This document shows positions 1-64,000 of a DNA stretch of 64,000 nt, one piece after another. Position 1 is the first letter of the stretch. Each line of letters begins with the position of its first letter. Location of the stretch: contig CAMORU010000002.1 of assembly GCA_946624155.1 (NCBI GenBank), positions 1 to 64,000 of the forward strand, given 5' to 3'. The position numbers and the translations under genes were made by a program. Under the pieces are notes generated by a model. It was given only the letters and a program-made list of their open reading frames with translations. It was not told the origin of the DNA and searched no databases. The stretch comes from an uncultured Caryophanales bacterium. GTDB taxonomy: Bacteria > Bacillota_I > Bacilli_A > RFN20 > CAG-826.

Positions 1-1035
1 CCAAAACGTTATAACCAATGGTGTAGCGTTGTGCGTTGGGAAAAGACAACTCGTCCATTTTTGAGAGGTTCCGAGTTCCTTTGGCAAGAAGGTCATACTA
101 TGTATGAAACCGAAGAAGAAGCTAGAAAAGACGCTTTAAGAATGCTTGAAATCTACGATGAAATGGGCAGAGAACTTCTTGCAGTTCCATTTGTTAAAGG
201 CATTAAAACTGATAAAGAAAAATTTGCTGGCGCAAAAGAAACTTATTCAATCGAAGCTCTTATGCCAGATGGAAAGGCTCTTCAAAGCGGAACAACACAT
301 TATTTTGGTGATGGATTTGCTAAAGCATTTGGCATTTCTTTCCAAAGTAAAGATCAAAAACTTTGTACTCCTCACCAAACTTCATGGGGAGTTTCAACTA
401 GACTTTTAGGTTCAATTATCATGGTTCATGGAGATGATAACGGACTTGTTTTGCCTCCACGAGTAGCACCTGTTCAAGTCGTAATTGTACCTATTATGCA
501 AAAGAATCCTGATGTCATGAAAAAGGCAATAGAATACAAAAATTCTCTAGAAAAAGCGGGAATTCGTGTAAAACTTGATGACTCAGATAGAAGCCCAGGA
601 TGGAAATTTGCTGAACACGAAATGAAGGGAATTCCTCTAAGAGTCGAAATTGGACCAAGAGATGCTGGCCAAGGTGTTGCAGTTCTAGCAAAACGTAATG
701 ATGGCCAAAAGATTACGGTTCAAGACGCTGATGTTGTTAAAGAAACTGTTCGCCTTCTTGATGTAATTCACGAAGAAATGTATAAAAAAGCATTCAAGTA
801 TTTACTTGAACATACAACAGAAGCACACTCTATTGAAGAACTTGGAAAAATTCTTGATCGTGGTGGATACGCAAAAGTTATGTGGTGCGGCGATAGAGCT
901 TGTGAAGACAAGATTAAAGAACTCTATCAAGCAACCGCAAGATGCTTACCATTTGATCAAATACCATTCGAACATAAATGCTTAGTTTGTGGTAAAGAAG
1001 CTAAGAAAGTTGTCTTCTTCGCTCGAGCATATTAA
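1..1035 (+). CDS. proS: Prolyl-tRNA synthetase (ProS type 3), C-terminal part; 5' end outside window
   Basis: Charges tRNA-Pro with proline in the cytoplasm. The open frame runs from base 1, so the true start is upstream; the internal GTG at 31 is not the start. Visible are the class II core segment with WCSVVRWE and RPFLRGSEFLWQEGHT, a motif 3-like GSIIMVHGDDNGLVLPPR segment, an anticodon-binding domain (PVQVVIVPI onward), and the C-terminal Cys-containing domain (WCGDRAC, CLVCG) ending in Arg-Ala-Tyr. That ending is typical of the archaeal/eukaryotic-type ProRS found in many Firmicutes and mycoplasmas. A terminator follows. Identification is secure; length upstream cannot be judged. Confidence 0.96.
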   Translation, partial: PKRYNQWCSVVRWEKTTRPFLRGSEFLWQEGHTMYETEEEARKDALRMLEIYDEMGRELLAVPFVKGIKTDKEKFAGAKETYSIEALMPDGKALQSGTTHYFGDGFAKAFGISFQSKDQKLCTPHQTSWGVSTRLLGSIIMVHGDDNGLVLPPRVAPVQVVIVPIMQKNPDVMKKAIEYKNSLEKAGIRVKLDDSDRSPGWKFAEHEMKGIPLRVEIGPRDAGQGVAVLAKRNDGQKITVQDADVVKETVRLLDVIHEEMYKKAFKYLLEHTTEAHSIEELGKILDRGGYAKVMWCGDRACEDKIKELYQATARCLPFDQIPFEHKCLVCGKEAKKVVFFARAY

Positions 1036-1050
1036 TTATAAAAATTGTTG

Positions 1051-1080
1051 AAAATTCCCAGAAATTTCTGGGTTTTTTCT
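1051..1080 (+). terminator. Rho-independent terminator of proS
   Basis: Perfect inverted repeat CCCAGAAATTTCTGGG (1057-1072) followed by a T-rich run, 20 bases after the proS stop. Confidence 0.85.
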
Positions 1081-1088
1081 TTATGTGC

Positions 1089-1100
1089 GCACATTTGTGC
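1089..1100. promoter_or_regulatory. Inverted repeat GCACATTTGTGC upstream of the 1157 gene
   Basis: Dyad GCACA-TT-TGTGC about 20 bases upstream of an AT-rich -10-like stretch (1121-1128). The ten-base core CACATTTGTG recurs at 8331-8340 upstream of the peptide precursor. Possible operator; the regulator is unknown. Confidence 0.35.
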
Positions 1101-1156
1101 TTGCATATGAGAAATAAAGATATAAAATAATTCAGGTTTAAGAAAGGAGACCAAAA

Positions 1157-1672
1157 ATGAACAAAGAAAAATTATCTAAAATCCTTACATTTGCTGTTGT
1201 TATAGCAATGGGTGTTCTTATTGCTATCTTTGGCGAAGGTGCAATTGATATTTACTTAGGTGTTGTCGCATGTGTAGCAGGCGTCGTTGTTTTAGCAGAT
1301 ACCATTTACTTATTAACAAGAAAAGAAAAACTTGTTGCGACTCCATTTATTGTTTCACTAGTTTTAATTGCTATTGGTGTGACATTATTTGCACATTACA
1401 TCTCATTCAAAGCAATTGTTAACTTCCTAGTTGTCATTATTTTAGGCACTGGTGCAGGACTTCTTTGCTATGGCATTTACTTACTTGCTCACAAAGAAAC
1501 ATCAGGAGGAATCCTCAATGCTGTCATGGGCGTTGTTGCTTTAGTTTTAGCAATTCTTTATATGGCAGTTCCTGATTTTTCTAAAGCATTCTGGATCATC
1601 GTTGGCATTGTAATTGCTGTCTATGGTGCTTTAGGTCTTGTATTTACCATTGCTGACAAAAGCAGTAAATAA
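1157..1672 (+). CDS. Small multi-pass membrane protein (DUF308/HdeD-like)
   Basis: 171 aa, almost entirely hydrophobic, with about six predicted membrane segments separated by short charged turns (LTRKEKL, AHKET). Length and Gly/Val-rich helices resemble DUF308/HdeD-type membrane proteins, but no diagnostic motif proves it and no function can be assigned. The start is supported by a strong AAAGGAG Shine-Dalgarno at about 1143-1149, eight bases before ATG. It is a single gene between two terminators, so it forms its own transcription unit. The upstream region contains an inverted repeat (1089-1100) and AT-rich -10 candidates near 1121. Confidence 0.75.
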   Translation: MNKEKLSKILTFAVVIAMGVLIAIFGEGAIDIYLGVVACVAGVVVLADTIYLLTRKEKLVATPFIVSLVLIAIGVTLFAHYISFKAIVNFLVVIILGTGAGLLCYGIYLLAHKETSGGILNAVMGVVALVLAILYMAVPDFSKAFWIIVGIVIAVYGALGLVFTIADKSSK

Positions 1673-1685
1673 TTAGAGAACAAAC

Positions 1686-1711
1686 AAAAAAGAGACATAA
1701 TGTCTCTTTTT
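1686..1711. terminator. Bidirectional terminator between convergent genes
   Basis: Stem AAAAGAGACA / TGTCTCTTTT with A and T runs on the two sides. It serves the membrane gene on + and the Nudix gene on -, and overlaps the Nudix stop codon. Confidence 0.85.
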
Positions 1712-2147
1712 ATTTTAGCTTTTTATAGATTTCTAGGAAATCATTTGAGAGAGGATATTTTTCGATATCCTCTTCTTTTATAAAGAATATCTCACCCTCT
1801 TTAGATGATTTTAAGTTTCCCTTGAATGTCTTAGTTTTAAACAACATTGCAAGGTGTCTAACGTTATCTCCAAATTCATTCCATTCAATGTAGCCTCGAG
1901 GTTCCAAATTAGAAACTTCTAAACCAGTTTCTTCTTTCATTTCGCGAATAACTGCATCAACGATAAGTTCATTATCTTCAACGTGTCCACCTGGGAAAGT
2001 TAATCCTGGCCAATCTTTCTTTAATCTATTGATTACAAGGAAAGAATCATCTTTATAAACCATACACATAATTGTTAATTTGATTCTCTTTTGTGCATGA
2101 GAGTGGTCGTTTTTAATAAATTCTTTATCAATTCCGTTTTGAATCAT
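1710..2147 (-). CDS. Nudix hydrolase
   Basis: 145 aa. It carries a complete Nudix box, G-x5-E-x7-REMKEETGL, in the middle third (GGHVEDNE then REMKEETGL), so it should be an active Mg2+-dependent diphosphatase of nucleoside diphosphates linked to another moiety. The tail-end position in an AbrB/ABC operon does not define a substrate; MutT-like 8-oxo-dGTP sanitation is one possibility. It starts one base after the stop of the ABC permease, so it is translationally linked. The family is certain, the substrate is not. Confidence 0.9.
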   Translation of the reverse strand: MIQNGIDKEFIKNDHSHAQKRIKLTIMCMVYKDDSFLVINRLKKDWPGLTFPGGHVEDNELIVDAVIREMKEETGLEVSNLEPRGYIEWNEFGDNVRHLAMLFKTKTFKGNLKSSKEGEIFFIKEEDIEKYPLSNDFLEIYKKLK

Positions 2148-2148
2148 A

Positions 2149-2814
2149 TTAGAAATCTAATTTTTTAAGGTTCTTTGTAGATAATTTTACCACAAGAACT
2201 TTAGCGCAAATATAAATTCCAATAGCGGCTAAAAGTAAACCAAACTGCAAAATATAATTTGAGTTTTTAAGTCCAACTGTTGATGCTTCCTTTGCAACAA
2301 AGAACGGAACTATTGTTAAAGCAGCAGCGACAATAGAGGTAACAAGAGCACCGACAAGCATGTTTGGAATAATACTTTTACCTGTCTTATAAAACCAAGG
2401 TAAATAAATTAAATCATATACAGAGAATGATATTAAATAAGCAGCTAATAAAACAATTGGTTGATGCATATTTAGTGAAACCTGCATTGAATCTCCACCA
2501 AACACAAATGTAGCGATTGACATAAATCCGAAAACTAAAAGGATTTCAACAAATTGAACAACAGCAACTGTTGCAACACGAGCCTTAACTACATCTTCTC
2601 TTTTAATAGGAAGAGTGCATGTGTAATATAAGTCATTTGTAGTTGTTGTCTTATTCATTCCTATAAATAGGAAAGTATATGTTGCAGCCATATAAATTAA
2701 TGGCACAAAAGAAGGGAATGCCGGAGAAAGAGCAGACATCGACATAAGTATGATGAGTAAATACGCTAGAGGTGGTACAGCTAGTTTGAACTCTTTATAA
2801 AGCAAATGTTTCAT
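2149..2814 (-). CDS. ABC-2 type transporter permease
   Basis: 221 aa with about six hydrophobic segments, the usual size of the small ABC-2 permeases that pair with a single ATPase in Firmicutes. It overlaps the upstream ATPase gene by 20 bases and is followed directly by the Nudix gene. It probably forms the membrane part of an exporter with the 2795-3667 product. Such AbrB-ATPase-permease operons are often linked to antibiotic or envelope stress, but nothing in the sequence fixes the substrate. Confidence 0.85.
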   Translation of the reverse strand: MKHLLYKEFKLAVPPLAYLLIILMSMSALSPAFPSFVPLIYMAATYTFLFIGMNKTTTTNDLYYTCTLPIKREDVVKARVATVAVVQFVEILLVFGFMSIATFVFGGDSMQVSLNMHQPIVLLAAYLISFSVYDLIYLPWFYKTGKSIIPNMLVGALVTSIVAAALTIVPFFVAKEASTVGLKNSNYILQFGLLLAAIGIYICAKVLVVKLSTKNLKKLDF

Positions 2815-3667
2815 CTTCTAAATCATCCTTTCTTTCTTCATAAACCATAATTGTGTCTAAATCTGGTTTAGATTGTTTAATTTTTGCGGAAATTCCTTTA
2901 GATTTTTCACTTGGAATAAGGGCTGTAAATTCTTTTCCGTCTTCCTTGTGAGAAACAATAAATTCTTTAACAGAATCGAATTCTGACATAGGACCAGTAA
3001 TGTACTTATAGTCATTAATGAATTCTTCTTTTGTCTTTGAGGAGATAATTTTTCCTTTTTTAATATAGACAATGTGATCAGCACATTTATCTAAATCTGA
3101 AGTGATGTGAGTTGAGAAAAGAATACTTCTTTTTCCATCTTTAACAATCATTTTAAAAATATCTAAGATTTCATCTCTACTTACTGGATCAATTCCAGAT
3201 GTAGGTTCATCTAAAATTAGTAATTTCGCACCATGAGAAAGAGCTACAGCAAGGTTATATTTAACCTTCATACCGCTTGAAAGTTCTTTTATTTTCTTAT
3301 TTTGATCTAATGAGAATCTTTTACAAAGTTTTTCATAAGTATCTTGATTCCAGTTTGGGTAAAATTTACTTGTAACTTTAGTTAAGTTTCCAATTTTTGC
3401 ATCTGGGTAGAACATTGTCTCGGCAAGTGTAAAGCCCATTTCTTGTCTGTTTTCGGTTTCATGTTCGTAAATATCTCTACCAAAAACTTTAATTTCGCCT
3501 TTGTTTAGATGAATAAGTCCCATGATTCCTTTTAAAGTGGTTGTTTTACCTGCGCCATTACGACCAATAAATCCACAAATTGAGCCTTCTTCAATATCGA
3601 AGGAGACATCATCAAGCTTAAATGAAGGATATTCTTTGGTTATATTTTTAACTTCTAAAATACTCAT
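2795..3667 (-). CDS. ABC transporter ATP-binding protein
   Basis: 290 aa. Walker A GRNGAGKTT near residue 36, signature LSSGMKVKY, Walker B LLILDEPTSGID and the switch His in FSTHIT are all present, so it should hydrolyse ATP. The C-terminal ~70 aa after the ATPase domain is an accessory region common in YtrB/BcrA-like ATPases. The start overlaps the stop of the AbrB gene by 4 bases and its 3' end overlaps the permease, giving a tightly coupled regulator-ATPase-permease operon. Substrate unknown. Confidence 0.93.
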   Translation of the reverse strand: MSILEVKNITKEYPSFKLDDVSFDIEEGSICGFIGRNGAGKTTTLKGIMGLIHLNKGEIKVFGRDIYEHETENRQEMGFTLAETMFYPDAKIGNLTKVTSKFYPNWNQDTYEKLCKRFSLDQNKKIKELSSGMKVKYNLAVALSHGAKLLILDEPTSGIDPVSRDEILDIFKMIVKDGKRSILFSTHITSDLDKCADHIVYIKKGKIISSKTKEEFINDYKYITGPMSEFDSVKEFIVSHKEDGKEFTALIPSEKSKGISAKIKQSKPDLDTIMVYEERKDDLEDETFAL

Positions 3668-3870
3668 TTACCTATGACTCCTTTCTGCATAAGTTCATAA
3701 ACTGCATCGCTTTTCATTAATGCGATGCCTTTTTCTTTGTCTCCTAAAAACATTAACGTATCGCCTGGAGAAATGTTGAACATTTCCCTAGCTTCTTTAG
3801 GAACAATAATTTGACCTTTTTCGCCAACTTTTACGGAGACAATGAATCGATCTTTTGAGATATTTTTCAT
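3664..3870 (-). CDS. AbrB/SpoVT-type transcriptional regulator
   Basis: 68 aa. The swapped-hairpin AbrB domain is clear: VKVGEKGQIIVPKEAREMFNI, then a short acidic turn and a second beta pair. It is first gene of the operon with an ABC ATPase and permease, and is probably a dimeric DNA-binding protein that controls its own operon. The ATG lies in the sequence aATGA, overlapping the stop of an 8-codon reading frame that begins 5 bases after a TATAAT (see that entry). Ribosome binding could use AGTAGG within this short leader. Confidence 0.88.
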   Translation of the reverse strand: MKNISKDRFIVSVKVGEKGQIIVPKEAREMFNISPGDTLMFLGDKEKGIALMKSDAVYELMQKGVIGK

Positions 3871-3893
3871 TTCCTACTTTTCCTACTTTTCAT
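3867..3893 (-). CDS. Possible 8-codon leader ORF before the AbrB gene
   Basis: ATG followed by two copies of the 9-base unit AAAAGTAGG and a TGA that overlaps the AbrB start (ATGA), coding for MKSRKSRK. The -10 box TATAAT (3899-3904) sits only 5 bases upstream, so transcripts probably begin at or near this ATG. It may be a leaderless coupling peptide, or merely a 5' leader that supplies AGTAGG ribosome-binding sequences. Evidence is positional only. Confidence 0.3.
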   Translation of the reverse strand: MKSRKSRK

Positions 3894-3898
3894 ACTAT

Positions 3899-3904
3899 AT
3901 TATA
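3899..3904 (-). promoter_or_regulatory. -10 box of the AbrB-ABC-Nudix operon
   Basis: TATAAT on the minus strand, 28 bases upstream of the AbrB ATG. No clear -35 was found. Confidence 0.6.
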
Positions 3905-3916
3905 TTCTTATTTAAA

Positions 3917-3944
3917 CAAAATAAAAGGGAAGAATTAACTTCCC
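3917..3944 (-). terminator. Terminator of the nagB operon
   Basis: GGGAAG / CTTCCC stem (3927-3944), followed on the minus strand by TTTTATTTTG. Confidence 0.8.
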
Positions 3945-3969
3945 TACCCTACTATTAAATAAGTAACTA

Positions 3970-4692
3970 TTACTTACAAAGTGAATATGCATCTTCATCA
4001 ACATAGACTGTTACATCAGGATGTTTTTGAAGAATTGAACATGGCATATCTTCGGTAATAGGACCCTTGATTAAGCCATAGACTGCTTTAGCTTTGTTTT
4101 TACCAGTAGCGATAAGAACAATCTTTTTAGCATTCATAATGGACTTAAGTCCCATTGTAACTGCACGTGTTGGAACTTCCGAAATATCATTGAATAATCT
4201 TGAGTTATCTTTGATAGTTTGCTCAGTAAGTTCGGTTTCGTGTGTTAATGAATCAAATGGTGTACCTGGTTCATTAAATGCGATGTGGCCATCACTGCCA
4301 ATACCAAGAATTTGAATATCAATTCCGCCTGCTTTTGCAATCATTCCGTCATATTCGTTCATGAATTTTTTGTAATCGCCAACGCCAAGTAAGACGTTTG
4401 TATTTTTCTTATCGATATCGATGTGATTGAATAAATTTTCGTTCATGAAGTAACGATACGATTGATTATGTGTGCCTTCAAGTCCAACATATTCATCAAG
4501 GTTAAATGTCTTACATTTAGCAAATGAAACTCTACCTTCTTTATTAGCTTTTGCCAGATTGGCATAAACATCAAGAGGTGATGTTCCTGTTGCAAGTCCT
4601 AAGACTGCGTTTGGTTTTTTATTAACAACTTCGATGAAGTCTTCTGCGATCATTTTTGAGATGACTTCGTTTGTGTTTACAACAATTTTCAT
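3970..4692 (-). CDS. nagB: Glucosamine-6-phosphate deaminase
   Basis: 240 aa, full length for the family. It converts glucosamine-6-phosphate to fructose-6-phosphate and ammonia, feeding amino sugars into glycolysis. Substrate loop GLATGTSP (residues 32-39), catalytic Asp66 in LDEY, and Asp134, His136 and Glu141 in GSDGHIAFNEPG match the E. coli catalytic set. It starts one base after the stop of a left-handed beta-helix gene in the same operon and is followed by a terminator. No nagA was seen in the window, so the deacetylase must lie elsewhere or be absent. Confidence 0.97.
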   Translation of the reverse strand: MKIVVNTNEVISKMIAEDFIEVVNKKPNAVLGLATGTSPLDVYANLAKANKEGRVSFAKCKTFNLDEYVGLEGTHNQSYRYFMNENLFNHIDIDKKNTNVLLGVGDYKKFMNEYDGMIAKAGGIDIQILGIGSDGHIAFNEPGTPFDSLTHETELTEQTIKDNSRLFNDISEVPTRAVTMGLKSIMNAKKIVLIATGKNKAKAVYGLIKGPITEDMPCSILQKHPDVTVYVDEDAYSLCK

Positions 4693-4693
4693 T

Positions 4694-5362
4694 TTATCTA
4701 TTTTCCTTTTCTACAATATTATTTTGTGATTTAACGATGCGGTTCTCTTTAAATATTCCTCTAAGCATACTTAATGGGTAGACTTGAGTATTTTTACCGA
4801 TAACGGTACCTGGATTTAAGACTGAACCGCAACCAATATCGGCGTGATCTCCTAAGAAACCTCCGATTTTTCTTAAACCAGTTTCGTGTTCTTCCTCACC
4901 ATGAAGGACAATGTTTTTGCCATCACTTTTAAGGTTTGAAAGAATAGAACCAGCGCCCATATGAGCGTAGTTTCCGACAATGGAATCTCCAACATAATTG
5001 TAATGAGGAACTTGAGCGTGTTTCATAAGAACTGAGTTCTTTAACTCTGATGAGTTACCAACAACACATTCTGGTCCAACAATGACTGAACCTCTAATAT
5101 AAGCTCCTGGTCTAATTTCGACATTATCACAGATAATTGTTGGTCCACATATTGTAGCAGTTTTGGCTATTTTTACATTCTTACCAACAAGAACCCCTTC
5201 GTCTAATTTAGTAAAACCTTCGATTCCTTTGTCGATAAGGGAGACAATATAGGATTGGATCTCTTTTAAAACTAACCAAGGGCTTTCCTTAGAAAAAACT
5301 AGCGAATCTACGATGGAATTTCCGCTATGCTCGAATAAATCGATGCACTTAATCTTATCCAT
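4694..5362 (-). CDS. Left-handed beta-helix (hexapeptide) protein, GlmU C-terminal-like
   Basis: 222 aa. From about residue 50 to 190 it is made of hexapeptide turns (VGKNVKIAKTATI, IIGPECVVGNSS-like units, GADIGCGSVLNPGTVIG), the fold of acyltransferase and nucleotidyltransferase C-terminal domains. No nucleotidyltransferase domain precedes it. Such stand-alone proteins are commonly labelled UDP-N-acetylglucosamine pyrophosphorylase-related. Coupling to nagB suggests amino-sugar metabolism. AGGAGAGG lies just before the ATG. An acetyltransferase on a hexosamine phosphate is possible but not shown. Confidence 0.75.
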   Translation of the reverse strand: MDKIKCIDLFEHSGNSIVDSLVFSKESPWLVLKEIQSYIVSLIDKGIEGFTKLDEGVLVGKNVKIAKTATICGPTIICDNVEIRPGAYIRGSVIVGPECVVGNSSELKNSVLMKHAQVPHYNYVGDSIVGNYAHMGAGSILSNLKSDGKNIVLHGEEEHETGLRKIGGFLGDHADIGCGSVLNPGTVIGKNTQVYPLSMLRGIFKENRIVKSQNNIVEKENR

Positions 5363-5451
5363 ATTTCCTCTCCTAAAAATACTTTTTTATTATTGCACAG
5401 GCGAGGGAACGTGAAAAATATTTTTTTAATTTTTTTCTAATTTTATTTACT

Positions 5452-6276
5452 TTATTCGAGGTTTACTTTGCTAGAAAGATAGTAATGATATTGTTTTTCT
5501 TCACAATATTTTTTGATGTCATTTTTAAGACTTAAATCGGTGGTGTATTCTAATAAGAATACTTCTTTATTTTTATTTTTCATCATTTGAGCAATCTTTT
5601 TATAATAATTTTGGTTTTCTTTATCTTGTTTAGCGAATATATCATGCTCATAATTTGTAATTAAAGAGAAAACTTCTTCTTGGTGATAACCCCAAACATA
5701 ATTAAAAACATTATCTTTATTATCGTTTGAGTCGTCAAAGTATTCAGCGCCGCCATTAACCATAACTTTTAATCCAAGTTTATTTACTCTATTCATTACA
5801 CTTTTAAGGGAGTTGGCAAAATCTTGATAATTTAATCCTTCCTCTTTTGCAATAGAGTAAACATCGACATTATCAATGTAAACTCCAAAAGCGCCTTTGT
5901 TTTTATACTTTTTTGCAAGTGAAACAACTAAATTTTGCCAAGATTTGTTAGTAACATCGATCCATCTTTCATCAGGCCAATTGTGATAATCTTTGAATGT
6001 CAAATCTTTGAATTCTTCATAATAATCACGATAATTTTCCAATGAACCGACATTTAAATAAGCTAAGCAATTAGTGCCATTTTTTGTTAATTTTTCAATA
6101 TTTGATTTAGAAAATTCATCAATCTCTAACGCTACATATTTGTAATTAATAAAACTTTTAATGTTATTATTAGTTCTTCCTAAAAATGCTCCATAATCAT
6201 TCGAAGTAAAACTAGTCTTTGAATTACAACTCACTAAAGTAAATGCAGTGATTAATGAGATAGCAATTTTTTTCAT
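5452..6276 (-). CDS. Lipoprotein with GH114-like (endo-polygalactosaminidase/TM1410) domain
   Basis: 274 aa from the preferred start. It begins MKKIAISLITAFTLVSC: a signal peptide with lipobox LVSC and lipidated Cys17. An upstream ATG at 6297 adds seven residues before the signal but lies upstream of the -10 box, so it is rejected. The body resembles TIM-barrel proteins of the GH114/TM1410 group: CLAYLNVGSLENYR, RWIDVTN, GAFGVYIDNVDVY, GLKVMVNGGAEYF. Members include alpha-1,4-polygalactosaminidases that cut exopolysaccharide. Predicted cell-surface glycan hydrolase; the substrate is an inference. Confidence 0.8.
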   Translation of the reverse strand: MKKIAISLITAFTLVSCNSKTSFTSNDYGAFLGRTNNNIKSFINYKYVALEIDEFSKSNIEKLTKNGTNCLAYLNVGSLENYRDYYEEFKDLTFKDYHNWPDERWIDVTNKSWQNLVVSLAKKYKNKGAFGVYIDNVDVYSIAKEEGLNYQDFANSLKSVMNRVNKLGLKVMVNGGAEYFDDSNDNKDNVFNYVWGYHQEEVFSLITNYEHDIFAKQDKENQNYYKKIAQMMKNKNKEVFLLEYTTDLSLKNDIKKYCEEKQYHYYLSSKVNLE

Positions 6277-6285
6277 ACTAATAAA

Positions 6286-6291
6286 ATTGTA
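6286..6291 (-). promoter_or_regulatory. -10 box of the GH114-like lipoprotein gene
   Basis: TACAAT on the minus strand, 9 bases before the ATG at 6276. There is no Shine-Dalgarno, which fits a nearly leaderless mRNA. Confidence 0.55.
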
Positions 6292-6345
6292 TCGCAAATG
6301 AAAGTTGGGATGAATTTTTAAAAATAAAAGAGTAACCTATTTAGT

Positions 6346-7101
6346 ATGAAGATACTTTTAGTAGATGATGAACAACTTCAATTAATCAGATTAGAAAAAG
6401 CTTGTAGGGCTGTTATACCTAGTGCTGATTATTTTATTTTTACAAATCCGGTTAAAGCACTTGAAGAAAGTGAAAAAACCAAATTTGATGTTGCGTTTTT
6501 GGATATTGAAATGCCATCAATCAAAGGGATTCAACTTGCTAAAAAATTAAAGAAAAATAATCCTCTTTTAAGTGTTATTTTTGTAACAGCCTATACCGAC
6601 TATGCTTTACAAGCTTTTAATATTCATGCTTCAGGTTACATTACTAAGCCTGTTAACGAAGCAAAAATTAAAGAAGAAATTGAAAATCTTAAAAACATTT
6701 CTCCTTTACCGACCACTAAAAAATTACAAGTTAAATGCTTCGGTAATTTTGAAGTATTTTGTAAAGGAGAACCAGTTAAATTCTCTTATAAAAAGTCTAA
6801 AGAAGTTTTCGCCTATCTTATAGATAGAGAAGGCTCTGCAATTAATATTAATGAGCTTAATGCAGTTTTATGGGAGGAAGATCACCCTTCATATTTACGA
6901 AACTTAATTGCAGATATTCAAAAAACTTTAAAATCACTTGATTGTGAGGATGTTTTCGTTAAACGCCATAACGAATGTTATATTGATGTTGATAAAGTTG
7001 ATTGCGATGCTTACGAATATAAAAAAGATAATCCAAACGCTGTAAGACTTTATCGAGGCGAATACATGATGCAATATTCATGGCCAATATTTGATGAATA
7101 A
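6346..7101 (+). CDS. Response regulator, receiver plus SARP-like winged-helix domain
   Basis: 251 aa. Residues 1-120 form a receiver domain with the acidic pair Asp7-Asp8, phospho-acceptor Asp53 (FLDIEMPS), the VTAY switch Thr and a conserved Lys in ITKP. Residues 125-250 (LQVKCFGNFEVFCKGEPV onward) resemble the OmpR/SARP-type DNA-binding winged helix used by regulators such as BTAD/SARP proteins. No histidine kinase gene is next to it, so its partner is elsewhere. It is first gene of the putative peptide locus, 23 bases upstream of the HipA-like gene, and probably regulates the locus. Confidence 0.88.
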   Translation: MKILLVDDEQLQLIRLEKACRAVIPSADYFIFTNPVKALEESEKTKFDVAFLDIEMPSIKGIQLAKKLKKNNPLLSVIFVTAYTDYALQAFNIHASGYITKPVNEAKIKEEIENLKNISPLPTTKKLQVKCFGNFEVFCKGEPVKFSYKKSKEVFAYLIDREGSAININELNAVLWEEDHPSYLRNLIADIQKTLKSLDCEDVFVKRHNECYIDVDKVDCDAYEYKKDNPNAVRLYRGEYMMQYSWPIFDE

Positions 7102-7109
7102 AAATAGAT

Positions 7110-7115
7110 TAGAAT
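7110..7115 (+). promoter_or_regulatory. Possible -10 box of the HipA-like kinase gene
   Basis: TAGAAT between the response regulator stop and the HipA-like ATG, 9 bases before the ATG. No Shine-Dalgarno is visible. Confidence 0.4.
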
Positions 7116-7124
7116 TTATTTAAA

Positions 7125-8324
7125 ATGTCTGAAATTGAAAGAACAAATAAGCTTATTTTGATGTTTAAGAATTATGAAGTTCTTTCTTTTTCATATGAAT
7201 CAGAACCTAAACGAGTTGTTCATATAATAGAAAAATTAGAGCATTTTGATAAAGCTCCTTTTGGAGTTTTGCATCCACTTTATGACGAGGATACCGCACT
7301 TTTGAAATTTTTCAATTCAAGATCTATTGCACCTCAAAGATATGATTACGATGAAATTCTTAAAGCTACTAATAGTAAGAATGGATTTGAACTATCTTTT
7401 AAAGGACACGGCTTATCTTTAACAAACCATTATTGGTTTAAAAAAGAGGGTGAAAAATTAAAATACGAAGATATAAATTTCTTTACTAACAAGTGGGATG
7501 ATTCCTTTGGAAGAGCGGTGTTAAATAAAGATTATGAGAAACTAACAAATTGTGATTTAAATGTTCCTGATATTGTTACTAATGGTTGGGCAGTAAAAGG
7601 ATGGATTTGGGATAATGGTCCAAAGCTTTATAAATTTTCTAGAGATAAAAATAGCAGCGCAGAAGCTCTTGGTGAAGTTTTAGGTTCAAGACTTGCTAGA
7701 AGAATATTTCCAGATGATCAAGTTCTGCATTATGAACTTAAAAAAATTGGAAATAATTATGCTTCAGCAGCACCTGTACTTATTGGAATTGATGAAGAAT
7801 TAGTTCCGCTTTCAAATTATTTTAAGTCTGATGTTTTTCACACTTATTTAAAAAGATTTAATAATAGAGAAGTCCAAAATGAATTTTTTAAACTAATAGA
7901 GCACTCTAATATTCCAGGAATTAAAGAATTTTTCATTAAAATTACATGTGTTAGACACTTATGTTTCATTTCCGATTTACATTTTGATAACATTTCTATT
8001 ATTAAAAATAATAAAACAGGAAAACTAAGAATGTCTCCTTTATACGATTTAGCAGGAGCTTTCGGGACTTCTCAGTCAGGAAGAAAGTTTGTTTCTAACA
8101 TTAATAAAGGAACATATCTAGTACTTTTCTATGTCTTTAATGAGCTAAATCCTGATTGGGATTATTCTTGGTATGACCCAAAACGACTTGATGGTTTCGA
8201 GAATGAAATAATCGAAATATTAACAAAATCAGAATTTTATACACCTGAATTATTAGATAGAATAATAAATGTTTACCGCTACCAAAAGGAAACGTTAGAT
8301 AAGATAGCAAAAAAGATTAACTAA
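7125..8324 (+). CDS. HipA-like serine/threonine kinase
   Basis: 399 aa. The C-terminal half carries the HipA kinase signature: SDLHFDNISII (Asp284, Asn289) followed by LRMSPLYDLAGAFG (Asp308), aligning with the catalytic Asp, Asn and metal-binding Asp of E. coli HipA. KLYKFSRD...EALGEVLGSRLARR (about 167-193) looks like the ATP-site Lys/Glu region. The N-terminal 120 residues are not recognised. There is no HipB-like antitoxin beside it, so a classical toxin-antitoxin pair is unlikely. It sits directly upstream of a RiPP-type precursor and radical SAM maturase; it may modify the precursor, or act in signalling. Kinase fold likely, target unknown. Confidence 0.75.
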   Translation: MSEIERTNKLILMFKNYEVLSFSYESEPKRVVHIIEKLEHFDKAPFGVLHPLYDEDTALLKFFNSRSIAPQRYDYDEILKATNSKNGFELSFKGHGLSLTNHYWFKKEGEKLKYEDINFFTNKWDDSFGRAVLNKDYEKLTNCDLNVPDIVTNGWAVKGWIWDNGPKLYKFSRDKNSSAEALGEVLGSRLARRIFPDDQVLHYELKKIGNNYASAAPVLIGIDEELVPLSNYFKSDVFHTYLKRFNNREVQNEFFKLIEHSNIPGIKEFFIKITCVRHLCFISDLHFDNISIIKNNKTGKLRMSPLYDLAGAFGTSQSGRKFVSNINKGTYLVLFYVFNELNPDWDYSWYDPKRLDGFENEIIEILTKSEFYTPELLDRIINVYRYQKETLDKIAKKIN

Positions 8325-8330
8325 CTGTGA

Positions 8331-8340
8331 CACATTTGTG
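8331..8340. promoter_or_regulatory. Inverted repeat CACATTTGTG in the precursor promoter
   Basis: Dyad CACA-TT-TGTG at the -35 position relative to the TAGAAT at 8354. The same ten bases occur at 1090-1099. Possible operator. Confidence 0.35.
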
Positions 8341-8350
8341 GCAGATGCTT

Positions 8351-8359
8351 TGATAGAAT
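8351..8359 (+). promoter_or_regulatory. Extended -10 promoter of the precursor gene
   Basis: TGATAGAAT: extended TG plus TAGAAT (5 of 6 to consensus), 22 bases upstream of the ATG at 8382. Confidence 0.55.
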
Positions 8360-8381
8360 ACATTCAGGATTGGAATTGATT

Positions 8382-8585
8382 ATGAGGAAAGAATTGTTAA
8401 AAGGTTTAACTGAGGAACAAATAATTAAAGTGCAACAATGTAGCGATGTTCGTGATTTAATGCAACTTGCTAAAGATGAAGGTGTTGAATTAAATGATGA
8501 GCAACTAAAAGCTGTATCAGGTGGCGCTTGTTCTAGTGAAACAGATAAAGAAGATTCAGCGCATAATAGAAAAATTGAAAGTTAA
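8382..8585 (+). CDS. RiPP-type peptide precursor with double-glycine leader
   Basis: 67 aa from ATG 8382; a TTG at 8370 would add four residues but has no ribosome-binding site. Residues 1-48 form a Nif11/NHLP-like acidic helical leader (LTEEQI, LMQLAKDEGVELNDEQLKAVSGG) ending in Gly47-Gly48, the cut site of C39 peptidases; such a peptidase is encoded in the exporter downstream. The predicted core is ACSSETDKEDSAHNRKIES: one Cys, five Ser, one Thr, strongly charged and with no hydrophobic stretch. The radical SAM gene starts two bases later. Precursor role is well supported; the modification is unknown. Confidence 0.82.
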   Translation: MRKELLKGLTEEQIIKVQQCSDVRDLMQLAKDEGVELNDEQLKAVSGGACSSETDKEDSAHNRKIES

Positions 8586-8587
8586 TA

Positions 8588-9982
8588 ATGTTTTTCCGTT
8601 TAAAAGATAATGTTGCATTAAGAAAATGGAGATATGTTGATCGTTCAATTTATAAAAAAGGCATCGATCAAGCTCTTGGGGTTTCAAAGGAAGAATTTGA
8701 AATCCTTTTGCTATGCGATGGAGAACACGATTTAGAAAATAACAAAATAATTCAAGAATTAAAAAATAGAAACCTCATTGAAGAATGTAACAAAGGCGAT
8801 AAGTTAAATGAATGGTCCAAGTTAAAGGAGTATGATAACTACTATTTTCCACGTATGAATCTAATGATTACTGGAAAATGTAATCTTAATTGTTTGCATT
8901 GTTTCAATGCAAAAGATAACGCTCCACTAAATTCCGAACTCTCTTTTGAAGAAATTTTAAATATCTTAGATCAAGCAAAAGAGATTGGCATTCATTGTTT
9001 TACATTAACTGGTGGTGAGCCATTAGTTCATCGTAAATTTTTAGATATTGTAAAAGCTATTTATGAAAGAAATATGTTCATTTTTGAGCTTAACACTAAT
9101 GGCTTACTAATTAACCAAAAGATGCTTGATTTCTTTAAAGAAATAGGTTGCTATCCTTTAATAAAAATTTCTTATGATGGAATTGGTTATCATAACTGGA
9201 TTAGACAACATCCTAAAGCTGAAGAACTTACTTTAAAAGCTATTGAATTATGCATCAAAAATGGCTTCAGAGTGAAAGCCCAAGTTCAAGTTAATCGTAA
9301 GAATTTGAATTCGATGTTTGATACCGCAAAACTACTTGATAAGATGGGCGTTGATGAGATGAGAATTATAAGAACAACTGAAGCTCCTCGATGGGAAAAG
9401 AACGCACCTCAATCATCTTTAACAATTGAAGAATATTACGAAAATATGCTGGATTTTGCGGCAAAATTCATGAAATCTGGGATGAAAATGACTGTTGATG
9501 TTTGGCAGTTTTTACGAATTTATCCAAGGCACAAACTTTACTCACTTGTACCTATTTCTTGTAATAAAGATGAATTTAATATTCGTATTCCAATGTGTAA
9601 AGGTAACCGCGGAATGATCGCTGTTTCTTCAAAAGGAGAAGTTGTTCCATGCTTACAAATGTCTGGTTACTTTTTGGAAAAAGGTATCAGTTTAGGAAAT
9701 TTGTTTAAAACGCCTTTAAAAGAATTAGTGAAAAATAGTCCCTATCTAGATTTAGCAATGGCGCCATTATTTAAACAAATTATTGAGAATGATAAATGTG
9801 GTAATTGTAAATACTACAAAGCCTGTACCGGTGGTTGCCCTGCTTTGGGCTTATTATATTCTAAAGATATTAATTTCTACCATGAAGATATTACTAAATG
9901 CATTTTCTTTGAAAATGGTTGGTATGAAAAAGTTACAGAAACTTTAAAAGATTTTCATTTACAAAATCCTTTAAATATTTAG
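8588..9982 (+). CDS. Radical SAM/SPASM peptide maturase
   Basis: 464 aa. Residues 1-85 look like a PqqD-type leader-recognition region (GVSKEEFEILLLCDGEHDL...NRNLIEE). The radical SAM cluster motif CNLNCLHC has Cys98, Cys102 and Cys105, followed by TLTGGEPL. The C-terminal SPASM region has further cluster cysteines (MCKGNRG, VPCLQMSG, CGNCKYYKACTGGCPALG, KCIFF). Enzymes of this build install crosslinks or epimerise residues in ribosomal peptides. It lies two bases after the precursor and ends in a terminator, so the two form one unit. Reaction type cannot be read from sequence. Confidence 0.93.
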   Translation: MFFRLKDNVALRKWRYVDRSIYKKGIDQALGVSKEEFEILLLCDGEHDLENNKIIQELKNRNLIEECNKGDKLNEWSKLKEYDNYYFPRMNLMITGKCNLNCLHCFNAKDNAPLNSELSFEEILNILDQAKEIGIHCFTLTGGEPLVHRKFLDIVKAIYERNMFIFELNTNGLLINQKMLDFFKEIGCYPLIKISYDGIGYHNWIRQHPKAEELTLKAIELCIKNGFRVKAQVQVNRKNLNSMFDTAKLLDKMGVDEMRIIRTTEAPRWEKNAPQSSLTIEEYYENMLDFAAKFMKSGMKMTVDVWQFLRIYPRHKLYSLVPISCNKDEFNIRIPMCKGNRGMIAVSSKGEVVPCLQMSGYFLEKGISLGNLFKTPLKELVKNSPYLDLAMAPLFKQIIENDKCGNCKYYKACTGGCPALGLLYSKDINFYHEDITKCIFFENGWYEKVTETLKDFHLQNPLNI

Positions 9983-9999
9983 AATTTTCTTTCTTTGAC

Positions 10000-10030
10000 A
10001 ATGCCAGCAAATTGAGTTTGGCATTTTTTA
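10000..10030 (+). terminator. Terminator of the precursor/radical SAM operon
   Basis: Stem AATGCCA / TGGCATT with a 12-base loop, followed by TTTTTA. Confidence 0.75.
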
Positions 10031-10057
10031 TTTAGATTGTGTTTTACGCAATCTAAA
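10031..10057. promoter_or_regulatory. Inverted repeat overlapping the exporter promoter
   Basis: Arms TTTAGATTG (10031-10039) and CAATCTAAA (10049-10057) are perfect, and two further inner pairs are possible. The dyad covers the -35 region of the promoter driving the export genes. Likely a regulator-binding site; the response regulator at 6346 is a candidate. Confidence 0.55.
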
Positions 10058-10070
10058 TTAATGATATAAT
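10043..10070 (+). promoter_or_regulatory. Promoter of the HlyD/ABC export operon
   Basis: TTTACG (10043-10048), 16-base spacer, extended -10 TGATATAAT (TATAAT 10065-10070). The ATG at 10078 follows after only 7 bases, with no Shine-Dalgarno, so the mRNA is predicted leaderless. Confidence 0.7.
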
Positions 10071-10077
10071 CATTATT

Positions 10078-10458
10078 ATGAAAAAGAATAAAGTTAGCAT
10101 CTCTAATCCAGAAGAACTAGAAAAAAAATTGCAATATTCTTCTCCAGTTACATGGATTGCTTTAGGAGTTGTCTTTTCTCTTATTGTGGGCCTTTTTGTA
10201 TGGTCTTGTGTTTTTAGAATTAAAGACAAAATTATAGGCAAAGCGAAAATTGTCAGTTCTGAAGTTACTCTTGTGGTTGACGCTAATTCTATTTCTAAAT
10301 TAAAGGTTGGCCAAAAAGTTTATATTAATAATTTAGAAGGCGAAATCTTAAAAATTGTTGAGAAAAAGCCTATTATTTCTCATTTTGCATTGGCTGATGG
10401 AGAGTACGAATACACCATTATTAATGAAATTAAACCAATAGAATACTTGATCAAATAA
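10078..10458 (+). CDS. Very small HlyD-like membrane fusion protein
   Basis: 126 aa, one membrane segment at about 23-46 (WIALGVVFSLIVGLFVW) and a short outside part with a lipoyl/barrel-like stretch (IVSSEVTLVVDANSISKLKVGQKVYI). Membrane fusion proteins of NHLP export clusters are normally about 400 aa with a coiled-coil hairpin, and that hairpin is missing here. Its position immediately before two NHLP-type exporters supports an accessory export role. It is the first gene behind its own promoter; the next gene starts two bases after its stop. Confidence 0.7.
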   Translation: MKKNKVSISNPEELEKKLQYSSPVTWIALGVVFSLIVGLFVWSCVFRIKDKIIGKAKIVSSEVTLVVDANSISKLKVGQKVYINNLEGEILKIVEKKPIISHFALADGEYEYTIINEIKPIEYLIK

Positions 10459-10460
10459 TT

Positions 10461-12635
10461 ATGGAAAAGGTAAAGAAACCAAAGACTAAAGGCAAGGGAG
10501 TTGCAAATACTCCGTTAATCATGCAATTAGAAGCTCTAGAATGTGGAGCGGCTTCTTTAACAATGGTTATGGCTTACTATGGAAAGTGGGTGCCTCTTGA
10601 ACAAGTTAGAGTTGATTGTGGTGTTTCTAGAAACGGAAGTAACGCTAAGAATATTCTTAGAGCAGCTCAAAAATATGGGTTTAAAACATCAGGTTATGCT
10701 TACAATATTCAAAAATTAAAAGAAAGAGGCAAATTTCCAGCGATCATTCACTGGGGTGGAGGCCACTTTGTTGTTTTAAATGGTTTTAGGGGTAATAAAG
10801 CAATTATTAATGACCCAGCTAAAGGACTTGTTAAAGTCGATTTGAAGACTTTTGATAAAATATTTACAGGAATTTATCTAGAACTTGTTCCAGATGAAAA
10901 TTTTGTTCCTAGTGGAAAAAGAAAATCAATTTTCTCATTTGCTAAGAAACGTCTTAAAGGCGCTTTGCCATTAATTATCTTCTTTTCAATTACGACAATT
11001 ATTTTCTATGTTTTTAGTATTATTTCGCCTGCTATGAGCCAAGTTTTTGTCGATAAACTTTTAGGTGGGCAAAACCCATCATGGCTATTGCCATTTATCC
11101 TAGTATTTGCAAGTGTAGCTTTGCTACAAGTCGTTGTAACAATAATTCAGAGCATATCGCAATATAAGATTCGAGGCAAACTAGATTTAATTGGTTCAAC
11201 AACTTATATGTGGAGAATTTTAAGACTCCCTATTGAATTCTTCTCACAAAGAATGGTTGGAGATTTGCAAGGACGTCAATCTGAAAATGCATCAATTGCA
11301 GAAACATTGGTTAATGTTTTCGCTCCTTTATTATTTAACACAATTATGATTGTTGTTTATCTGTTTGTAATGATTAATAAGAGCTGGATTTTATCTCTTG
11401 TGGGAGTAATAACAGTCCTTATAAATATCTTTGTGTCGACAAGAATTTCTAAAGTCAGGGTTAATATTTCTCGTGTTCAAGCTAGAGATAATGCAAGACT
11501 TTCTGGCATGACTTCAAAAGGCATTGAAATGGTCGAAACAATTAAATCAAATGGTGCTGAGCAAGCTTATTTTGAATCTTGGTCTGATGTTCAAAACGAT
11601 GTTGTTAAAGGAAAACTTAGAATGTCGAAAATAAATGCATCACTAGGTTTAATTCCTTCATTTGCTGCAATGCTTGCGAACTATTCAATATTAATTCTTG
11701 GTGTTTTCTTCACCATTAAAGGTGAATTCACAATCGGTTCAATTTTAGCTTTCCAAGGTTTACTTGGTTCATTTATGCAACCTGTTAACACTCTTATTTC
11801 AAGTGGTCAAACATTACAAGAAATGAGAACAATGATGGAAAGAGTGGATGATGTTTTGGAATATCCTTTAGATGAAAATGTTATTCGCGAAATCAAGACT
11901 GACAATGTTTCAAAAATTAAAGGTAACCTCATTTTGAAAGATATAACTTTTGGTTATTCTAGACTAGACGAACCAATTTTAAAGAATTTTAATCTGGAAA
12001 TAAAACAAGGACAAAAGGTTGCAATTGTTGGTTCAACAGGAAGCGGAAAATCAACATTGTCAAAATTAATTTCAGGTTTATATTCACCTTGGTCAGGAGA
12101 AATTATTTTTAATGGCAAGAAGATTACTGAAATTGATCACGAAATTTTTACTTCATCAATTGCAGTTGTTGATCAAGATATAACAATGTATGAAGACACA
12201 ATTTTAAATAATATTAAAATGTGGGATGAATCTATTGAAGATTACGAAGTAATAATGGCATGTAATGATGCTCAAATACATAAACAAATCATGGCAAGAG
12301 AAGGTGGTTATAATGCTCCAGTTTTAGAAGGCGGCAAAAACTTCTCTGGTGGTGAGAAACAAAGACTTGAGATTGCTCGTTCTTTAGCTTCTGATCCAAG
12401 CATCATCATCTTAGATGAAGCTACAAGTGCGTTAGACGCTAAAACAGAATCTGAAGTTGTTAAAGCAATTAAAGCTCGTGGCATCACAACAATTGTTATT
12501 GCTCATAGATTATCTACTATTAGGGATGCTGATTTGATTGTTGTCCTTAATAAGGGCGTAATTGTGGAGCAAGGAACTCACGAAGAATTAATGAAAAATA
12601 AAAGTTCATATTATGAACTTGTTACAAATGATTAG
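10461..12635 (+). CDS. NHLP-type peptidase/permease/ATPase exporter with C39 domain
   Basis: 724 aa. Residues 15-145 are a C39 peptidase with Gln22, catalytic Cys28 (LECGAASL), His102 (WGGGHFVV) and Asp118 (INDPAKG). Six membrane segments follow at roughly 165-450, then an ABC ATPase with VGSTGSGKST, FSGGEKQR and IIILDEATSALD. It should cut the leader after Gly-Gly and export the core peptide. This architecture matches ABC1 of NHLP/NHLM bacteriocin systems. The precursor ending its leader in Gly-Gly upstream is the natural substrate. All catalytic residues are present. Confidence 0.95.
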   Translation: MEKVKKPKTKGKGVANTPLIMQLEALECGAASLTMVMAYYGKWVPLEQVRVDCGVSRNGSNAKNILRAAQKYGFKTSGYAYNIQKLKERGKFPAIIHWGGGHFVVLNGFRGNKAIINDPAKGLVKVDLKTFDKIFTGIYLELVPDENFVPSGKRKSIFSFAKKRLKGALPLIIFFSITTIIFYVFSIISPAMSQVFVDKLLGGQNPSWLLPFILVFASVALLQVVVTIIQSISQYKIRGKLDLIGSTTYMWRILRLPIEFFSQRMVGDLQGRQSENASIAETLVNVFAPLLFNTIMIVVYLFVMINKSWILSLVGVITVLINIFVSTRISKVRVNISRVQARDNARLSGMTSKGIEMVETIKSNGAEQAYFESWSDVQNDVVKGKLRMSKINASLGLIPSFAAMLANYSILILGVFFTIKGEFTIGSILAFQGLLGSFMQPVNTLISSGQTLQEMRTMMERVDDVLEYPLDENVIREIKTDNVSKIKGNLILKDITFGYSRLDEPILKNFNLEIKQGQKVAIVGSTGSGKSTLSKLISGLYSPWSGEIIFNGKKITEIDHEIFTSSIAVVDQDITMYEDTILNNIKMWDESIEDYEVIMACNDAQIHKQIMAREGGYNAPVLEGGKNFSGGEKQRLEIARSLASDPSIIILDEATSALDAKTESEVVKAIKARGITTIVIAHRLSTIRDADLIVVLNKGVIVEQGTHEELMKNKSSYYELVTND

Positions 12636-12647
12636 AAAGGAGTAAAC

Positions 12648-14828
12648 ATGGGTTGGTTTGAAGAGCAAGTAAAACAAAGAAAAGAACTCGATGCAAAAAC
12701 ATTCGAAGAATCTTTCATGTCGCTTGCTGGATTAAAAGTCGATAATAAAGAAAGTTTGACTGACGAACAAATAAAAGATAACTTTGTTATTAGTCAAATA
12801 CTTTCATATTTCAACCATCAACCTATTGATATTCCAAAGTCTATTGATAATTTTGAAGATAAATTAAATTATGTTATTTCACAAACGGATTTCGTTTATA
12901 GAAAGATCAATTTAGATAAATCTTATTCCGACAATAACAAGTTTCCAATCCTTATTTTTGTCCCATTTAATAACTCTCCAGTTTTACTTTTCCCTAAAGG
13001 AAAGGATAAATACTATTATATAAATTACGCGACAGGAAAAAGAGCTACTATTGATTCTTATTTAGTGAACGGACTAGAACTTGAAGCATATACTTTCTAT
13101 CGTCCACTTCCAAAATCAAAAATTTCATTTAAAGGCTACGCTTCTTACTTAAAGAAATCGGTTAAACCATTGGATTTAATTTTGCTTATTTTGTTTACAA
13201 TTGCCGCCTCTGGTGTCGGACTTTTAATTCCTTATCTCACTAAGAGATTGACTGGTGAAGTTGTTAGCAAAGGTGAAATCCCATTCTTTATTTTAATTTC
13301 AAGTTTTGTCGTAGCCGCCGCAACAGGTTTACTATTAGTAAAAGCGGTTCAGTCTTTCATCAATATTAAAGTTTCAACTAAGATTGAGAAATCTATTCAA
13401 GAAGCCACAATGATGAGAGTTTTATCTCTCCCAGCCTCTTTCTTTAAGAAACATAATACCGGTGAACTTGGCTTAAGATTTAGCAATGTAGTTTATTTAG
13501 CAAGATTAATCATTGCAGGAATGTTTACAACGCTAACTTCGGTTATTATGTCTTTTGCTTATGTATTCCAATTAATTGGTTTTGCTCCATCCTTAATTTG
13601 GCCTGTTGTACTTATTTTATTTGTAAACACAAGTTTTACAATTTTAATTTCTTTTATTCAGAAAGAATTTGCTAAAAAACAACTTGAACTAAGCGCTAAA
13701 GAAGCTGGTGTTACTTATGAAATGATTAATGGCATCCAAAAGATTAGACTTTCTGGAAGCGAAAAACGTATTTTTGCAAAATGGGCTAGTGCTTATTCTA
13801 AGAGTGCAAAACTTAAATACAATCCTCCTATGATTTTAAAACTTAGTGGAGCATTGTCCTTATTAATTTCATTATTGGGTACTCTACTTATTTATTTTGT
13901 GGCTGCCAAAAACAACATTGATGCAAGTAGTTACATGGCATTTATGTCTAGCTATGGTGTTTTATCTGCTGCTTTTGCATCTTTATCTCAAGTTGCTAGT
14001 ACCTTATTTACAATTCAACCAATTTATGAAATGGCTCGCCCAATTTTGGAAAGTGAACCTGAATCTAATGAAGGAAAAATTGAACTTAAACACATTACTG
14101 GAAATATCACAATTAAAGATGTCTCCTTTAGATACACTGAAACTGGTCCACTTATTATAAATAAGTTTAATTTAGACATTAAAGAAGGCGAATATCTTGC
14201 AATAGTTGGTCAAACAGGTTGTGGTAAATCTACATTGGTGAGACTTTTACTTGGTTTCGAAAAACCTATAAATGGTGAAGTATTATATGATAATATAAAC
14301 ATTAATGATGTTAATTTAACTTCATTAAGAAAGAATATTGGTACTGTTATGCAAAACGGAACTTTATTCCATGCTGATATTCTTTCTAACATCATTATTT
14401 CTAACCCAAGTCTAAAAAACGAAGATGCTTGGGAAGCAGCGGAGATTGCTAATATTGCCGAAGATATTAGAGAAATGCCAATGGGAATGAGAACTGTTAT
14501 ATCGGAAGGTCAAGGTGGTATCTCTGGTGGTCAAAAACAAAGGATTATGATTGCTAGAGCAATCGTCCATAAACCTAAAATTCTCATCTTTGATGAGGCA
14601 ACATCCGCTTTAGATAATAAAACCCAAAAATCTATTTCAGATTCAATCAGCAAACTCAATTGTACACGTATTGTAATCGCGCATAGACTATCAACAATTA
14701 AAAATGCTGATCGAATTATTATGCTTGAGGGTGGCAAAATTATAGAGCAAGGAGATTATAAAACTTTGATTGCTAAAAATGGCAAGTTTGCCGAACTTGT
14801 TGAAAGACAAAGACTTGATACTAATTAG
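12648..14828 (+). CDS. NHLP-type bacteriocin exporter permease/ATPase (ABC2)
   Basis: 726 aa. An N-terminal ~150-residue domain without C39 catalytic residues, then a six-helix permease (about 170-450) and an ATPase with VGQTGCGKST, ISGGQKQR and ILIFDEATSALD. This is the second transporter that accompanies the C39-containing one in NHLP/NHLM systems; the two probably act together as a heterodimer or in series. A GGAG Shine-Dalgarno (aaaGGAGtaaacATG) precedes the start, 12 bases after ABC1. Confidence 0.93.
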   Translation: MGWFEEQVKQRKELDAKTFEESFMSLAGLKVDNKESLTDEQIKDNFVISQILSYFNHQPIDIPKSIDNFEDKLNYVISQTDFVYRKINLDKSYSDNNKFPILIFVPFNNSPVLLFPKGKDKYYYINYATGKRATIDSYLVNGLELEAYTFYRPLPKSKISFKGYASYLKKSVKPLDLILLILFTIAASGVGLLIPYLTKRLTGEVVSKGEIPFFILISSFVVAAATGLLLVKAVQSFINIKVSTKIEKSIQEATMMRVLSLPASFFKKHNTGELGLRFSNVVYLARLIIAGMFTTLTSVIMSFAYVFQLIGFAPSLIWPVVLILFVNTSFTILISFIQKEFAKKQLELSAKEAGVTYEMINGIQKIRLSGSEKRIFAKWASAYSKSAKLKYNPPMILKLSGALSLLISLLGTLLIYFVAAKNNIDASSYMAFMSSYGVLSAAFASLSQVASTLFTIQPIYEMARPILESEPESNEGKIELKHITGNITIKDVSFRYTETGPLIINKFNLDIKEGEYLAIVGQTGCGKSTLVRLLLGFEKPINGEVLYDNININDVNLTSLRKNIGTVMQNGTLFHADILSNIIISNPSLKNEDAWEAAEIANIAEDIREMPMGMRTVISEGQGGISGGQKQRIMIARAIVHKPKILIFDEATSALDNKTQKSISDSISKLNCTRIVIAHRLSTIKNADRIIMLEGGKIIEQGDYKTLIAKNGKFAELVERQRLDTN

Positions 14829-14842
14829 TGGAGGCTAATAAA

Positions 14843-15130
14843 ATGAAACATAGTTTAGAAAAAGATGTACTTACACTCTTCTTAGAAGGAGAACTTAATT
14901 CTTTTAATTCTGAAGATGTTGAGAAAGAAATTGAAGAAATACTTAAAACAAATTCCTTTAAATCAATTGTTTTGGATTTAAAAGATTTGACTTATATTTC
15001 ATCTGCTGGTCTTAGAATAATTATTAGACTTAAACAACAATGTGATAATACTTCAATTATTCATACTCCAAAGGATGTTTTAAATATTTTTAAAATGGTA
15101 GGTTTTACTAGTATTTTAAAAATTGATTAA
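14843..15130 (+). CDS. STAS-domain anti-sigma factor antagonist-like protein
   Basis: 95 aa from ATG 14843; the in-frame GTG at 14828 overlaps the previous stop, while GGAGG (14830-14834) is spaced correctly for the ATG. The SpoIIAA/RsbV motif DLKDLTYISSAGLR has the Ser-Ser where these proteins are phosphorylated. In partner switching the phosphorylated form is inactive and a PP2C phosphatase releases it. The next gene, two bases on, encodes exactly such a phosphatase fused to a RsbW-like kinase. No sigma factor is nearby. Confidence 0.9.
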   Translation: MKHSLEKDVLTLFLEGELNSFNSEDVEKEIEEILKTNSFKSIVLDLKDLTYISSAGLRIIIRLKQQCDNTSIIHTPKDVLNIFKMVGFTSILKID

Positions 15131-15132
15131 TT

Positions 15133-16989
15133 ATGGTTTCAAAAGAAAGACAATTTATTGACGCTTATCATGATAATGAAGCAGATGCCAATAGGCATAT
15201 GTCTTTTGTTAATGCAGCTGCTGGTATTTTAGCTTTAATTATTTGGGCTTTGTATTTAGCAAGAGTATTTACAATTCCTGATCATTTTTTCCCAGTTGTC
15301 ATGATTTTATTCCCTACAGCAGCAGTATTGTTATTTGTACCACTTTTTCTTGTGAAAACTGATCTTGTAAGAAGACCTGCTTATAAATATTTTATAATAT
15401 TCTCACTTTTAGCTGTTGTTATTGCATTAAATATATCAATTCCAAAACATTCTCTTTTATTCTGGCCATTTATTATTTTGATCGCGAATCACTATTACAA
15501 TCCTACGCTAGGGCGTGTAGTTTATGTTGTGACTATTGTTGCAATGCTTATTTGCATGTATTTAGGCATGTTTTTTGGTGAATTTGATGAAAACTTGTTT
15601 GGTGGTGGTGTCATTTTAAAAGATGGTACAATCGGAACAGTTGAAACATTTGCTGAACGAAAAGAGCTTTTAGCTCAACTTGCTAAAAACGGAAATAACC
15701 GTTACATTAAAGCTCTTATTTTCTATTATTTCCCTAGAGCGATGATTGTTACGTTGTTCTTTATGGTAAGTAATCTTTTAAATAAAAGAACATATAAACT
15801 TCTTGATGCTGAAATTAGAGCTCACGATGAACAAGAAAAAGCAAAAACAGAGCTAGAAGTTGCTAAAGGTATCCAACTAAATACACTTCCAGGTGAATTT
15901 GCGTCTAATGACGGTGTAGAAATCTTAGGCGAACTAAGAGCCGCAAAAGAAGTTGGTGGAGATCTTTATGATTATGTTGATATTGATAAAGACCACGTCG
16001 CTATTTTAATTGGAGATGTTTCTGGTAAAGGCGTTCCTGCTGCTATGTTTATGATGAAGACAATCACTTCATTTAGAGACTTTGCAACTAAAGGAAAAAG
16101 CCCATCCGAAATTCTTAAAGCAGTTAATAAATCAATTTTTAAAGGAAATACTGACTTCATGTTTGTAACTTGTTTTCTTGCTATTTTAGACAAAATAACA
16201 GGTAAACTTGTTTATGCAAATGCAGGTCATAATCCACCTATTATTGGTTCAAATAAAAATTATAAATTTTTAAATAGTAAACCGGGTTTAATTTTAGGCT
16301 GTTTTGAAAATTCAAATGTTGTTGATGACGAAATTATTTTAAAACCAGGTGAGACTATTACTTTATATACTGACGGAATTACTGAAGCAAAAAATGGAGA
16401 AGGAAAACTATTTGGTGAAAGTAGATTCCTTAATGTTTTTAATGAGAAAAACTACACGTGCACAATTGAGCTCCATAGTCAGATTAAAGATGAAATTGCA
16501 GAATTTGTTAAAGATGCACCTCAAAGTGACGATATAACAATTTTAACATTAAGATATAAAGGTGATAATTTACAATACGATCAAAAACATTTTGAAGCCA
16601 AAAAAGAAAATACCGTCGATATTCTTGGCTTCATTAAAGATTTCTCTGCAAGACATAATTTTTCAGGCGAATTTACAAATAAACTTTTGATAGTTGGTGA
16701 CGAACTTGCCTCAAATATCATCAACCACGGTTATAAAAATAACGGTGGACCAATCTTTATTCGTTTACTTTTTAACGAAGATAAAAAAGAATTTGTGTTA
16801 ACAATTATCGATAGTGCTGTTGAATTTAATCAATTAGAGGTTGAGGACACCCCAATTTCTGGTGAAGCTAAAAAACAAAAAATTGGCGGACTTGGTTTAC
16901 TAATTGTTAAAAACATTATGGATGAATATTCTTATCAAAGAGTGAACAATAAGAACATCTTGGTCTTAAAGAAAACCTTTAATGAATAG
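15133..16989 (+). CDS. Membrane SpoIIE/RsbU phosphatase fused to RsbW-like HATPase
   Basis: 618 aa. Residues 1-220 contain about five or six membrane segments plus an extracytoplasmic loop. About 245-475 is a SpoIIE-type PP2C phosphatase (GGDLYDY, IGDVSGKGVPAAMFM, DGITEAKN, SDDITIL metal-binding Asp residues). About 485-615 is a GHKL ATPase like RsbW/SpoIIAB (DELASNIINHG N-box, IIDSA, IGGLGLLIVKNI G-box). One protein may therefore both phosphorylate and dephosphorylate the STAS partner in response to an outside signal. It is last gene of the export operon and ends before a terminator. Confidence 0.92.
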   Translation: MVSKERQFIDAYHDNEADANRHMSFVNAAAGILALIIWALYLARVFTIPDHFFPVVMILFPTAAVLLFVPLFLVKTDLVRRPAYKYFIIFSLLAVVIALNISIPKHSLLFWPFIILIANHYYNPTLGRVVYVVTIVAMLICMYLGMFFGEFDENLFGGGVILKDGTIGTVETFAERKELLAQLAKNGNNRYIKALIFYYFPRAMIVTLFFMVSNLLNKRTYKLLDAEIRAHDEQEKAKTELEVAKGIQLNTLPGEFASNDGVEILGELRAAKEVGGDLYDYVDIDKDHVAILIGDVSGKGVPAAMFMMKTITSFRDFATKGKSPSEILKAVNKSIFKGNTDFMFVTCFLAILDKITGKLVYANAGHNPPIIGSNKNYKFLNSKPGLILGCFENSNVVDDEIILKPGETITLYTDGITEAKNGEGKLFGESRFLNVFNEKNYTCTIELHSQIKDEIAEFVKDAPQSDDITILTLRYKGDNLQYDQKHFEAKKENTVDILGFIKDFSARHNFSGEFTNKLLIVGDELASNIINHGYKNNGGPIFIRLLFNEDKKEFVLTIIDSAVEFNQLEVEDTPISGEAKKQKIGGLGLLIVKNIMDEYSYQRVNNKNILVLKKTFNE

Positions 16990-17037
16990 ATATAAAAATA
17001 AGAAATTTCAAGGAATTCCTAGGGATTTTGCAAAAAA

Positions 17038-17063
17038 AGAAAAGCACAAATAAGTGCTTTTTT
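17038..17063. terminator. Bidirectional terminator
   Basis: AAAGCAC / GTGCTTT stem with T runs both ways. It ends the peptide/export operon on + and the tRNA-Ser transcript on -. Confidence 0.85.
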
Positions 17064-17069
17064 CTTTCC

Positions 17070-17160
17070 TGGCGGAGTAGGCGAGGTTCGAACTCGCGCA
17101 CCAGTTACCCGGTCTAACGGTTTAGCAAACCGTCCCCTTGAGCCTCTTGGGTACTACTCC
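17070..17160 (-). tRNA. tRNA-Ser (anticodon GCU)
   Basis: 91 nt including an encoded CCA. Acceptor GGAGTAG pairs with CTACTCC; there is a long variable arm typical of Ser tRNA (GACCGGG...), the anticodon loop is TTTGCTAAA, and the T loop is GTTCGAA. It reads AGC/AGU codons. Confidence 0.95.
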
Positions 17161-17211
17161 AGCGAAAAGTATTATAACATTATTTTTATTTTAATAAAGC
17201 ATAAACATGAC

Positions 17212-17217
17212 TATAAT
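17212..17217 (+). promoter_or_regulatory. -10 box of the YhhN gene
   Basis: TATAAT with 6 bases to the ATG at 17224 and no Shine-Dalgarno; predicted leaderless. Confidence 0.6.
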
Positions 17218-17223
17218 GAAAAT

Positions 17224-17892
17224 ATGAAATATCCAGTAGTTGTCTACGTATTCTTAGGATTATTTTTCGTTGCATCTATTCTTCAGTTTATTTTTGCATT
17301 CACCGAAAACCAAAGATTTAGAAGAAAAGAAAAATTTGCCTGCATGTTAATGCTTGGCATTGCCGCAGTTTTTGCGCTTCCAAATCAACCATTAATCTAT
17401 ATTGGCGCCTTCTTAGCAATGTTTGGCGACATTTTTGTTTTAAGGAAAAAAACTTTTAACTTAGGTGTTATTTGTTTCTTTGTGTCTCACTTAGCCTATA
17501 TTTTTGAATGTTTATTCATGATTGTTGGAGAAGCGCATATAAGATGGTTCCATCACATAATATTTATTTTTACTTATCTTGTTGTTGCTTTAACAATGTT
17601 CGCCACACTAAAAAGAGGGAATAAAAGATCAATGTTAAATATGATTGCTCAATCCTTTTATTTTGCAATTTTGGCTGTTTATATTCCAGTGTTTAGCTTT
17701 GCTATGTCAACAATTGGCTCTTATATGTTCTTATCTTTAATTGGTTCGTTTGTCTTTATTGTTTCTGATTCAATTCTTGTCTGGACACACTTCGGACACA
17801 AATTTAAAAGGTACGACTTTTATATTATGCTGACGTACCTTGTTGCTGAATTCTTAATTATTGCTGGTTTTGTATTAACGATTATCAAATAA
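17224..17892 (+). CDS. YhhN-family membrane protein (lysoplasmalogenase-like)
   Basis: 222 aa with about eight membrane helices. Family features are GDIFVL with a later F-x-S-H-x-x-Y (FFVSHLAYIF) and the second Asp motif SDSILVW. YhhN/TMEM86 proteins include lysoplasmalogenases that cleave the vinyl-ether bond of lysoplasmalogens; activity here is an inference from family. It is a single gene that overlaps the convergent rdgB gene by 8 bases at the 3' ends, with no terminator between them. Confidence 0.8.
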   Translation: MKYPVVVYVFLGLFFVASILQFIFAFTENQRFRRKEKFACMLMLGIAAVFALPNQPLIYIGAFLAMFGDIFVLRKKTFNLGVICFFVSHLAYIFECLFMIVGEAHIRWFHHIIFIFTYLVVALTMFATLKRGNKRSMLNMIAQSFYFAILAVYIPVFSFAMSTIGSYMFLSLIGSFVFIVSDSILVWTHFGHKFKRYDFYIMLTYLVAEFLIIAGFVLTIIK

Positions 17893-18478
17893 GTTTTTTA
17901 GATCTTAAATATTCAATTAGTTGCTCCATTGCTTTGGCTCTATGAGAATATTTATTTTTTATTTCTTCTGGAGCAGTTCCGAAACATTGTTTTGCTTCAT
18001 TACAGTAGAAGATAGGATCATAGCCAAATCCACCTTCACCTTGAGGTTTATCTAGAATTTTACCAGGGCAAATTCCTTTAAAAACTACTGGTTTATCTTC
18101 AACATTTAATAAAGTAATTACACAGGTAAAAAAAGCAGATTTATCAGGAAATTCCGCTAATTTTTCAATTAATTTTAAATTTGCGACAGCATTTCCACCC
18201 CATGAATCAGCAAATCTAGAAGAGTGAATTCCAGGGAAGTTATTTAAAGCCACTACATTAAGTCCAGAATCATCAGCTATAACAGGCATTTTAGTAAATT
18301 CCGCTAATGCTTTAGCTTTAATTAGAGAGTTTTCTTCGTAAGTTGTTCCGTTTTCGTCTGGATTTACATTAATACCAAGCTCTTTAGGAGAATGAACTTT
18401 AACTTCATAACCCGAAAACATTTCTTGGTATTCTTTAATTTTGTGTTGATTATTGGATGCAACTAATAAATCAAACAT
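17885..18478 (-). CDS. rdgB: XTP/dITP diphosphatase (RdgB/HAM1)
   Basis: 197 aa, full length. It hydrolyses non-canonical purine triphosphates (XTP, dITP) to monophosphates and so keeps them out of DNA. Diagnostic motifs are ASNNQHKIKE at the N-terminus, IADDSGLNV in the middle, GGFGYDPIF and the C-terminal YSHRAKA. It starts one base after the antiporter gene stop, so the two are cotranscribed. Confidence 0.96.
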   Translation of the reverse strand: MFDLLVASNNQHKIKEYQEMFSGYEVKVHSPKELGINVNPDENGTTYEENSLIKAKALAEFTKMPVIADDSGLNVVALNNFPGIHSSRFADSWGGNAVANLKLIEKLAEFPDKSAFFTCVITLLNVEDKPVVFKGICPGKILDKPQGEGGFGYDPIFYCNEAKQCFGTAPEEIKNKYSHRAKAMEQLIEYLRSKKLI

Positions 18479-18479
18479 A

Positions 18480-19499
18480 TTAAATTAATTTAACTCCTGC
18501 TGATGCAAGTGCGAGATAAACGATGTATGAAGAGATTAATAAAGTAGCAATAGAATATAAAATAATTCGTGATTTAATGTCATCTTTGAAGAATTTTGAT
18601 CTAATAAAGAGAATGGAAACAACAGTTAAAACAAGCGCAATTGCTGTTCCGATAATTAACATTAGTGAATCTGAAGTAATGTGATATAAAGGACCAGCAT
18701 TAAATGAAATTGCATCAGCAAGTGCAAGAATGATCACATTGAATACACAGCTTCCAAGAATATCGCCATAAGCGGCATCAAAGTTTTTCTTCTTACAAAG
18801 AGAAATGGTGGCGGTGACTTCTGGTAAAGAGGTAGCAACACCAAGGAATAATGAACCACCGAATGTATTTCCGATTTTAAATTCAGTAACAATTTGTTCT
18901 GTTACATAAGTAACAGAGACAGAAGCACCAATTAAGAGAACTGAGAAAATTGCGAGTAAAATCCAGATTTGCTTAACTGTAAGTTTTGATGTAGTTTCTT
19001 CTTTTTCTTCCTTCTCTTCAGTTTTAGGAGTAAGAATTACTGAAACAACATAAATGGCAATTATTAAAATTGACATTGGGTTAAACCACTCTCCTAATAA
19101 CCAACCGTTTTTGTCAAAGACAAAAGCAGCGACAGTCACAGTAATTAGCATTAAAAATATAAATATTGATGTAATATAATGCTGTTTACCAACTTTACCT
19201 TGCACGAATTTCTTAAAGAACAAGAAATACACAACACCAAAAATAACGATGTCAAAAAAGTCACTTCCCATGATATTTCCGAGAACAAGTTGGTTATCAT
19301 TAACAAGTAGTGTACCTGTTAAAGAAGTAAATAATTCAGGTAAAGAAGTAACGCCTGCTAAAAGTATTCCACCAAGTAATGCACCAGAAACTTTTGTCTT
19401 TTTATCTAATAAATCGACATAGTTTGCAAGTTTAATTGATAAGAATACAACAAGAGATGCTAGTACCGCATAAATTAATAGCCAGAATATTGGATTCAT
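18480..19499 (-). CDS. Calcium/sodium antiporter (CaxA/YrbG family)
   Basis: 339 aa with about ten membrane helices arranged as two inverted alpha repeats, each with the signature G-x-x-(T)-S-L-P-E: GVTSLPELFTS in the first half and GVATSLPEVTAT in the second. It exchanges cations across the membrane, usually Ca2+ for Na+ or H+. A charged cytoplasmic linker (EEKEEKEETTS) separates the halves. First gene of a two-gene operon with rdgB; a TATAAT lies 8 bases before its ATG. Confidence 0.93.
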   Translation of the reverse strand: MNPIFWLLIYAVLASLVVFLSIKLANYVDLLDKKTKVSGALLGGILLAGVTSLPELFTSLTGTLLVNDNQLVLGNIMGSDFFDIVIFGVVYFLFFKKFVQGKVGKQHYITSIFIFLMLITVTVAAFVFDKNGWLLGEWFNPMSILIIAIYVVSVILTPKTEEKEEKEETTSKLTVKQIWILLAIFSVLLIGASVSVTYVTEQIVTEFKIGNTFGGSLFLGVATSLPEVTATISLCKKKNFDAAYGDILGSCVFNVIILALADAISFNAGPLYHITSDSLMLIIGTAIALVLTVVSILFIRSKFFKDDIKSRIILYSIATLLISSYIVYLALASAGVKLI

Positions 19500-19507
19500 A
19501 ATTAAAA

Positions 19508-19535
19508 ATTATAGTTTAAATATTCTCTATTTCAA
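19508..19535 (-). promoter_or_regulatory. Promoter of the antiporter-rdgB operon
   Basis: On the minus strand: TTGAAA (19530-19535), 16-base spacer, TATAAT (19508-19513), then 8 bases to the ATG at 19499. No Shine-Dalgarno; predicted leaderless. Confidence 0.7.
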
Positions 19536-19550
19536 TTCAAAAATTGAAAT

Positions 19551-19578
19551 AAAAAAACACTGACAAAGTCAGTGATTT
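19551..19578 (-). terminator. Distal terminator of the trxA-tRNA transcript
   Basis: CACTGAC / GTCAGTG stem with a 3-base loop and seven T residues on the minus strand. Confidence 0.8.
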
Positions 19579-19627
19579 TTGTAAGCTTCAATCACCTTAA
19601 GCTTAAAATTAACATCAAATTTGAACA

Positions 19628-19673
19628 TAAATAAAACCCCATTTTCTTTCAAATTTTTGTCCAGAAATTGGGG
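19628..19673 (-). terminator. Proximal terminator after tRNA-Gly
   Basis: CCCCA...TGGGG stem with a large loop, followed by TTTTATTT on the minus strand, 12 bases after tRNA-Gly. Confidence 0.55.
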
Positions 19674-19685
19674 TACTATTTATAA

Positions 19686-19759
19686 TGGAGCAGATGGCGG
19701 GAATCGAACCCGTGTAGTCAGCTTGGAAGGCTGAAGTTCTACCATTGAACTACATCTGC
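19686..19759 (-). tRNA. tRNA-Gly (anticodon UCC)
   Basis: 74 nt with encoded CCA. Acceptor GCAGATG/CATCTGC, anticodon loop CTTCCAA, T loop GGTTCGATTCC. Lies 4 bases after tRNA-Asp in the same direction. Confidence 0.96.
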
Positions 19760-19763
19760 ATTC

Positions 19764-19839
19764 TGGCGGATCATACGAGAGTCGAACTCGTCTCGCCTCC
19801 GTGACAGGGAGGCATCATAAACCGATAGACCAATGATCC
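19764..19839 (-). tRNA. tRNA-Asp (anticodon GUC)
   Basis: 76 nt with encoded CCA. Acceptor GGATCAT/ATGATCC, anticodon loop CTGTCAC, T loop AGTTCGACT. Downstream of trxA on the same strand. Confidence 0.96.
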
Positions 19840-19889
19840 TTTCAGCGAGAAAAATAATATCACACTGTTTTAATTTATTAAAGAGTTTT

Positions 19890-20189
19890 TTACTTAACAA
19901 ATTCTTTAAGAGTCTCGATTGGCATATAACCTAATTGTTTATTAACAAACTTGCCATCTTTAAAGACCATTAATGTTGGAATAGACATGACTCTAAATTG
20001 TCTTGCGAGTTCAGGAACCTCATCAACATCAATTTTTACAACCTTAATATTTGTTTCGTTTGTAAATTGTTCAAGAACTGGTGCAAGCATTTGGCATGGC
20101 CCACACCATTCAGCAAAGAAATCTACTAAAACAATATCCCCTTGGACTTCTTTTTCGAATTCGTCAGCATTTTGTAAATGTTTAATCAT
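19890..20189 (-). CDS. trxA: Thioredoxin
   Basis: 99 aa from ATG 20189 (MIKHLQ), preferred over a GTG nine bases upstream because GGGGTG is then spaced as a ribosome-binding site. The redox site WCGPC has Cys29 and Cys32, and the cis-Pro region SIPTLMVFKDG is present. It reduces protein disulfides in the cytoplasm. It sits between a TraX-like membrane gene and two tRNA genes on the same strand; the tRNAs may be read from its promoter. Confidence 0.97.
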   Translation of the reverse strand: MIKHLQNADEFEKEVQGDIVLVDFFAEWCGPCQMLAPVLEQFTNETNIKVVKIDVDEVPELARQFRVMSIPTLMVFKDGKFVNKQLGYMPIETLKEFVK

Positions 20190-20205
20190 AATTTTCACCC
20201 CGCTA

Positions 20206-21057
20206 TTATATTAAAAGAAAAATTAAAAATAATAAAATAAGATGCGCTGGAAAATAAATATAGCATCCATATTGAAACCATTTTGGATTGTAGCCACGTT
20301 TTCCGGAATAAAACAAAATTGGGATAAATGCAAAAAGTGCATAGAACTGCCATTCTATTCGAGAAAGAACATAAACAGTGTAAGAATCAAAAACCATTAT
20401 AAGAATAGTTAAAATTATTAATGAAGTAGCGCTTATAACATTATATGTTATTTGTTCATAGGTGGTGCCAATAAAAACTTTCGTTTCTTCTTTCGAATTG
20501 AAGAAGATTTTTGCTAACGAGTGAGAATAATAGAAAACAATTCCAAGTAACGGCCCAAAAATCAAATAATCAGGTCTAAGAACAAACGGAATCCAATCAA
20601 TAGGTTTATGATTTACAAATTCTAAATAACGAATAACATAACAAAGAATAACCCATGCAAATGGAAGTATCGCCATCAATGACCACTTATCTTTTCTTTT
20701 TAGTAAGTAAACAATAGTGGCCGTTAATATTAAATCAATTGCAGGAGAATACATTGTTGTGGCATTTGTTTTGTCGATTGCGTAAAAAACTAATTGCCCA
20801 ACCATAAAAGCTCCGGCTAAGATTCCTAATCTAATAAAGTACTTACCAATGTGTTTTGAATGGATGATTCCTTCCACAAGTAAAAAGATAATTAAAGGGA
20901 ATGAAAAACGACCCAAAAGTCTAAAAATATTAGCGATTTCCTGGCAATTTTCAACTTCTTCCAAGAAAAAACCAATATGATCTAAAGTCATAAAAACGAT
21001 GGCTAATATCTTTAACACAAAGCCATCGAGAATATTAAAATGTCTAGTCTTTTCCAT
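20206..21057 (-). CDS. TraX-like membrane acyltransferase
   Basis: 283 aa with about nine membrane segments. The N-terminal motif LKILAIVFMTLDHIGFF, followed by RLLGRFSFPLIIFLLVEG, is characteristic of TraX proteins, named after the F-pilin N-acetylating protein and widespread as chromosomal membrane proteins in Firmicutes. No conjugation genes are nearby, so the acceptor is unknown. It overlaps the CPBP protease gene by one base and is likely cotranscribed with it. Confidence 0.82.
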   Translation of the reverse strand: MEKTRHFNILDGFVLKILAIVFMTLDHIGFFLEEVENCQEIANIFRLLGRFSFPLIIFLLVEGIIHSKHIGKYFIRLGILAGAFMVGQLVFYAIDKTNATTMYSPAIDLILTATIVYLLKRKDKWSLMAILPFAWVILCYVIRYLEFVNHKPIDWIPFVLRPDYLIFGPLLGIVFYYSHSLAKIFFNSKEETKVFIGTTYEQITYNVISATSLIILTILIMVFDSYTVYVLSRIEWQFYALFAFIPILFYSGKRGYNPKWFQYGCYIYFPAHLILLFLIFLLI

Positions 21058-21821
21058 TATAAAAGTTGAGTGAAAACAGTGAACGATAATACGTTATTGA
21101 CTATGTGAGCAGTTAAAGAACCAGCAAGCCCAAACTTATCATATGTTAAGGCAAATATGAATCCAGCAAACATATAATATGGTAAGTTTAAAAGCTCATT
21201 AACGAACGCTTTAGTGCTCGAAAGATCGAGATTGAAATGAATAAAAGCAAAAATTAGTGTGCTAACAATGTAAGCAAAAACATTCGATCTTCTTTTGCAT
21301 AACGAGAATAAGCCAACTCGGTATGTTAATTCTTCACATATAGGAGCAATAATGCCAAATAAAACAATGGAGGTCATTGTGTATTTAGCAGCAGCATTAT
21401 CAAGCGCCTCTTGATTGGCGTTACTTGTCGCTTTAATTCCAAGTAAATTTATTAAATTTCCATACAAAACATTGAAAGCAAATATAGCTCCAAAGCATAT
21501 TAGACCCGCAATATATGGTTTAACTTTCTTAAATGATGGTGTTAACTTAACAAGATCTTTATTAGCTACAAGCACTAAAATTACGCATAAAGCAATATAA
21601 CCAATTGTATTGGTAAGAATGCTTAAATTATAAGTATCTGAATTACCAATAATTTTATTGGCCCCAACTAAAATAAATTGGATTAGAGTAGCTAAAACGT
21701 TTAGTCCAAACCACCCAATAGTAAAAAGAGCAATTTGTTTTTTAATAGGAAACATGTCTGCATCAATAGGATGTTCAATGTTGCTATTTCTATATCCGTT
21801 TGTGAATCTAGGTTTTTCCAT
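21057..21821 (-). CDS. CPBP-family intramembrane metalloprotease
   Basis: 254 aa with about seven membrane helices. The CAAX-protease/bacteriocin-processing motifs are present: EELTYRVGLF (EExxxR), FAFIHF (FxxxH) and HIVNNVL (HxxxN/B). Family members cleave prenylated proteins or are immunity/processing factors for peptides; the substrate here is unknown. It lies 4 kb from the peptide locus in another transcription unit, so a link would be speculation. A TATAAT sits 8 bases before the ATG. Confidence 0.88.
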   Translation of the reverse strand: MEKPRFTNGYRNSNIEHPIDADMFPIKKQIALFTIGWFGLNVLATLIQFILVGANKIIGNSDTYNLSILTNTIGYIALCVILVLVANKDLVKLTPSFKKVKPYIAGLICFGAIFAFNVLYGNLINLLGIKATSNANQEALDNAAAKYTMTSIVLFGIIAPICEELTYRVGLFSLCKRRSNVFAYIVSTLIFAFIHFNLDLSSTKAFVNELLNLPYYMFAGFIFALTYDKFGLAGSLTAHIVNNVLSFTVFTQLL

Positions 21822-21829
21822 TGCTTTAT

Positions 21830-21835
21830 ATTATA
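21830..21835 (-). promoter_or_regulatory. -10 box of the CPBP operon
   Basis: TATAAT on the minus strand, 8 bases before the ATG at 21821, no Shine-Dalgarno. It is divergent from the yigZ -10 box 22 bases away. Confidence 0.65.
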
Positions 21836-21856
21836 TGTATTTTCTTTGAAAGATAG

Positions 21857-21862
21857 TATAAT
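21857..21862 (+). promoter_or_regulatory. -10 box of the yigZ-pepP-glpK operon
   Basis: TATAAT with 8 bases to the ATG at 21871, no Shine-Dalgarno; predicted leaderless. Confidence 0.65.
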
Positions 21863-21870
21863 TATTTCTA

Positions 21871-22464
21871 ATGTTTACAAGTTTAGAAAAAGCGGAGATA
21901 ACCTTAATTAGAGACAAATCATCCTTTATTGGGATTTTAATGCACGCTACAAGTGTTGAATCTGTTAAACAATATCTTTTAGATATTAGAAAACAATATC
22001 CTAAGGCAAAACATTATTGTTATGCCTATGTCGTTAATGGAAATAAGAAGTGCTCTGATGATGGTGAACCTTCAAAAACAGCTGGAAGACCACTTTTAGA
22101 ATTACTTGAAAAGAAAGAAATGGATGAGTCACTTTTAGTGGTTGTTCGTTACTTTGGTGGAGTTTTACTTGGAGCGTCTAGACTTATGTCAACTTATCTT
22201 GAAACAGGTGTCCAAACTATAAATTCAGCAGATATTGTCGAGATAAAACATAGCTATGGTTACAAGGTTGTTGTGTCTTATAAAGACTTTGATGAACTCA
22301 AAAGATTAGGAAAAACCTGGGGATTTTCATTTGAAAATATAAAATATGAAGATAAAATATGTGTTGATGTTCTAGGGGACGAAGATGCCGGAGAAAGACT
22401 TGCAAACGCATTCCCTCACGCAAACATTGAGTTAATAGGAAAACGAAAAGTTTATAGAAGGTAG
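21871..22464 (+). CDS. yigZ: YigZ/IMPACT family protein
   Basis: 197 aa. The UPF0029/IMPACT N-terminal domain (residues 10-120) shows the conserved SSFIG, KHYCYAYVV, DGEPSKTAGRPLL and VVRYFGGVLLGASRL motifs; a small C-terminal alpha/beta domain follows. Proteins of this family are linked to translation or nucleotide handling, but the bacterial function is not settled. It is first gene in an operon with pepP (4-base gap) and glpK. Confidence 0.92.
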   Translation: MFTSLEKAEITLIRDKSSFIGILMHATSVESVKQYLLDIRKQYPKAKHYCYAYVVNGNKKCSDDGEPSKTAGRPLLELLEKKEMDESLLVVVRYFGGVLLGASRLMSTYLETGVQTINSADIVEIKHSYGYKVVVSYKDFDELKRLGKTWGFSFENIKYEDKICVDVLGDEDAGERLANAFPHANIELIGKRKVYRR

Positions 22465-22468
22465 AACT

Positions 22469-23728
22469 ATGATAGACAAAAACGAATACATCTTAAGAAG
22501 AAACAAATTTTTTAACACATTAGAAGATAATTCAGTTACTATTCTCTTCTCTGGTGTTGGAAGAAAGAAATCTGGTGATGAGAATTATGCATTTGTGCCA
22601 AATAAAAATTTCTATTACCTAACTGGTATTTCTCAAGAAAACTCAATTTTACTTTTAATCAAAAATGATTCAGAAAAACTCAGTTATCTATTTATAGATG
22701 AAAAAGATGAAAAGATTGAAAAGTGGATTGGCTATAAACTTTCTTTAAAAGAAGCACGTGAAATTTCTGGTATTGAAAATGTTTGTGTTCGCACTACTTT
22801 TGAAGGAAAAATGCTCGCCTTTTTTGAGGATAATAACAAGATGGGCGAAAAGATTTCTAAGTTTTACTTAGATTTAGAGCCAGAACTAAAAATTGCAGAG
22901 TCAAAATCAACATTAACTTATAAAAAAGAACTTGAAGTTGTTCATCACTTAGAAGTTGAAGATTGCAACGCTAAAATTGGTGAACTTCGCAAAATAAAAT
23001 CTGAAGCTGAAATCGAACTTATTCGTGAAGCTATTGCTACAACTGATTTAGGTTTAAAACACGCTTTATTGGATTTAGGTCCAGGAAAACATGAATATAA
23101 TTTAAGAAACTCTTTCGAGTTTGCTGTTAGAGAAGACCAAGATTCTTTATTCGCATTTCAATCAATAGTTGCAGCAGGTGAAAATGCAACAATTCTTCAT
23201 TATCCACAACAAGGATCAATGGTCAAAAAAGATGACTTGGTCTTATTTGATGTTGGTGCTAGTAGAGATTATTATGCAGCAGACATTTCTAGAACTTATC
23301 CAGCAAGTGGAAAATATAATGAACTTCAAAGAAAAATTTATGAAATTGTTTTGAATTGCAATAAACAAACTTCTAAATTTATGCGCCCTGGAATTACATT
23401 GTTTGAGGCAAATGAATTTGCGAAAAACTTTTTAGCAGAAGAATGCTTAGAAAAAGGATTAATTTCTTCTAGAGAAGAAATATCAAAAGTTTATTATCAT
23501 TCTGTTTCCCATTTCCTAGGGTTGGATACTCATGATTTCGGAAGCAAAGAAGATAAACTTGTCCCTGGCAATGTTGTTACATGTGAACCAGGTCTTTATT
23601 TCAAAGATTTAGGCATTGGAGTGAGAATCGAAGATGATGTTTTAATTACTGAAAACGGATCAGAAGTTCTTTCAGATGGCATCGCTAAAGACGTAGATGC
23701 TATTGAAAAGATGTTGAGGACTAGATAA
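22469..23728 (+). CDS. pepP: Xaa-Pro aminopeptidase (M24B)
   Basis: 419 aa. An N-terminal AMP-N domain (to about 165) is followed by the pita-bread M24 metallopeptidase. The five metal ligands are visible in order: two Asp in LFDVGASRDYYAADISR, His in HSVSHFLGLDTHD, Glu in VTCEPGLYF and Glu in GVRIEDDVL. It removes N-terminal residues preceding proline in cytoplasmic peptides. Its stop overlaps the glpK start by one base. Confidence 0.94.
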   Translation: MIDKNEYILRRNKFFNTLEDNSVTILFSGVGRKKSGDENYAFVPNKNFYYLTGISQENSILLLIKNDSEKLSYLFIDEKDEKIEKWIGYKLSLKEAREISGIENVCVRTTFEGKMLAFFEDNNKMGEKISKFYLDLEPELKIAESKSTLTYKKELEVVHHLEVEDCNAKIGELRKIKSEAEIELIREAIATTDLGLKHALLDLGPGKHEYNLRNSFEFAVREDQDSLFAFQSIVAAGENATILHYPQQGSMVKKDDLVLFDVGASRDYYAADISRTYPASGKYNELQRKIYEIVLNCNKQTSKFMRPGITLFEANEFAKNFLAEECLEKGLISSREEISKVYYHSVSHFLGLDTHDFGSKEDKLVPGNVVTCEPGLYFKDLGIGVRIEDDVLITENGSEVLSDGIAKDVDAIEKMLRTR

Positions 23729-25206
23729 TGAAAAAATATATTTTATCAATTGACCAGGGAACTACTTCTTCAAGAGCTATTCTTTTTAATAAAAAAGGAG
23801 AACTTGTAGCATCAGCTTCAAAAGAAGTCGTCCTTTATTATCCTCATGAAGGTTATGTTGAAGCAGACCCAATTGAAATTTGGAGCTCAGTTGTAGATGT
23901 TATTAATAACGTCTTAATTAAAGCAAATACTACTTGGTCTGAAATTGATTCAGTTGGTATTACTAATCAACGTGAGACAACAGTTATTTGGGAAAAGAAA
24001 ACTGGAAAACCAATTTATAATGCGATTGTTTGGCAATCACGCCAATCGCTTTCAATTTGTGAGTCTCTTTCTAAGAAAGAAACAATTATTCACAATAAAA
24101 CTGGTTTATTAATTAACCCGTATTTCTCTGCATCGAAAATAAGATTTATTTTGGATGCTGTTAAAGATGCTCAAGAAAGAGCTGAAAAAGGAGAACTTTT
24201 ATTTGGAACAATTGATACTTGGTTAATTTGGAAATTAACCGAAGGTAAAACCCACGCTACTGATACAACAAATGCCTCAAGAACAATGTTATTTAACATT
24301 TTTGATCTAAAGTGGGATAAAGATTTGCTTGAGATTTTTAATATTCCTGAAAAGATGCTTCCAAAAGTAATGGAATCAAAAGCTGATTTCGGTAAACTCG
24401 ATTATTTCGCTAGAGACATTCATATTTTGGGTGTTGCAGGCGACCAACAAGCATCTCTTTTTGGTCATACATGCTTTAAAGAAGGTGAATGTAAAAACAC
24501 ATACGGAACCGGATGTTTCATGTTAATGAATACAGGCGAAAAACCTATTCTTTCTAATAATGGTTTATTAACTACAATTGCTTGGACTATTGATGGCAAA
24601 ACTAAATACGCTCTTGAAGGCTCTGTCTTTATTGGTGGTGCGGCTATTCAATGGTTAAGAGATGGAATTAAAGTTATTAAAGAAGCCAAAGAATGTGATG
24701 AAGCCGCTTCTAAAGTTCCTGATAATGGTGGAGTTTACTTTGTCCCAGCATTTGTAGGACTTGGAACCCCATATTGGGATGATGAAGTTAGAGGCACGAT
24801 GTTTGGTATGACTCGTGCCACAACAAGAAACCATATTGTTTTAGCAACTCTTCAAGCTATCGCTTTCCAAAGTAAAGATGTTTTTGATGTTATGAGTGAT
24901 GAATCACAAATTGAGATTAAATCTTTACAGGTTGATGGAGGCGCAACAAACTCAGATGTTTTAATGCAATTCCAAAGTGATATTCTTCATATTGATATTC
25001 AAAAACCTGTTTGCACTGAAACCACAGCGCTTGGTGTTTGCTATCTAGCAGGTCTTAAGTCTGGTTTCTTCAAAGGCACAGATCACGTTAAAGAATGCCA
25101 CAACTTCCAAAAATCATTTTCTCCAAAGATGCCGCTTGTTGAAGCATATAAGATGTGTGAAGCTTGGAAAAAAGCGGTGGAATGTTCTAGAAGATTTAAA
25201 CTTTAA
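23728..25206 (+). CDS. glpK: Glycerol kinase
   Basis: 492 aa, full family length. It phosphorylates glycerol to glycerol-3-phosphate for lipid synthesis or glycolysis. FGGY-kinase motifs are clear: SIDQGTTSSRAILF at the start, GITNQRETTVIW, LFGTIDTWLIWKLT, and GGAAIQWLRDG with FVPAFVGLGTPYWDDEVRGT. No glpF or glpO/glpD is adjacent. Last gene of the yigZ operon, followed by a strong terminator. Confidence 0.97.
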   Translation: MKKYILSIDQGTTSSRAILFNKKGELVASASKEVVLYYPHEGYVEADPIEIWSSVVDVINNVLIKANTTWSEIDSVGITNQRETTVIWEKKTGKPIYNAIVWQSRQSLSICESLSKKETIIHNKTGLLINPYFSASKIRFILDAVKDAQERAEKGELLFGTIDTWLIWKLTEGKTHATDTTNASRTMLFNIFDLKWDKDLLEIFNIPEKMLPKVMESKADFGKLDYFARDIHILGVAGDQQASLFGHTCFKEGECKNTYGTGCFMLMNTGEKPILSNNGLLTTIAWTIDGKTKYALEGSVFIGGAAIQWLRDGIKVIKEAKECDEAASKVPDNGGVYFVPAFVGLGTPYWDDEVRGTMFGMTRATTRNHIVLATLQAIAFQSKDVFDVMSDESQIEIKSLQVDGGATNSDVLMQFQSDILHIDIQKPVCTETTALGVCYLAGLKSGFFKGTDHVKECHNFQKSFSPKMPLVEAYKMCEAWKKAVECSRRFKL

Positions 25207-25224
25207 AAGTAGTAAAATTTCCAT

Positions 25225-25262
25225 AAAAAAAGCAGGATTTCCTAAGAATTTCCTGCTTTTTT
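25225..25262. terminator. Bidirectional terminator between glpK and the nucleoside kinase
   Basis: AAAAAAGCAGGA / TCCTGCTTTTTT stem with a loop of about 14 bases. Confidence 0.85.
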
Positions 25263-25271
25263 GATTGTTAA

Positions 25272-26909
25272 TTAGTCAGCGTAACATGAGCCACCAATAA
25301 ACTCTCTCATAAGTGAGTTACATGGTACCCATTCATCTGGCATGTTGTCAAAGTACTTGAGCATACGGAGTAATCTTTCTGCTACTGGATAGTACACTGA
25401 TTCTGGTTGAACTGCTTCAAGAAGAGGTTGAGCATATTTCTTCATAACACAAAGTTCATATGGAAGCATTGAGTTATAAACAAAGTCTGCGCCTTCTTGA
25501 GTTTCGTAAATCCATTTAAATTCGCCACGACGGACGCTTGGCCACATACCGATTGTTTCTTCTGCTGAAGCACCTCTGAATTGATAGTCACGAACTAATC
25601 TACGAAGTAAACGTAAGTCTACTGTTGAAATTGGATAGTGGTTATCAAGGTTGATTTGTGCTTGTGGAGCAATGAAGATTTTAAATTTTTGGTTACGTGG
25701 AATTAAGGCTGTCATACGATCATTGAGGGCGTGAATACCTTCAATGATGATTGGTTCGCCTTTGCCAACTTTAAGAACTCTACCTGGAACACGTTTTCCA
25801 AGTTTGAAATCAAATTTTGGAAGTTGAACTTCTTCTCCATTAATTAAATCAAGCATATTTTGGTTGAATAATTCAATGTCGAGAGCTTCAATGGATTCAA
25901 GATCTGGTTTACCATCTTCATCTTTAGGTGCTTGATCTTTGGAAAGATAGTAGTCATCCATTGAGATTCTAATTGGTTTTAAACCTCTTGACATAAGTTC
26001 TATACGAACTCTATTTGCAAATGTTGTTTTACCAGAGCTTGATGGACCAGCAATACAGATGATTCTGATGTCTTCGTTATTTTCGATTATAGAGCCAAGT
26101 TCGCAAAGCATTCTGTTGTGTCTTGCTTCGCAAAGCTGTATGAAGTCGATAACGCCATCTTTGTGAATGTGTTCGTTAATTTTAACAACGGTATCAGCAT
26201 TAACTGTCTTCGCCCATACGTGCGCTTCTTTTAATGTTTTACCATAAGTAGGAGCATCAACGAATTCTGGGATTTGACCTTTACATTCGCTTCTTGGAGT
26301 TTGAAGAATCATTCCTGGAACATAAAGATTTAATTTAAATTCTTTGATATAGCCAGTTGATGGAACCATTCTTGAGAAGAGGTAGTTGTAATAACCATCA
26401 CATTCATATAAATGGACTTTACTTTCTGGGCGATATGCGAGTGCTTCAAGCTTATCTTCTAAGCCAACTTTTTTATAAAGTTTAGCAGCTTCTTTCTTTT
26501 CGTAGCTGTGGCGTACAAGTGGGAAGTCAGCATCGATAATCTTTTTCATCTCTGCTTCAACTGCATCTCTCATTTTTGTGGTTGCTGAGACTTCTGGATT
26601 AAGGATTTGAATGAAAGTAGAACGTGAAACGTTACGTGTCAATCTAACCTTAAGTTCTGGATAAAGTCTTGCAAACGCCATAACTGCAATGAATCTAACT
26701 GTAGATTCGTAAATTTTTGCGGCGTCTTCATCCTTAATTGTAAGGAATTCAACTTTTGAGTCCTCTTCAACGTAGTATGTGAGTTCTCTAAGTCTATTAT
26801 TGACTCTGCAACAAATAATGTCTCTGTTTCCTTTTGGTACTAAGTCAAGAATTTTAACTTTCTTCTCAAATACTTTCTCTTGATCGAGGTATTTAACTGT
26901 AAATGACAT
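25272..26909 (-). CDS. TGS-domain uridine kinase-like protein
   Basis: 545 aa. Residues 1-60 are a TGS domain and about 60-210 resemble the second additional domain of threonyl-tRNA synthetase, as known for this family of nucleoside kinases. From about residue 285 it is a uridine kinase-type P-loop protein with Walker A GPSSSGKTTFANR, then SMDDYYLSK and IIIEGIHALN. It probably phosphorylates uridine or a related nucleoside; the function of the synthetase-like front is unclear. A textbook promoter and AAAGGAG precede it, with a cre-like site just upstream of the -35. Confidence 0.9.
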   Translation of the reverse strand: MSFTVKYLDQEKVFEKKVKILDLVPKGNRDIICCRVNNRLRELTYYVEEDSKVEFLTIKDEDAAKIYESTVRFIAVMAFARLYPELKVRLTRNVSRSTFIQILNPEVSATTKMRDAVEAEMKKIIDADFPLVRHSYEKKEAAKLYKKVGLEDKLEALAYRPESKVHLYECDGYYNYLFSRMVPSTGYIKEFKLNLYVPGMILQTPRSECKGQIPEFVDAPTYGKTLKEAHVWAKTVNADTVVKINEHIHKDGVIDFIQLCEARHNRMLCELGSIIENNEDIRIICIAGPSSSGKTTFANRVRIELMSRGLKPIRISMDDYYLSKDQAPKDEDGKPDLESIEALDIELFNQNMLDLINGEEVQLPKFDFKLGKRVPGRVLKVGKGEPIIIEGIHALNDRMTALIPRNQKFKIFIAPQAQINLDNHYPISTVDLRLLRRLVRDYQFRGASAEETIGMWPSVRRGEFKWIYETQEGADFVYNSMLPYELCVMKKYAQPLLEAVQPESVYYPVAERLLRMLKYFDNMPDEWVPCNSLMREFIGGSCYAD

Positions 26910-26937
26910 AGTTTAAATCTCCTTTTCGGGCGAATAA

Positions 26938-26966
26938 ATTATAAACGAGCGCATGTGTCTTTTCAA
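26938..26966 (-). promoter_or_regulatory. Promoter of the TGS-uridine kinase gene
   Basis: On the minus strand: TTGAAA (26961-26966), exactly 17 bases, TATAAT (26938-26943). AAAAGGAG follows before the ATG. Confidence 0.85.
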
Positions 26967-26973
26967 TAAAAAA

Positions 26974-26989
26974 ATGTAACCGCTTGCAT
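26974..26989. promoter_or_regulatory. cre-like operator (CcpA/LacI family)
   Basis: ATGTAACCGCTTGCAT fits the relaxed catabolite-responsive element pattern WTGNAANCGNWNNCW at every fixed position. It lies 7 bases upstream of the kinase -35 box. A LacI-family gene in the syntenic ccpA position is encoded at 55822. Confidence 0.5.
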
Positions 26990-27021
26990 AGATAATAAAA
27001 GCAAAATTCTTTGCATCGCAA

Positions 27022-27045
27022 TATAATTTATTTTAAAATTATAAT
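27022..27045 (+). promoter_or_regulatory. Two TATAAT boxes upstream of the small ORF at 27118
   Basis: TATAAT at 27022-27027 and at 27040-27045 on the + strand, both without a good -35. Either could drive the small ORF. Between them and the ORF are a GCTAAATTAGC dyad (27074-27084) and a direct repeat ATTAGCAA (27079 and 27088). Confidence 0.4.
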
Positions 27046-27117
27046 CGCTTGTTATTTTGCGAATAAAATTTGCGCTAAATTAGCAAGATTAGCAAAGGAC
27101 ACAAAAGAGGCCAAAAA

Positions 27118-27198
27118 ATGGTAGAAATTTCCGAAAATTTGCAGGAAATCTCGGGTAATTTGCAAAAAATAGCTTGTCTAAATCTAGCGAACAAATAA
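27118..27198 (+). CDS. Small ORF (26 aa) with its own ribosome-binding site and terminator
   Basis: ATG with AGAGG seven bases upstream, 26 codons, TAA, then a strong terminator 15 bases later. The peptide has a repeated helical unit (EISENLQ / EISGNLQ) and one Cys. A 19-base stretch inside it also occurs, in the same reading frame, in rsgA. It may be a real small protein or a regulatory leader; it matches no family I recognise. It occupies the otherwise gene-free 340-base interval between the nucleoside kinase and atp operons. Confidence 0.4.
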   Translation: MVEISENLQEISGNLQKIACLNLANK

Positions 27199-27213
27199 AG
27201 AGGAAAATAGGTT

Positions 27214-27245
27214 AAAAAGTCAGCAATTGTTGACTTTTTATTTTT
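27214..27245 (+). terminator. Terminator between the small ORF and the atp operon
   Basis: Stem AAAAAGTCAGC / GTTGACTTTTT (one G-T pair) with a 4-base loop, then TATTTTT. Its 3' arm contains the -35 box of the atp promoter. Confidence 0.8.
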
Positions 27246-27258
27246 GTAAATGAATAAT
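27230..27258 (+). promoter_or_regulatory. Promoter of the ATP synthase operon
   Basis: TTGACT (27230-27235), 17-base spacer, AATAAT (27253-27258), then 9 bases to the ATG at 27268. It rules out ATG 27250 as the start because that ATG lies between -35 and -10. Confidence 0.7.
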
Positions 27259-27267
27259 ATTAAGGTA

Positions 27268-27669
27268 ATGAAAGGCAAATTAACAAAGTTAAGTGAGCTT
27301 CAGGCATCACTATTAATTGCAGGGGCAATATCGGTTGTCCTTTTATTAGTCTCACTCGCAGGACTTTTTAATAATCAACCTGGGTGGATAATTGGTGTTG
27401 CGATTGGAACGGCTGTTGAGTTCGCTTTTATTTGGTTAATGTTTGTTGGGTCAAACGCAACTTTTAAAGAACAAAAAGCAGGATTATTCCTTTTAACTTA
27501 TTTTGTTAGAGTAATCCTTTTTGTTGGTTCATTTGCTGGACTTGCCGTTCTTCAATATGTCGCAAAAATTGAAGTTTTTAAAAATTCATGTTGGGGAATG
27601 TTAATCGCTTTTGCTCCTTCTACATTTATCACAATCGCCATTCAAGTAATGCATAAAGGAAAGAATTAA
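27268..27669 (+). CDS. AtpI-like membrane protein, first gene of atp operon
   Basis: 133 aa with four hydrophobic segments and a conserved Arg in FVRVILF. Position before atpB, length and topology fit an AtpI/Fo assembly-type protein, but sequence similarity to AtpI is weak, so the call is mainly positional. The ATG at 27268 was chosen because the operon's -10 box overlaps the region of the upstream ATG (27250). Its stop overlaps the atpB start. Confidence 0.6.
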   Translation: MKGKLTKLSELQASLLIAGAISVVLLLVSLAGLFNNQPGWIIGVAIGTAVEFAFIWLMFVGSNATFKEQKAGLFLLTYFVRVILFVGSFAGLAVLQYVAKIEVFKNSCWGMLIAFAPSTFITIAIQVMHKGKN

Positions 27670-28433
27670 TGGAGAAGTATTCTGATCCAAATATTTTTAA
27701 AACATTTAATCCTTCTGGCGAGATCATAGTAGCTTTAGGGCTTATTTTCGTTCTTATCATTTTGGCAATTTATGTTGGCATTAGAGCAAAATTTGCAGAC
27801 CCACTTAAAAGACCAAAAGGTTTATTAAAAATTACTGAATGGGCAGTTGAAAAGTTAGATGCTTTCACTCAGGAATCAATGGGGCCAGGATTTGATAATT
27901 TTGGTGGATTATTGCTTGCAATAATTCCATTCTGTTTCTTGTCATTTATAATTGGAATTACAGGTCTACCTACCCCTATGAATAACTTGGCAGTTCCTTT
28001 AACTTTAGCCTTAGTTACATTTGCATTAATACACTTTACATCAATGAGATTTACTAAAATCCATTACTTTAAACGTTATGTTGATCCATTCCCAATTTTC
28101 TTACCAATCAACTTAATGTCAATGTGGGCTCCTTTACTCTCAATGACTCTTCGTATGTTTGGTAACGCAATTGTTGGTTGGGTTTTACTTGGTTTAATTA
28201 ATAGTGGTTTAGAATCAATCTCTTCATCAATTTTCTCATTTATTCCTGGTGGAGCATCTTCAATCTTCATTGTTCCGATTGTTACTCCACTTTTACATGC
28301 ATATTTTGATTTGTTCTCTGGTTTTGTTCAGACGATGGTGTTTACGTTCTTAACGGCACTTTTTATCTCGCAAGAAAGGCCAGATGATATACAAATAGAA
28401 GGAGCTAGAGCTCCTAGAAAGGAGGCTATGTAA
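27669..28433 (+). CDS. atpB: ATP synthase Fo subunit a
   Basis: 254 aa, about six membrane segments. It forms the stator half-channels that pass ions to the c ring. The essential Arg is in the conserved LTLRMFGNAIVGWVLL helix (LSMTLRMFGN). The C-terminal helix with HAYFDLFSGFVQTMVFTFLTALFI is typical. It overlaps atpE by one base. The operon order I-B-E-F-H-A-G-D-C is the standard bacterial one. Confidence 0.96.
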   Translation: MEKYSDPNIFKTFNPSGEIIVALGLIFVLIILAIYVGIRAKFADPLKRPKGLLKITEWAVEKLDAFTQESMGPGFDNFGGLLLAIIPFCFLSFIIGITGLPTPMNNLAVPLTLALVTFALIHFTSMRFTKIHYFKRYVDPFPIFLPINLMSMWAPLLSMTLRMFGNAIVGWVLLGLINSGLESISSSIFSFIPGGASSIFIVPIVTPLLHAYFDLFSGFVQTMVFTFLTALFISQERPDDIQIEGARAPRKEAM

Positions 28434-28660
28434 TGAATTTAGAAGCAGCAAAAGCAATTGGTGCGGCTATCGCAATTTTATCAGCAGGTTGTTCATCTCT
28501 TGGTGAAGGCTTACTAGTTGCAAAAGCTATCGAAGGTATGGCTCGTAACCCTGAAATGTATGGCAAACTTCGTTCTAGCATGATTATTGGTGCTGCCCTT
28601 GTTGAAACTTGTGGTATTTACGCACTTTTAATCTCAATTCTTATTCTTTTCGTTCTTTAA
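28433..28660 (+). CDS. atpE: ATP synthase Fo subunit c
   Basis: 75 aa, two membrane helices joined by the polar loop ARNPE. The ion-binding Glu is Glu58 (LVETCGIYAL) with Val57, Thr59 and Tyr63 around it, as in sodium-type rotors. The first helix has a second carboxylate, Glu25 (LGEG), at the place where sodium c subunits such as that of Ilyobacter have Gln. Two carboxylates 33 residues apart match the two-carboxylate Na+ rotor described for Fusobacterium. AAAGGAGG precedes the ATG. Confidence 0.97.
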   Translation: MNLEAAKAIGAAIAILSAGCSSLGEGLLVAKAIEGMARNPEMYGKLRSSMIIGAALVETCGIYALLISILILFVL

Positions 28661-28678
28661 TTTTCGGAGGGCTTTGTT

Positions 28679-29263
28679 ATGAAAAAGTCTAAATTAGCTT
28701 TAATAACATTGTCGACTGTAGCTTCTGGAAGTTTGACTGCTTGTAGCGGAATTACTAAAGAAGGCTTCATAGACAAATTATTCCCTAACCCATGGGATGC
28801 TTTAGCAGTATTTTTAGCATTTATTGTTTTACTTATTGCAGTATTTTATTTTGCATATAAACCTGTCAAAAAGTTGCTCAAACAAAGAGGCGACTATGTA
28901 GAGGACAAAATTAAAAATGCTGAAAAACGTGAAAAAGAGTCTCAAAAACTTTTAACTGAAGCAAACGAAGAAATCAAAGCTAAAAAGATTGAAGCCATGG
29001 GTATTGTAGAACAAGCAAAAGAAGATGCTCTCAAAGAGAGACAAGCTATTTTAGATAAAGCAAAAGAAGAAAAAGCCGCCGAATTACAAAGAACAAAAGA
29101 AGAGATTGCTCAAGAGATTGAGGCAAGCAAAGATGAAATCCATCGCGAAATTGTTTCAGTCGCGATTAATGCATCAAGCAAAGTTCTCGAAAGAGAAGTT
29201 AATTCAAAAGACAACGAAAAACTCATCGACAGTTTTATTGATGATTTAAAAGAAGGTAAATAA
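28679..29263 (+). CDS. atpF: ATP synthase Fo subunit b, predicted lipoprotein
   Basis: 194 aa. It starts with a lipoprotein signal (KKSK, then a hydrophobic stretch, then lipobox LTAC with Cys22), a second membrane segment at about 40-60, and a long charged coiled coil to the end. Subunit b connects Fo to F1 as the peripheral stalk. A lipid-modified b subunit is known from mycoplasmas and is unusual elsewhere. CGGAGGG precedes the start. Confidence 0.95.
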   Translation: MKKSKLALITLSTVASGSLTACSGITKEGFIDKLFPNPWDALAVFLAFIVLLIAVFYFAYKPVKKLLKQRGDYVEDKIKNAEKREKESQKLLTEANEEIKAKKIEAMGIVEQAKEDALKERQAILDKAKEEKAAELQRTKEEIAQEIEASKDEIHREIVSVAINASSKVLEREVNSKDNEKLIDSFIDDLKEGK

Positions 29264-29805
29264 TGCAAGAAGTAGTTTCTAGATACGCATCAGCTCTTGT
29301 TAGCATTGCTAAAGAAGAGAAAAAACTTGAGCAATATAAAATTGCAGTTTTAAGCGTGAAAGAAACTTTTGATTCTAATCCTGAAGTCTTGAAGTTCCTT
29401 AAATCTTATTTTGTAAATAATAATGATAAAAACAAAGTGATTGATGAACTTACTAAAGAATACGGGCTTAAAAACTTGACTAATTTTATTAAACTTCTAG
29501 TCGCAAAACATAAGATATATATGTTTAAAGACATTGTCTCAGAAATCACTAAAGGAATTAATTTTGAATTAGATGTTTATGAAGGCTTCGTTTATTCAAC
29601 TGAGCCTTTAGAAAAAGAAAAAATTCTTGATATTTCCCAGGTAATTTCAGAAAAAATCCATAAAAAAGTAGAACTTAAAAATAAAATTGATAGCCGCTTA
29701 ATTGGTGGTATTAAGGTTGTGGTCCATGATCATGTATTTGATGGTTCTATTAAGTACAAACTTGAAACAATGAAAGAACAATTAAAAGAAAGGAGAAACG
29801 GCTAA
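29263..29805 (+). CDS. atpH: ATP synthase F1 subunit delta
   Basis: 180 aa. N-terminal helical bundle beginning [16 protein letters not shown] and a C-terminal region with [30 protein letters not shown], the hallmark of the OSCP/delta family. It links the b stalk to the alpha subunits. It overlaps atpF and atpA by one base each, so translation is coupled. Confidence 0.95.
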
Positions 29806-31310
29806 TGAAAATTAAAACTTCAGAAATTTCGGCTTTAATTAAAAAACAAATTACCGATTTTGAATCTAAGGTTGATTCTAATGACGTTGGCACTGTTATT
29901 ACCGTAGGTGATGGTGTTGCTTTGGTTTATGGTCTTGATAAAGCAATGCTAGGTGAACTCGTTGAATTTAATCGTTCCGTTTACGGAATGGTTATGAACC
30001 TTGAAGAAGAAAATGTTGGTTGTGTCTTGCTTGGAAACGATACCGATATTAAAGAAGGTGACGTTGTAAGAAGAACAAAGAAAGTTGTCGAAGTTCCTGT
30101 TGGTGATGCTCTTTTAGGAAGAGTTGTTAATGCTTTAGGCCAACCTCTTGATGGTTTAGGTGAAATTAAAACAAAAGCAACTCGTCCAGTTGAAAGAATT
30201 GCACCAGGTGTTATTTACCGTAAGTCAGTTGACACTCCACTTCAAACAGGTATTAAAGCTATTGACGCTATGATTCCTATTGGAAGAGGTCAAAGAGAAC
30301 TTATTATTGGTGATAGACAAACAGGAAAAACCGCTATTGCTGTAGACACAATCATTAACCAAAAAGGACAAGACGTAAATTGTATTTACGTTGCAATTGG
30401 GCAAAAGAATTCAACTGTTGCTTCAATTGTTGATAAATTGCGCAAAGCAGGTGCTATGGAATACACAACTGTAGTTTCAGCAACTGCTAGTGAACTTGCC
30501 CCTTTACTTTATCTTGCCCCTTATTCAGGTATGGCTATGGCTGAAGAATGGTTAGATGAAGGTAAAGATACATTAATCATCTTTGATGATTTATCTAAAC
30601 ACGCTGTTGCTTATCGTACACTTTCTCTTTTGTTAAAGAGACCAAGTGGTCGTGAAGCTTACCCAGGCGATGTTTTCTACTTACATTCACGTTTACTCGA
30701 ACGTGCTTGTAAACTTAATGATGAGTATGGTGGTGGTTCAATTACTGCTCTACCAATCATCGAAACTCAAGCAGGTGATATTTCTGCATATATTCCAACA
30801 AATGTTATTTCGATTACTGATGGTCAAATCTTTTTAATGACAGATTTATTTAACGCAGGTCAAAGACCTGCTATCGATTCAGGTTTATCGGTTAGCCGTG
30901 TTGGTAGCGCCGCTCAACTTAAAGCTATGAAGCAAGTCGCTGGTTCTTTAAAGATTGAACTCGCTAACTTCCGTGAACTTCAAGCTTTCTCTCAATTTGG
31001 TAGCGATCTTGATGAAGACACAAAACGTGTTCTTAAACATGGTAATGTCTTAATGGAAATATTAAAACAAGCTCAATATGATACTTATCCAGTTGAAAGA
31101 CAAATTATTGAACTTTTCGCAGCAAAACATCGTTATTTAGATGAATTAAAAGTTGAGGAAGTTAAACCTGCATTAAATAAACTTTACTCACATATTTCTT
31201 CATCTCACAAAGAGATTTTAAAGGAAATTGTTAGCAAAAAGATTATTTCAGACTCTTTGGAGTCTTCACTTAAGAAAATAATGAGTGATTTCTTCGAGAC
31301 ATTAAAATAA
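29805..31310 (+). CDS. atpA: ATP synthase F1 subunit alpha
   Basis: 501 aa. P-loop GDRQTGKTA, the region [11 protein letters not shown], and the conserved [20 protein letters not shown] identify the non-catalytic alpha subunit. Full length for the family. It is preceded by AAAGGAG, and atpG starts one base after its stop. Confidence 0.98.
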
Positions 31311-31311
31311 T

Positions 31312-32154
31312 ATGGCACAGGCACTTAATAAAACAAAAAGAAGAATTGCTTCTGTAAAATCGACAAAAAAGATTACTGAAGCTATGGAACTTGTCGCAAC
31401 CGTTAAACTTAAAAAGTTCAAAAATAAAATGGAAGCAAATCGGTTCTATGTAAAGGAAATTGAAGACATAATTTCTCATCTTTTTGGAGTGCTTGGAAAT
31501 GAAGAAAACCCATATATTTCTCAAGGAAAAGGGGAGAAAAACCTAGTTGTGGTTATTAATTCAAATCTCGGTTTGTGTGCTTCTTATAATTCCAATGTCT
31601 TTAACTTTGTTAATAATAATTTAGATAAAAATAAAGACACATTAATGACAATTGGAATTAAAGGTGAGCTTAATTACGAAAGAGAAGGTTTTGAAATTAA
31701 TAAAGATTATTCTTCTATTAATGATAAATTGGATTACTCCGATGTAATTAAATTTGGTCGCTATTTACATTCAGAATTTTTAAAGGGAACATACAAATCT
31801 ATTAAGCTAGTATATACAAAGTATATAAACTCACTAAGATTTGAACCTACTTTAGTTACACTTTTCCCACTTAGCAAAGAAGGAGAAACCCCATCATATG
31901 GATATGAACCAATCTACGATCCTAATCTTAAGACCTTGATTGAAGAGTTGGTTCCAATTTACATAACTTCTTCTTTATATCAAAAACTTATTGAATCTAC
32001 TGTCAGCGAACAAGCATCAAGAAGAACTGCAATGGAAAATGCAAATGATAATGCTGATGAACTTATTGATAAGTTAACTATTGAATTTAATAAAGCAAGA
32101 CAAGCAGCTATTACTCAAGAAATTACTGAAGTAGTTGCTGGTCAACAAGAATAA
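31312..32154 (+). CDS. atpG: ATP synthase F1 subunit gamma
   Basis: 280 aa. The N-terminal coiled-coil helix (NKTKRRIASVKSTKKITEAMELVA) and the C-terminal ENANDNADELIDKLTIEFNKARQAAIT form the central rotor shaft. The sequence between is diverged, but the length is normal. Confidence 0.96.
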   Translation: MAQALNKTKRRIASVKSTKKITEAMELVATVKLKKFKNKMEANRFYVKEIEDIISHLFGVLGNEENPYISQGKGEKNLVVVINSNLGLCASYNSNVFNFVNNNLDKNKDTLMTIGIKGELNYEREGFEINKDYSSINDKLDYSDVIKFGRYLHSEFLKGTYKSIKLVYTKYINSLRFEPTLVTLFPLSKEGETPSYGYEPIYDPNLKTLIEELVPIYITSSLYQKLIESTVSEQASRRTAMENANDNADELIDKLTIEFNKARQAAITQEITEVVAGQQE

Positions 32155-33563
<1,409 letters not shown>

Positions 33564-33564
<1 letters not shown>

Positions 33565-33962
33565 TGGGTTTTTTGCTTGAAATCATCACTCCAAAAGGAA
33601 TTTATCTCAACGAGGAAGTTGATTCTTTAACCATAAAATTAGGTAGTGGTTATAGAACATTTTTGAAAGGACACACTCCTTTAATTGGTTCTTTAGCATA
33701 TGCTCCAATGCATTTAATTAAAAATGGGAAAATGGAAGAATATGCAGTTCATGGTGGTGCAATAAATGTAACTAAAGAAAAAATAAGTGTAGTTTGTAAC
33801 GCCATAGAAAATAAAAAAGATATTGATAAAAATAGAGCTAAGGCTGCAAAGGAAAGAGCCGAAAAACGTCTTAAAGACAAAAATCATAATGTTGACATTA
33901 AACGCGCTCAACTAGCTTTACAAAGAGCATTAATTCGTCTTGAATTAGCAGGTAAGGACTAA
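33564..33962 (+). CDS. atpC: ATP synthase F1 subunit epsilon
   Basis: 132 aa. N-terminal beta sandwich (LEIITPKGIYLNEEVDSLTIK, GYRTFLKGHTPLIGSL, YAVHGGAINV) and a C-terminal helical hairpin rich in Lys/Arg/Ala. It brakes ATP hydrolysis in many species. Last gene of the operon; it overlaps atpD by one base. Confidence 0.95.
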
Positions 33963-33982
33963 ACTTTGAAAAGTTTTATTTG
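33961..33982 (+). terminator. Weak terminator after the atp operon
   Basis: AAACTT / AAGTTT stem with a 4-base loop, then TATTTG. Low-stability stem; some read-through into ppa is possible. Confidence 0.45.
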
Positions 33983-34008
33983 TAAAAGTAATTTACAATA
34001 TATATAAT
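33980..34008 (+). promoter_or_regulatory. Promoter of ppa
   Basis: TTGTAA (33980-33985), 17 bases, TATAAT (34003-34008). AAAGGAGGA follows before the ATG at 34035. Confidence 0.75.
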
Positions 34009-34034
34009 ATGGCGTCACAAAAGGAGGATTAGAT

Positions 34035-34589
34035 ATGAATTTATGGCATCGTGTTAACCCCGAAAGTATCAAACCAGAAAACTTTTTGGCTTGTATCGAA
34101 ATCCCTCAAGGATCAAAAAACAAATACGAATTAGACAAATACTCTGGAGCATTAAAGCTCGACCGTATTCTATACACATCAACCCACTATCCACATAACT
34201 ATGGTTTTATTCCAAGAACCTTAGCAGATGATGGTGACCCACTTGATGTATTAGTTATTTCATCAGAACCAATTGTTCCACTCGCATTAGTTGAATGTAG
34301 GCCAATTGGTATGCTTGAAATGACAGATGGTGGAGATAAAGATGCAAAAATCTTAGCTGTTGCAGTTAATGACCCAGTCTATAACGAAATCTACAACATC
34401 TTTGATATGTCAGATCACATCTTACGAGAAATCAAACACTTCTTCACTGTTTATAAACAACTTGAAGGTAAAAACACAATCGTTGATAACATCCGTGATC
34501 CTGAAAAGGCAAAACGCGTTATTCAAGCTTGTATTGATAGTTATACTAAGAAATTCGGAGATGGACCAATCTACGAAGTAAAGAAATAA
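34035..34589 (+). CDS. ppa: Inorganic pyrophosphatase (family I)
   Basis: 184 aa. It hydrolyses pyrophosphate to phosphate. The family I signature DGDPLDVLV has the Asp triad for Mg2+, with [14 protein letters not shown] and [11 protein letters not shown] upstream. A strong Shine-Dalgarno and its own promoter and terminator make it a single-gene unit. Confidence 0.97.
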
Positions 34590-34612
34590 GGGAATTATTC
34601 CCTTTTCTTTTT
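34587..34612 (+). terminator. Terminator of ppa
   Basis: AAGGGAA / TTCCCTT stem with a 3-base loop starting at the stop codon, then TTTCTTTTT. Confidence 0.75.
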
Positions 34613-34616
34613 ACTT

Positions 34617-34625
34617 TGTTATAAT
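34617..34625 (+). promoter_or_regulatory. Extended -10 promoter of trmL
   Basis: TGTTATAAT: extended TG plus perfect TATAAT, 6 bases before the ATG at 34632. No Shine-Dalgarno; predicted leaderless. Confidence 0.7.
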
Positions 34626-34631
34626 TGAAAT

Positions 34632-35132
34632 ATGATTCACATTATTCTTTATCATCCAGAGATTCCGCAGAATACCGGAAATATCCTTAGAACCGCAATG
34701 GCTACAAATTCTTATGTCCATATAATTGGTCCTATACCTTTTGATATTTCCAATAAAGCGCTGCAAAGAGCAGGCATGGACTATATTAAAGATGCTAAGT
34801 TTGATTACTATGATTCTTATGAGACTTTTTCGGAAAAATTTTCGGGAAAAACCATATATTTCGTCACAAAATACGGGAAAAATGTGTATTCAAAAGTTGA
34901 TTTTTCAGACCCGCTTGAAGATGTTTATGTTATGTTTGGAAGAGAGTCTACAGGAATTGATAAAGAAATTCTTAGTGCTCATAAAGAAACAACATTAAGA
35001 ATTCCGATGATGTCTACTGCAAGAAGCCTTAATTTATCAAATTCTGTCGCGATAGTGGTGTATGAAATTTTAAAACAAAAAAACTTCCCTGAATTGGCAA
35101 GTTTTGACATGATTAAAAAATACACAATTTAA
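34632..35132 (+). CDS. trmL: tRNA (cytidine/uridine-34 2'-O)-methyltransferase
   Basis: 166 aa SPOUT methyltransferase. PEIPQNTGNILRTA at the start, VMFGRESTGI in the middle and IPMMSTARSLNLSNSVAIVVYE at the end form the deep SAM-binding trefoil knot. It methylates the wobble ribose of tRNA-Leu. Its stop overlaps the end of the convergent rqcH by 4 bases. Confidence 0.94.
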   Translation: MIHIILYHPEIPQNTGNILRTAMATNSYVHIIGPIPFDISNKALQRAGMDYIKDAKFDYYDSYETFSEKFSGKTIYFVTKYGKNVYSKVDFSDPLEDVYVMFGRESTGIDKEILSAHKETTLRIPMMSTARSLNLSNSVAIVVYEILKQKNFPELASFDMIKKYTI

Positions 35133-36484
35133 TCTACTCGTTTTGCTAAAGCAAACTTTTCCTTAGTTTCTTCTCTAATTGAATTTAATTTAATAGTTGT
35201 TTGGTTCTTAATAATTGCTTCACCAAGAGTATGTCCACGACGGACATTTTTCTTTTTCGTATAAATTATTTCACCAGTCTTTTGGTGAGAACAAAGTAAA
35301 GCAAACTCTGCTGCGGTAAGGATTTCATTTTCAGTTGGTTTTCTTGAACAGATAACTAAATGAGAACCACTCAAATTTTTAATGTGCATCCACAAAAATT
35401 CACGATCCATTTTCATAACGAAACTTAAGTAGTCATTTTGGGATGCATTTTTACCAAAATAAATGTAGGTTCCATTTAAGTTATATCGCCATGGACGATT
35501 AAAAATCGTCTCTTGTGTTTCTTTCTTTTTGTTTACATGAAAATATGTCTCAACTAATTTGTCTTTTCCTTTTTCATCAGCAGATTCAAATTCTTTCAAA
35601 ATTTTGTTATATTCATCAAGTGATTTTTGAGCATTATCAATATTTGTTTGGAAGTGCCTCATTGTCTCTTTAGCTTTCTTAGCTTTTTTATAGAAGAGTT
35701 GGCAGTTTTCAGAAAGTGTTTTAGAGGCATCTAGTTTTACAGTTTCACCAGCGAGTTCTAGCACCTCAACTTTTGACCTTAAATTTAGGCCTAATGTGTA
35801 AATTTCATCAGCAAAACCCCTATATTTTTGGTTTTCTTCAGCTTTTTTGAGGTCACCATTTATAGACGAAATTTTCTTATTTGCGGACTTGATTTTATTG
35901 TTTAAAAACTTTGTAAACTCAGCGTATTTTTCTTTATATCTTAATTCATCTTCAGTCTTAAAAAGAGATTCCAAAAATTCTTCAGTAATTTCTTGTTCTC
36001 CATTAAGCTCAGTTAATGTTTCTGGTAGTTTATAAATAGCGCCATAAGATAGGTCACGATTTTTATTTTTATAAAAAGTTTCTTCTATCTTTTCGTTATG
36101 AAGAACAATTAAATTAGGACAATTTGGAATAAGCTCAGCAATAAAAGATCTTTCTTCATCACTCTCATTAGATTGAAGCTTAAAAGAAACAATATTATCT
36201 TTATCTGAAAGTTTTAAATTTGTAATGATTGTGCGGTTAAAAATCTTTTTAAATTTCTGAAGAAAAACATTATCGAAAGATTTGAAGAATATGTCACACT
36301 TAATTTTATAAATTAAAGGGCATCTATTATTGAGTGAAATCACAAGAGAATTTTTATAATCTTCAGCGAAAGGAAATAAAAGAGTTTCGTTATTGATTAA
36401 AATAGGAGAGAAGAGTAATTTTCCCTCGATTTCTTTAGCTAGATTTTGGATGTAATTTTGATAAGAAGAATGTGAAATTCTCAT
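35129..36484 (-). CDS. rqcH: Rqc2/RqcH-type NFACT protein
   Basis: 451 aa from ATG 36484. The open frame extends 42 codons further upstream, but a TATAAT at 36492-36497 sits only 7 bases before ATG 36484, which excludes the longer form. The C-terminal NFACT-R part is clear (FLWMHIKNLSGSHLVI, YTKKKNVRRGHTLGEAI); a coiled coil (about 190-300) precedes it. The NFACT-N part is diverged, and the protein is about 100 aa shorter than Bacillus RqcH. It recruits tRNA-Ala to obstructed 50S subunits to add Ala tails. Divergent from gmk, as near rqcH/gmk in Bacillus. Confidence 0.87.
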   Translation of the reverse strand: MRISHSSYQNYIQNLAKEIEGKLLFSPILINNETLLFPFAEDYKNSLVISLNNRCPLIYKIKCDIFFKSFDNVFLQKFKKIFNRTIITNLKLSDKDNIVSFKLQSNESDEERSFIAELIPNCPNLIVLHNEKIEETFYKNKNRDLSYGAIYKLPETLTELNGEQEITEEFLESLFKTEDELRYKEKYAEFTKFLNNKIKSANKKISSINGDLKKAEENQKYRGFADEIYTLGLNLRSKVEVLELAGETVKLDASKTLSENCQLFYKKAKKAKETMRHFQTNIDNAQKSLDEYNKILKEFESADEKGKDKLVETYFHVNKKKETQETIFNRPWRYNLNGTYIYFGKNASQNDYLSFVMKMDREFLWMHIKNLSGSHLVICSRKPTENEILTAAEFALLCSHQKTGEIIYTKKKNVRRGHTLGEAIIKNQTTIKLNSIREETKEKFALAKRVD

Positions 36485-36491
36485 GGAAAAT

Positions 36492-36497
36492 ATTATA
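36492..36497 (-). promoter_or_regulatory. -10 box of rqcH
   Basis: TATAAT on the minus strand, 7 bases before ATG 36484, no Shine-Dalgarno; fixes the start codon. Confidence 0.65.
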
Positions 36498-36535
36498 AAG
36501 AAGAATTCAATAAAATTGAAATCTAAATTATGTAA

Positions 36536-36564
36536 TTGAAAAGGCTCTTGCTTTTTAATAAAAT
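36536..36564 (+). promoter_or_regulatory. Promoter of the gmk operon
   Basis: TTGAAA (36536-36541), exactly 17 bases, TAAAAT (36559-36564), 8 bases to the ATG at 36573, no Shine-Dalgarno. Predicted leaderless. Confidence 0.75.
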
Positions 36565-36572
36565 TAAACCGT

Positions 36573-37145
36573 ATGGAAAATAGTAAGAAAAAGGGCCTAT
36601 TATTAATCATGTCCGGCCCAAGCGGTGTTGGTAAAGGAACAGTTCGTGAAGAATTAATGAAAGATAAATCATTAAATCTTTTCTATTCTGTATCCATGAC
36701 AACTCGTAACATGAGACCAGGTGAAGTAAATGGTCGTGAATATTACTTTGTAACGAAAGAAGATTTTATGAAGCAAGTCGCAAACGACAACCTTCTTGAG
36801 TGGGCCGAATACGTCGGTAATTGCTACGGAACACCCAAAGATAAAGTCGAAGATATGCGAAATGAAGGCAAAAATGTTCTTTTAGAAATTGATGTTAAAG
36901 GTGCGGAAAATGTCTTTAAAAAAGTTCCTGATGTAATTTCTATCTTTATTGCGCCTCCTTCAATCGAAGAACTTCGCAATAGACTTAGAGGTAGGGGAAC
37001 TGAATCTGAAGAAGTTATTAATAATAGAGTTTCTGCCGCTAGTAAAGAACTTGAATATAAGAAGTTTTATAAGTATGTTGTCATTAATGACAAACTAGAA
37101 GATGCAGTTGAAGAGATTCGTCAAATTATCAAAGCAAGAATGTGA
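36573..37145 (+). CDS. gmk: Guanylate kinase
   Basis: 190 aa. It phosphorylates GMP to GDP. P-loop GPSGVGKGT, the GMP-binding SVSMTTRNMRPGEVNGREYYFV and LEIDVKGAENV are conserved. First gene of an operon that resembles the Bacillus gmk-to-rpe cluster. It ends in TGA, showing the standard code. Confidence 0.97.
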   Translation: MENSKKKGLLLIMSGPSGVGKGTVREELMKDKSLNLFYSVSMTTRNMRPGEVNGREYYFVTKEDFMKQVANDNLLEWAEYVGNCYGTPKDKVEDMRNEGKNVLLEIDVKGAENVFKKVPDVISIFIAPPSIEELRNRLRGRGTESEEVINNRVSAASKELEYKKFYKYVVINDKLEDAVEEIRQIIKARM

Positions 37146-37153
37146 GGTAAATT

Positions 37154-37726
37154 ATGATAATAATTACAGTTTATGGTTTAGATCAATACACTGTTGGTCA
37201 TTATTCAAAAAACCACAGCGAAAATTTAGCGCAATTATTCGAAACCAAAATTGAAAATATCGCTTTTATTGCTTCTGATGAATACGTTTTTCATAATGGT
37301 GTAGAGCAAACAAGCTGGCAAGCTTTAGTGAAAGTTGAAGCACCAGAAAAATATGAAGTACTAGAAGATAAAGCGGCACAATATTTACTTAAAACTTTAA
37401 GTGAATTTTCTATTCACGTTAGAGTTGTTTTTGATTATTTTCATTCTCATCATGAACATGAATTTTTAAATAAGAGTTATCCTCGTTATATTAAAGAAGA
37501 TAACTTGGTTAATGTTGAAGATAGCGATGAAGATGAAGAGCTTTATGAAGGCAACATTTTTGAAGGAATGGAAAAGAAATTAGAAGAAGCATATAGAGAA
37601 GGTGAACATCATTGCCATTGCCATGACGAAGATCACGAATGTCATTGCGAAGATGGTGAATGTGATTGTGATGAAAAAGATTGCGATTGTGATGATGAAC
37701 ATTGTTGTTGCCACACTAAACATTAA
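37154..37726 (+). CDS. Unknown protein with acidic Cys/His-rich metal-binding-like tail
   Basis: 190 aa. Residues 1-115 look like a compact alpha/beta domain (MIIITVYGLDQY, then two strands around WQALVKVEAP and HVRVVFDYF) with no Cys; it loosely resembles a tautomerase-type fold but lacks the N-terminal catalytic Pro. Residues 117-150 are acidic. Residues 151-190 hold 11 Cys and 9 His among Asp/Glu, in units such as HCHCH, ECHCE, DCDC and HCCCH, which suggests binding of several metal ions. It lies between gmk and rlmN where Bacillus has rpoZ and priA-type genes; AGGTAA precedes the ATG and rlmN starts 3 bases after the stop. Function unknown. Confidence 0.8.
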   Translation: MIIITVYGLDQYTVGHYSKNHSENLAQLFETKIENIAFIASDEYVFHNGVEQTSWQALVKVEAPEKYEVLEDKAAQYLLKTLSEFSIHVRVVFDYFHSHHEHEFLNKSYPRYIKEDNLVNVEDSDEDEELYEGNIFEGMEKKLEEAYREGEHHCHCHDEDHECHCEDGECDCDEKDCDCDDEHCCCHTKH

Positions 37727-37729
37727 TCT

Positions 37730-38770
37730 ATGATTAATTTATACGGTCAAGAAATAACAAAATTAGAAAAATTATTAATGGACCGTGGTCAAAAAAAATA
37801 TCGTGCCACGCAACTTTTCACATGGATTTATGAAAAAAAGGCTACTACTTTTGACGAAATGAGTGATGTCTCTAAATTATTTAGAGAAGAACTTAATAGA
37901 GATTTTTGTTTAACTTTACCAACAATTTATAAAAAACAAGTTTCCAAAGATGGAACAATTAAGTTGTTACTTGAACTTGAAGATGGCGCAAAAGTAGAAA
38001 CCGCTTTAATGCCATATAGATATGGAAATGCTGTATGTGTAACATCTCAAGTTGGATGCAATATGGGATGTGCATTTTGTGCTTCTGGTTTATTGAAAAA
38101 GAAGAGAAATCTTGAAACTCATGAAATGGTTGGCCAAGTGCTTGTAATGAATAAACTTCTCGAAGAAAAAGGAGAACATGTATCCCACATAGTTGTTATG
38201 GGAACAGGTGAGCCTTTTGATAATTATGACAATGTGATGAATTTTATTCGTATTGTTAATCACCCAAAAGCACTTGCTATTGGCGCGCGTCATATAAGCG
38301 TTTCAACATGCGGGCTTGTCCCAGGCATTATGAAATATGCGCATGAAGGACTACAAACAAATTTAGCAATTTCGCTTCACGCACCAAACGATGAAATTCG
38401 AAATAAACTTATGCCAATTTCAAAAGCTTATCCTTTGGATAAATTAATGGAAGCTGTGAAATATTATGAAAAAACTGCAGGCAGAAGGGTAACATTTGAA
38501 TACATTATGCTAGATGGCATTAATGATTCATTAGAATGCGCTAAAGAACTTGTTAATTTAGTTAAAGGCACAATGAGTTATATTAATTTAATTCCATATA
38601 ACCCAGTAGATGAACATAGTTTTAAAAGAAGTTCAGATAAAAATGTCCACAACTTCTTTTCATATTTAATGCAACATGGTGTCAATACAACAGTAAGAAA
38701 AGAATTTGGGAATGATATTGACGCTGCATGCGGTCAACTAAGAGCTAAGGAAATACTAAAAAATGATTAA
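37730..38770 (+). CDS. rlmN: 23S rRNA/tRNA adenosine-C2 methyltransferase (RlmN)
   Basis: 346 aa. It methylates A2503 of 23S rRNA and A37 of some tRNAs by a radical mechanism. The [4Fe-4S] motif CNMGCAFC is preceded by the conserved CVTSQVGC, and the second catalytic Cys is in DIDAACGQLR near the C-terminus. Its end overlaps prpC by 8 bases, as part of a tightly packed operon. Confidence 0.97.
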   Translation: MINLYGQEITKLEKLLMDRGQKKYRATQLFTWIYEKKATTFDEMSDVSKLFREELNRDFCLTLPTIYKKQVSKDGTIKLLLELEDGAKVETALMPYRYGNAVCVTSQVGCNMGCAFCASGLLKKKRNLETHEMVGQVLVMNKLLEEKGEHVSHIVVMGTGEPFDNYDNVMNFIRIVNHPKALAIGARHISVSTCGLVPGIMKYAHEGLQTNLAISLHAPNDEIRNKLMPISKAYPLDKLMEAVKYYEKTAGRRVTFEYIMLDGINDSLECAKELVNLVKGTMSYINLIPYNPVDEHSFKRSSDKNVHNFFSYLMQHGVNTTVRKEFGNDIDAACGQLRAKEILKND

Positions 38771-39506
38771 AGGTAGTTTTGGATCTAAAACTGATATTGG
38801 TCTCGTTCGAAAAACTAATGAAGATAAAGCTTTATCAACGATTGATTCGGATGGAAATGTTTTGCTTTGTGTCTGTGATGGCATGGGTGGTGCTAATAAA
38901 GGGGATCACGCAAGTAAAATTGCAATAGATGTAGTTACCTCTGCCCTTAGCAATAAGAGACCTTGGAAATTTAATTTTCAAGTTAAAAGGTGGCTTGGTA
39001 AGCTTGTCAAAGAAATTAATTATGCTGTATATAGCGAATCCAAATTTGATGAGAATTATCGTGGAATGGGAACAACTCTTGTTTTAGCATTATTTTTTAG
39101 AGATTTAATCTATATGATTAATGTAGGCGATTCTAGAGGTTACATTTTAGGTGAAGATAGACTTATTCAAGCGACACGTGATCAAACTTATGTTGAATAT
39201 TTAGCCGCCAAAAAACAAATTAACGAAGATAAAAAATCTAGTTCAAAAGATAGACATTATCTTATGAATTTTATTGGATTAAAAAAGCATGCTAATTATG
39301 AGCTAAAAATCCTAAAAAATGCGGGAAAAACGGTACTTTTATGCTCTGACGGGCTTTATAATAATGCCTCAAATAAGCAGATTTTTTCTGCATTAAATAA
39401 CGATGATAGACTTGATCAAAAAATATCAACTTTAATTGGTATCGCAAAAGCAAATGGTGGTACCGACAATATCGCTATCTCTATTTGGGAGCCTCGAAAA
39501 GAATGA
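38763..39506 (+). CDS. prpC: PP2C-type serine/threonine phosphatase (PrpC)
   Basis: 247 aa. It removes phosphate from substrates of the neighbouring kinase. PP2C metal motifs: RKTNEDKAL, VCDGMGGANKGD, INVGDSRGYI, LLCSDGLYN and GGTDNIAI. The first residues overlap rlmN, and its TGA stop overlaps the prkC ATG (ATGA), so phosphatase and kinase are translationally coupled as in most Firmicutes. Confidence 0.95.
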   Translation: MIKGSFGSKTDIGLVRKTNEDKALSTIDSDGNVLLCVCDGMGGANKGDHASKIAIDVVTSALSNKRPWKFNFQVKRWLGKLVKEINYAVYSESKFDENYRGMGTTLVLALFFRDLIYMINVGDSRGYILGEDRLIQATRDQTYVEYLAAKKQINEDKKSSSKDRHYLMNFIGLKKHANYELKILKNAGKTVLLCSDGLYNNASNKQIFSALNNDDRLDQKISTLIGIAKANGGTDNIAISIWEPRKE

Positions 39507-40354
39507 TTAATATCGGTGACATAATCGATAATCGTTATAACGTTTTATCTCACTTAGGAACTGGCGGAATGGCTGTTGTTTTTGAGTGCGAAGATATAAT
39601 AAATAACGAAATTGTCGCCGTAAAAATATTAAAAGAAGAACTTTTAGATCAAAAAGGCATGATTGATGACTTTAAAAGAGAAATTAAAGCTGCAGTTATG
39701 ATGTCTCATCCAAATATCATGAAGATTTATAACGATGGTGTTTGGAATAAGCGTCCATATTTGGTCTTAGAATATCTTAAAAATCAAACACTATTAGACA
39801 AGATTGAATTCTATACAAAGTTTAGTGTTAAAGAAGCATGTGAGATTATGCTACAGGTTCTTGATGCTGTTGATTATACCCACAACCATAAAATTATTCA
39901 TAGAGACATAAAACCTCAAAACATATTTTTGCTACCAAACGGAACAATTAAGTTAGGTGATTTTGGCATAGCTAAAAACGAAAAAGATGCGGAAAATGAT
40001 GGAAAAATTCTTGGTTCTGTCCATTATTTGGCACCTGAAGTTTTAAGCGGAAAACCATTCACTGTTGCCTCCGATATCTATGCTTGCGGGATTACTTTCT
40101 TTCAATTAGTAACTGGGATTTTGCCATTTGACGGAACAACCGAGGAAGTTGCAAAGGCACATTTAAGAAATGAAGTTCCAAACCCTTCGTTTTTTGTTAA
40201 TTTAATTCCGAAAAGAGTAGATGAAATTATTTTAAAATCAGTTTCAAAGAATCCTAAAAATAGATTTAAAAATGCTAGTGAATTTAGAAAGGCAATTGAA
40301 CTTTTTCTTGAAAACAAAGAAGAAAAGAAATCGATATTTAAAAGGCTATTTTAA
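39503..40354 (+). CDS. prkC: Hanks-type Ser/Thr kinase, PrkC-like but without PASTA/TM
   Basis: 283 aa from ATG 39503; a TTG six codons upstream is less likely because of the ATGA overlap with prpC. Kinase motifs are complete: GTGGMAVVFE (20-29), Lys41 in VAVKIL, HRDIKPQN (133-140), DFGIAK (153-158) and APE. PrkC of Bacillus has a membrane helix and extracellular PASTA repeats after the kinase; here the protein ends at the juxtamembrane position with KSIFKRLF. It is therefore predicted to be soluble and unable to sense muropeptides directly. Confidence 0.94.
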   Translation: MINIGDIIDNRYNVLSHLGTGGMAVVFECEDIINNEIVAVKILKEELLDQKGMIDDFKREIKAAVMMSHPNIMKIYNDGVWNKRPYLVLEYLKNQTLLDKIEFYTKFSVKEACEIMLQVLDAVDYTHNHKIIHRDIKPQNIFLLPNGTIKLGDFGIAKNEKDAENDGKILGSVHYLAPEVLSGKPFTVASDIYACGITFFQLVTGILPFDGTTEEVAKAHLRNEVPNPSFFVNLIPKRVDEIILKSVSKNPKNRFKNASEFRKAIELFLENKEEKKSIFKRLF

Positions 40355-41220
40355 TGAACGGAAAAATTCTTTCAACAGTAGGTGGAATATACAAAGTATA
40401 TTCAAATGGGCATATTTACAGTCTATTTTCAAGAGGAGTTATAAAACATAAAAGTTTTTCATTATGTGCTGGAGATAATATCGAGTTTAATGAAAACGAA
40501 AATATTATTGAAAGAGCTTATGAAAGAAGAAACTTTTTAATTAGGCCTCGTTCTGCGAATGTAGATTTGTTGGTTATAACAATGTCTGTTGTAGAACCTG
40601 AATTATCTCCTGTATTAGTTTATAAATTTTTAACTTATGCAAATTTAAATAGAATACCTGCTGCTGTTCTTTTCACTAAATTGGACAAATTAGTAGATAC
40701 GAGCAAAGTTGATATTCTTAAATCAGATCTTGAAAAATTAGGTTATAAAGTTTTTCTAATTTCTCGTGAAAATACCGAAAATTTGCAGGAAATACGAGAC
40801 TTTTTATCAGGAAAAACCACGATAATTATGGGCCAGACTGGTGTTGGAAAAAGCACTGCAATTAACTTAATCGATCCTCACTTTAACCGCAAAATTGGTG
40901 AATATTCGGAAGCTCTTGGGAGAGGAAAACACCAAACAAAAGAAGTTATCTTGTTGCCATTTAAAGAAGGTTTTATAGGAGACACTCCAGGTTTTTCTTC
41001 TCTTGAACTTGATTTATATAAAGAAGACTTGGCCCAGTATTTTCCAGGATATGAAAAATATTATTTAGATTGCTATTTCTCAAATTGTCTTCATCAAAAA
41101 GAAAAAGAGTGTAAAATTAAAGAGGAAATAGAAAGTGGTAACCTTTCAAAAGAAGGTTATGAAGTATATATTAAGTTACTAAATCAACTAGAATTCAAAT
41201 CACAGAGGTATAGGAAATGA
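40354..41220 (+). CDS. rsgA: Ribosome small-subunit GTPase RsgA (CpgA)
   Basis: 288 aa. OB fold at the N-terminus, circularly permuted GTPase with FTKLDKL (G4) before GQTGVGKST (G1) and DTPGFSS (G3), and the C-terminal zinc motif CYFSNCLHQKEKEC. It acts in late 30S maturation. It overlaps prkC by one base and rpe by four. Contains the 19-base stretch shared with the small ORF at 27118. Confidence 0.96.
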   Translation: MNGKILSTVGGIYKVYSNGHIYSLFSRGVIKHKSFSLCAGDNIEFNENENIIERAYERRNFLIRPRSANVDLLVITMSVVEPELSPVLVYKFLTYANLNRIPAAVLFTKLDKLVDTSKVDILKSDLEKLGYKVFLISRENTENLQEIRDFLSGKTTIIMGQTGVGKSTAINLIDPHFNRKIGEYSEALGRGKHQTKEVILLPFKEGFIGDTPGFSSLELDLYKEDLAQYFPGYEKYYLDCYFSNCLHQKEKECKIKEEIESGNLSKEGYEVYIKLLNQLEFKSQRYRK

Positions 41221-41870
41221 AAAATCTAATTGCACCAAGTTTATTATCAGCAGATAAAGCACATCTAAAAGATGAAATTTTAAAAGTTGAAGCACTAGGA
41301 TGTGAATATATCCATTGGGACATTATGGACGGAATCTTTGTTCCTAATAAATCTTTTGAAGTTTCTGCAGTCAAAGAAAACGCAAAAGTTCATAAGATGG
41401 TTAATGATGTCCATATCATGGTTGCAGATCCTATGAGAGTTGCTCCTGAATTTATTGCTGCTGGTGCTGATTTAATTACATTTCATTATGAAGCTTTAGA
41501 ATGTCCAGTTTGTTGCGGAAAACTTATTAAGAAAATACATGAACTTGGATGTAAAGCCGGTATTTCAATAAAACCAAAAACAAATGTTAAAGTTTTAAAA
41601 GAACTTGTTAAACAAGTTGATTTAGTTTTAGTTATGTCTGTTGAACCTGGAAAAGGTGGTCAAGCATTCATTCCTAGCGCTTTAGGAAAAATTAAAACAC
41701 TTCGAAAGTGGATCGATAAACAAAATCTTAATTGTTTGATCGAAGTTGATGGTGGTATTAATGCCGAGACTGGTGCAAAATGTCGCAAAGCCGGTGTTGA
41801 TATTCTTGTTGCTGGTTCATATTTGTTTGGTCATGACGATATTAAAGAAAGAGTTGAATCACTTAGATAA
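41217..41870 (+). CDS. rpe: Ribulose-phosphate 3-epimerase
   Basis: 217 aa. It interconverts ribulose-5-phosphate and xylulose-5-phosphate. TIM-barrel motifs: IAPSLLSAD, HWDIMDGIFVPN (catalytic Asp), DVHIMVADP, and VEVDGGINAETG. Same relative position after rsgA as in Bacillus. Confidence 0.97.
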   Translation: MKNLIAPSLLSADKAHLKDEILKVEALGCEYIHWDIMDGIFVPNKSFEVSAVKENAKVHKMVNDVHIMVADPMRVAPEFIAAGADLITFHYEALECPVCCGKLIKKIHELGCKAGISIKPKTNVKVLKELVKQVDLVLVMSVEPGKGGQAFIPSALGKIKTLRKWIDKQNLNCLIEVDGGINAETGAKCRKAGVDILVAGSYLFGHDDIKERVESLR

Positions 41871-42544
41871 TGTTTAGTGTTACTTGGATTATTACCGTTG
41901 CCCTTTACCTATTAAGTTTTTTAGGCATTGTTGTGAGCGCATTAATGTTTGCAAAACCAGTAGATGAATTAAAATTTTCTTTCATGAGAAATTTTCCATT
42001 TGAAGTTGGCCGTACTGCTGAAAATAATGCGAAAATATATAGTTTTTTCATATATTTATTCGCCGGATTGTGCTTTTCACCTCTTATAATAATCATGGGC
42101 GGAAAGAGTGATTTAACTGCTCTTAAACCAATGTCTATTTTGACAACTTGTTGCTTAGGTTTGGCTGGTCTATGTTTTATATTTTTAAATATCTTTGATG
42201 TGACTCACACTAAACCGCATATTTCTTTATTTACTGTTTTCTCAGCGCTTGTTATTTTGTCTGGTGGACTTGTGTTTGCAAGAGGTTTAACCTCCTACAA
42301 AGTTTATAGTGATCACGGACATAAAGAAATTATATTTCTTGTGACTGAGATTCTTGCAGCAGTCAGTGTAGTTATAACTTTACTTTTACTTCTTAACCCA
42401 AAATTAAAAACTTGGCCAAAACTTGATAATGTTGATGGGACCTATAAAAGACCAAAACGATTTGTTCTTGCTTATAGTGAATGGGGTCTATTAACTATTC
42501 TATTTTTTAATGAATTAGTGTTTTTCGTCCAATTACTAAAGTAA
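41870..42544 (+). CDS. Membrane protein of unknown function, after rpe
   Basis: 224 aa with about six hydrophobic segments and short polar loops. Not recognised as a named family. It overlaps rpe by one base, so it is translated with it, and ends before a terminator. In Bacillus the next gene after rpe is thiN; this protein is unrelated to it. No motif points to a substrate. Confidence 0.75.
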   Translation: MFSVTWIITVALYLLSFLGIVVSALMFAKPVDELKFSFMRNFPFEVGRTAENNAKIYSFFIYLFAGLCFSPLIIIMGGKSDLTALKPMSILTTCCLGLAGLCFIFLNIFDVTHTKPHISLFTVFSALVILSGGLVFARGLTSYKVYSDHGHKEIIFLVTEILAAVSVVITLLLLLNPKLKTWPKLDNVDGTYKRPKRFVLAYSEWGLLTILFFNELVFFVQLLK

Positions 42545-42569
42545 GGTTAAAAAATGCTAAAAATTTGCG

Positions 42570-42595
42570 GGAAATCATAGGGATTTCCTATTTTT
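42570..42595 (+). terminator. Terminator of the gmk-rpe operon
   Basis: GGAAATC / GATTTCC stem with a 5-base loop, then TATTTTT. Confidence 0.75.
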
Positions 42596-42611
42596 ATACC
42601 AATTTATAACT

Positions 42612-42641
42612 TTGATTTTTAATCATTTTCCTAATTATAAT
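42612..42641 (+). promoter_or_regulatory. Promoter of the polysaccharide exporter genes
   Basis: TTGATT (42612-42617), 18 bases, TATAAT (42636-42641). AAAAGGAG follows upstream of the ATG at 42680. Confidence 0.65.
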
Positions 42642-42679
42642 TTGTTTTACGTAGATAAAAGGAGTAAAATAACGGCACT

Positions 42680-43537
42680 ATGGTAGAAAGAGGTATCATC
42701 CGCGACAGAACTGTAGTTCTCGAACTAACAAGTCGTAATATTAAAAAGCAATATCGTGGATCTGTTCTAGGTGTGCTTTGGACAATCCTTAATCCACTTC
42801 TAACAATGTTAGTTATGTGGTTTGTTTTTGATGCTATCTTTGGTAGAGGTCAGTATTACCCTTTATATCTTCTTTGTGGTAACGTTTTATTTACTGCCTT
42901 TAGAACTTGTACAACAAACTCATTAACAAGCATTCAACAAAATAGAAACTCAATGCTAAGAACAAAAATACACGCTTATGTTTTTCCTTGTTCACTAGCA
43001 TTTACCAGTTTAATTAATTTCTCTTTAACTTTAGTTGCGTTGATTCCATTTATGATATGGAAGACTGTAGCACTCGGAATTAATTTGTTTACCTGGAGAC
43101 TTGTTTTCGTTATCATCATGCTTCCAGCATTCTGGTTATTCACTTATGGAATTAGCATATTGCTTGCAGTTCTTTATGTCTTCTTTAGAGACTTAAAGAA
43201 TATCTATCAAGTTTTCGTTCTTTTGTGGCAATATTTAACTCCTATTTTTTACACATTAGATACAATGGCAGCGAAAAAATCAGGATTTGCTCCAATTGCT
43301 ATTAAAGCTATAAAACTTAATCCTATGTTCCATTTCACCACCTATTTTAGGCAGTGTGTTTATTTAGGGGCTACCGGACTTGATATATTTAATGTTGGTG
43401 CAGAGGCAAATGTCGCAAAAGCATATATACCAAATTTAGGAACACTTGGAATTTTATACGCCTGTGGCATTGTTGCTACTTTAATTGGCGTTGGTGTTTA
43501 CGAACTTATGAAAGATAAGATGATGGTGAGGTTATAA
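42680..43537 (+). CDS. Polysaccharide/teichoic acid ABC exporter permease (TagG/Wzm-like)
   Basis: 285 aa with about six membrane segments. The N-terminal amphipathic part RDRTVVLELTSRNIKKQYRGSVLGVLWTILNPLL is the hallmark of ABC-2 permeases exporting teichoic acid or O-antigen type polymers. It pairs with the ATPase that starts two bases after its stop. The exported polymer cannot be named from the window: no tagB/F-like genes are present. Confidence 0.92.
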   Translation: MVERGIIRDRTVVLELTSRNIKKQYRGSVLGVLWTILNPLLTMLVMWFVFDAIFGRGQYYPLYLLCGNVLFTAFRTCTTNSLTSIQQNRNSMLRTKIHAYVFPCSLAFTSLINFSLTLVALIPFMIWKTVALGINLFTWRLVFVIIMLPAFWLFTYGISILLAVLYVFFRDLKNIYQVFVLLWQYLTPIFYTLDTMAAKKSGFAPIAIKAIKLNPMFHFTTYFRQCVYLGATGLDIFNVGAEANVAKAYIPNLGTLGILYACGIVATLIGVGVYELMKDKMMVRL

Positions 43538-43539
43538 TT

Positions 43540-44328
43540 ATGAGAAAAGAGAAACTACCACCATTAGAATTAGCGGAAGATGAATTAGTTAACGTCGAAA
43601 GTATTTCGATGAACTTTTCATTACATGAAAGAAAATACACAACTCTTAAAGAAAGATTGATATCACTTTTAAGATTTAAAAAGAATCCTATTCAAGAAAT
43701 TAATGTTCTTGATGATGTAAGTTTTAAAATTAAAAAAGGAGAATCGCTTGGAGTTATTGGCCATAACGGTGCAGGTAAATCAACTCTTTTAAGAATTGTT
43801 GCTGGTATTTATAAACCTACAAAAGGAAGAATTGCTACTAAAGGTCATATTGCTTTACTTAACCTTGGTGCTGGTTTCGATCCTGAAGGTAGTGGAGAAG
43901 AAAATATCTACCTCAATGGTGCTTTCTTAGGTTTACATAAGAAACAAATGAAAGAAAGATACGAAAATATTGTTGAATTTGCGGAACTTGGCAAATTTAT
44001 GCAACTTCCTTTGAAGAACTATTCTTCAGGTATGATTTCTAGACTTGGTTTTGCAATTGCAATTGAAACAAGTCCTGACTTAATGCTTGTTGATGAAGTT
44101 TTGTCTGTCGGTGATGAAAACTTCAGAAATAAATGTCTAGAAAAGATTAAAGAATTAAAAGAAATTGGAACAAGTTTCTTGTTTGTCTCTCATAATATCA
44201 ATCAAGTTAAGATGATTTGTGAAAATACTATCTGGATTGAAAACTCTAAAGTAATGGGCTATGGTCCAACTGAAGAAATAACAGAGAAATATCTTGAATA
44301 TTGTGCAAAATTGCCAAAAAAGAAATAA
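43540..44328 (+). CDS. Polysaccharide/teichoic acid ABC exporter ATPase (TagH/Wzt-like)
   Basis: 262 aa. Walker A GHNGAGKST, the family-specific LNLGAGFDPEGSGEENIYLNG insertion, signature YSSGMISRLG and Walker B LMLVDEVLSVGD. These proteins have exactly this EVL-S-V-GD Walker B. No C-terminal carbohydrate-binding domain is present, as in TagH-like short forms. It works with the 42680 permease to flip a lipid-linked polymer. Confidence 0.94.
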   Translation: MRKEKLPPLELAEDELVNVESISMNFSLHERKYTTLKERLISLLRFKKNPIQEINVLDDVSFKIKKGESLGVIGHNGAGKSTLLRIVAGIYKPTKGRIATKGHIALLNLGAGFDPEGSGEENIYLNGAFLGLHKKQMKERYENIVEFAELGKFMQLPLKNYSSGMISRLGFAIAIETSPDLMLVDEVLSVGDENFRNKCLEKIKELKEIGTSFLFVSHNINQVKMICENTIWIENSKVMGYGPTEEITEKYLEYCAKLPKKK

Positions 44329-44330
44329 GA

Positions 44331-44356
44331 AAAAGTCCTTCGATTGAAGGACTTTT
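44331..44356. terminator. Bidirectional terminator
   Basis: AAAAGTCCTTC / GAAGGACTTTT stem with a 4-base loop between tagH-like and rpmB. Confidence 0.85.
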
Positions 44357-44375
44357 CTAAAAGAAAACTTACTAA

Positions 44376-44564
44376 TTACTTAGCGTTTTTCATTAAGGCA
44401 CGATGTGCTCTTGCTGTCATTTTAACAGTAACCATTTTGCCATTAATGTTGATTTTATATTTTTGAAGATTTGCGTTCCAAACTCTACGGGTTGCAATCA
44501 TTGAATGTGAACGTGCATTTCCGCTTTTTGGACCAACGCCTGATATTTGACAAACTCTTGACAT
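44376..44564 (-). CDS. rpmB: 50S ribosomal protein bL28
   Basis: 62 aa. SRVCQISGVGPKSGNARSHSMIATRRVWNANLQ is the bL28 signature; the C-terminal half is basic. AGAGGAAAAG precedes the ATG. As in Bacillus it lies downstream of rpe on the opposite strand. Confidence 0.97.
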   Translation of the reverse strand: MSRVCQISGVGPKSGNARSHSMIATRRVWNANLQKYKININGKMVTVKMTARAHRALMKNAK

Positions 44565-44635
44565 AACTTTTCCTCTTTTCTAAAAAGCGAGATATATTGT
44601 AGCAAATGAAAGTTTTGATGTAAATAATTAAATTT

Positions 44636-45103
44636 TTACATCTTTGTATTAGGAAAACGTCTTAAAAATTCTTCTTTCGAAATTAAAGGGCACTTTTCAA
44701 GTGCGATTTTATATATTTCCCAATCCTTATCAAAAATTAAAAGATGTTCTTTTCCTTCTTTAGTGAAAAAACGCATCATTTTCTTTTTTTCTGAAAATTC
44801 TTGGTCAATATAAATGATGTTATTGAATGTGTATTCGACAACTTTCCCCATCTTTGAATGAATGAAGGTTGCTCCTTGGATTTCGTAATATGTTTGTTTA
44901 AGCGAAATGATTCCAAAAATGATAGAAGCAGCTAACAAAGCTGGAGTGTAAAAATAGAATGATTTATCTGGTGGGAAAAATTTACCATTTGCTCCCTGAA
45001 AAGAGACATAAAAAACAATCTCAAAAACAACAAAAGCAATTGCGAAAATTTTCACAATTCTCCATGGATTCATTTTCAATTTTTTAGGATCTTTTTTGCT
45101 CAT
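44636..45103 (-). CDS. Two-helix membrane protein with PH-like cytoplasmic part, unknown
   Basis: 155 aa from ATG 45103 (an in-frame TTG is one codon upstream). Two membrane segments lie at about 17-38 and 50-67, followed by a soluble part with YEIQGATFIHSKMGKVVEYTFNNIIYIDQEF that resembles the strand pattern of bacterial PH-like domains. A TAAAAT lies 9 bases before the ATG and no Shine-Dalgarno is seen. Single gene; function unknown. Confidence 0.65.
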   Translation of the reverse strand: MSKKDPKKLKMNPWRIVKIFAIAFVVFEIVFYVSFQGANGKFFPPDKSFYFYTPALLAASIIFGIISLKQTYYEIQGATFIHSKMGKVVEYTFNNIIYIDQEFSEKKKMMRFFTKEGKEHLLIFDKDWEIYKIALEKCPLISKEEFLRRFPNTKM

Positions 45104-45158
45104 CAAAAATGTATTTTACCAAATTATTAATTTGTTTGGTTTATTAATTTCTCCATTG

Positions 45159-45167
45159 TGTTAGAAT
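45159..45167 (+). promoter_or_regulatory. Extended -10 promoter of the glg operon
   Basis: TGTTAGAAT: extended TG plus TAGAAT. The leader runs about 45 bases to AAGAGG and ATG 45221. Confidence 0.5.
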
Positions 45168-45220
45168 ATTAATGTTTATTGGACAAAATTAAATTCAATA
45201 AAATTTAAGAGGTTACAAAT

Positions 45221-46351
45221 ATGGGCAAGAAAATTGTTGCAATGATTCTCGCAGGAGGAAAAGGAACTCGTTTACTTGACCTTACCGAGAAAGTTGCTAA
45301 ACCAGCAGTTAGTTTCGGTGGCAAATATAGAATTATCGATTTTCCATTATCAAACTGTGCTAATTCTGGCATTAATACTGTAGGTGTTTTGACTCAGTAT
45401 GAGTCGGTGTTACTAGATGAATACATCGGAAATGGTGAAAAATGGGGTTTGAATGGTGTTCATTCATTAACCACAACATTAGCACCTAGACAAACTGATA
45501 AAGGAATGGCGTGGTACACAGGTACTGCAAATGCTATTTACGAAAATTTAGAGTTTTTAGATTCTACTGAACCTGATTATGTTTTGATTCTTTCAGGTGA
45601 TCACATTTATTCCACAACATTTAATGATATGGAATTACTTCATTCTGAATCAAAAGCTGATTTAACAATTGCTGTTTACCCAGTTCCCTGGGAAGAGGCA
45701 CACCGTTTTGGAATTTTGGTTGCAGATAAAAAAGGAAAGATTGTTGAATTCCAAGAAAAACCTGCAAATCCAACATCCAATTTAGCATCAATGGGAATTT
45801 ATATGTTTAAATATGATGTTTTAAAAGATGCTTTAATTAGAGACGCGAAAAATCCAAAATCAGAACATGACTTTGGTAAAAATGTCATTCCAATGCTTTT
45901 AGGCGAAGGCAAAAAGCTCATGGCTTATAAATATGAAGGGTATTGGAAAGATGTCGGAACTGTTTCTTCATTACATGAAGCAAACATGGACCTACTTCCA
46001 TCAAATAAGAACTTATCTTTAGAAAAGATATTTAACGGAAATGTTATTTATTCAGAGGATTATTCAGCTGCCCCTCAATTTGTTTCTAGATATGCCAAAA
46101 TTAAAGATGCATTGATTAATCAAGGAGCATTTATTTATGGTGAAGTTACTCATTCAGTAATTTCTAATGGCGTTTATATCGAACGTGGTGCAGTAGTTGA
46201 AAATTCTGTCGTTATGGCAGGCGCCGAAATTTGTAAAGGCGCTGTTGTGCGTAACGCTGTTATAGGTCCAAATGCATTCGTAAAAGAAGGTAAGAAGATT
46301 GTGGGCACTAGTAAAGAAATTGCCCTTTTCGTTGAAAAGGAGGAAAAATAA
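45221..46351 (+). CDS. glgC: Glucose-1-phosphate adenylyltransferase, catalytic subunit
   Basis: 376 aa. It makes ADP-glucose for glycogen. Nucleotide-binding MILAGGKGTRLLDLT, YRIIDFPLSNC, LSGDHIYS, FQEKP and WKDVGTVSSL are conserved, with a C-terminal left-handed beta helix. The full catalytic set marks it as the active subunit relative to GlgD next door. First gene of an eight-gene run to pncB. Confidence 0.97.
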   Translation: MGKKIVAMILAGGKGTRLLDLTEKVAKPAVSFGGKYRIIDFPLSNCANSGINTVGVLTQYESVLLDEYIGNGEKWGLNGVHSLTTTLAPRQTDKGMAWYTGTANAIYENLEFLDSTEPDYVLILSGDHIYSTTFNDMELLHSESKADLTIAVYPVPWEEAHRFGILVADKKGKIVEFQEKPANPTSNLASMGIYMFKYDVLKDALIRDAKNPKSEHDFGKNVIPMLLGEGKKLMAYKYEGYWKDVGTVSSLHEANMDLLPSNKNLSLEKIFNGNVIYSEDYSAAPQFVSRYAKIKDALINQGAFIYGEVTHSVISNGVYIERGAVVENSVVMAGAEICKGAVVRNAVIGPNAFVKEGKKIVGTSKEIALFVEKEEK

Positions 46352-46352
46352 G

Positions 46353-47459
46353 ATGGCAAAGGTCGTTGGTTACGTTAATCTTTATGATTCACCAAGTTTA
46401 GGTGGATTGTCTAAAAACAGAACTCCTGCTTCAACATCATTTGTTGGGCGTTATGCTTTAATTGATTTTGCTTTGTCTAATTTCGCAAATTCCAATATTA
46501 ATAATATTAATATTTTGGTTAAAGATAATTTTAGATCTGTTGCAAAGCACTGTGGTTCTTTGAAGAATTGGGCGAGTAACACTAAAATTGGGAAACAAAA
46601 TTATTTAGTAAATGAGAAAGGTTTAGCGGATCCAGATTTTAACTCTGACTTAAATTCTTTAAGAGAAAATGACTGGGTTTTATTTGATACAAATGCTGAC
46701 TATATAGTCATTCAACCTGCTCATATTCTCACCAAAATTGATATTGCTGATTTAGTTAGAACACATCAAAAATCAGGCGCAGCCATTACTATGGCTTATA
46801 CAAAAATTAAAGATGGTGATGAAGCTTTCTTAACAAGCACTGTATTGGAGCTTGAAGGAGATAAGGTTGTTTCATCACTTAATAATGATGGTAAAAAGAA
46901 AGAAGTTAATGTTTCTTTAAGAACTTATGTATTCTCTAGAGAATGCTTTGAGAGAATGCTAAGACATAAAGACTATCGAAAAGCACTCTCTTTAAGAGCT
47001 CTTATTAATCACATTGTTAATGAGCATTCTGAAGATGTTAGAGGGTATAAATACGAAGGTTACGCAAGATGTTTTGATTCACTTGAACATTTTGTTCAAT
47101 ATTCATTTGAATTATTTGATCCAAAAATTGCCAAAACTCTTTTTAGAAATGGTGGTCGTGCATTTACAATTTCTCGTAATACGCCTCCTGCATCATATGG
47201 TGAACACGCAGATGTAAGAGAATCTTTTATTGCTAATGGTGTACAAGTTGACGGAAAAGTTGAACACTCAATTATTTCTCGTTACGTAAAAATAGAAGAT
47301 GGTGCATCAATTAAAAACTCAATCATCTTAACAAGATGTGTAATTAAAAAAGGCGCTGTTATTGAAAACGCTGTAGTAGATAAATACTCCACTATTTCGG
47401 GAGAAGTTAAAGGAACAGAATCTGAGATTTTGTTTGTTAAACAAGGAAGTAAAAAATGA
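46353..47459 (+). CDS. glgD: Glucose-1-phosphate adenylyltransferase, regulatory-type subunit
   Basis: 368 aa from ATG 46353 (AAGGAGG 46337-46343 fixes this start; a longer frame overlaps glgC). It keeps the GlgC fold but lacks the G-x-G-T-R loop (YDSPSLGGLSKNR in its place), so it is presumably the non-catalytic partner as in Bacillus GlgD. C-terminal hexapeptide repeats are present. Overlaps glgA by 4 bases. Confidence 0.94.
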   Translation: MAKVVGYVNLYDSPSLGGLSKNRTPASTSFVGRYALIDFALSNFANSNINNINILVKDNFRSVAKHCGSLKNWASNTKIGKQNYLVNEKGLADPDFNSDLNSLRENDWVLFDTNADYIVIQPAHILTKIDIADLVRTHQKSGAAITMAYTKIKDGDEAFLTSTVLELEGDKVVSSLNNDGKKKEVNVSLRTYVFSRECFERMLRHKDYRKALSLRALINHIVNEHSEDVRGYKYEGYARCFDSLEHFVQYSFELFDPKIAKTLFRNGGRAFTISRNTPPASYGEHADVRESFIANGVQVDGKVEHSIISRYVKIEDGASIKNSIILTRCVIKKGAVIENAVVDKYSTISGEVKGTESEILFVKQGSKK

Positions 47460-48862
47460 AAATTGTAATGGTTGCAAGCGAGTGCAATCCACTTTGTAAG
47501 ACTGGTGGTCTCGCTGATGTTATTTATTCTTTATCTCGTGAGCTTGTAAATAATGGTCACGAAGTATTCGTGTTTTTGCCATATTATAAACTTTTAAAAA
47601 ATAAAGGAATAAAGGCAGAATACCAATATTACGATTACATTGAAATGTCTTGGAGACATCAATACGTCGGAGTTTTTAACTACGAAATTGATGGAATTAA
47701 GTTTAAACTAATTGATTCAGAACAATATTTTGGTAGAGATCATCTTTATGGTTATAACGATGACGGTGAAAGATTCGCCTATTTCTCAATCGCTGTTCAA
47801 AAAATTATTCATCGCGAGAACATGCGTCCTGATATTGTACATGTACATGATTGGCAGCCAGGAATGCTTCCTGCACTTATGAAAGGCGCTCCTCTAGATG
47901 ATTGGAAAACACATTTTGTTCTTACAATTCATAATGCCGCATTTAAAGGTTATTTAGATAGATATGCACTTGGAGATTTATATAATCTCAGCGATGATAT
48001 GTATGATTCTGGCGCGGTAAGACTTGAAGGAATGGTGTCAACACTAAAAGCCGCTATCTATTTCTGTGACAAAGTCACAACAGTTTCTCCAACATATCGT
48101 GAAGAGATGTTAACTAAAGACTTATCTCAAGGACTCAGTGAAGTCTTAGAATTTAGAAGAGATGACTTTGCAGGAGTAGTAAACGGAATTGATGTTAAAG
48201 AATTTGATCCCGCTAATGATAAGAAAATAATTAAAAATTATTCGGAAAAAGCATATAAAACTGGCAAAAAAGCTTGCAAAAATGATTTGTTAAATTTCTT
48301 CCATCTTCCAAATAAAGATAGACCAACATTTGGTTTGGTATCTCGACTTACATGGCAAAAAGGAATTAGTTTAATTCTTCAGAATGCTCAATACATGCTT
48401 GATAGAGGAGCGAATATTGTTATTCTCGGTAGTGGGGAATCTAATCTAGAAGTTGGTTTCCAAAGTCTAAGAGACGCTCATCCAGATCAAGTTGGAATTT
48501 ATATCGGTTATTCGGATGACATTGCTCATAAGATCTATGCCGGTAGTGACTTCTTCTTAATGCCATCTCTATTTGAACCTTGCGGTATCGGGCAATTGAT
48601 TGCCCAACGATATGGAACTCTTCCAATCGTAAGAGAAACTGGTGGTTTAAAAGATACGGTTCACCCAGAAGTTGATGGATTTACATTTTATAGCTTTGAT
48701 CCAGCTAGTATGAAAGGTGCATTAGATGTTGCCTTTGGTTACTACTACGAAAACAAAGATGGCTTAGACAAAATGATAAAAAATGCTCTTAAACTTGATA
48801 GAAGTTGGGGTGAATCTATGAATAGATATTTAGGAATTTATAAGGATGCGATGAGAAAATGA
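47456..48862 (+). CDS. glgA: Glycogen synthase (GT5)
   Basis: 468 aa. It transfers glucose from ADP-glucose to growing alpha-1,4-glucan. The N-terminal ADP-binding [22 protein letters not shown], and C-terminal SRLTWQKGI and [21 protein letters not shown] are all conserved. glgB and glgP are not in the window. It overlaps leuS by 4 bases, an odd pairing of glycogen synthesis and translation. Confidence 0.96.
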
Positions 48863-51261
48863 GTTACGATCACAAGAAAATAGAACAAAAATGGTTAAAG
48901 ATATACGAAGACAAAAAGCCGTTTTATTGTGATGTCTACGATTTTTCTAAACCAAAATACTATGTATTAGACATGTTCCCTTATCCTTCAGGACAAGGTT
49001 TACATGTCGGACACCCTTTAGGTTATACCGCTAGTGATGTAGTCGCTAGAATGAAAAGAATGCAAGGATTTAACGTCCTTCATCCAATGGGATATGATGC
49101 TTTTGGTCTTCCTGCAGAACAATATGCTATTGCAAACAACAAGCACCCATATGAATTTACAAAGAAAAACATTGATCACTTTAGAGAGCAAATTAAGGCT
49201 TTAGGTTTTTCTTATGACTGGAGCAAGGAAATTGCGACATGCGAACCAGAATATTATAAGTGGACTCAGTGGATTTTCTCTTTGTTATACAAAGAAGATT
49301 TGGCATATGTTTCAAATATTCCTGTTAATTTCTGTCCAGAACTTGGCACAGTTTTAGCAAACGAAGAAGTTATTGATGGTAAATCTGAACGTGGTGGTTA
49401 TCCAGTTATTAAGATGCCAATGAGACAATGGGTTTTACGTATTACTAAATATGCAGATAAACTTATTGATTCATTAGACACATTGGATTGGCCAAAATCA
49501 ACTCTTGTAATGCAAAAGAACTGGATTGGTAAATCTTTAGGCGCCGAAATTGATTTTAAAGTTGATGGAAGCGATGAAAAGTTCACTGTTTTTACTACAC
49601 GCGCAGACACATTGTTTGGATGTACATATTGTTGCTTAGCACCTGAACATCCACTTGTTAAAAAGCTTGCTTCAAAAGAACAACTACCAAAGGTAGAAGA
49701 ATACATTAAACAAGTTCAATCTAAATCCGATATGGAAAGAACTGAACTTAATAAAGACAAAACTGGTGTATTTATTGGAGCTTATGCGATTAACCCAATT
49801 AATGGCAAAAAAGTGCCAATATTTGCAGCCGACTATGTCCTTTATGGATATGGTAGCGGTGCCGTTATGGCGGTTCCTGCTCATGATCAAAGAGACTATG
49901 AATTCGCTAAGAAACATGGACTTGAAATGATACAAGTTCTTGAAGGTGATATTTCTGAAAAGGCAATGGAAGAAGACGGAAAACACATTAATTCCAGTTT
50001 TGCTAATGGTTTAAATATTAAAGACGCTAAGAAAGCTATCATTTCAAAGCTTGAAGAAATGGGTGCTGGAAAACTGAAAGTTAACTATAAGTTAAGAGAC
50101 TGGATTTTTTCAAGACAAAGATATTGGGGAGAGCCAATTCCTGTAGTCACTTTTAATGATGGCTCAACATATTGCTATGGTAAGGATGAACTTCCATTAA
50201 CTTTACCTGAACTTGAAAAATATGCTCCAAGTGGAGATGGAAAATCACCTCTTGCTAATGCAAAAGAATGGTTAAATGTAGAAATTAATGGTAAAAAAGG
50301 CGAAAGAGAAACTAACACAATGCCTCAATGGGCTGGTTCGTGTTGGTATTATATTCGTTATTTAGATCCACATAATTCAAATGCAATTGCAGATGAAAAA
50401 TTAATTAAACATTGGTTACCAGTTGATCTTTATATTGGTGGTGCAGAACATGCTGTTCTTCATTTACTCTATGCAAGATTCTGGCATAAGTTCTTATTTG
50501 ATCAAAAAGTTGTTTTCTGCGATGAACCATTTAAGAAATTATTCCATCAAGGTATGATTTTAGGCGAAAACGGAGAAAAGATGTCTAAGAGCCGCGGTAA
50601 CGTAGTTAATCCAGATGATATTATTCGAGACTATGGCGCTGATTCCCTTAGATTATTCGAGATGTTTGCTGGACCTCTAGAAGAAGGCTTTGCATGGTCT
50701 ACAACTGGTTTAGGCGGTGCTCGAAGATTTATTGAGCGTGTTCATAGACTTTATACTGATCCAGAATTTACAGGACGTTTCAGCGATGAAAACTCTAGTG
50801 AATTAGACTATGTCTATAACGCCACAGTTAAGAAAGTTACTGCTGACTTTGAATCACTTCAAATCAACACCGGCATTGCTCAAATGATGATTTTTGTGAA
50901 TGCTTTATTTAAAGCAAAATCACTTTATAAGCCATATATGGTTAACTTCTTAAAGATGTTTAGTTGTGTGTGCCCATTTGTTGGCGAAGAGTTATTTGAA
51001 CTCACAACTGGTAAACAACTTATCACTTATGAAAATTGGCCAGTTTGTGACGAGTCAAAACTTGTTTTGAATACTGTTAAAATTGCTGCTTCAGTATGCG
51101 GCAAACTTAGAGATACATTTGAAGCAAGTGTTGATGCAAGTGAAGAAGAACTTACAAAACTTGCCTTACAATGTGAAGGCGTTAAACGCCACACAGAAGG
51201 AAAAGAAATCAAACGCGTAATTGTTGTTAAAGGAAAAATCGTAAACATTATTGCTGTCTAA
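48859..51261 (+). CDS. leuS: Leucyl-tRNA synthetase
   Basis: 800 aa, full length. Class I motifs HVGH (in [15 protein letters not shown]) and KMSKS ([15 protein letters not shown]). The CP1 editing domain has the [12 protein letters not shown]hr-rich segment and the [17 protein letters not shown] site. There is no T-box leader, because the gene is embedded in the glg operon with an overlapping start. It overlaps coaX by one base. Confidence 0.97.
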
Positions 51262-52013
51262 TGAATAACAAAGTTTTAATTATTGATATCGGAAATACAT
51301 CGACTGATTTTGCAGTCTTTGAAAATGGAAATTTAAAGGATTTCCTAGGGTTTTTTCGACTTCCACTAGAAATTAATAAGGCAAAAGAAGCACTAAATTC
51401 ATATAAAAAAAGTGGCGGTTTTATTGATGATGGAATGATTTTTTCTGTTGTTCCGAATAACGATGAAGCTGTTCAAAAATTGGTAAAAGAAGTTTTTGAT
51501 AAAGATATAAAAGTTTTTGATTGGAAACATTATAAACTTGCAAAGAAACTTCCAGTTATTAAAGAAGCAATTGGTGCAGATCTTTTAGCAGATTTAAGGC
51601 AAGCAGATGTTGAATATGGTGGACCATGTTTAATTGCAGATTTTGGAACTGTAACAAAATTACTTCAAACTGATAAAGATGGGAATTTCATTGGATTGTC
51701 TTTCATACCAGGTATTGAAATTTCGCTCAAACTATTTAGTCAAAATACTGCTTTGCTTCCAGAATTTAATAAATTTGAAGTTAACAAAAATCGCTTAGGT
51801 TTAAATACTTTTGAATCAATGAATCATGGGATTTATTATTCAACTGTTTACTATGTAAAAGAAGTATTTAAAAACCTAAAAGAACCTAACACTAAACTAA
51901 TTATTACTGGCGGAAATGCCCGCTATATCAAAGATGAATTTAAAGATGCAATTATTGACCAAGAACTAACCTTAAAAGGAATGTATGTTTTATACAAGGA
52001 GATGAGCAAATGA
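51261..52013 (+). CDS. coaX: Type III pantothenate kinase
   Basis: 250 aa. First step of coenzyme A synthesis. ASKHA-fold motifs: IDIGNTSTDFAVF (phosphate 1), GADLLADLRQAD, IADFGTVTKL (phosphate 2) and ITGGNARYI (adenosine). Overlaps leuS by one base and pepV by four. Confidence 0.93.
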   Translation: MNNKVLIIDIGNTSTDFAVFENGNLKDFLGFFRLPLEINKAKEALNSYKKSGGFIDDGMIFSVVPNNDEAVQKLVKEVFDKDIKVFDWKHYKLAKKLPVIKEAIGADLLADLRQADVEYGGPCLIADFGTVTKLLQTDKDGNFIGLSFIPGIEISLKLFSQNTALLPEFNKFEVNKNRLGLNTFESMNHGIYYSTVYYVKEVFKNLKEPNTKLIITGGNARYIKDEFKDAIIDQELTLKGMYVLYKEMSK

Positions 52014-53350
52014 AATATCGTGATTTTCTAATTTCTGAAAAAGAAAATATGATTGAAGAACTTAAAAAGTTCCTTTCAATTAATTCTGTTTATGATGAAT
52101 CAACTGTTTCGAAAGAAAAACCTTATGGAAAAGGTGTTGATGATGCTTTGGAATATGTTGCAAAACTAGGAATTCAACATGGTTTTAGCGTTGATAGATG
52201 TGATGGACATGCAACAGAGTTAACAATTGGTGAAGGCGATAAAATGATTGGTATTTTTGCTCACGCTGATGTTGTTCCTGCAACAGGAGTGTGGAGCCAA
52301 CCTCCATTTTCTCCTTATGTAAAAGATGGAAAACTTTATGCTAGAGGTTCTTCTGATGACAAGGGACCTTTTATGGCAGCATTCTATGCTGCTTTAGCTC
52401 TTAAACAAGCTGGATTAATTAAAAATTATAAAATTCGTTTTGTTATAGGCGGCGATGAAGAAAGAGGTTCTAGTTGTTTAGATTATTATTTCAAAGATTT
52501 GAAAAAACCATCTCCAACTTATGGATTTACTCCGGATGCTGACTTCCCTGTTATTTATGGTGAAAAAGGAATTAATGATTTCTTTCCTGAAATTGATGTA
52601 GAAATTCCACATGTAAAGAAAATTGTTGGTGGTGCTGCAACAAATGCAGTTTGCGACAAAGTAGAAGTTACTTTTGATGACCCATCACCTGTTGTTGAGT
52701 ATTGTGAGAAAAATATTATTGAGCATAAATGTGAAGGCAAAGTTGTAACTATTTTCGGCAAATCTGCCCACGGTAGCACTCCTGAAAAAGGCGTTAATGC
52801 TGCAATCAAAGCTTTACAAATTTTAGGGGAAGTTTATGAAGTAAGAACCCTCTTAAATTTAGCAGAAGGTTTATCTGACACTAGTGGTTCAAAATTTGGT
52901 TGTTTTTGTGAAACAAAACTTATGGGTCAAACAACTTATTGTGTAGGTTTAATTTCATACGAGAAAGGTCACTTAAAATTTAGTGTCAATTTCCGTTATC
53001 CTGAAACTGTTAAACCAAATGAATATATTGAAAAATTTGATGCATATTTTGGTACCAAATCCAAAAAGGGAGAAGAAAGCAAACTTCTCTTCTTTGATCC
53101 AAATAGCAAATTAGTTAAAACATTAATGAAAGCATATGTAAAAGAAACAAAAGATTACTTCCATGGTCCAATCACAATTGGTGGTGGAACTTATGCTAAA
53201 CATTGCGAAAACACAGTTGCCTTTGGTGCCTTGTTCCCAGATAGAGAATACGTTATGCATCAACCAGATGAATATATGATTGTTGATGATATTTTAGAAT
53301 CAGCAATTATTTATGCTAGAGCAATTAAATCATTAGGAAAGCTTAAATAG
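52010..53350 (+). CDS. pepV: M20 dipeptidase (PepV-like)
   Basis: 446 aa. Di-zinc peptidase motifs: GIFAHADVVPATGVW (His, Asp), GSSDDKGPFMAAFYA (metal Asp), IGGDEERGSS (catalytic Glu pair) and a C-terminal GGGTYAKH with the last His ligand. It cleaves dipeptides with an N-terminal beta-alanyl or L-amino residue in the cytoplasm. The lid domain (about 180-330) is present. Confidence 0.93.
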   Translation: MKYRDFLISEKENMIEELKKFLSINSVYDESTVSKEKPYGKGVDDALEYVAKLGIQHGFSVDRCDGHATELTIGEGDKMIGIFAHADVVPATGVWSQPPFSPYVKDGKLYARGSSDDKGPFMAAFYAALALKQAGLIKNYKIRFVIGGDEERGSSCLDYYFKDLKKPSPTYGFTPDADFPVIYGEKGINDFFPEIDVEIPHVKKIVGGAATNAVCDKVEVTFDDPSPVVEYCEKNIIEHKCEGKVVTIFGKSAHGSTPEKGVNAAIKALQILGEVYEVRTLLNLAEGLSDTSGSKFGCFCETKLMGQTTYCVGLISYEKGHLKFSVNFRYPETVKPNEYIEKFDAYFGTKSKKGEESKLLFFDPNSKLVKTLMKAYVKETKDYFHGPITIGGGTYAKHCENTVAFGALFPDREYVMHQPDEYMIVDDILESAIIYARAIKSLGKLK

Positions 53351-53973
53351 TGAGAACAAAATATAAACAATGGGCAGTCGACTATGTTGACGAGCACCCT
53401 GAAATTGCTATTCAAAAAATTGATATAAATTCCGATTTTTTTAAGGAAAAACCGGTAATTTTTGAAGTTGGCTCCGGGAAAGGTGACTTTATTGCCGCAA
53501 TTTCTTTAGCTCATCCAGAATATAATTATCTTGCTATTGAACGGGTTAAAACTGTCGCAGGAATTATGTGTAAAAAACTCGTTGAACAAGGTAACAAAAA
53601 CGTTATGGTGTTTCCATGGAATGCAGAAATTCTTTTTGATGAAATTAAAGAAGGATTTGTTCATTCCATTTACGTTAATCACGCAGATCCTTGGCCAAAG
53701 AAAAGGCATGAAAAACGTAGATTAACTTATATTTCTTTTTTAGAACAATATTATAGAGTCCTTAAAAATGGCGGTCGTTTATATATAAAAACTGATAATG
53801 ACGGCCTTTATGAATATACCAAAGAAGAGCTTAAGTTAACTAAATTTAAAGTTGTCTCGGATGAGGAAAATTATGCTTTTGATTCCGAAACTGATTTTAT
53901 TACGGAATATGAGAACAAGTTTAGATCTATAGGAAAAAGTATTCATAGAATAATACTTGAGAAGCAGGGGTGA
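53350..53973 (+). CDS. trmB: tRNA (guanine-46-N7)-methyltransferase
   Basis: 207 aa with a GTG start overlapping the pepV stop. SAM-binding FEVGSGKGDFI, and the TrmB signature HADPWPKKRHEKRRL with the KTDN motif. It ends in TGA, which overlaps the next start. Confidence 0.96.
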   Translation: MRTKYKQWAVDYVDEHPEIAIQKIDINSDFFKEKPVIFEVGSGKGDFIAAISLAHPEYNYLAIERVKTVAGIMCKKLVEQGNKNVMVFPWNAEILFDEIKEGFVHSIYVNHADPWPKKRHEKRRLTYISFLEQYYRVLKNGGRLYIKTDNDGLYEYTKEELKLTKFKVVSDEENYAFDSETDFITEYENKFRSIGKSIHRIILEKQG

Positions 53974-55079
53974 AGATTATGGAACTTGAAATTAAATTAA
54001 AAGAAGAAGGAAAAATCTCTAGACTTACAAACAAAACATTTCAGTTTGATTCTAGATTAAAAGACGGCTTTTTCGCTGCAAATTATTTTCTAAAATCTAG
54101 GAAAATTGTTGAGAAAAATGCACCAAATCACATTGTAACAATGCAATTTTTCCAAAGAAGAAATGATACAAAACTTTGTGGAGTAGATGAGGCAATAGCA
54201 CTTGTTCATACCTTCGCTGTTCATCCTGAGGAATTAGAAATCGAAGCTTTAAATGATGGCGATATTATTCAATATGGTGAACCTGTATTAAAAATTACTG
54301 GTAAGTATGAGAATTTTGGTTTTCTTGAAAGTATGATTGATGGCATTTTAGCTAGAAGAACTTCGGTCTGTACAAATGTTTATGAAGTTATGAAGGCTTT
54401 AAGAGGAAATGATTGTTTCTCAATGGCTGATAGACAAGATGATTATTTAACTCAAATTGGTGATGGCTATGCTACTTTTGTAGCAGGAATAAGAAAAGTT
54501 TCTACTGATGCCCAAGGTTATTGGTGGGGCGGAAAAGGTGTTGGAACAATGCCACATGCCTTAATTCAAGTTTGTGGTGGAGATATTTGCAAAGCCGCAG
54601 ATATTTATCACAAAACATTCCCTGAAGAAAAAGTAACTGCTCTTATTGACTATAACAATAATGTTATCGAAGACTCTTTAAAGCTAGCCAAACATTTAGG
54701 TGAAACATTAAGAGCTGTTAGAGTAGATACATCTAAATCATTAATTGACCATTATTTTGATGATAAAGATACATCTGGATTTGATCCTCATGGTGTTTGT
54801 AAAGAATTAATTTTTGCATTAAGAAAAGCACTTGATGATAATGGATTTAACTTTGTTAAAATTATTGTTTCGTCATCTTTCACTGCCGCTAAAATTAAAG
54901 AATGGGTTGATTTAAAAGTTCCTGTTGACACTTATGGTGTTGGAACCGCCTTAGTGAATAACACGACTGTAGGATTTACAGGCGACTTAGTTATGTTAGA
55001 TGGAAAACCTCAAGCAAAGGAAGGAAGAGAAAATATCCCATCTACAAGACTTAAAAAAGTTCCTTATCCAATTTATTAA
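53970..55079 (+). CDS. pncB: Nicotinate phosphoribosyltransferase
   Basis: 369 aa. It converts nicotinate plus PRPP to nicotinate mononucleotide for NAD salvage. The short form resembles the archaeal-type enzyme: SMADRQDDYLTQ, GTMPHALIQ (catalytic His region), ALIDYNNN, ISSSF-like VSSSFTAAKI and VDTYGVGTALVNN. Last gene of the glg-pncB run; a strong terminator follows. Confidence 0.93.
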   Translation: MKIMELEIKLKEEGKISRLTNKTFQFDSRLKDGFFAANYFLKSRKIVEKNAPNHIVTMQFFQRRNDTKLCGVDEAIALVHTFAVHPEELEIEALNDGDIIQYGEPVLKITGKYENFGFLESMIDGILARRTSVCTNVYEVMKALRGNDCFSMADRQDDYLTQIGDGYATFVAGIRKVSTDAQGYWWGGKGVGTMPHALIQVCGGDICKAADIYHKTFPEEKVTALIDYNNNVIEDSLKLAKHLGETLRAVRVDTSKSLIDHYFDDKDTSGFDPHGVCKELIFALRKALDDNGFNFVKIIVSSSFTAAKIKEWVDLKVPVDTYGVGTALVNNTTVGFTGDLVMLDGKPQAKEGRENIPSTRLKKVPYPIY

Positions 55080-55082
55080 TTT

Positions 55083-55106
55083 AGAGAGGGTTACCTCTCT
55101 TTTTTA
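55083..55106 (+). terminator. Terminator of the glg-pncB operon
   Basis: AGAGAGG / CCTCTCT stem with a 4-base loop and seven T residues. Confidence 0.85.
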
Positions 55107-55154
55107 ATTTTTGGTGTGAATAATATTAGCTCTAATTTTAAACTTTTATATCTT

Positions 55155-55189
55155 TGATATAATTAGCACTCTAAGCATGAGAGTGCTTG
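55155..55189 (+). promoter_or_regulatory. CIRCE (HrcA) operator overlapping an extended -10 promoter
   Basis: TTAGCACTC (55163-55171), a spacer of exactly nine bases, GAGTGCTTG (55181-55189): 16 of 18 matches to the CIRCE heat-shock operator. It follows directly on the extended -10 TGATATAAT (55155-55163), the usual CIRCE position at the transcript start. A (CTT)n tract (55191-55207) lies downstream in the leader. Confidence 0.85.
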
Positions 55190-55239
55190 TCTTCTTCTTC
55201 TTCTTCTATAATTTAAAGCAATGAAAGGAGAATAAATTG

Positions 55240-55656
55240 ATGGAAAAAGTTGTGAAAACTGCCCGTAAAGCGCTTGTCCCACTTCTTATTAGAGACATTC
55301 TTGCATTTGTCATTATTGTTGGTGTTTTCTGGTTAATTGGTGACTTACTTTCCTTTGCTTCCAACAAAATTGTTCTTTATGAAGGACATATTGAAGGAAA
55401 AACAGGTATCATCCGTACCAAAAAACTTAACAGTCCTCTAGACAAAGTTCAAAGCGTTTCAGTTTCTTCAGGATTATTTGGAAAAATCTTTGGCTATGGA
55501 ACAATTACAATTACCACAGCTGCCTCAACAATTGCATTTGCCGGAATTAAAGGCGCAAATAGATTAAACGAATTAATCAATGAACAAGTTGAAAAAGCTA
55601 GCGAAGCAAAAATGATGAAACAAGCACAACTCATGGCGCAAGCAATGAAGCAATAA
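55240..55656 (+). CDS. Membrane-anchored bacterial PH-domain-like protein, predicted heat-shock gene
   Basis: 138 aa from ATG 55240 (a TTG one codon upstream is less likely); AAAGGAG is well spaced. There is one membrane segment at about 15-40, then a bPH2-like beta-rich part (IVLYEGHIEGKTGIIRTKKLNSPLDKVQSVSVSSGLFGKIFGYGTITI), then a Met/Ala/Gln-rich helix at the C-terminus. Function is not known. It is the only gene behind a CIRCE operator here, implying HrcA repression and induction by heat or protein-folding stress. Confidence 0.78.
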   Translation: MEKVVKTARKALVPLLIRDILAFVIIVGVFWLIGDLLSFASNKIVLYEGHIEGKTGIIRTKKLNSPLDKVQSVSVSSGLFGKIFGYGTITITTAASTIAFAGIKGANRLNELINEQVEKASEAKMMKQAQLMAQAMKQ

Positions 55657-55678
55657 GTTTTGATCATTTATTTAACTT

Positions 55679-55705
55679 TAGACGATGCTTATGGCGTCGT
55701 CTTTT
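55679..55705 (+). terminator. Terminator of the PH-domain gene
   Basis: AGACGA(T)GC / GG(C)G-TCGTCT stem, then TTTTC. Confidence 0.75.
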
Positions 55706-55769
55706 CTTTTCATTCTTTTCATTAGAAATAAAGATTAATCTTTATATATTTATAAATGTAAAACTTTTC

Positions 55770-55798
55770 TTGTTTATGAAAATATTTTCATATAGAAT
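55770..55798 (+). promoter_or_regulatory. Promoter of ccpA-like/tyrS with palindromic operator
   Basis: TTGTTT (55770-55775), 17 bases, TAGAAT (55793-55798). The spacer begins with a perfect 16-base palindrome, ATGAAAATATTTTCAT (55776-55791). AAAGGA precedes the ATG at 55822. Confidence 0.6.
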
Positions 55799-55821
55799 GA
55801 AACCACGCAAAGGACAAAATT

Positions 55822-56823
55822 ATGGAAAATTTAAAAGAAAGAGTAACTATTTATGAAGTTGCAAAAGCTAGTGGTGTTTCACTCGCTACCGTTTCTAGAG
55901 TTATTAATCATCAAGGAAACGTTACAGAAGCAACACGTGAAAAAGTTCAAGCAGTTATTCAAAGACTTGGATATAAACCATCAGGTCTAGCCCAAGCATT
56001 AGCTACAAATAAATCAACAACCATTGGTGTTGTTATTCCGAAAGCAAACTATGTTTATATTGCTTCGGTTTTAAATGGTATTGCAGAAGTTGCAAAAGAA
56101 AAAAATTTCTTAATCTCTTTATTTTTAACTTCACATTCAAAACAAGATGCACTTTCAGCAGTTGAAAAAGTTATTACTTCTCACGTTGATGGCGCAATCA
56201 TTTTTGATGATGAATTAGAAGAAGAAGATATCTCGAAAATTACATCTTATTACGTGCCAACTATTGTAATAAATAATAAAGTTGAAGGTGAAAGATGCGG
56301 TTGTATCGTTTTTGGTTATGAAGGAAATTTAAGAAAAATACTTACCGAAAAATTAAATAAAGATAAAGATGCTACACCTGTTTTCTTACATGTCCATGAT
56401 TGTGGCAGATTGCTTGCAAGAACCGAAAAAGCATTTATTTCAGTTTGCAAAGGTTTAAATAGAAATTATTCAGTTTTAAATGTTGATGATTCTTCATCAA
56501 GAACTTATGAAGATTTTGTTGAATATTTTAAGAAACATAAAACCGGTTATTTTGTTGCTTATCGTGATTCTATTGCTGCCGCTATTGCTAATGCTGCAAC
56601 AGATTCAGGACTTAGAATTCCAGAAGATGTTGAAGTCCTCTCGCTTATTGGAACAAAATATGCTAATATTACTCGTCCGACTCTGTCGAGTTTCAATATT
56701 AACATGCAAGATGTCGGCAAAAGATCAGTTTATATGCTCATGGATTTAATGAAAAATGAGCTTGAAAAGAAAACTTATAGAATTGAATCAGTATACAAAA
56801 AACGTGGTTCAACAAGGGAGTAG
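55822..56823 (+). CDS. ccpA: LacI-family regulator, probable CcpA
   Basis: 333 aa. N-terminal helix-turn-helix with hinge (VTIYEVAKASGVSLATVSRVINHQGNVTEATREKV, then LAQALAT), followed by a periplasmic-binding-like effector domain. Length and the position directly before tyrS-rpsD-ezrA match the Bacillus ccpA neighbourhood, so it is probably the catabolite control protein that binds HPr-Ser-P. A sugar-specific LacI repressor cannot be excluded. A cre-like site occurs at 26974 in this window. Confidence 0.78.
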   Translation: MENLKERVTIYEVAKASGVSLATVSRVINHQGNVTEATREKVQAVIQRLGYKPSGLAQALATNKSTTIGVVIPKANYVYIASVLNGIAEVAKEKNFLISLFLTSHSKQDALSAVEKVITSHVDGAIIFDDELEEEDISKITSYYVPTIVINNKVEGERCGCIVFGYEGNLRKILTEKLNKDKDATPVFLHVHDCGRLLARTEKAFISVCKGLNRNYSVLNVDDSSSRTYEDFVEYFKKHKTGYFVAYRDSIAAAIANAATDSGLRIPEDVEVLSLIGTKYANITRPTLSSFNINMQDVGKRSVYMLMDLMKNELEKKTYRIESVYKKRGSTRE

Positions 56824-56825
56824 TT

Positions 56826-58079
56826 ATGGCAAATATCGTTGAAGAATTAAAAGCCCGTGGCCTTATTAAAGATTTTTCTAATGAAGAAGAAGTCCGTGAA
56901 TTATTAAAAACAAAACAAACAATTTACTGTGGTTTTGACCCATCTGCATCTTCGATGCATGTCGGTAATTTTGTCATGATTTCACTTCTTATGAGACTTC
57001 AAAGAGCAGGTCATAAGATAATCGCGATTGTTGGTGGCGCAACTGGAATGATTGGTGACCCATCTGGTAAATCAAAAGAAAGAAATTTACAAGGTGTAGA
57101 AACATTAAAAGCCAATACTCAGTGCATTAAAGAACAACTCGAAAGATTCATTGATTTATCTGATCCTGAAAAAGGTATGATTCTAAACAATTATGAGTGG
57201 TTAGGAGCAATGGATTTACTTACATATTTGAGAGATTATGGTAAATATTTCCCTGTTAATTACATGCTTTCAAAAGACATTGTTGCTTCTAGATTAGAAG
57301 CAGGTGTTTCCTATACCGAATTTTCGTACATGATTCTTCAATCAATCGACTTCCTAAAGCTTCACCAAAATTATGGATGTTCATTACAAATTGGTGGTGG
57401 TGATCAATGGGGTAATTTAACCTCTGGTCTTGAACTTATTCGTAAGATTGAAGGACCTGAAGCAAAGGTTGGTTGTTTTACTGTACCTCTTTTACTTGAT
57501 CAAAACGGCAAGAAATTTGGTAAGAGCGAAGGTGGTGCTTTATACCTTGATGCAAAGCTAGTTTCTCCTTACAAAATTTATCAATACTTCATTAATGTTG
57601 GTGATGACGACGCAGCAAGATATATGAAAGTATTTTCTTTCAAATCTCTTGATGAAATTGCTCAAATTACTAAAGATCACTATGAACATTTAGGTGCTAG
57701 AATTGCTCAAAAAGCTTTAGCTTACGAAATAATTGAACTTATTCATGGAAAAGAAAAAGCTGAAGAATGCAAAAAGATGTCAGAAGTTCTCTTTAGTGGT
57801 GATGTTAAGTCTCTTTCTAAAGAAAATATCGAAGAATTGTTTGGAGATTTAAAAACCGAACAACCTAAAGGATTGCTTCTTGAAGACCTCTTAATTGTAA
57901 TCAAAGCAGCCTCATCAAAACGTGAAGCTAGAGAGTTTATAAACGGCAACGCAGTTTCCATCAATGGAGAGAAAGTATCTGACTTAACTCACATTGTTGA
58001 TGAAAAAGATGCACTTTTTGGTGAATATGTTGTTATCAAACGCGGAAAGAAAAATTACTATTTAGTAAAACTAAATTAA
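56826..58079 (+). CDS. tyrS: Tyrosyl-tRNA synthetase
   Basis: 417 aa. Class I HIGH-like HVGN (SMHVGNFVMIS), the KFGKS motif and the tyrosine pocket segment QIGGGDQWGN. A C-terminal S4 domain (REAREFINGNAVSINGEKV) is present. It starts 2 bases after the ccpA-like stop; AAGGGAG lies inside the end of the upstream gene. No T-box is present. Confidence 0.97.
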   Translation: MANIVEELKARGLIKDFSNEEEVRELLKTKQTIYCGFDPSASSMHVGNFVMISLLMRLQRAGHKIIAIVGGATGMIGDPSGKSKERNLQGVETLKANTQCIKEQLERFIDLSDPEKGMILNNYEWLGAMDLLTYLRDYGKYFPVNYMLSKDIVASRLEAGVSYTEFSYMILQSIDFLKLHQNYGCSLQIGGGDQWGNLTSGLELIRKIEGPEAKVGCFTVPLLLDQNGKKFGKSEGGALYLDAKLVSPYKIYQYFINVGDDDAARYMKVFSFKSLDEIAQITKDHYEHLGARIAQKALAYEIIELIHGKEKAEECKKMSEVLFSGDVKSLSKENIEELFGDLKTEQPKGLLLEDLLIVIKAASSKREAREFINGNAVSINGEKVSDLTHIVDEKDALFGEYVVIKRGKKNYYLVKLN

Positions 58080-58080
58080 T

Positions 58081-58281
58081 ATGACTGAAAGAATCACAAA
58101 TTTTTATGGACAATGTCTTGGCACAATCGAGACTGACGGAAACGGAAATAAAACTGTGAAAGATTTCTATGGTCGAATTCTTGGTCATTATGAAAGATCT
58201 TCAAATGTAACAAAAGATTTCTATGGGAAAATCTTATACCATGGCGATATGGCCGCGGCTCTACTAATAACGCAAAGATAG
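58081..58281 (+). CDS. Small protein of three FYG-x-x-LG repeats
   Basis: 66 aa made of three copies of a short unit, each with FYG (residues 8-10, 29-31, 47-49) followed by an L-G or L-Y turn, two of them preceded by KD: NFYGQCLG, KDFYGRILG, KDFYGKILY. Linkers are Asn/Gly/Thr-rich and the end is MAAALLITQR. The repeat looks like a beta-hairpin module. Such short repeats occur in some phage and bacterial small proteins, but I do not know a function. It starts 1 base after the tyrS stop, so it is cotranscribed. Confidence 0.6.
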   Translation: MTERITNFYGQCLGTIETDGNGNKTVKDFYGRILGHYERSSNVTKDFYGKILYHGDMAAALLITQR

Positions 58282-58287
58282 GCACAA

Positions 58288-58316
58288 GAAAAGGGAACCA
58301 ATTGGTTCCCTTAATT
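58288..58316. terminator. Bidirectional terminator
   Basis: AAGGGAACCAATTGGTTCCCTT, a perfect palindrome, with T-rich flanks. Ends tyrS/small ORF on + and rpsD on -. Confidence 0.8.
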
Positions 58317-58336
58317 TGCTCATATTCAGTGAATGA

Positions 58337-58939
58337 TTATAACATTCTGTTATAGTATTCAATGACTTGGGCTTCGTTGATGTCTGCTGGAAGTTCGCTT
58401 CTTTCAGGAACTCTGACGAATTCGCCAACGAGTTTTGAAGCATCAACTTTGACATAACCAACTGAAGCTGGTTTGCTTTCAAGAGATTGTTTGACGACAG
58501 CTAAGTCGTGACCTTCTTTGATAGCAATCTTGTCACCAACTTTGCAAAGGTATGATGGAATATCAACTTTTGCACCATTAACGGTGATGTGACCATGGTT
58601 GACGAGTTGTCTTGCAGCTCTACGAGTTCTTGCAAATCCCATTCTATAGACAAGGTTGTCTAATCTGGATTCGAGAATTCTGAAGAATGCAATGCCAGTA
58701 ACTTCGTCTGATTTTAAAGCAAGGTTGAATAAACGACGGAATTGTCTTTCGTTAACGCCATACATTTGTTCGAGTTTTTGCTTTTCAATCAATTGTTTGC
58801 CGTATTCGGATGGTTTTTTCTTACGTCCATTACCGTGTTGGCCAGGTCCGTATGGTCTCTTTGCGAGTTCTTTACCAGTCTCTAAGACTGAAAAACCGAG
58901 ACGACGTGATCTTTTGTAGTCTGAACCTCTATATCTCAT
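58337..58939 (-). CDS. rpsD: 30S ribosomal protein uS4
   Basis: 200 aa from ATG 58939 (MRYRGSDYKRSRRLGFS); a longer frame upstream has no ribosome-binding site, whereas GAAAGGAG precedes this one. The S4 RNA-binding domain with ESRLDNLVYRMGFARTRRAARQLVNHGHITVNG is diagnostic. It nucleates 30S assembly, and its own mRNA leader is a likely binding target (see leader). Confidence 0.97.
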   Translation of the reverse strand: MRYRGSDYKRSRRLGFSVLETGKELAKRPYGPGQHGNGRKKKPSEYGKQLIEKQKLEQMYGVNERQFRRLFNLALKSDEVTGIAFFRILESRLDNLVYRMGFARTRRAARQLVNHGHITVNGAKVDIPSYLCKVGDKIAIKEGHDLAVVKQSLESKPASVGYVKVDASKLVGEFVRVPERSELPADINEAQVIEYYNRML

Positions 58940-59097
58940 GATATATGTTCTCCTTTCACTAAATGCATTATTTAGCAAGAGGTGTAAATTCCATAACTCC
59001 GGATGTTCTCTAATTTGGCTTTCACTTATGAGCGTAGCTACTTACCCACGATAGTTGAGACATCAGTCGAGCTGTATTTACATGCTGCAACAATGCG
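58940..59097 (-). promoter_or_regulatory. Long 5' leader of rpsD, probable S4 autoregulatory RNA
   Basis: About 158 nt between the predicted transcript start and the rpsD ATG, with several possible stems. Firmicute rpsD genes carry a structured leader bound by S4. Structure was not folded here. Confidence 0.55.
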
Positions 59098-59103
59098 GTT
59101 AAT

Positions 59104-59132
59104 ATTATTAACTAATAGATTTTAGATGTCAA
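59104..59132 (-). promoter_or_regulatory. Promoter of rpsD
   Basis: On the minus strand: perfect TTGACA (59127-59132), 17 bases, AATAAT (59104-59109). Confidence 0.8.
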
Positions 59133-59243
59133 TAAAAATCATTCATTAATATTTATATTAAGGCGAGAAAATGATCAAAAACACTAATATAATGATTATT
59201 CTTGCAATGTTTTTTATTTAAAAACACAAAATAAATATGTTAT

Positions 59244-59249
59244 TATATT
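59244..59249 (+). promoter_or_regulatory. Possible -10 box of ezrA
   Basis: TATATT, 9 bases before the ATG at 59259; no Shine-Dalgarno. Confidence 0.45.
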
Positions 59250-59258
59250 GCAGTAATT

Positions 59259-60968
59259 ATGAAGGTTGGCGGAATTCTAGCTCTTGTCTTTGGATTATTG
59301 GCGGGTTTAGGCATAATTGCTGTAATCCTCTATTTTTTTGTTTTCAGAGAGAGAATTTGCAAAAGACAAATCCGTGAAATTGATCGTAGGGTTCAATTCT
59401 TACATGCATTATTGATTGGCCAGGATGCTCAATATGTTAAAAGACTAGAAATTATTTCTAGAACAAATCTTTTATATGTTGATATTCACACCAAATTCCT
59501 TAAAAGATTTAAAGATATTCGTAATAAGAATGATGGAGACGCATCTCAAGCTGTCGATTCTTTAAGAGATTTTATTGATGATAAAGATTTCAAAGCATAT
59601 AAAGAAGCTTTACCTAGAGTAAATGAGATTGTTGATGAGTACGATGAATTAGTAAACTCCCTAAATAGCGATCTTTTACAAGTAGTAAAACCTGAAGAAG
59701 ACTGCCGTCAATCCGCACTTACTTATAAAGAGCAACTTCGTAGAATCAAACAAGACTACTATTCTAAAGAAGCTGATTTAGTTTTAATGTCTCAATCATT
59801 TGATGAAATTTTTAATTTCATCGATAAGAAGTTTGAAGACTTTGAATCACTTGTTGAGTCTGCTCAGTATGATGAAGCAAATTCAATTCTTCCAAATATT
59901 GATGAGATTCTTCATGAACTTACAATTCATATGTCTGAGCTTCCTGCATTATGCACAAAAATTTCCGATGTTATTCCAAATAAAATTGCGTCTGTTCAAA
60001 CTGCTTATAAAGAACTTTTATCTCAAAAATACCCACTTTATCATCTTTCTGTAGATTCGACTATTGAAGAATTTGAAAAGAAACTTGAAGAAATTACCCA
60101 TCAAATCCGTATTTTTAAAATTGCTGGTATAGAAGAAAAACTCGAAGCAATGAGCAATAAACTTGACTCATTTTTCACTTCTTTTGATGAAGAAAAAGCT
60201 GCTAGAGCAGCATTTGAAGAAAATAACGAAAACGTTTATAGCACAGTTAATTTAATTGAAAGAAACTTCATTAAACTTCGTAATACAATTCCTGAAGTAA
60301 GTAAGTTTTTCATTATTAATGAAGAACACAAAACTAAAATTAACAACATTCAAAATAACATCAATAAAGTTGGTGCTTTAAAACGATCATTAGATACATT
60401 TATTCATTCTGCAACAAAACAACCTTATTCTCTTTTAGTGAATAAGATGAACGAATTATCAACTGCATCGAACGCTATTATTTCAGATATTGATGAATAT
60501 AACTCATATATTTCATCATTAAAATCTGATGCTGAGAATGCCTACAATGTTGTTTTTGAAGCTTATGACAAAGTCAAAGATGCTGAATATCAAGTTAGAA
60601 AAATAAATGTTCAGAAAATTAAAGAAAAATATGAACCTCAATTTGAACAGTTGTATAAAACTTTAAATGAAATTTATGGTTCATTAATTGCTAACCCAAT
60701 TGATATCGATAAAGTCAATACTTTACTTCATAGTTATTATGAAATCGCAAACCTCATTTTGGATGATGGAGAGATTTCTAACGATTACAACGTAATGCTT
60801 TTGGCAGAAAATGCTATTTTGTTTGCCAATAGACATAGATATCAACTTTCAGATGTTGACACTCAACTTAATCAAGCTGAAACATATTTTGAAAATGGTG
60901 ATTTCCAAAATGCCTACGTTTTAGCAGGACAAACTCTTAAACGAATTAGAGAAAATAATGGAAAATAA
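59259..60968 (+). CDS. ezrA: Septation ring formation regulator EzrA
   Basis: 569 aa, full family length. One N-terminal membrane segment (ILALVFGLLAGLGIIAVILYFFVF, residues 4-27), then an almost wholly helical, spectrin-like coiled-coil protein. EzrA prevents extra Z-rings and links FtsZ to cell-wall synthesis. Its place after rpsD and before a NifS-like gene and thiI is the conserved Firmicute order. Its 3' end overlaps the next gene by 11 bases. Presence argues for FtsZ-based, wall-forming division. Confidence 0.9.
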   Translation: MKVGGILALVFGLLAGLGIIAVILYFFVFRERICKRQIREIDRRVQFLHALLIGQDAQYVKRLEIISRTNLLYVDIHTKFLKRFKDIRNKNDGDASQAVDSLRDFIDDKDFKAYKEALPRVNEIVDEYDELVNSLNSDLLQVVKPEEDCRQSALTYKEQLRRIKQDYYSKEADLVLMSQSFDEIFNFIDKKFEDFESLVESAQYDEANSILPNIDEILHELTIHMSELPALCTKISDVIPNKIASVQTAYKELLSQKYPLYHLSVDSTIEEFEKKLEEITHQIRIFKIAGIEEKLEAMSNKLDSFFTSFDEEKAARAAFEENNENVYSTVNLIERNFIKLRNTIPEVSKFFIINEEHKTKINNIQNNINKVGALKRSLDTFIHSATKQPYSLLVNKMNELSTASNAIISDIDEYNSYISSLKSDAENAYNVVFEAYDKVKDAEYQVRKINVQKIKEKYEPQFEQLYKTLNEIYGSLIANPIDIDKVNTLLHSYYEIANLILDDGEISNDYNVMLLAENAILFANRHRYQLSDVDTQLNQAETYFENGDFQNAYVLAGQTLKRIRENNGK

Positions 60969-62079
60969 AACTTTTATTTATCTCGATAATGCTGCGACAA
61001 CCATCCCAAGTAAAGAGGTTGTCGCTTTATATAATGAAATAGAATTAAACCATTTTGGCAACAGTGGTTCCAATCATGCGCTTGGTTATGATGCCTTAAA
61101 ATTTTTAAATAAGGCAAGAGAATCAATATTAAATAGTTTTGGCGTTAAAGGATACAAAGTTTACTTTGTATCGTCTTCTACTGAAGCAAATAACCTTGCT
61201 ATTAAGGGTGTTGCTAGAAAGTATTCAAGTAGAGGAAAACATTTAATTACCTCTAATATTGAACATCCTTCTGTTTTAGAATCTTTTAAGCAACTTGAAA
61301 AAGAAGGTTTTGAAGTCACTTACCTTAAGGTTAATGAAAAAGGAATTATAGAACCGAAAGTATTAGAAGAGGCCATTAGGAAAGATACAATCTTAGTCTC
61401 TATAATGGGAACAAATAATGAAATTGGTTCAATAAATCCAATTAAAGAGCTTTCTAAAATAACTCATAAATATCCAAAAATTATTTTTCACGTCGATACA
61501 ACTCAAGATGTAGGCAAAACTGATATGGATTATTCAGACGCTGACATGTTTGTTGTAAGTGGACATAAGATTCATGGTTTAAAAGGAAGTGGTGCATTAA
61601 TTGCTAAATCAAACATTTCTTTTGAACCGCTATTAAGTGGTGGAGTTCAAGAAGAAGGAGTTAGAGCAGGAACAGTTTCGGTGGCTCTTGCCTGCTCACT
61701 TGCTAAAGCAATAAAAAATTCTTTCTCAATAAAAAATCTCCAGGAAAAACGGGCTTTTTTAGTAGAAAATCTCAAGAAAATCCCTGAAATTTCAATGAAT
61801 TCTAACGAAAATTGTTCGCCATGCATCACGAATTTTTCGCTAACTGAAAAGAAGGCTGCAGTTGTTGTTGAAGGTTTATCAAATAAAGGTATTTACGTGA
61901 GTTCAGTTAGTGCTTGCCATTCTAAAGGCGAATCATTTTCTTACGTAGTTAAAGCACTAGGAAAAGATGATAAAGATGCCCACAATACAATCCGTGTTTC
62001 AATTAATGAATCCACAACAATAGAAGAGCTTCAAATATTTATAAAAGAACTGAAAAATTTATTGGAGACAATAAAATGA
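60958..62079 (+). CDS. NifS/IscS-like cysteine desulfurase partner of ThiI
   Basis: 373 aa. PLP Lys in VSGHKIHGLKGSGAL, N-terminal IYLDNAATT, and the active Cys in SSVSACHSKGES. It provides persulfide sulfur for ThiI, which follows with a 4-base overlap, as for nifZ-thiI in Bacillus. No Fe-S scaffold is encoded here, so thiolation of tRNA is the likely main job. Confidence 0.93.
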   Translation: MENKTFIYLDNAATTIPSKEVVALYNEIELNHFGNSGSNHALGYDALKFLNKARESILNSFGVKGYKVYFVSSSTEANNLAIKGVARKYSSRGKHLITSNIEHPSVLESFKQLEKEGFEVTYLKVNEKGIIEPKVLEEAIRKDTILVSIMGTNNEIGSINPIKELSKITHKYPKIIFHVDTTQDVGKTDMDYSDADMFVVSGHKIHGLKGSGALIAKSNISFEPLLSGGVQEEGVRAGTVSVALACSLAKAIKNSFSIKNLQEKRAFLVENLKKIPEISMNSNENCSPCITNFSLTEKKAAVVVEGLSNKGIYVSSVSACHSKGESFSYVVKALGKDDKDAHNTIRVSINESTTIEELQIFIKELKNLLETIK

Positions 62080-63251
62080 AATACGATCATATAATGGTGC
62101 GTTTTGGTGAGCTGTCTACCAAAGGAAAAAATAAGAAAGAATTCATTAAAGTTTTAGCGAAGAATATTCGTGGTGCTTTAAGTGAATTTAAAGACATTGA
62201 AATCATTTCAAGATTTGATCACATTTATGTTAAATTGAATGAAAATAATCCTTTTAGGATTATAGAGATTCTTCAAGATGTATCCGGAATTCAAGGTTTA
62301 TCGCTTGTTTTAAAAACTGATGAAGACATAGAAAATTTAAAAAAAGTTTGTCTTGAATTAGTGAAGCAAGAAACCGGAAATACTTTTAAAGTTCACGCTA
62401 AAAGAGCAAATAAAAATTACCCAATTATTTCAGATCAAATTAATCGTGAAATTGCAAAAGTTATTTTACAAAACACTGACCTTAAAGTTGATGTTCATAA
62501 CCCTGATATTTTAGTTTCAATTGAAGTTAGAGATGAAGGCGCTTATGTCTTCACCCACACTTATAAAGGGGCTGGAGGTTACCCTCTTGGAGTAGGCGGC
62601 AAAATAATGCATATGTTAAGTGGTGGAATTGATTCACCAATTGCTGCTTATCTTCTTATGAAAAGAGGCTTAAAAATTGAATGTATTCACTTTGCCTCCC
62701 CTCCTTATACAAATGTTGGAGTTATAGAAAAACTTAAGGATTTACTAGGGAAATTGAATAAATATCAACCAGAAATCCGCTTGAATATTATTCCTTTTAC
62801 AAAACTTCAGGAAGAGATTTATAAGCAATCTGATGAATCTTACGCAATTACAATTATGCGAAGAATGATGTTTAGACTTGCTGATAGACTTGCCAAAAGA
62901 AGAAGATTCCTTGCAATATCTACAGGCGAATCAGTTGGTCAAGTCGCATCTCAAACGCTTGATTCGATGAATGTTATTAATGCTGTTACAAATATCCCAG
63001 TTCTTAGACCTGTTGTTTGCTATGACAAAACTGAAATAATAGACTTAGCGAGAAAGATTGATACATTTGATATATCAATTAGACCATTTGAAGATTGTTG
63101 TACTATTTTTGCTCCAAAAAATCCTAAGACAAAACCATCAATGGATGAAGTTCTTAAATTCGAAGCTAAATGGGATTATGAATCAATGATAAATGAAGCT
63201 CTTGATAATGTAGAAGTTATATACGTTAAAAAAGAGGAAAATTTATTCTAA
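62076..63251 (+). CDS. thiI: tRNA 4-thiouridine synthetase ThiI
   Basis: 391 aa. N-terminal ferredoxin-like/THUMP region, PP-loop LSGGIDSPIAAYL, and a Cys in the IRPFEDCCTIFAP segment; there is no C-terminal rhodanese domain, as usual in Firmicutes. It inserts s4U8 in tRNA using sulfur from the upstream desulfurase. Last gene before a bidirectional terminator. Confidence 0.96.
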   Translation: MKYDHIMVRFGELSTKGKNKKEFIKVLAKNIRGALSEFKDIEIISRFDHIYVKLNENNPFRIIEILQDVSGIQGLSLVLKTDEDIENLKKVCLELVKQETGNTFKVHAKRANKNYPIISDQINREIAKVILQNTDLKVDVHNPDILVSIEVRDEGAYVFTHTYKGAGGYPLGVGGKIMHMLSGGIDSPIAAYLLMKRGLKIECIHFASPPYTNVGVIEKLKDLLGKLNKYQPEIRLNIIPFTKLQEEIYKQSDESYAITIMRRMMFRLADRLAKRRRFLAISTGESVGQVASQTLDSMNVINAVTNIPVLRPVVCYDKTEIIDLARKIDTFDISIRPFEDCCTIFAPKNPKTKPSMDEVLKFEAKWDYESMINEALDNVEVIYVKKEENLF

Positions 63252-63280
63252 AAAAAGAGAACCTGATGGTTCTCTTTTTA
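63252..63280. terminator. Bidirectional terminator between thiI and rplT
   Basis: AAAAGAGAACC / GGTTCTCTTTT stem, 4-base loop, A and T runs on both sides. Confidence 0.87.
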
Positions 63281-63294
63281 TCTGAAGCTTTAAC

Positions 63295-63648
63295 TTATTT
63301 TGCTTTCTTTGCAAGTTTAACTAAATCTTCGAATGCTTTTGGATCGTTAATTGCAAGTTCTGCTAACATCTTTCTGTTAACTTTGATGTTTGCTTTGTTA
63401 AGACCATTGATAAATCTTGAATAAGAGATATCGTGTGCTCTACAAGCAGCATTAATTCTCTTAATCCAGAGTTTTCTCATATCGCTCTTTAAATTCTTAC
63501 GATCAATATAAGAATAACGGAGTGATCTTAAGACTTGTTCTTTTGCTGTCTTGAATAAGAGGTGTTTACTTCCGAAGTAACCTTTAGCTCTTTTTAAGAC
63601 TTTTGCACGACGTGCACGAGTTTGAACTGAATTTTTTACTCTAGCCAT
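63295..63648 (-). CDS. rplT: 50S ribosomal protein bL20
   Basis: 117 aa. [26 protein letters not shown] and the RDRKxxxR-type central helix ([22 protein letters not shown]) are bL20-specific. Last gene of the infC-rpmI-rplT operon; AGGAGG precedes it. Confidence 0.98.
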
Positions 63649-63661
63649 TGTTACTTACCTC

Positions 63662-63853
63662 CTATTGAATTAAAGTCTTTACTCTCTTTAAGTCGGTCTT
63701 ATCGACGAGTGAAGCCTTTCTTAAATGTCTTTTTTGTTTTGTTGTCTTGCGTGGTGCAAGGTGTGATGTGTAAGCACTGTGTCTTTTTAATTGGCCAGAG
63801 CCAGTCTTTTTAACACGTTTTGTGAGTGCTTTTTTTGATTTCATTTTTGGCAT
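63662..63853 (-). CDS. rpmI: 50S ribosomal protein bL35
   Basis: 63 aa. [20 protein letters not shown] and HRK-type basic C-terminus identify bL35. Preceded by AGGAGGAACTAGC-ATG, 12 bases after the infC stop. Confidence 0.97.
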
Positions 63854-63865
63854 TGCTAGTTCCTC

Positions 63866-64000
63866 CTACTTTTTACATTTTGATGCTAAAACTGCATTTA
63901 ACCATTTGCCCTCCATAAATGGAGCTCTTTCGACAGAGGCGACATCTTCTAAAGAGGCAATAAACTTATTCATAACTTCTTCACCAATTTCTGCGTGAGA
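63866..64000 (-). CDS. infC: Translation initiation factor IF-3, C-terminal end (partial)
   Basis: The last 44 codons of a minus-strand gene that continues past the window edge, ending in TAG at 63868-63866. The reading SHAEIGEEVMNKFIASL and the following RAPFMEGKW match the IF-3 C-terminal domain. The last residues (LNAVLASKCKK) deviate from the usual LAPK ending. Order infC-rpmI-rplT is universal in Firmicutes. Confidence 0.88.
   Translation of the reverse strand, partial: SHAEIGEEVMNKFIASLEDVASVERAPFMEGKWLNAVLASKCKK

Follow-up and report, generated by a model that had tools for sequence, protein, structure and literature searches.

The locus described here probably forms part of a two-component-controlled RiPP secretion regulon, to which a HipA-fold kinase and a partner switch belong as accessories; we put the probability of this reading at roughly 0.65. 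It lies in a 64,000-nucleotide stretch of contig CAMORU010000002.1 of an uncultured Caryophanales bacterium (assembly GCA_946624155.1), hereafter called the window. All nine same-strand open reading frames (ORFs) of the original prediction were located at 6346..16989 on the forward strand (Table 1), carry the domains ascribed to them and keep their order in relatives, which indicates that the block is real and belongs together. The unusual members, namely a HipA-like gene at the front, a minimal HlyD, and a membrane SpoIIE/HATPase protein and a STAS protein beside the exporters, were borne out by domain and fold matches. Likewise, no sigma factor was present among the Pfam and TIGRFAM family matches of the block's proteins, and hence no cognate one for a partner switch.

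Table 1 Features of the nine-gene locus in window coordinates.
Feature	Position	Strand	Details
Response regulator (RR), receiver plus C-terminal winged-helix-like/SARP-like region	6346..7101	+	251 aa; PF00072 4e-22
HipA-fold kinase	7125..8324	+	399 aa; AlphaFold, Foldseek and CtkA profile match
Direct-repeat box TGTGACA-CATT-TGTGGCA, proposed RR binding site	8326..8343	+	only perfect copy in the window
-10 element TAGAAT	8354..8359	+	10 bp past the box
RiPP-like precursor, GG leader, core ACSSETDKEDSAHNRKIES	8382..8585	+	67 aa; ORF opens at TTG 8370
Radical SAM/SPASM maturase, CNLNCLHC	8588..9982	+	PF04055 1.5e-21, PF13186 4e-8
Terminator-like hairpin followed by T6 (weak)	10000..10025	+	z -0.17; absent from terminator scan list
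Palindrome TTAGATTG-N9-CAATCTAA	10032..10056	+	between rSAM and HlyD genes
TATAAT	10065..10070	+	between rSAM and HlyD genes
Truncated HlyD-like membrane protein	10078..10458	+	126 aa; TIGR03794 positions 2-64 of 421, E 4e-6
C39 peptidase/ABC exporter (ABC1), catalytic-Cys motif ECG	10461..12635	+	TIGR03796 1.8e-252, PF03412 5e-32
ABC2 exporter subunit	12648..14828	+	TIGR03797 1.9e-193
STAS protein, phosphosite-like SSAGL	14843..15130	+	PF01740 1.7e-13; ORF opens at GTG 14828
Membrane SpoIIE phosphatase fused to HATPase_c_2 kinase	15133..16989	+	PF07228 1e-51, PF13581 2e-19

The assignment to NHLP-type RiPP systems held for the parts, that is, the GG-leader precursor, the radical SAM (rSAM)/SPASM maturase, C39/ABC1 and ABC2, but the exporter proteins score below the cut-offs of the corresponding models (ABC1 839.6 bits against 853.3 for TIGR03796, ABC2 644.7 bits against 709.4 for TIGR03797). 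ABC1 combines a C39 peptidase with an ABC domain (PF00005, 2e-31), and both a CX3CX2C motif and a SPASM domain are present in the maturase. The Nif11-like leader model TIGR03798 did not match the window's precursor at E ≤ 0.1, and a relative (L040) reached 19.6 bits, below the cut-off of 32.3. The most likely start codons are ATG 8382 for the precursor and ATG 14843 for the STAS protein. The proposal that all nine genes share one transcript appears unlikely. A box and a -10 element precede the precursor gene, and a hairpin, a palindrome and a TATAAT sequence separate the rSAM and HlyD genes, which suggests that the block is probably not a single transcript. The hairpin folds no better than shuffled sequences and is missing from the list made by a terminator scan, and scanning the block for promoters gave 60 sites where 58.8 are expected, which was uninformative by itself. 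An Rfam search at gathering scores returned two tRNAs and nothing else.

Defining close rSAM relatives by E ≤ 1e-60, we found them in 33 of the 224 genomes of one Bacilli family and mapped all 33 loci. Searches of 395 class genomes and 392 phylum genomes each returned four, the same in both cases and all from the window's family. As contig ends truncate many of the loci, the following counts are lower bounds. ABC2 is present in 29 of the 33 loci, and STAS lies directly 3' of it in 24 of these 29. SpoIIE is linked in 21 loci, a number that takes in fragments of about 150 aa (G088, G076), a copy cut by a contig end (G086) and one upstream of HipA (G079). The HipA-fold kinase occurs in 20 loci and a short precursor directly before rSAM in 18, while the gene chains include an RR in 15 and a histidine kinase (HK) in eight. 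HipA, RR or SpoIIE do not adjoin every cassette. In eight loci a STAS-APH fusion, which the window lacks, stands between STAS and SpoIIE; the one fusion tested resembles TIGR02172 and PF01636. The Bacilli MAG UBA7029 (L037) matches the window's genes at 92-100%, and a distant, rearranged version of the locus was seen in a MAG titled Ruminococcus (L043). The gene-order comparison suggested with the original prediction thus found STAS/SpoIIE and HipA recurring near the cassette in relatives. Since this order is kept in divergent relatives, the block is more than chance, and we reject chance adjacency.

Comparison of upstream regions revealed a common direct repeat, TGTGRCR-N4-TGTGRCR, hereafter the box. 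It occurs 434 times in 74 of the 224 family genomes, compared to six copies, counted by eye, of a reversed control pattern. The box was found in 30 of the 33 rSAM-positive genomes (G079, G115 and G194 lack a perfect copy) and in 44 of the 191 rSAM-negative ones (Fisher 8e-14, not corrected for kinship). An RR was searched for in 21 of these 44 genomes and in nine box-free genomes, and it was present in 17 of the 21 and in none of the nine (Fisher 5e-5, likewise uncorrected for kinship); the box-bearing genomes in which it was not found are G102, G162, G202 and G087. The distribution of the box hence follows that of the RR. Of 118 distinct boxes, 98 are followed at exactly 10 bp by TANNNT, with the next best offset reaching 30, and a TG extension accompanies this -10 element. 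The layout resembles that of SARP-type promoters, in which the two repeats are separated by one helical turn and keep a fixed distance to the -10 element, and the box is a candidate binding site of the RR.

Among the same 118 boxes, 66 precede GG-leader precursors recognised by a leader HMM, one precedes a further precursor visible by eye, and 33 stand before long ORFs whose N-terminus is hydrophobic, including one HlyD. A blastp search of all 118 targets identified four HipA genes, two HlyD genes, both short and alike, and one STAS gene. These shares are not genome-wide because the examined loci are biased towards the system; the matches place precursor, HipA, exporter and STAS genes each under the box in some genome. 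Within the window, the only perfect copy stands before the precursor, with rSAM behind the latter, and the HipA, exporter and STAS genes have none upstream. No RR gene was seen to follow a box. Across 51 chosen genomes, the numbers of boxes and of precursor matches correlate (Spearman 0.71).

The model of the RR resembles OmpR/PhoB-type regulators in Foldseek, its C-terminal part being of low confidence and its DNA-binding part poorly modelled. The Pfam family Trans_reg_C matched one of 12 RR members (E 0.096), and no BTAD domain was matched in the RR. By eye, we take the C-terminal region to be SARP-like. No HK gene was found beside the RR or elsewhere within the window, and the nearest family genome (G001, 62% complete) contains an HK match of only 31%. 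In relatives, an HK-RR pair was found together with the box upstream of GG peptide genes. The HK adjoins the RR in 16 of the 17 rSAM-negative genomes that carry an RR and in six of the 15 cassette loci that include one, and in L038 a PF06580 histidine kinase is encoded upstream of the RR. HK-RR-box systems were also found where neither ABC1 nor rSAM was detected (e.g. G005, G024, G206 and G224); among the 30 genomes tested for the RR, ABC1 was present only in G093, G162 and G196. We compared the HK sensor regions of ten cassette-bearing genomes with those of ten genomes without rSAM and ABC1, leaving out G002, G010, G011, G093, G186, G193 and G196. Identity was 55.1% among the former, 54.9% between the groups and 58.6% within the latter. 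Co-evolution of sensor and cassette was not found in this comparison, and as the sensor region is equally similar with or without the cassette, there is no support for a cassette-specific ligand. The HK may instead sense a cue common to relatives without the cassette.

The window's precursor carries the predicted 19-residue core after its GG motif. Among the best 120 of 182 precursor relatives, 116 have cores of up to 26 residues. These short cores contain a Cys at position 2 in 112 cases, Ser or Thr at position 3 in 102, Glu or Asp at position -2 in 93 and exactly one Cys in 113. They follow the pattern AC[ST]...RK[IFY][ED]S, in which a basic-hydrophobic-acidic-Ser tail and the Cys end surround a variable hydrophilic spacer. 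A second core type is zinc-ribbon-like with CxxC pairs. In total, 412 precursor matches were detected in 38 of the 51 chosen genomes, with a maximum of 31 per genome. The many zinc-ribbon-like cores, together with an HK sensor that does not track the cassette, would fit peptides that act as effectors only, i.e. as bacteriocins or metal-binding molecules, with no signal among them. This explanation is compatible with the regulon proposed here and has somewhat less than an even chance of being correct. It is at odds with the short core, whose two ends are unusually well conserved among the matches listed and which contains hardly any hydrophobic residues. Strongly conserved ends would suit a signal, and most bacteriocins are not known to share these properties.

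A stronger form of our preferred reading is quorum sensing of the Blp/Com kind, which we regard as possible and rather doubtful. Here, the short single-Cys peptide would be the pheromone for the HK, the box before its gene would provide autoinduction and the zinc-ribbon peptides would be the effectors. The near-invariant Cys, conserved tail and variable spacer of the listed cores are in line with this, as is the occurrence of a short-type precursor in 23 of the 33 rSAM-positive genomes, in 18 of them directly before rSAM. In this survey, for which only the best-scoring loci were translated, 12 of the 23 short precursors have a perfect box upstream, and none was found in the stretch checked for the other 11. 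Furthermore, G011 resembles a receiver-only strain. It has kept RR, STAS, STAS-APH (sharing 72% identity with the G008 fusion) and SpoIIE, with an HK elsewhere, and three in-order ABC2 fragments between RR and STAS (E 6e-22 to 5e-5) indicate that the cassette was lost. The sensor identities given above and the HK-RR-box systems without ABC1 or rSAM speak against quorum sensing. Still less probable, in our estimate, is the most elaborate version, in which the AC[ST]...RK[IFY][ED]S peptide would represent a new pheromone class. Here, rSAM chemistry would close it at its nearly invariant Cys, the HipA-fold kinase would phosphorylate it, and it would turn on the secretion of tens of zinc-ribbon RiPPs while STAS/SpoIIE gates the response.

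The original prediction assigned the sensing of the exported peptide to the membrane SpoIIE/HATPase protein, which would set the phosphorylation state of STAS. The protein has a membrane N-terminus and, by hydropathy, five hydrophobic segments, and the SpoIIE phosphatase, HATPase N-box and STAS phosphosite motifs are intact; STAS scores 55.5 against TIGR00377, above the cut-off of 53.45. The position of STAS next to ABC2 in most loci also agrees with such a role. However, STAS/SpoIIE modules exist in genomes where the exporter was not found (e.g. G011, G033, G149), and related modules in L046, L052 and L055 have no exporter nearby. In G149, which contains no ABC1, the order is HK-RR-STAS-SpoIIE with no cassette in between. 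Taken together with G011 and the distribution of ABC1, this shows that HK-RR and STAS/SpoIIE extend to more genomes than the peptide cassette does. Peptide sensing by SpoIIE is thus not supported, and we consider it very unlikely; the HK is the likelier sensor because it adjoins the RR in many relatives.

The HipA-like protein matches HipA_C weakly (PF07804, E 0.0012, 19 bits with a cut-off of 30.5). Its AlphaFold model (mean pLDDT 90) matches HipA along its length in Foldseek (7e-10), and a profile match to CtkA was obtained (6.9e-9). Of 227 HipA matches, the 120 listed were used as relatives. In the alignments, all 40 sequences share D284, H286, N289 and D308, and K170 is kept in 39 of 39, so that the predicted HipA fold is accompanied by the catalytic D/N/D residues. 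Strong matches (E ≤ 1e-138) were found in four of 59 relatives, all among the five that have the exporter, while ten of 59 have any match (E ≤ 0.001). An ordinary toxin-antitoxin kinase located here by chance would share this full fold and its catalytic residues, but it is improbable and we disfavour it, as no HipB-like or HTH domain was matched among the ten proteins scanned (ORFs ≥ 60 aa), the kinase recurs in 20 of 33 cassette loci, four copies belong to the same regulon by their box, and the G008 copy, apart from the cassette, lies beside a zinc-ribbon precursor. The kinase is most likely a dedicated accessory that may phosphorylate the precursors or a component of their pathway.

In the two-component-controlled regulon that we favour, an HK, present beside the RR in many relatives and not found in the window, would phosphorylate the RR, which would then bind paired TGTGRCA heptamers standing in for the -35 box. 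The promoters that the RR may thereby activate are those of numerous double-glycine precursors and of putative secreted or membrane proteins, joined in some genomes by those of HipA, exporter or STAS genes. A single rSAM/SPASM enzyme would mature the precursors, perhaps at the common Cys close to where the leader is cut. Leader removal and secretion of the peptides would fall to the C39 ABC1/ABC2 exporter. The HipA-fold kinase would act on precursors or another pathway component. STAS and SpoIIE/HATPase, joined in some relatives by the STAS-APH kinase, may form a partner switch that tunes the same output with no local sigma factor.

Judged from genes and promoters, the system appears to work most like streptococcal Blp. 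The regulators differ, since the Blp/Com RR carries a LytTR region and the one described here a SARP-like region; rSAM maturation, zinc-ribbon cores, the HipA kinase and the STAS/SpoIIE module further set the locus apart. Shared features are two-component control of many double-glycine peptides via direct-repeat promoters and a C39-type exporter, as described for BlpABC-RH (PMC5295010). The same source reports a non-functional Blp exporter in about 70-80% of sequenced pneumococcal isolates. NHLP/Nif11 systems have in common with the locus the GG (Nif11-like) leaders, NHLP-type ABC1/ABC2 and an HlyD-like protein (PMC2887384), but here the exporter scores fall below the model cut-offs, HlyD is truncated and control is exerted through a regulon. 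The main text of that paper does not use the terms radical SAM, two-component, quorum or SpoIIE. SARP activators such as AfsR likewise act at direct repeats of a heptamer, spaced 11 bp, that lie close to the -10 element and overlap the place of the -35 box (PMC10936776, PMC10972967). For SARP promoters, a repeat spacing of 11 or 22 bp and a gap of 8 bp to the -10 element are described (PMC10936776), whereas we counted 10 bp from box to -10; a receiver fusion, the lack of a BTAD match and a Bacilli host are additional differences. As in RsbU/RsbW/RsbV partner switches (PMC11619594), there is a phosphatase, a kinase and a STAS substrate, but phosphatase and kinase are united in one membrane protein, there is no local sigma factor and some relatives carry a STAS-APH fusion. 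With HipA/CtkA kinases the locus shares fold and catalytic residues; it differs in that no HipB was seen and the kinase is tied to RiPP cassettes.

A literature search, which was not exhaustive, returned no paper joining three of NHLP, SpoIIE, STAS and radical SAM, none joining a HipA-like kinase with RiPP, none joining HipA with both RiPP and radical SAM, and none joining Nif11 with zinc ribbon. The main text of a rumen bacteriocin survey (PMC13289728) does not name NHLP, Nif11 or SpoIIE. The locus looks like a new variation on known peptide-secretion circuits and also includes an unusual kinase along with a further phosphorylation switch. Through its DNA signature, hundreds of peptides predicted to be secreted by uncultured bacteria of gut and rumen are linked to a regulator. 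The locus also brings a HipA kinase, as well as a partner switch lacking a sigma factor, into a peptide pathway, so that the role of each could be tested there.

In G011 (locus L046), a deletion has removed the cassette from between the response regulator and STAS genes, where ABC2 fragments remain. At L049 (G015), a TAG codon breaks the rSAM gene, while the remaining cassette genes appear intact. At L108 (G088) and L118 (G076), exporter genes are absent and rSAM is followed directly by STAS and a SpoIIE fragment; despite this, the two genomes contain 31 and 25 precursor matches, respectively. AbiEii-like nucleotidyltransferase genes or pieces lie near the cassette or HipA at L048, L051, L100, L103, L109, L115 and L138, in the last case immediately downstream of the direct repeat proposed as the response regulator site.

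At L043, a locus from a MAG titled Ruminococcus, an exporter and more than one GG precursor are encoded together with a relative of HipA. Here, a variant repeat, TGTTGCA-N4-TGTAGCA, was spotted by eye upstream of HipA and of the first precursor.

Coordinates of features within and beside the block and of the cassette deletion in a relative
Feature	Record	Positions	Strand	Context
GH114-like gene	window	5452-6297	divergent	adjoins response regulator gene; lipoprotein-like, judged by eye
Palindrome TTAGATTG-N(7-10)-CAATCTAA	window	10032-10056		precedes HlyD
tRNA-Ser(gct)	window	17070-17160	minus	immediately 3' of block
Cassette deletion	L046	2950-3250		between response regulator and STAS genes; ABC2 fragments remain

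The slot of the GH114-like gene is the histidine kinase position in some relatives. The palindrome is present in 8 of the 224 family genomes, as a single copy in each and always with HlyD downstream. Both arms are perfect, and their spacing varies from N7 to N10, which would be unusual for a dimer site.
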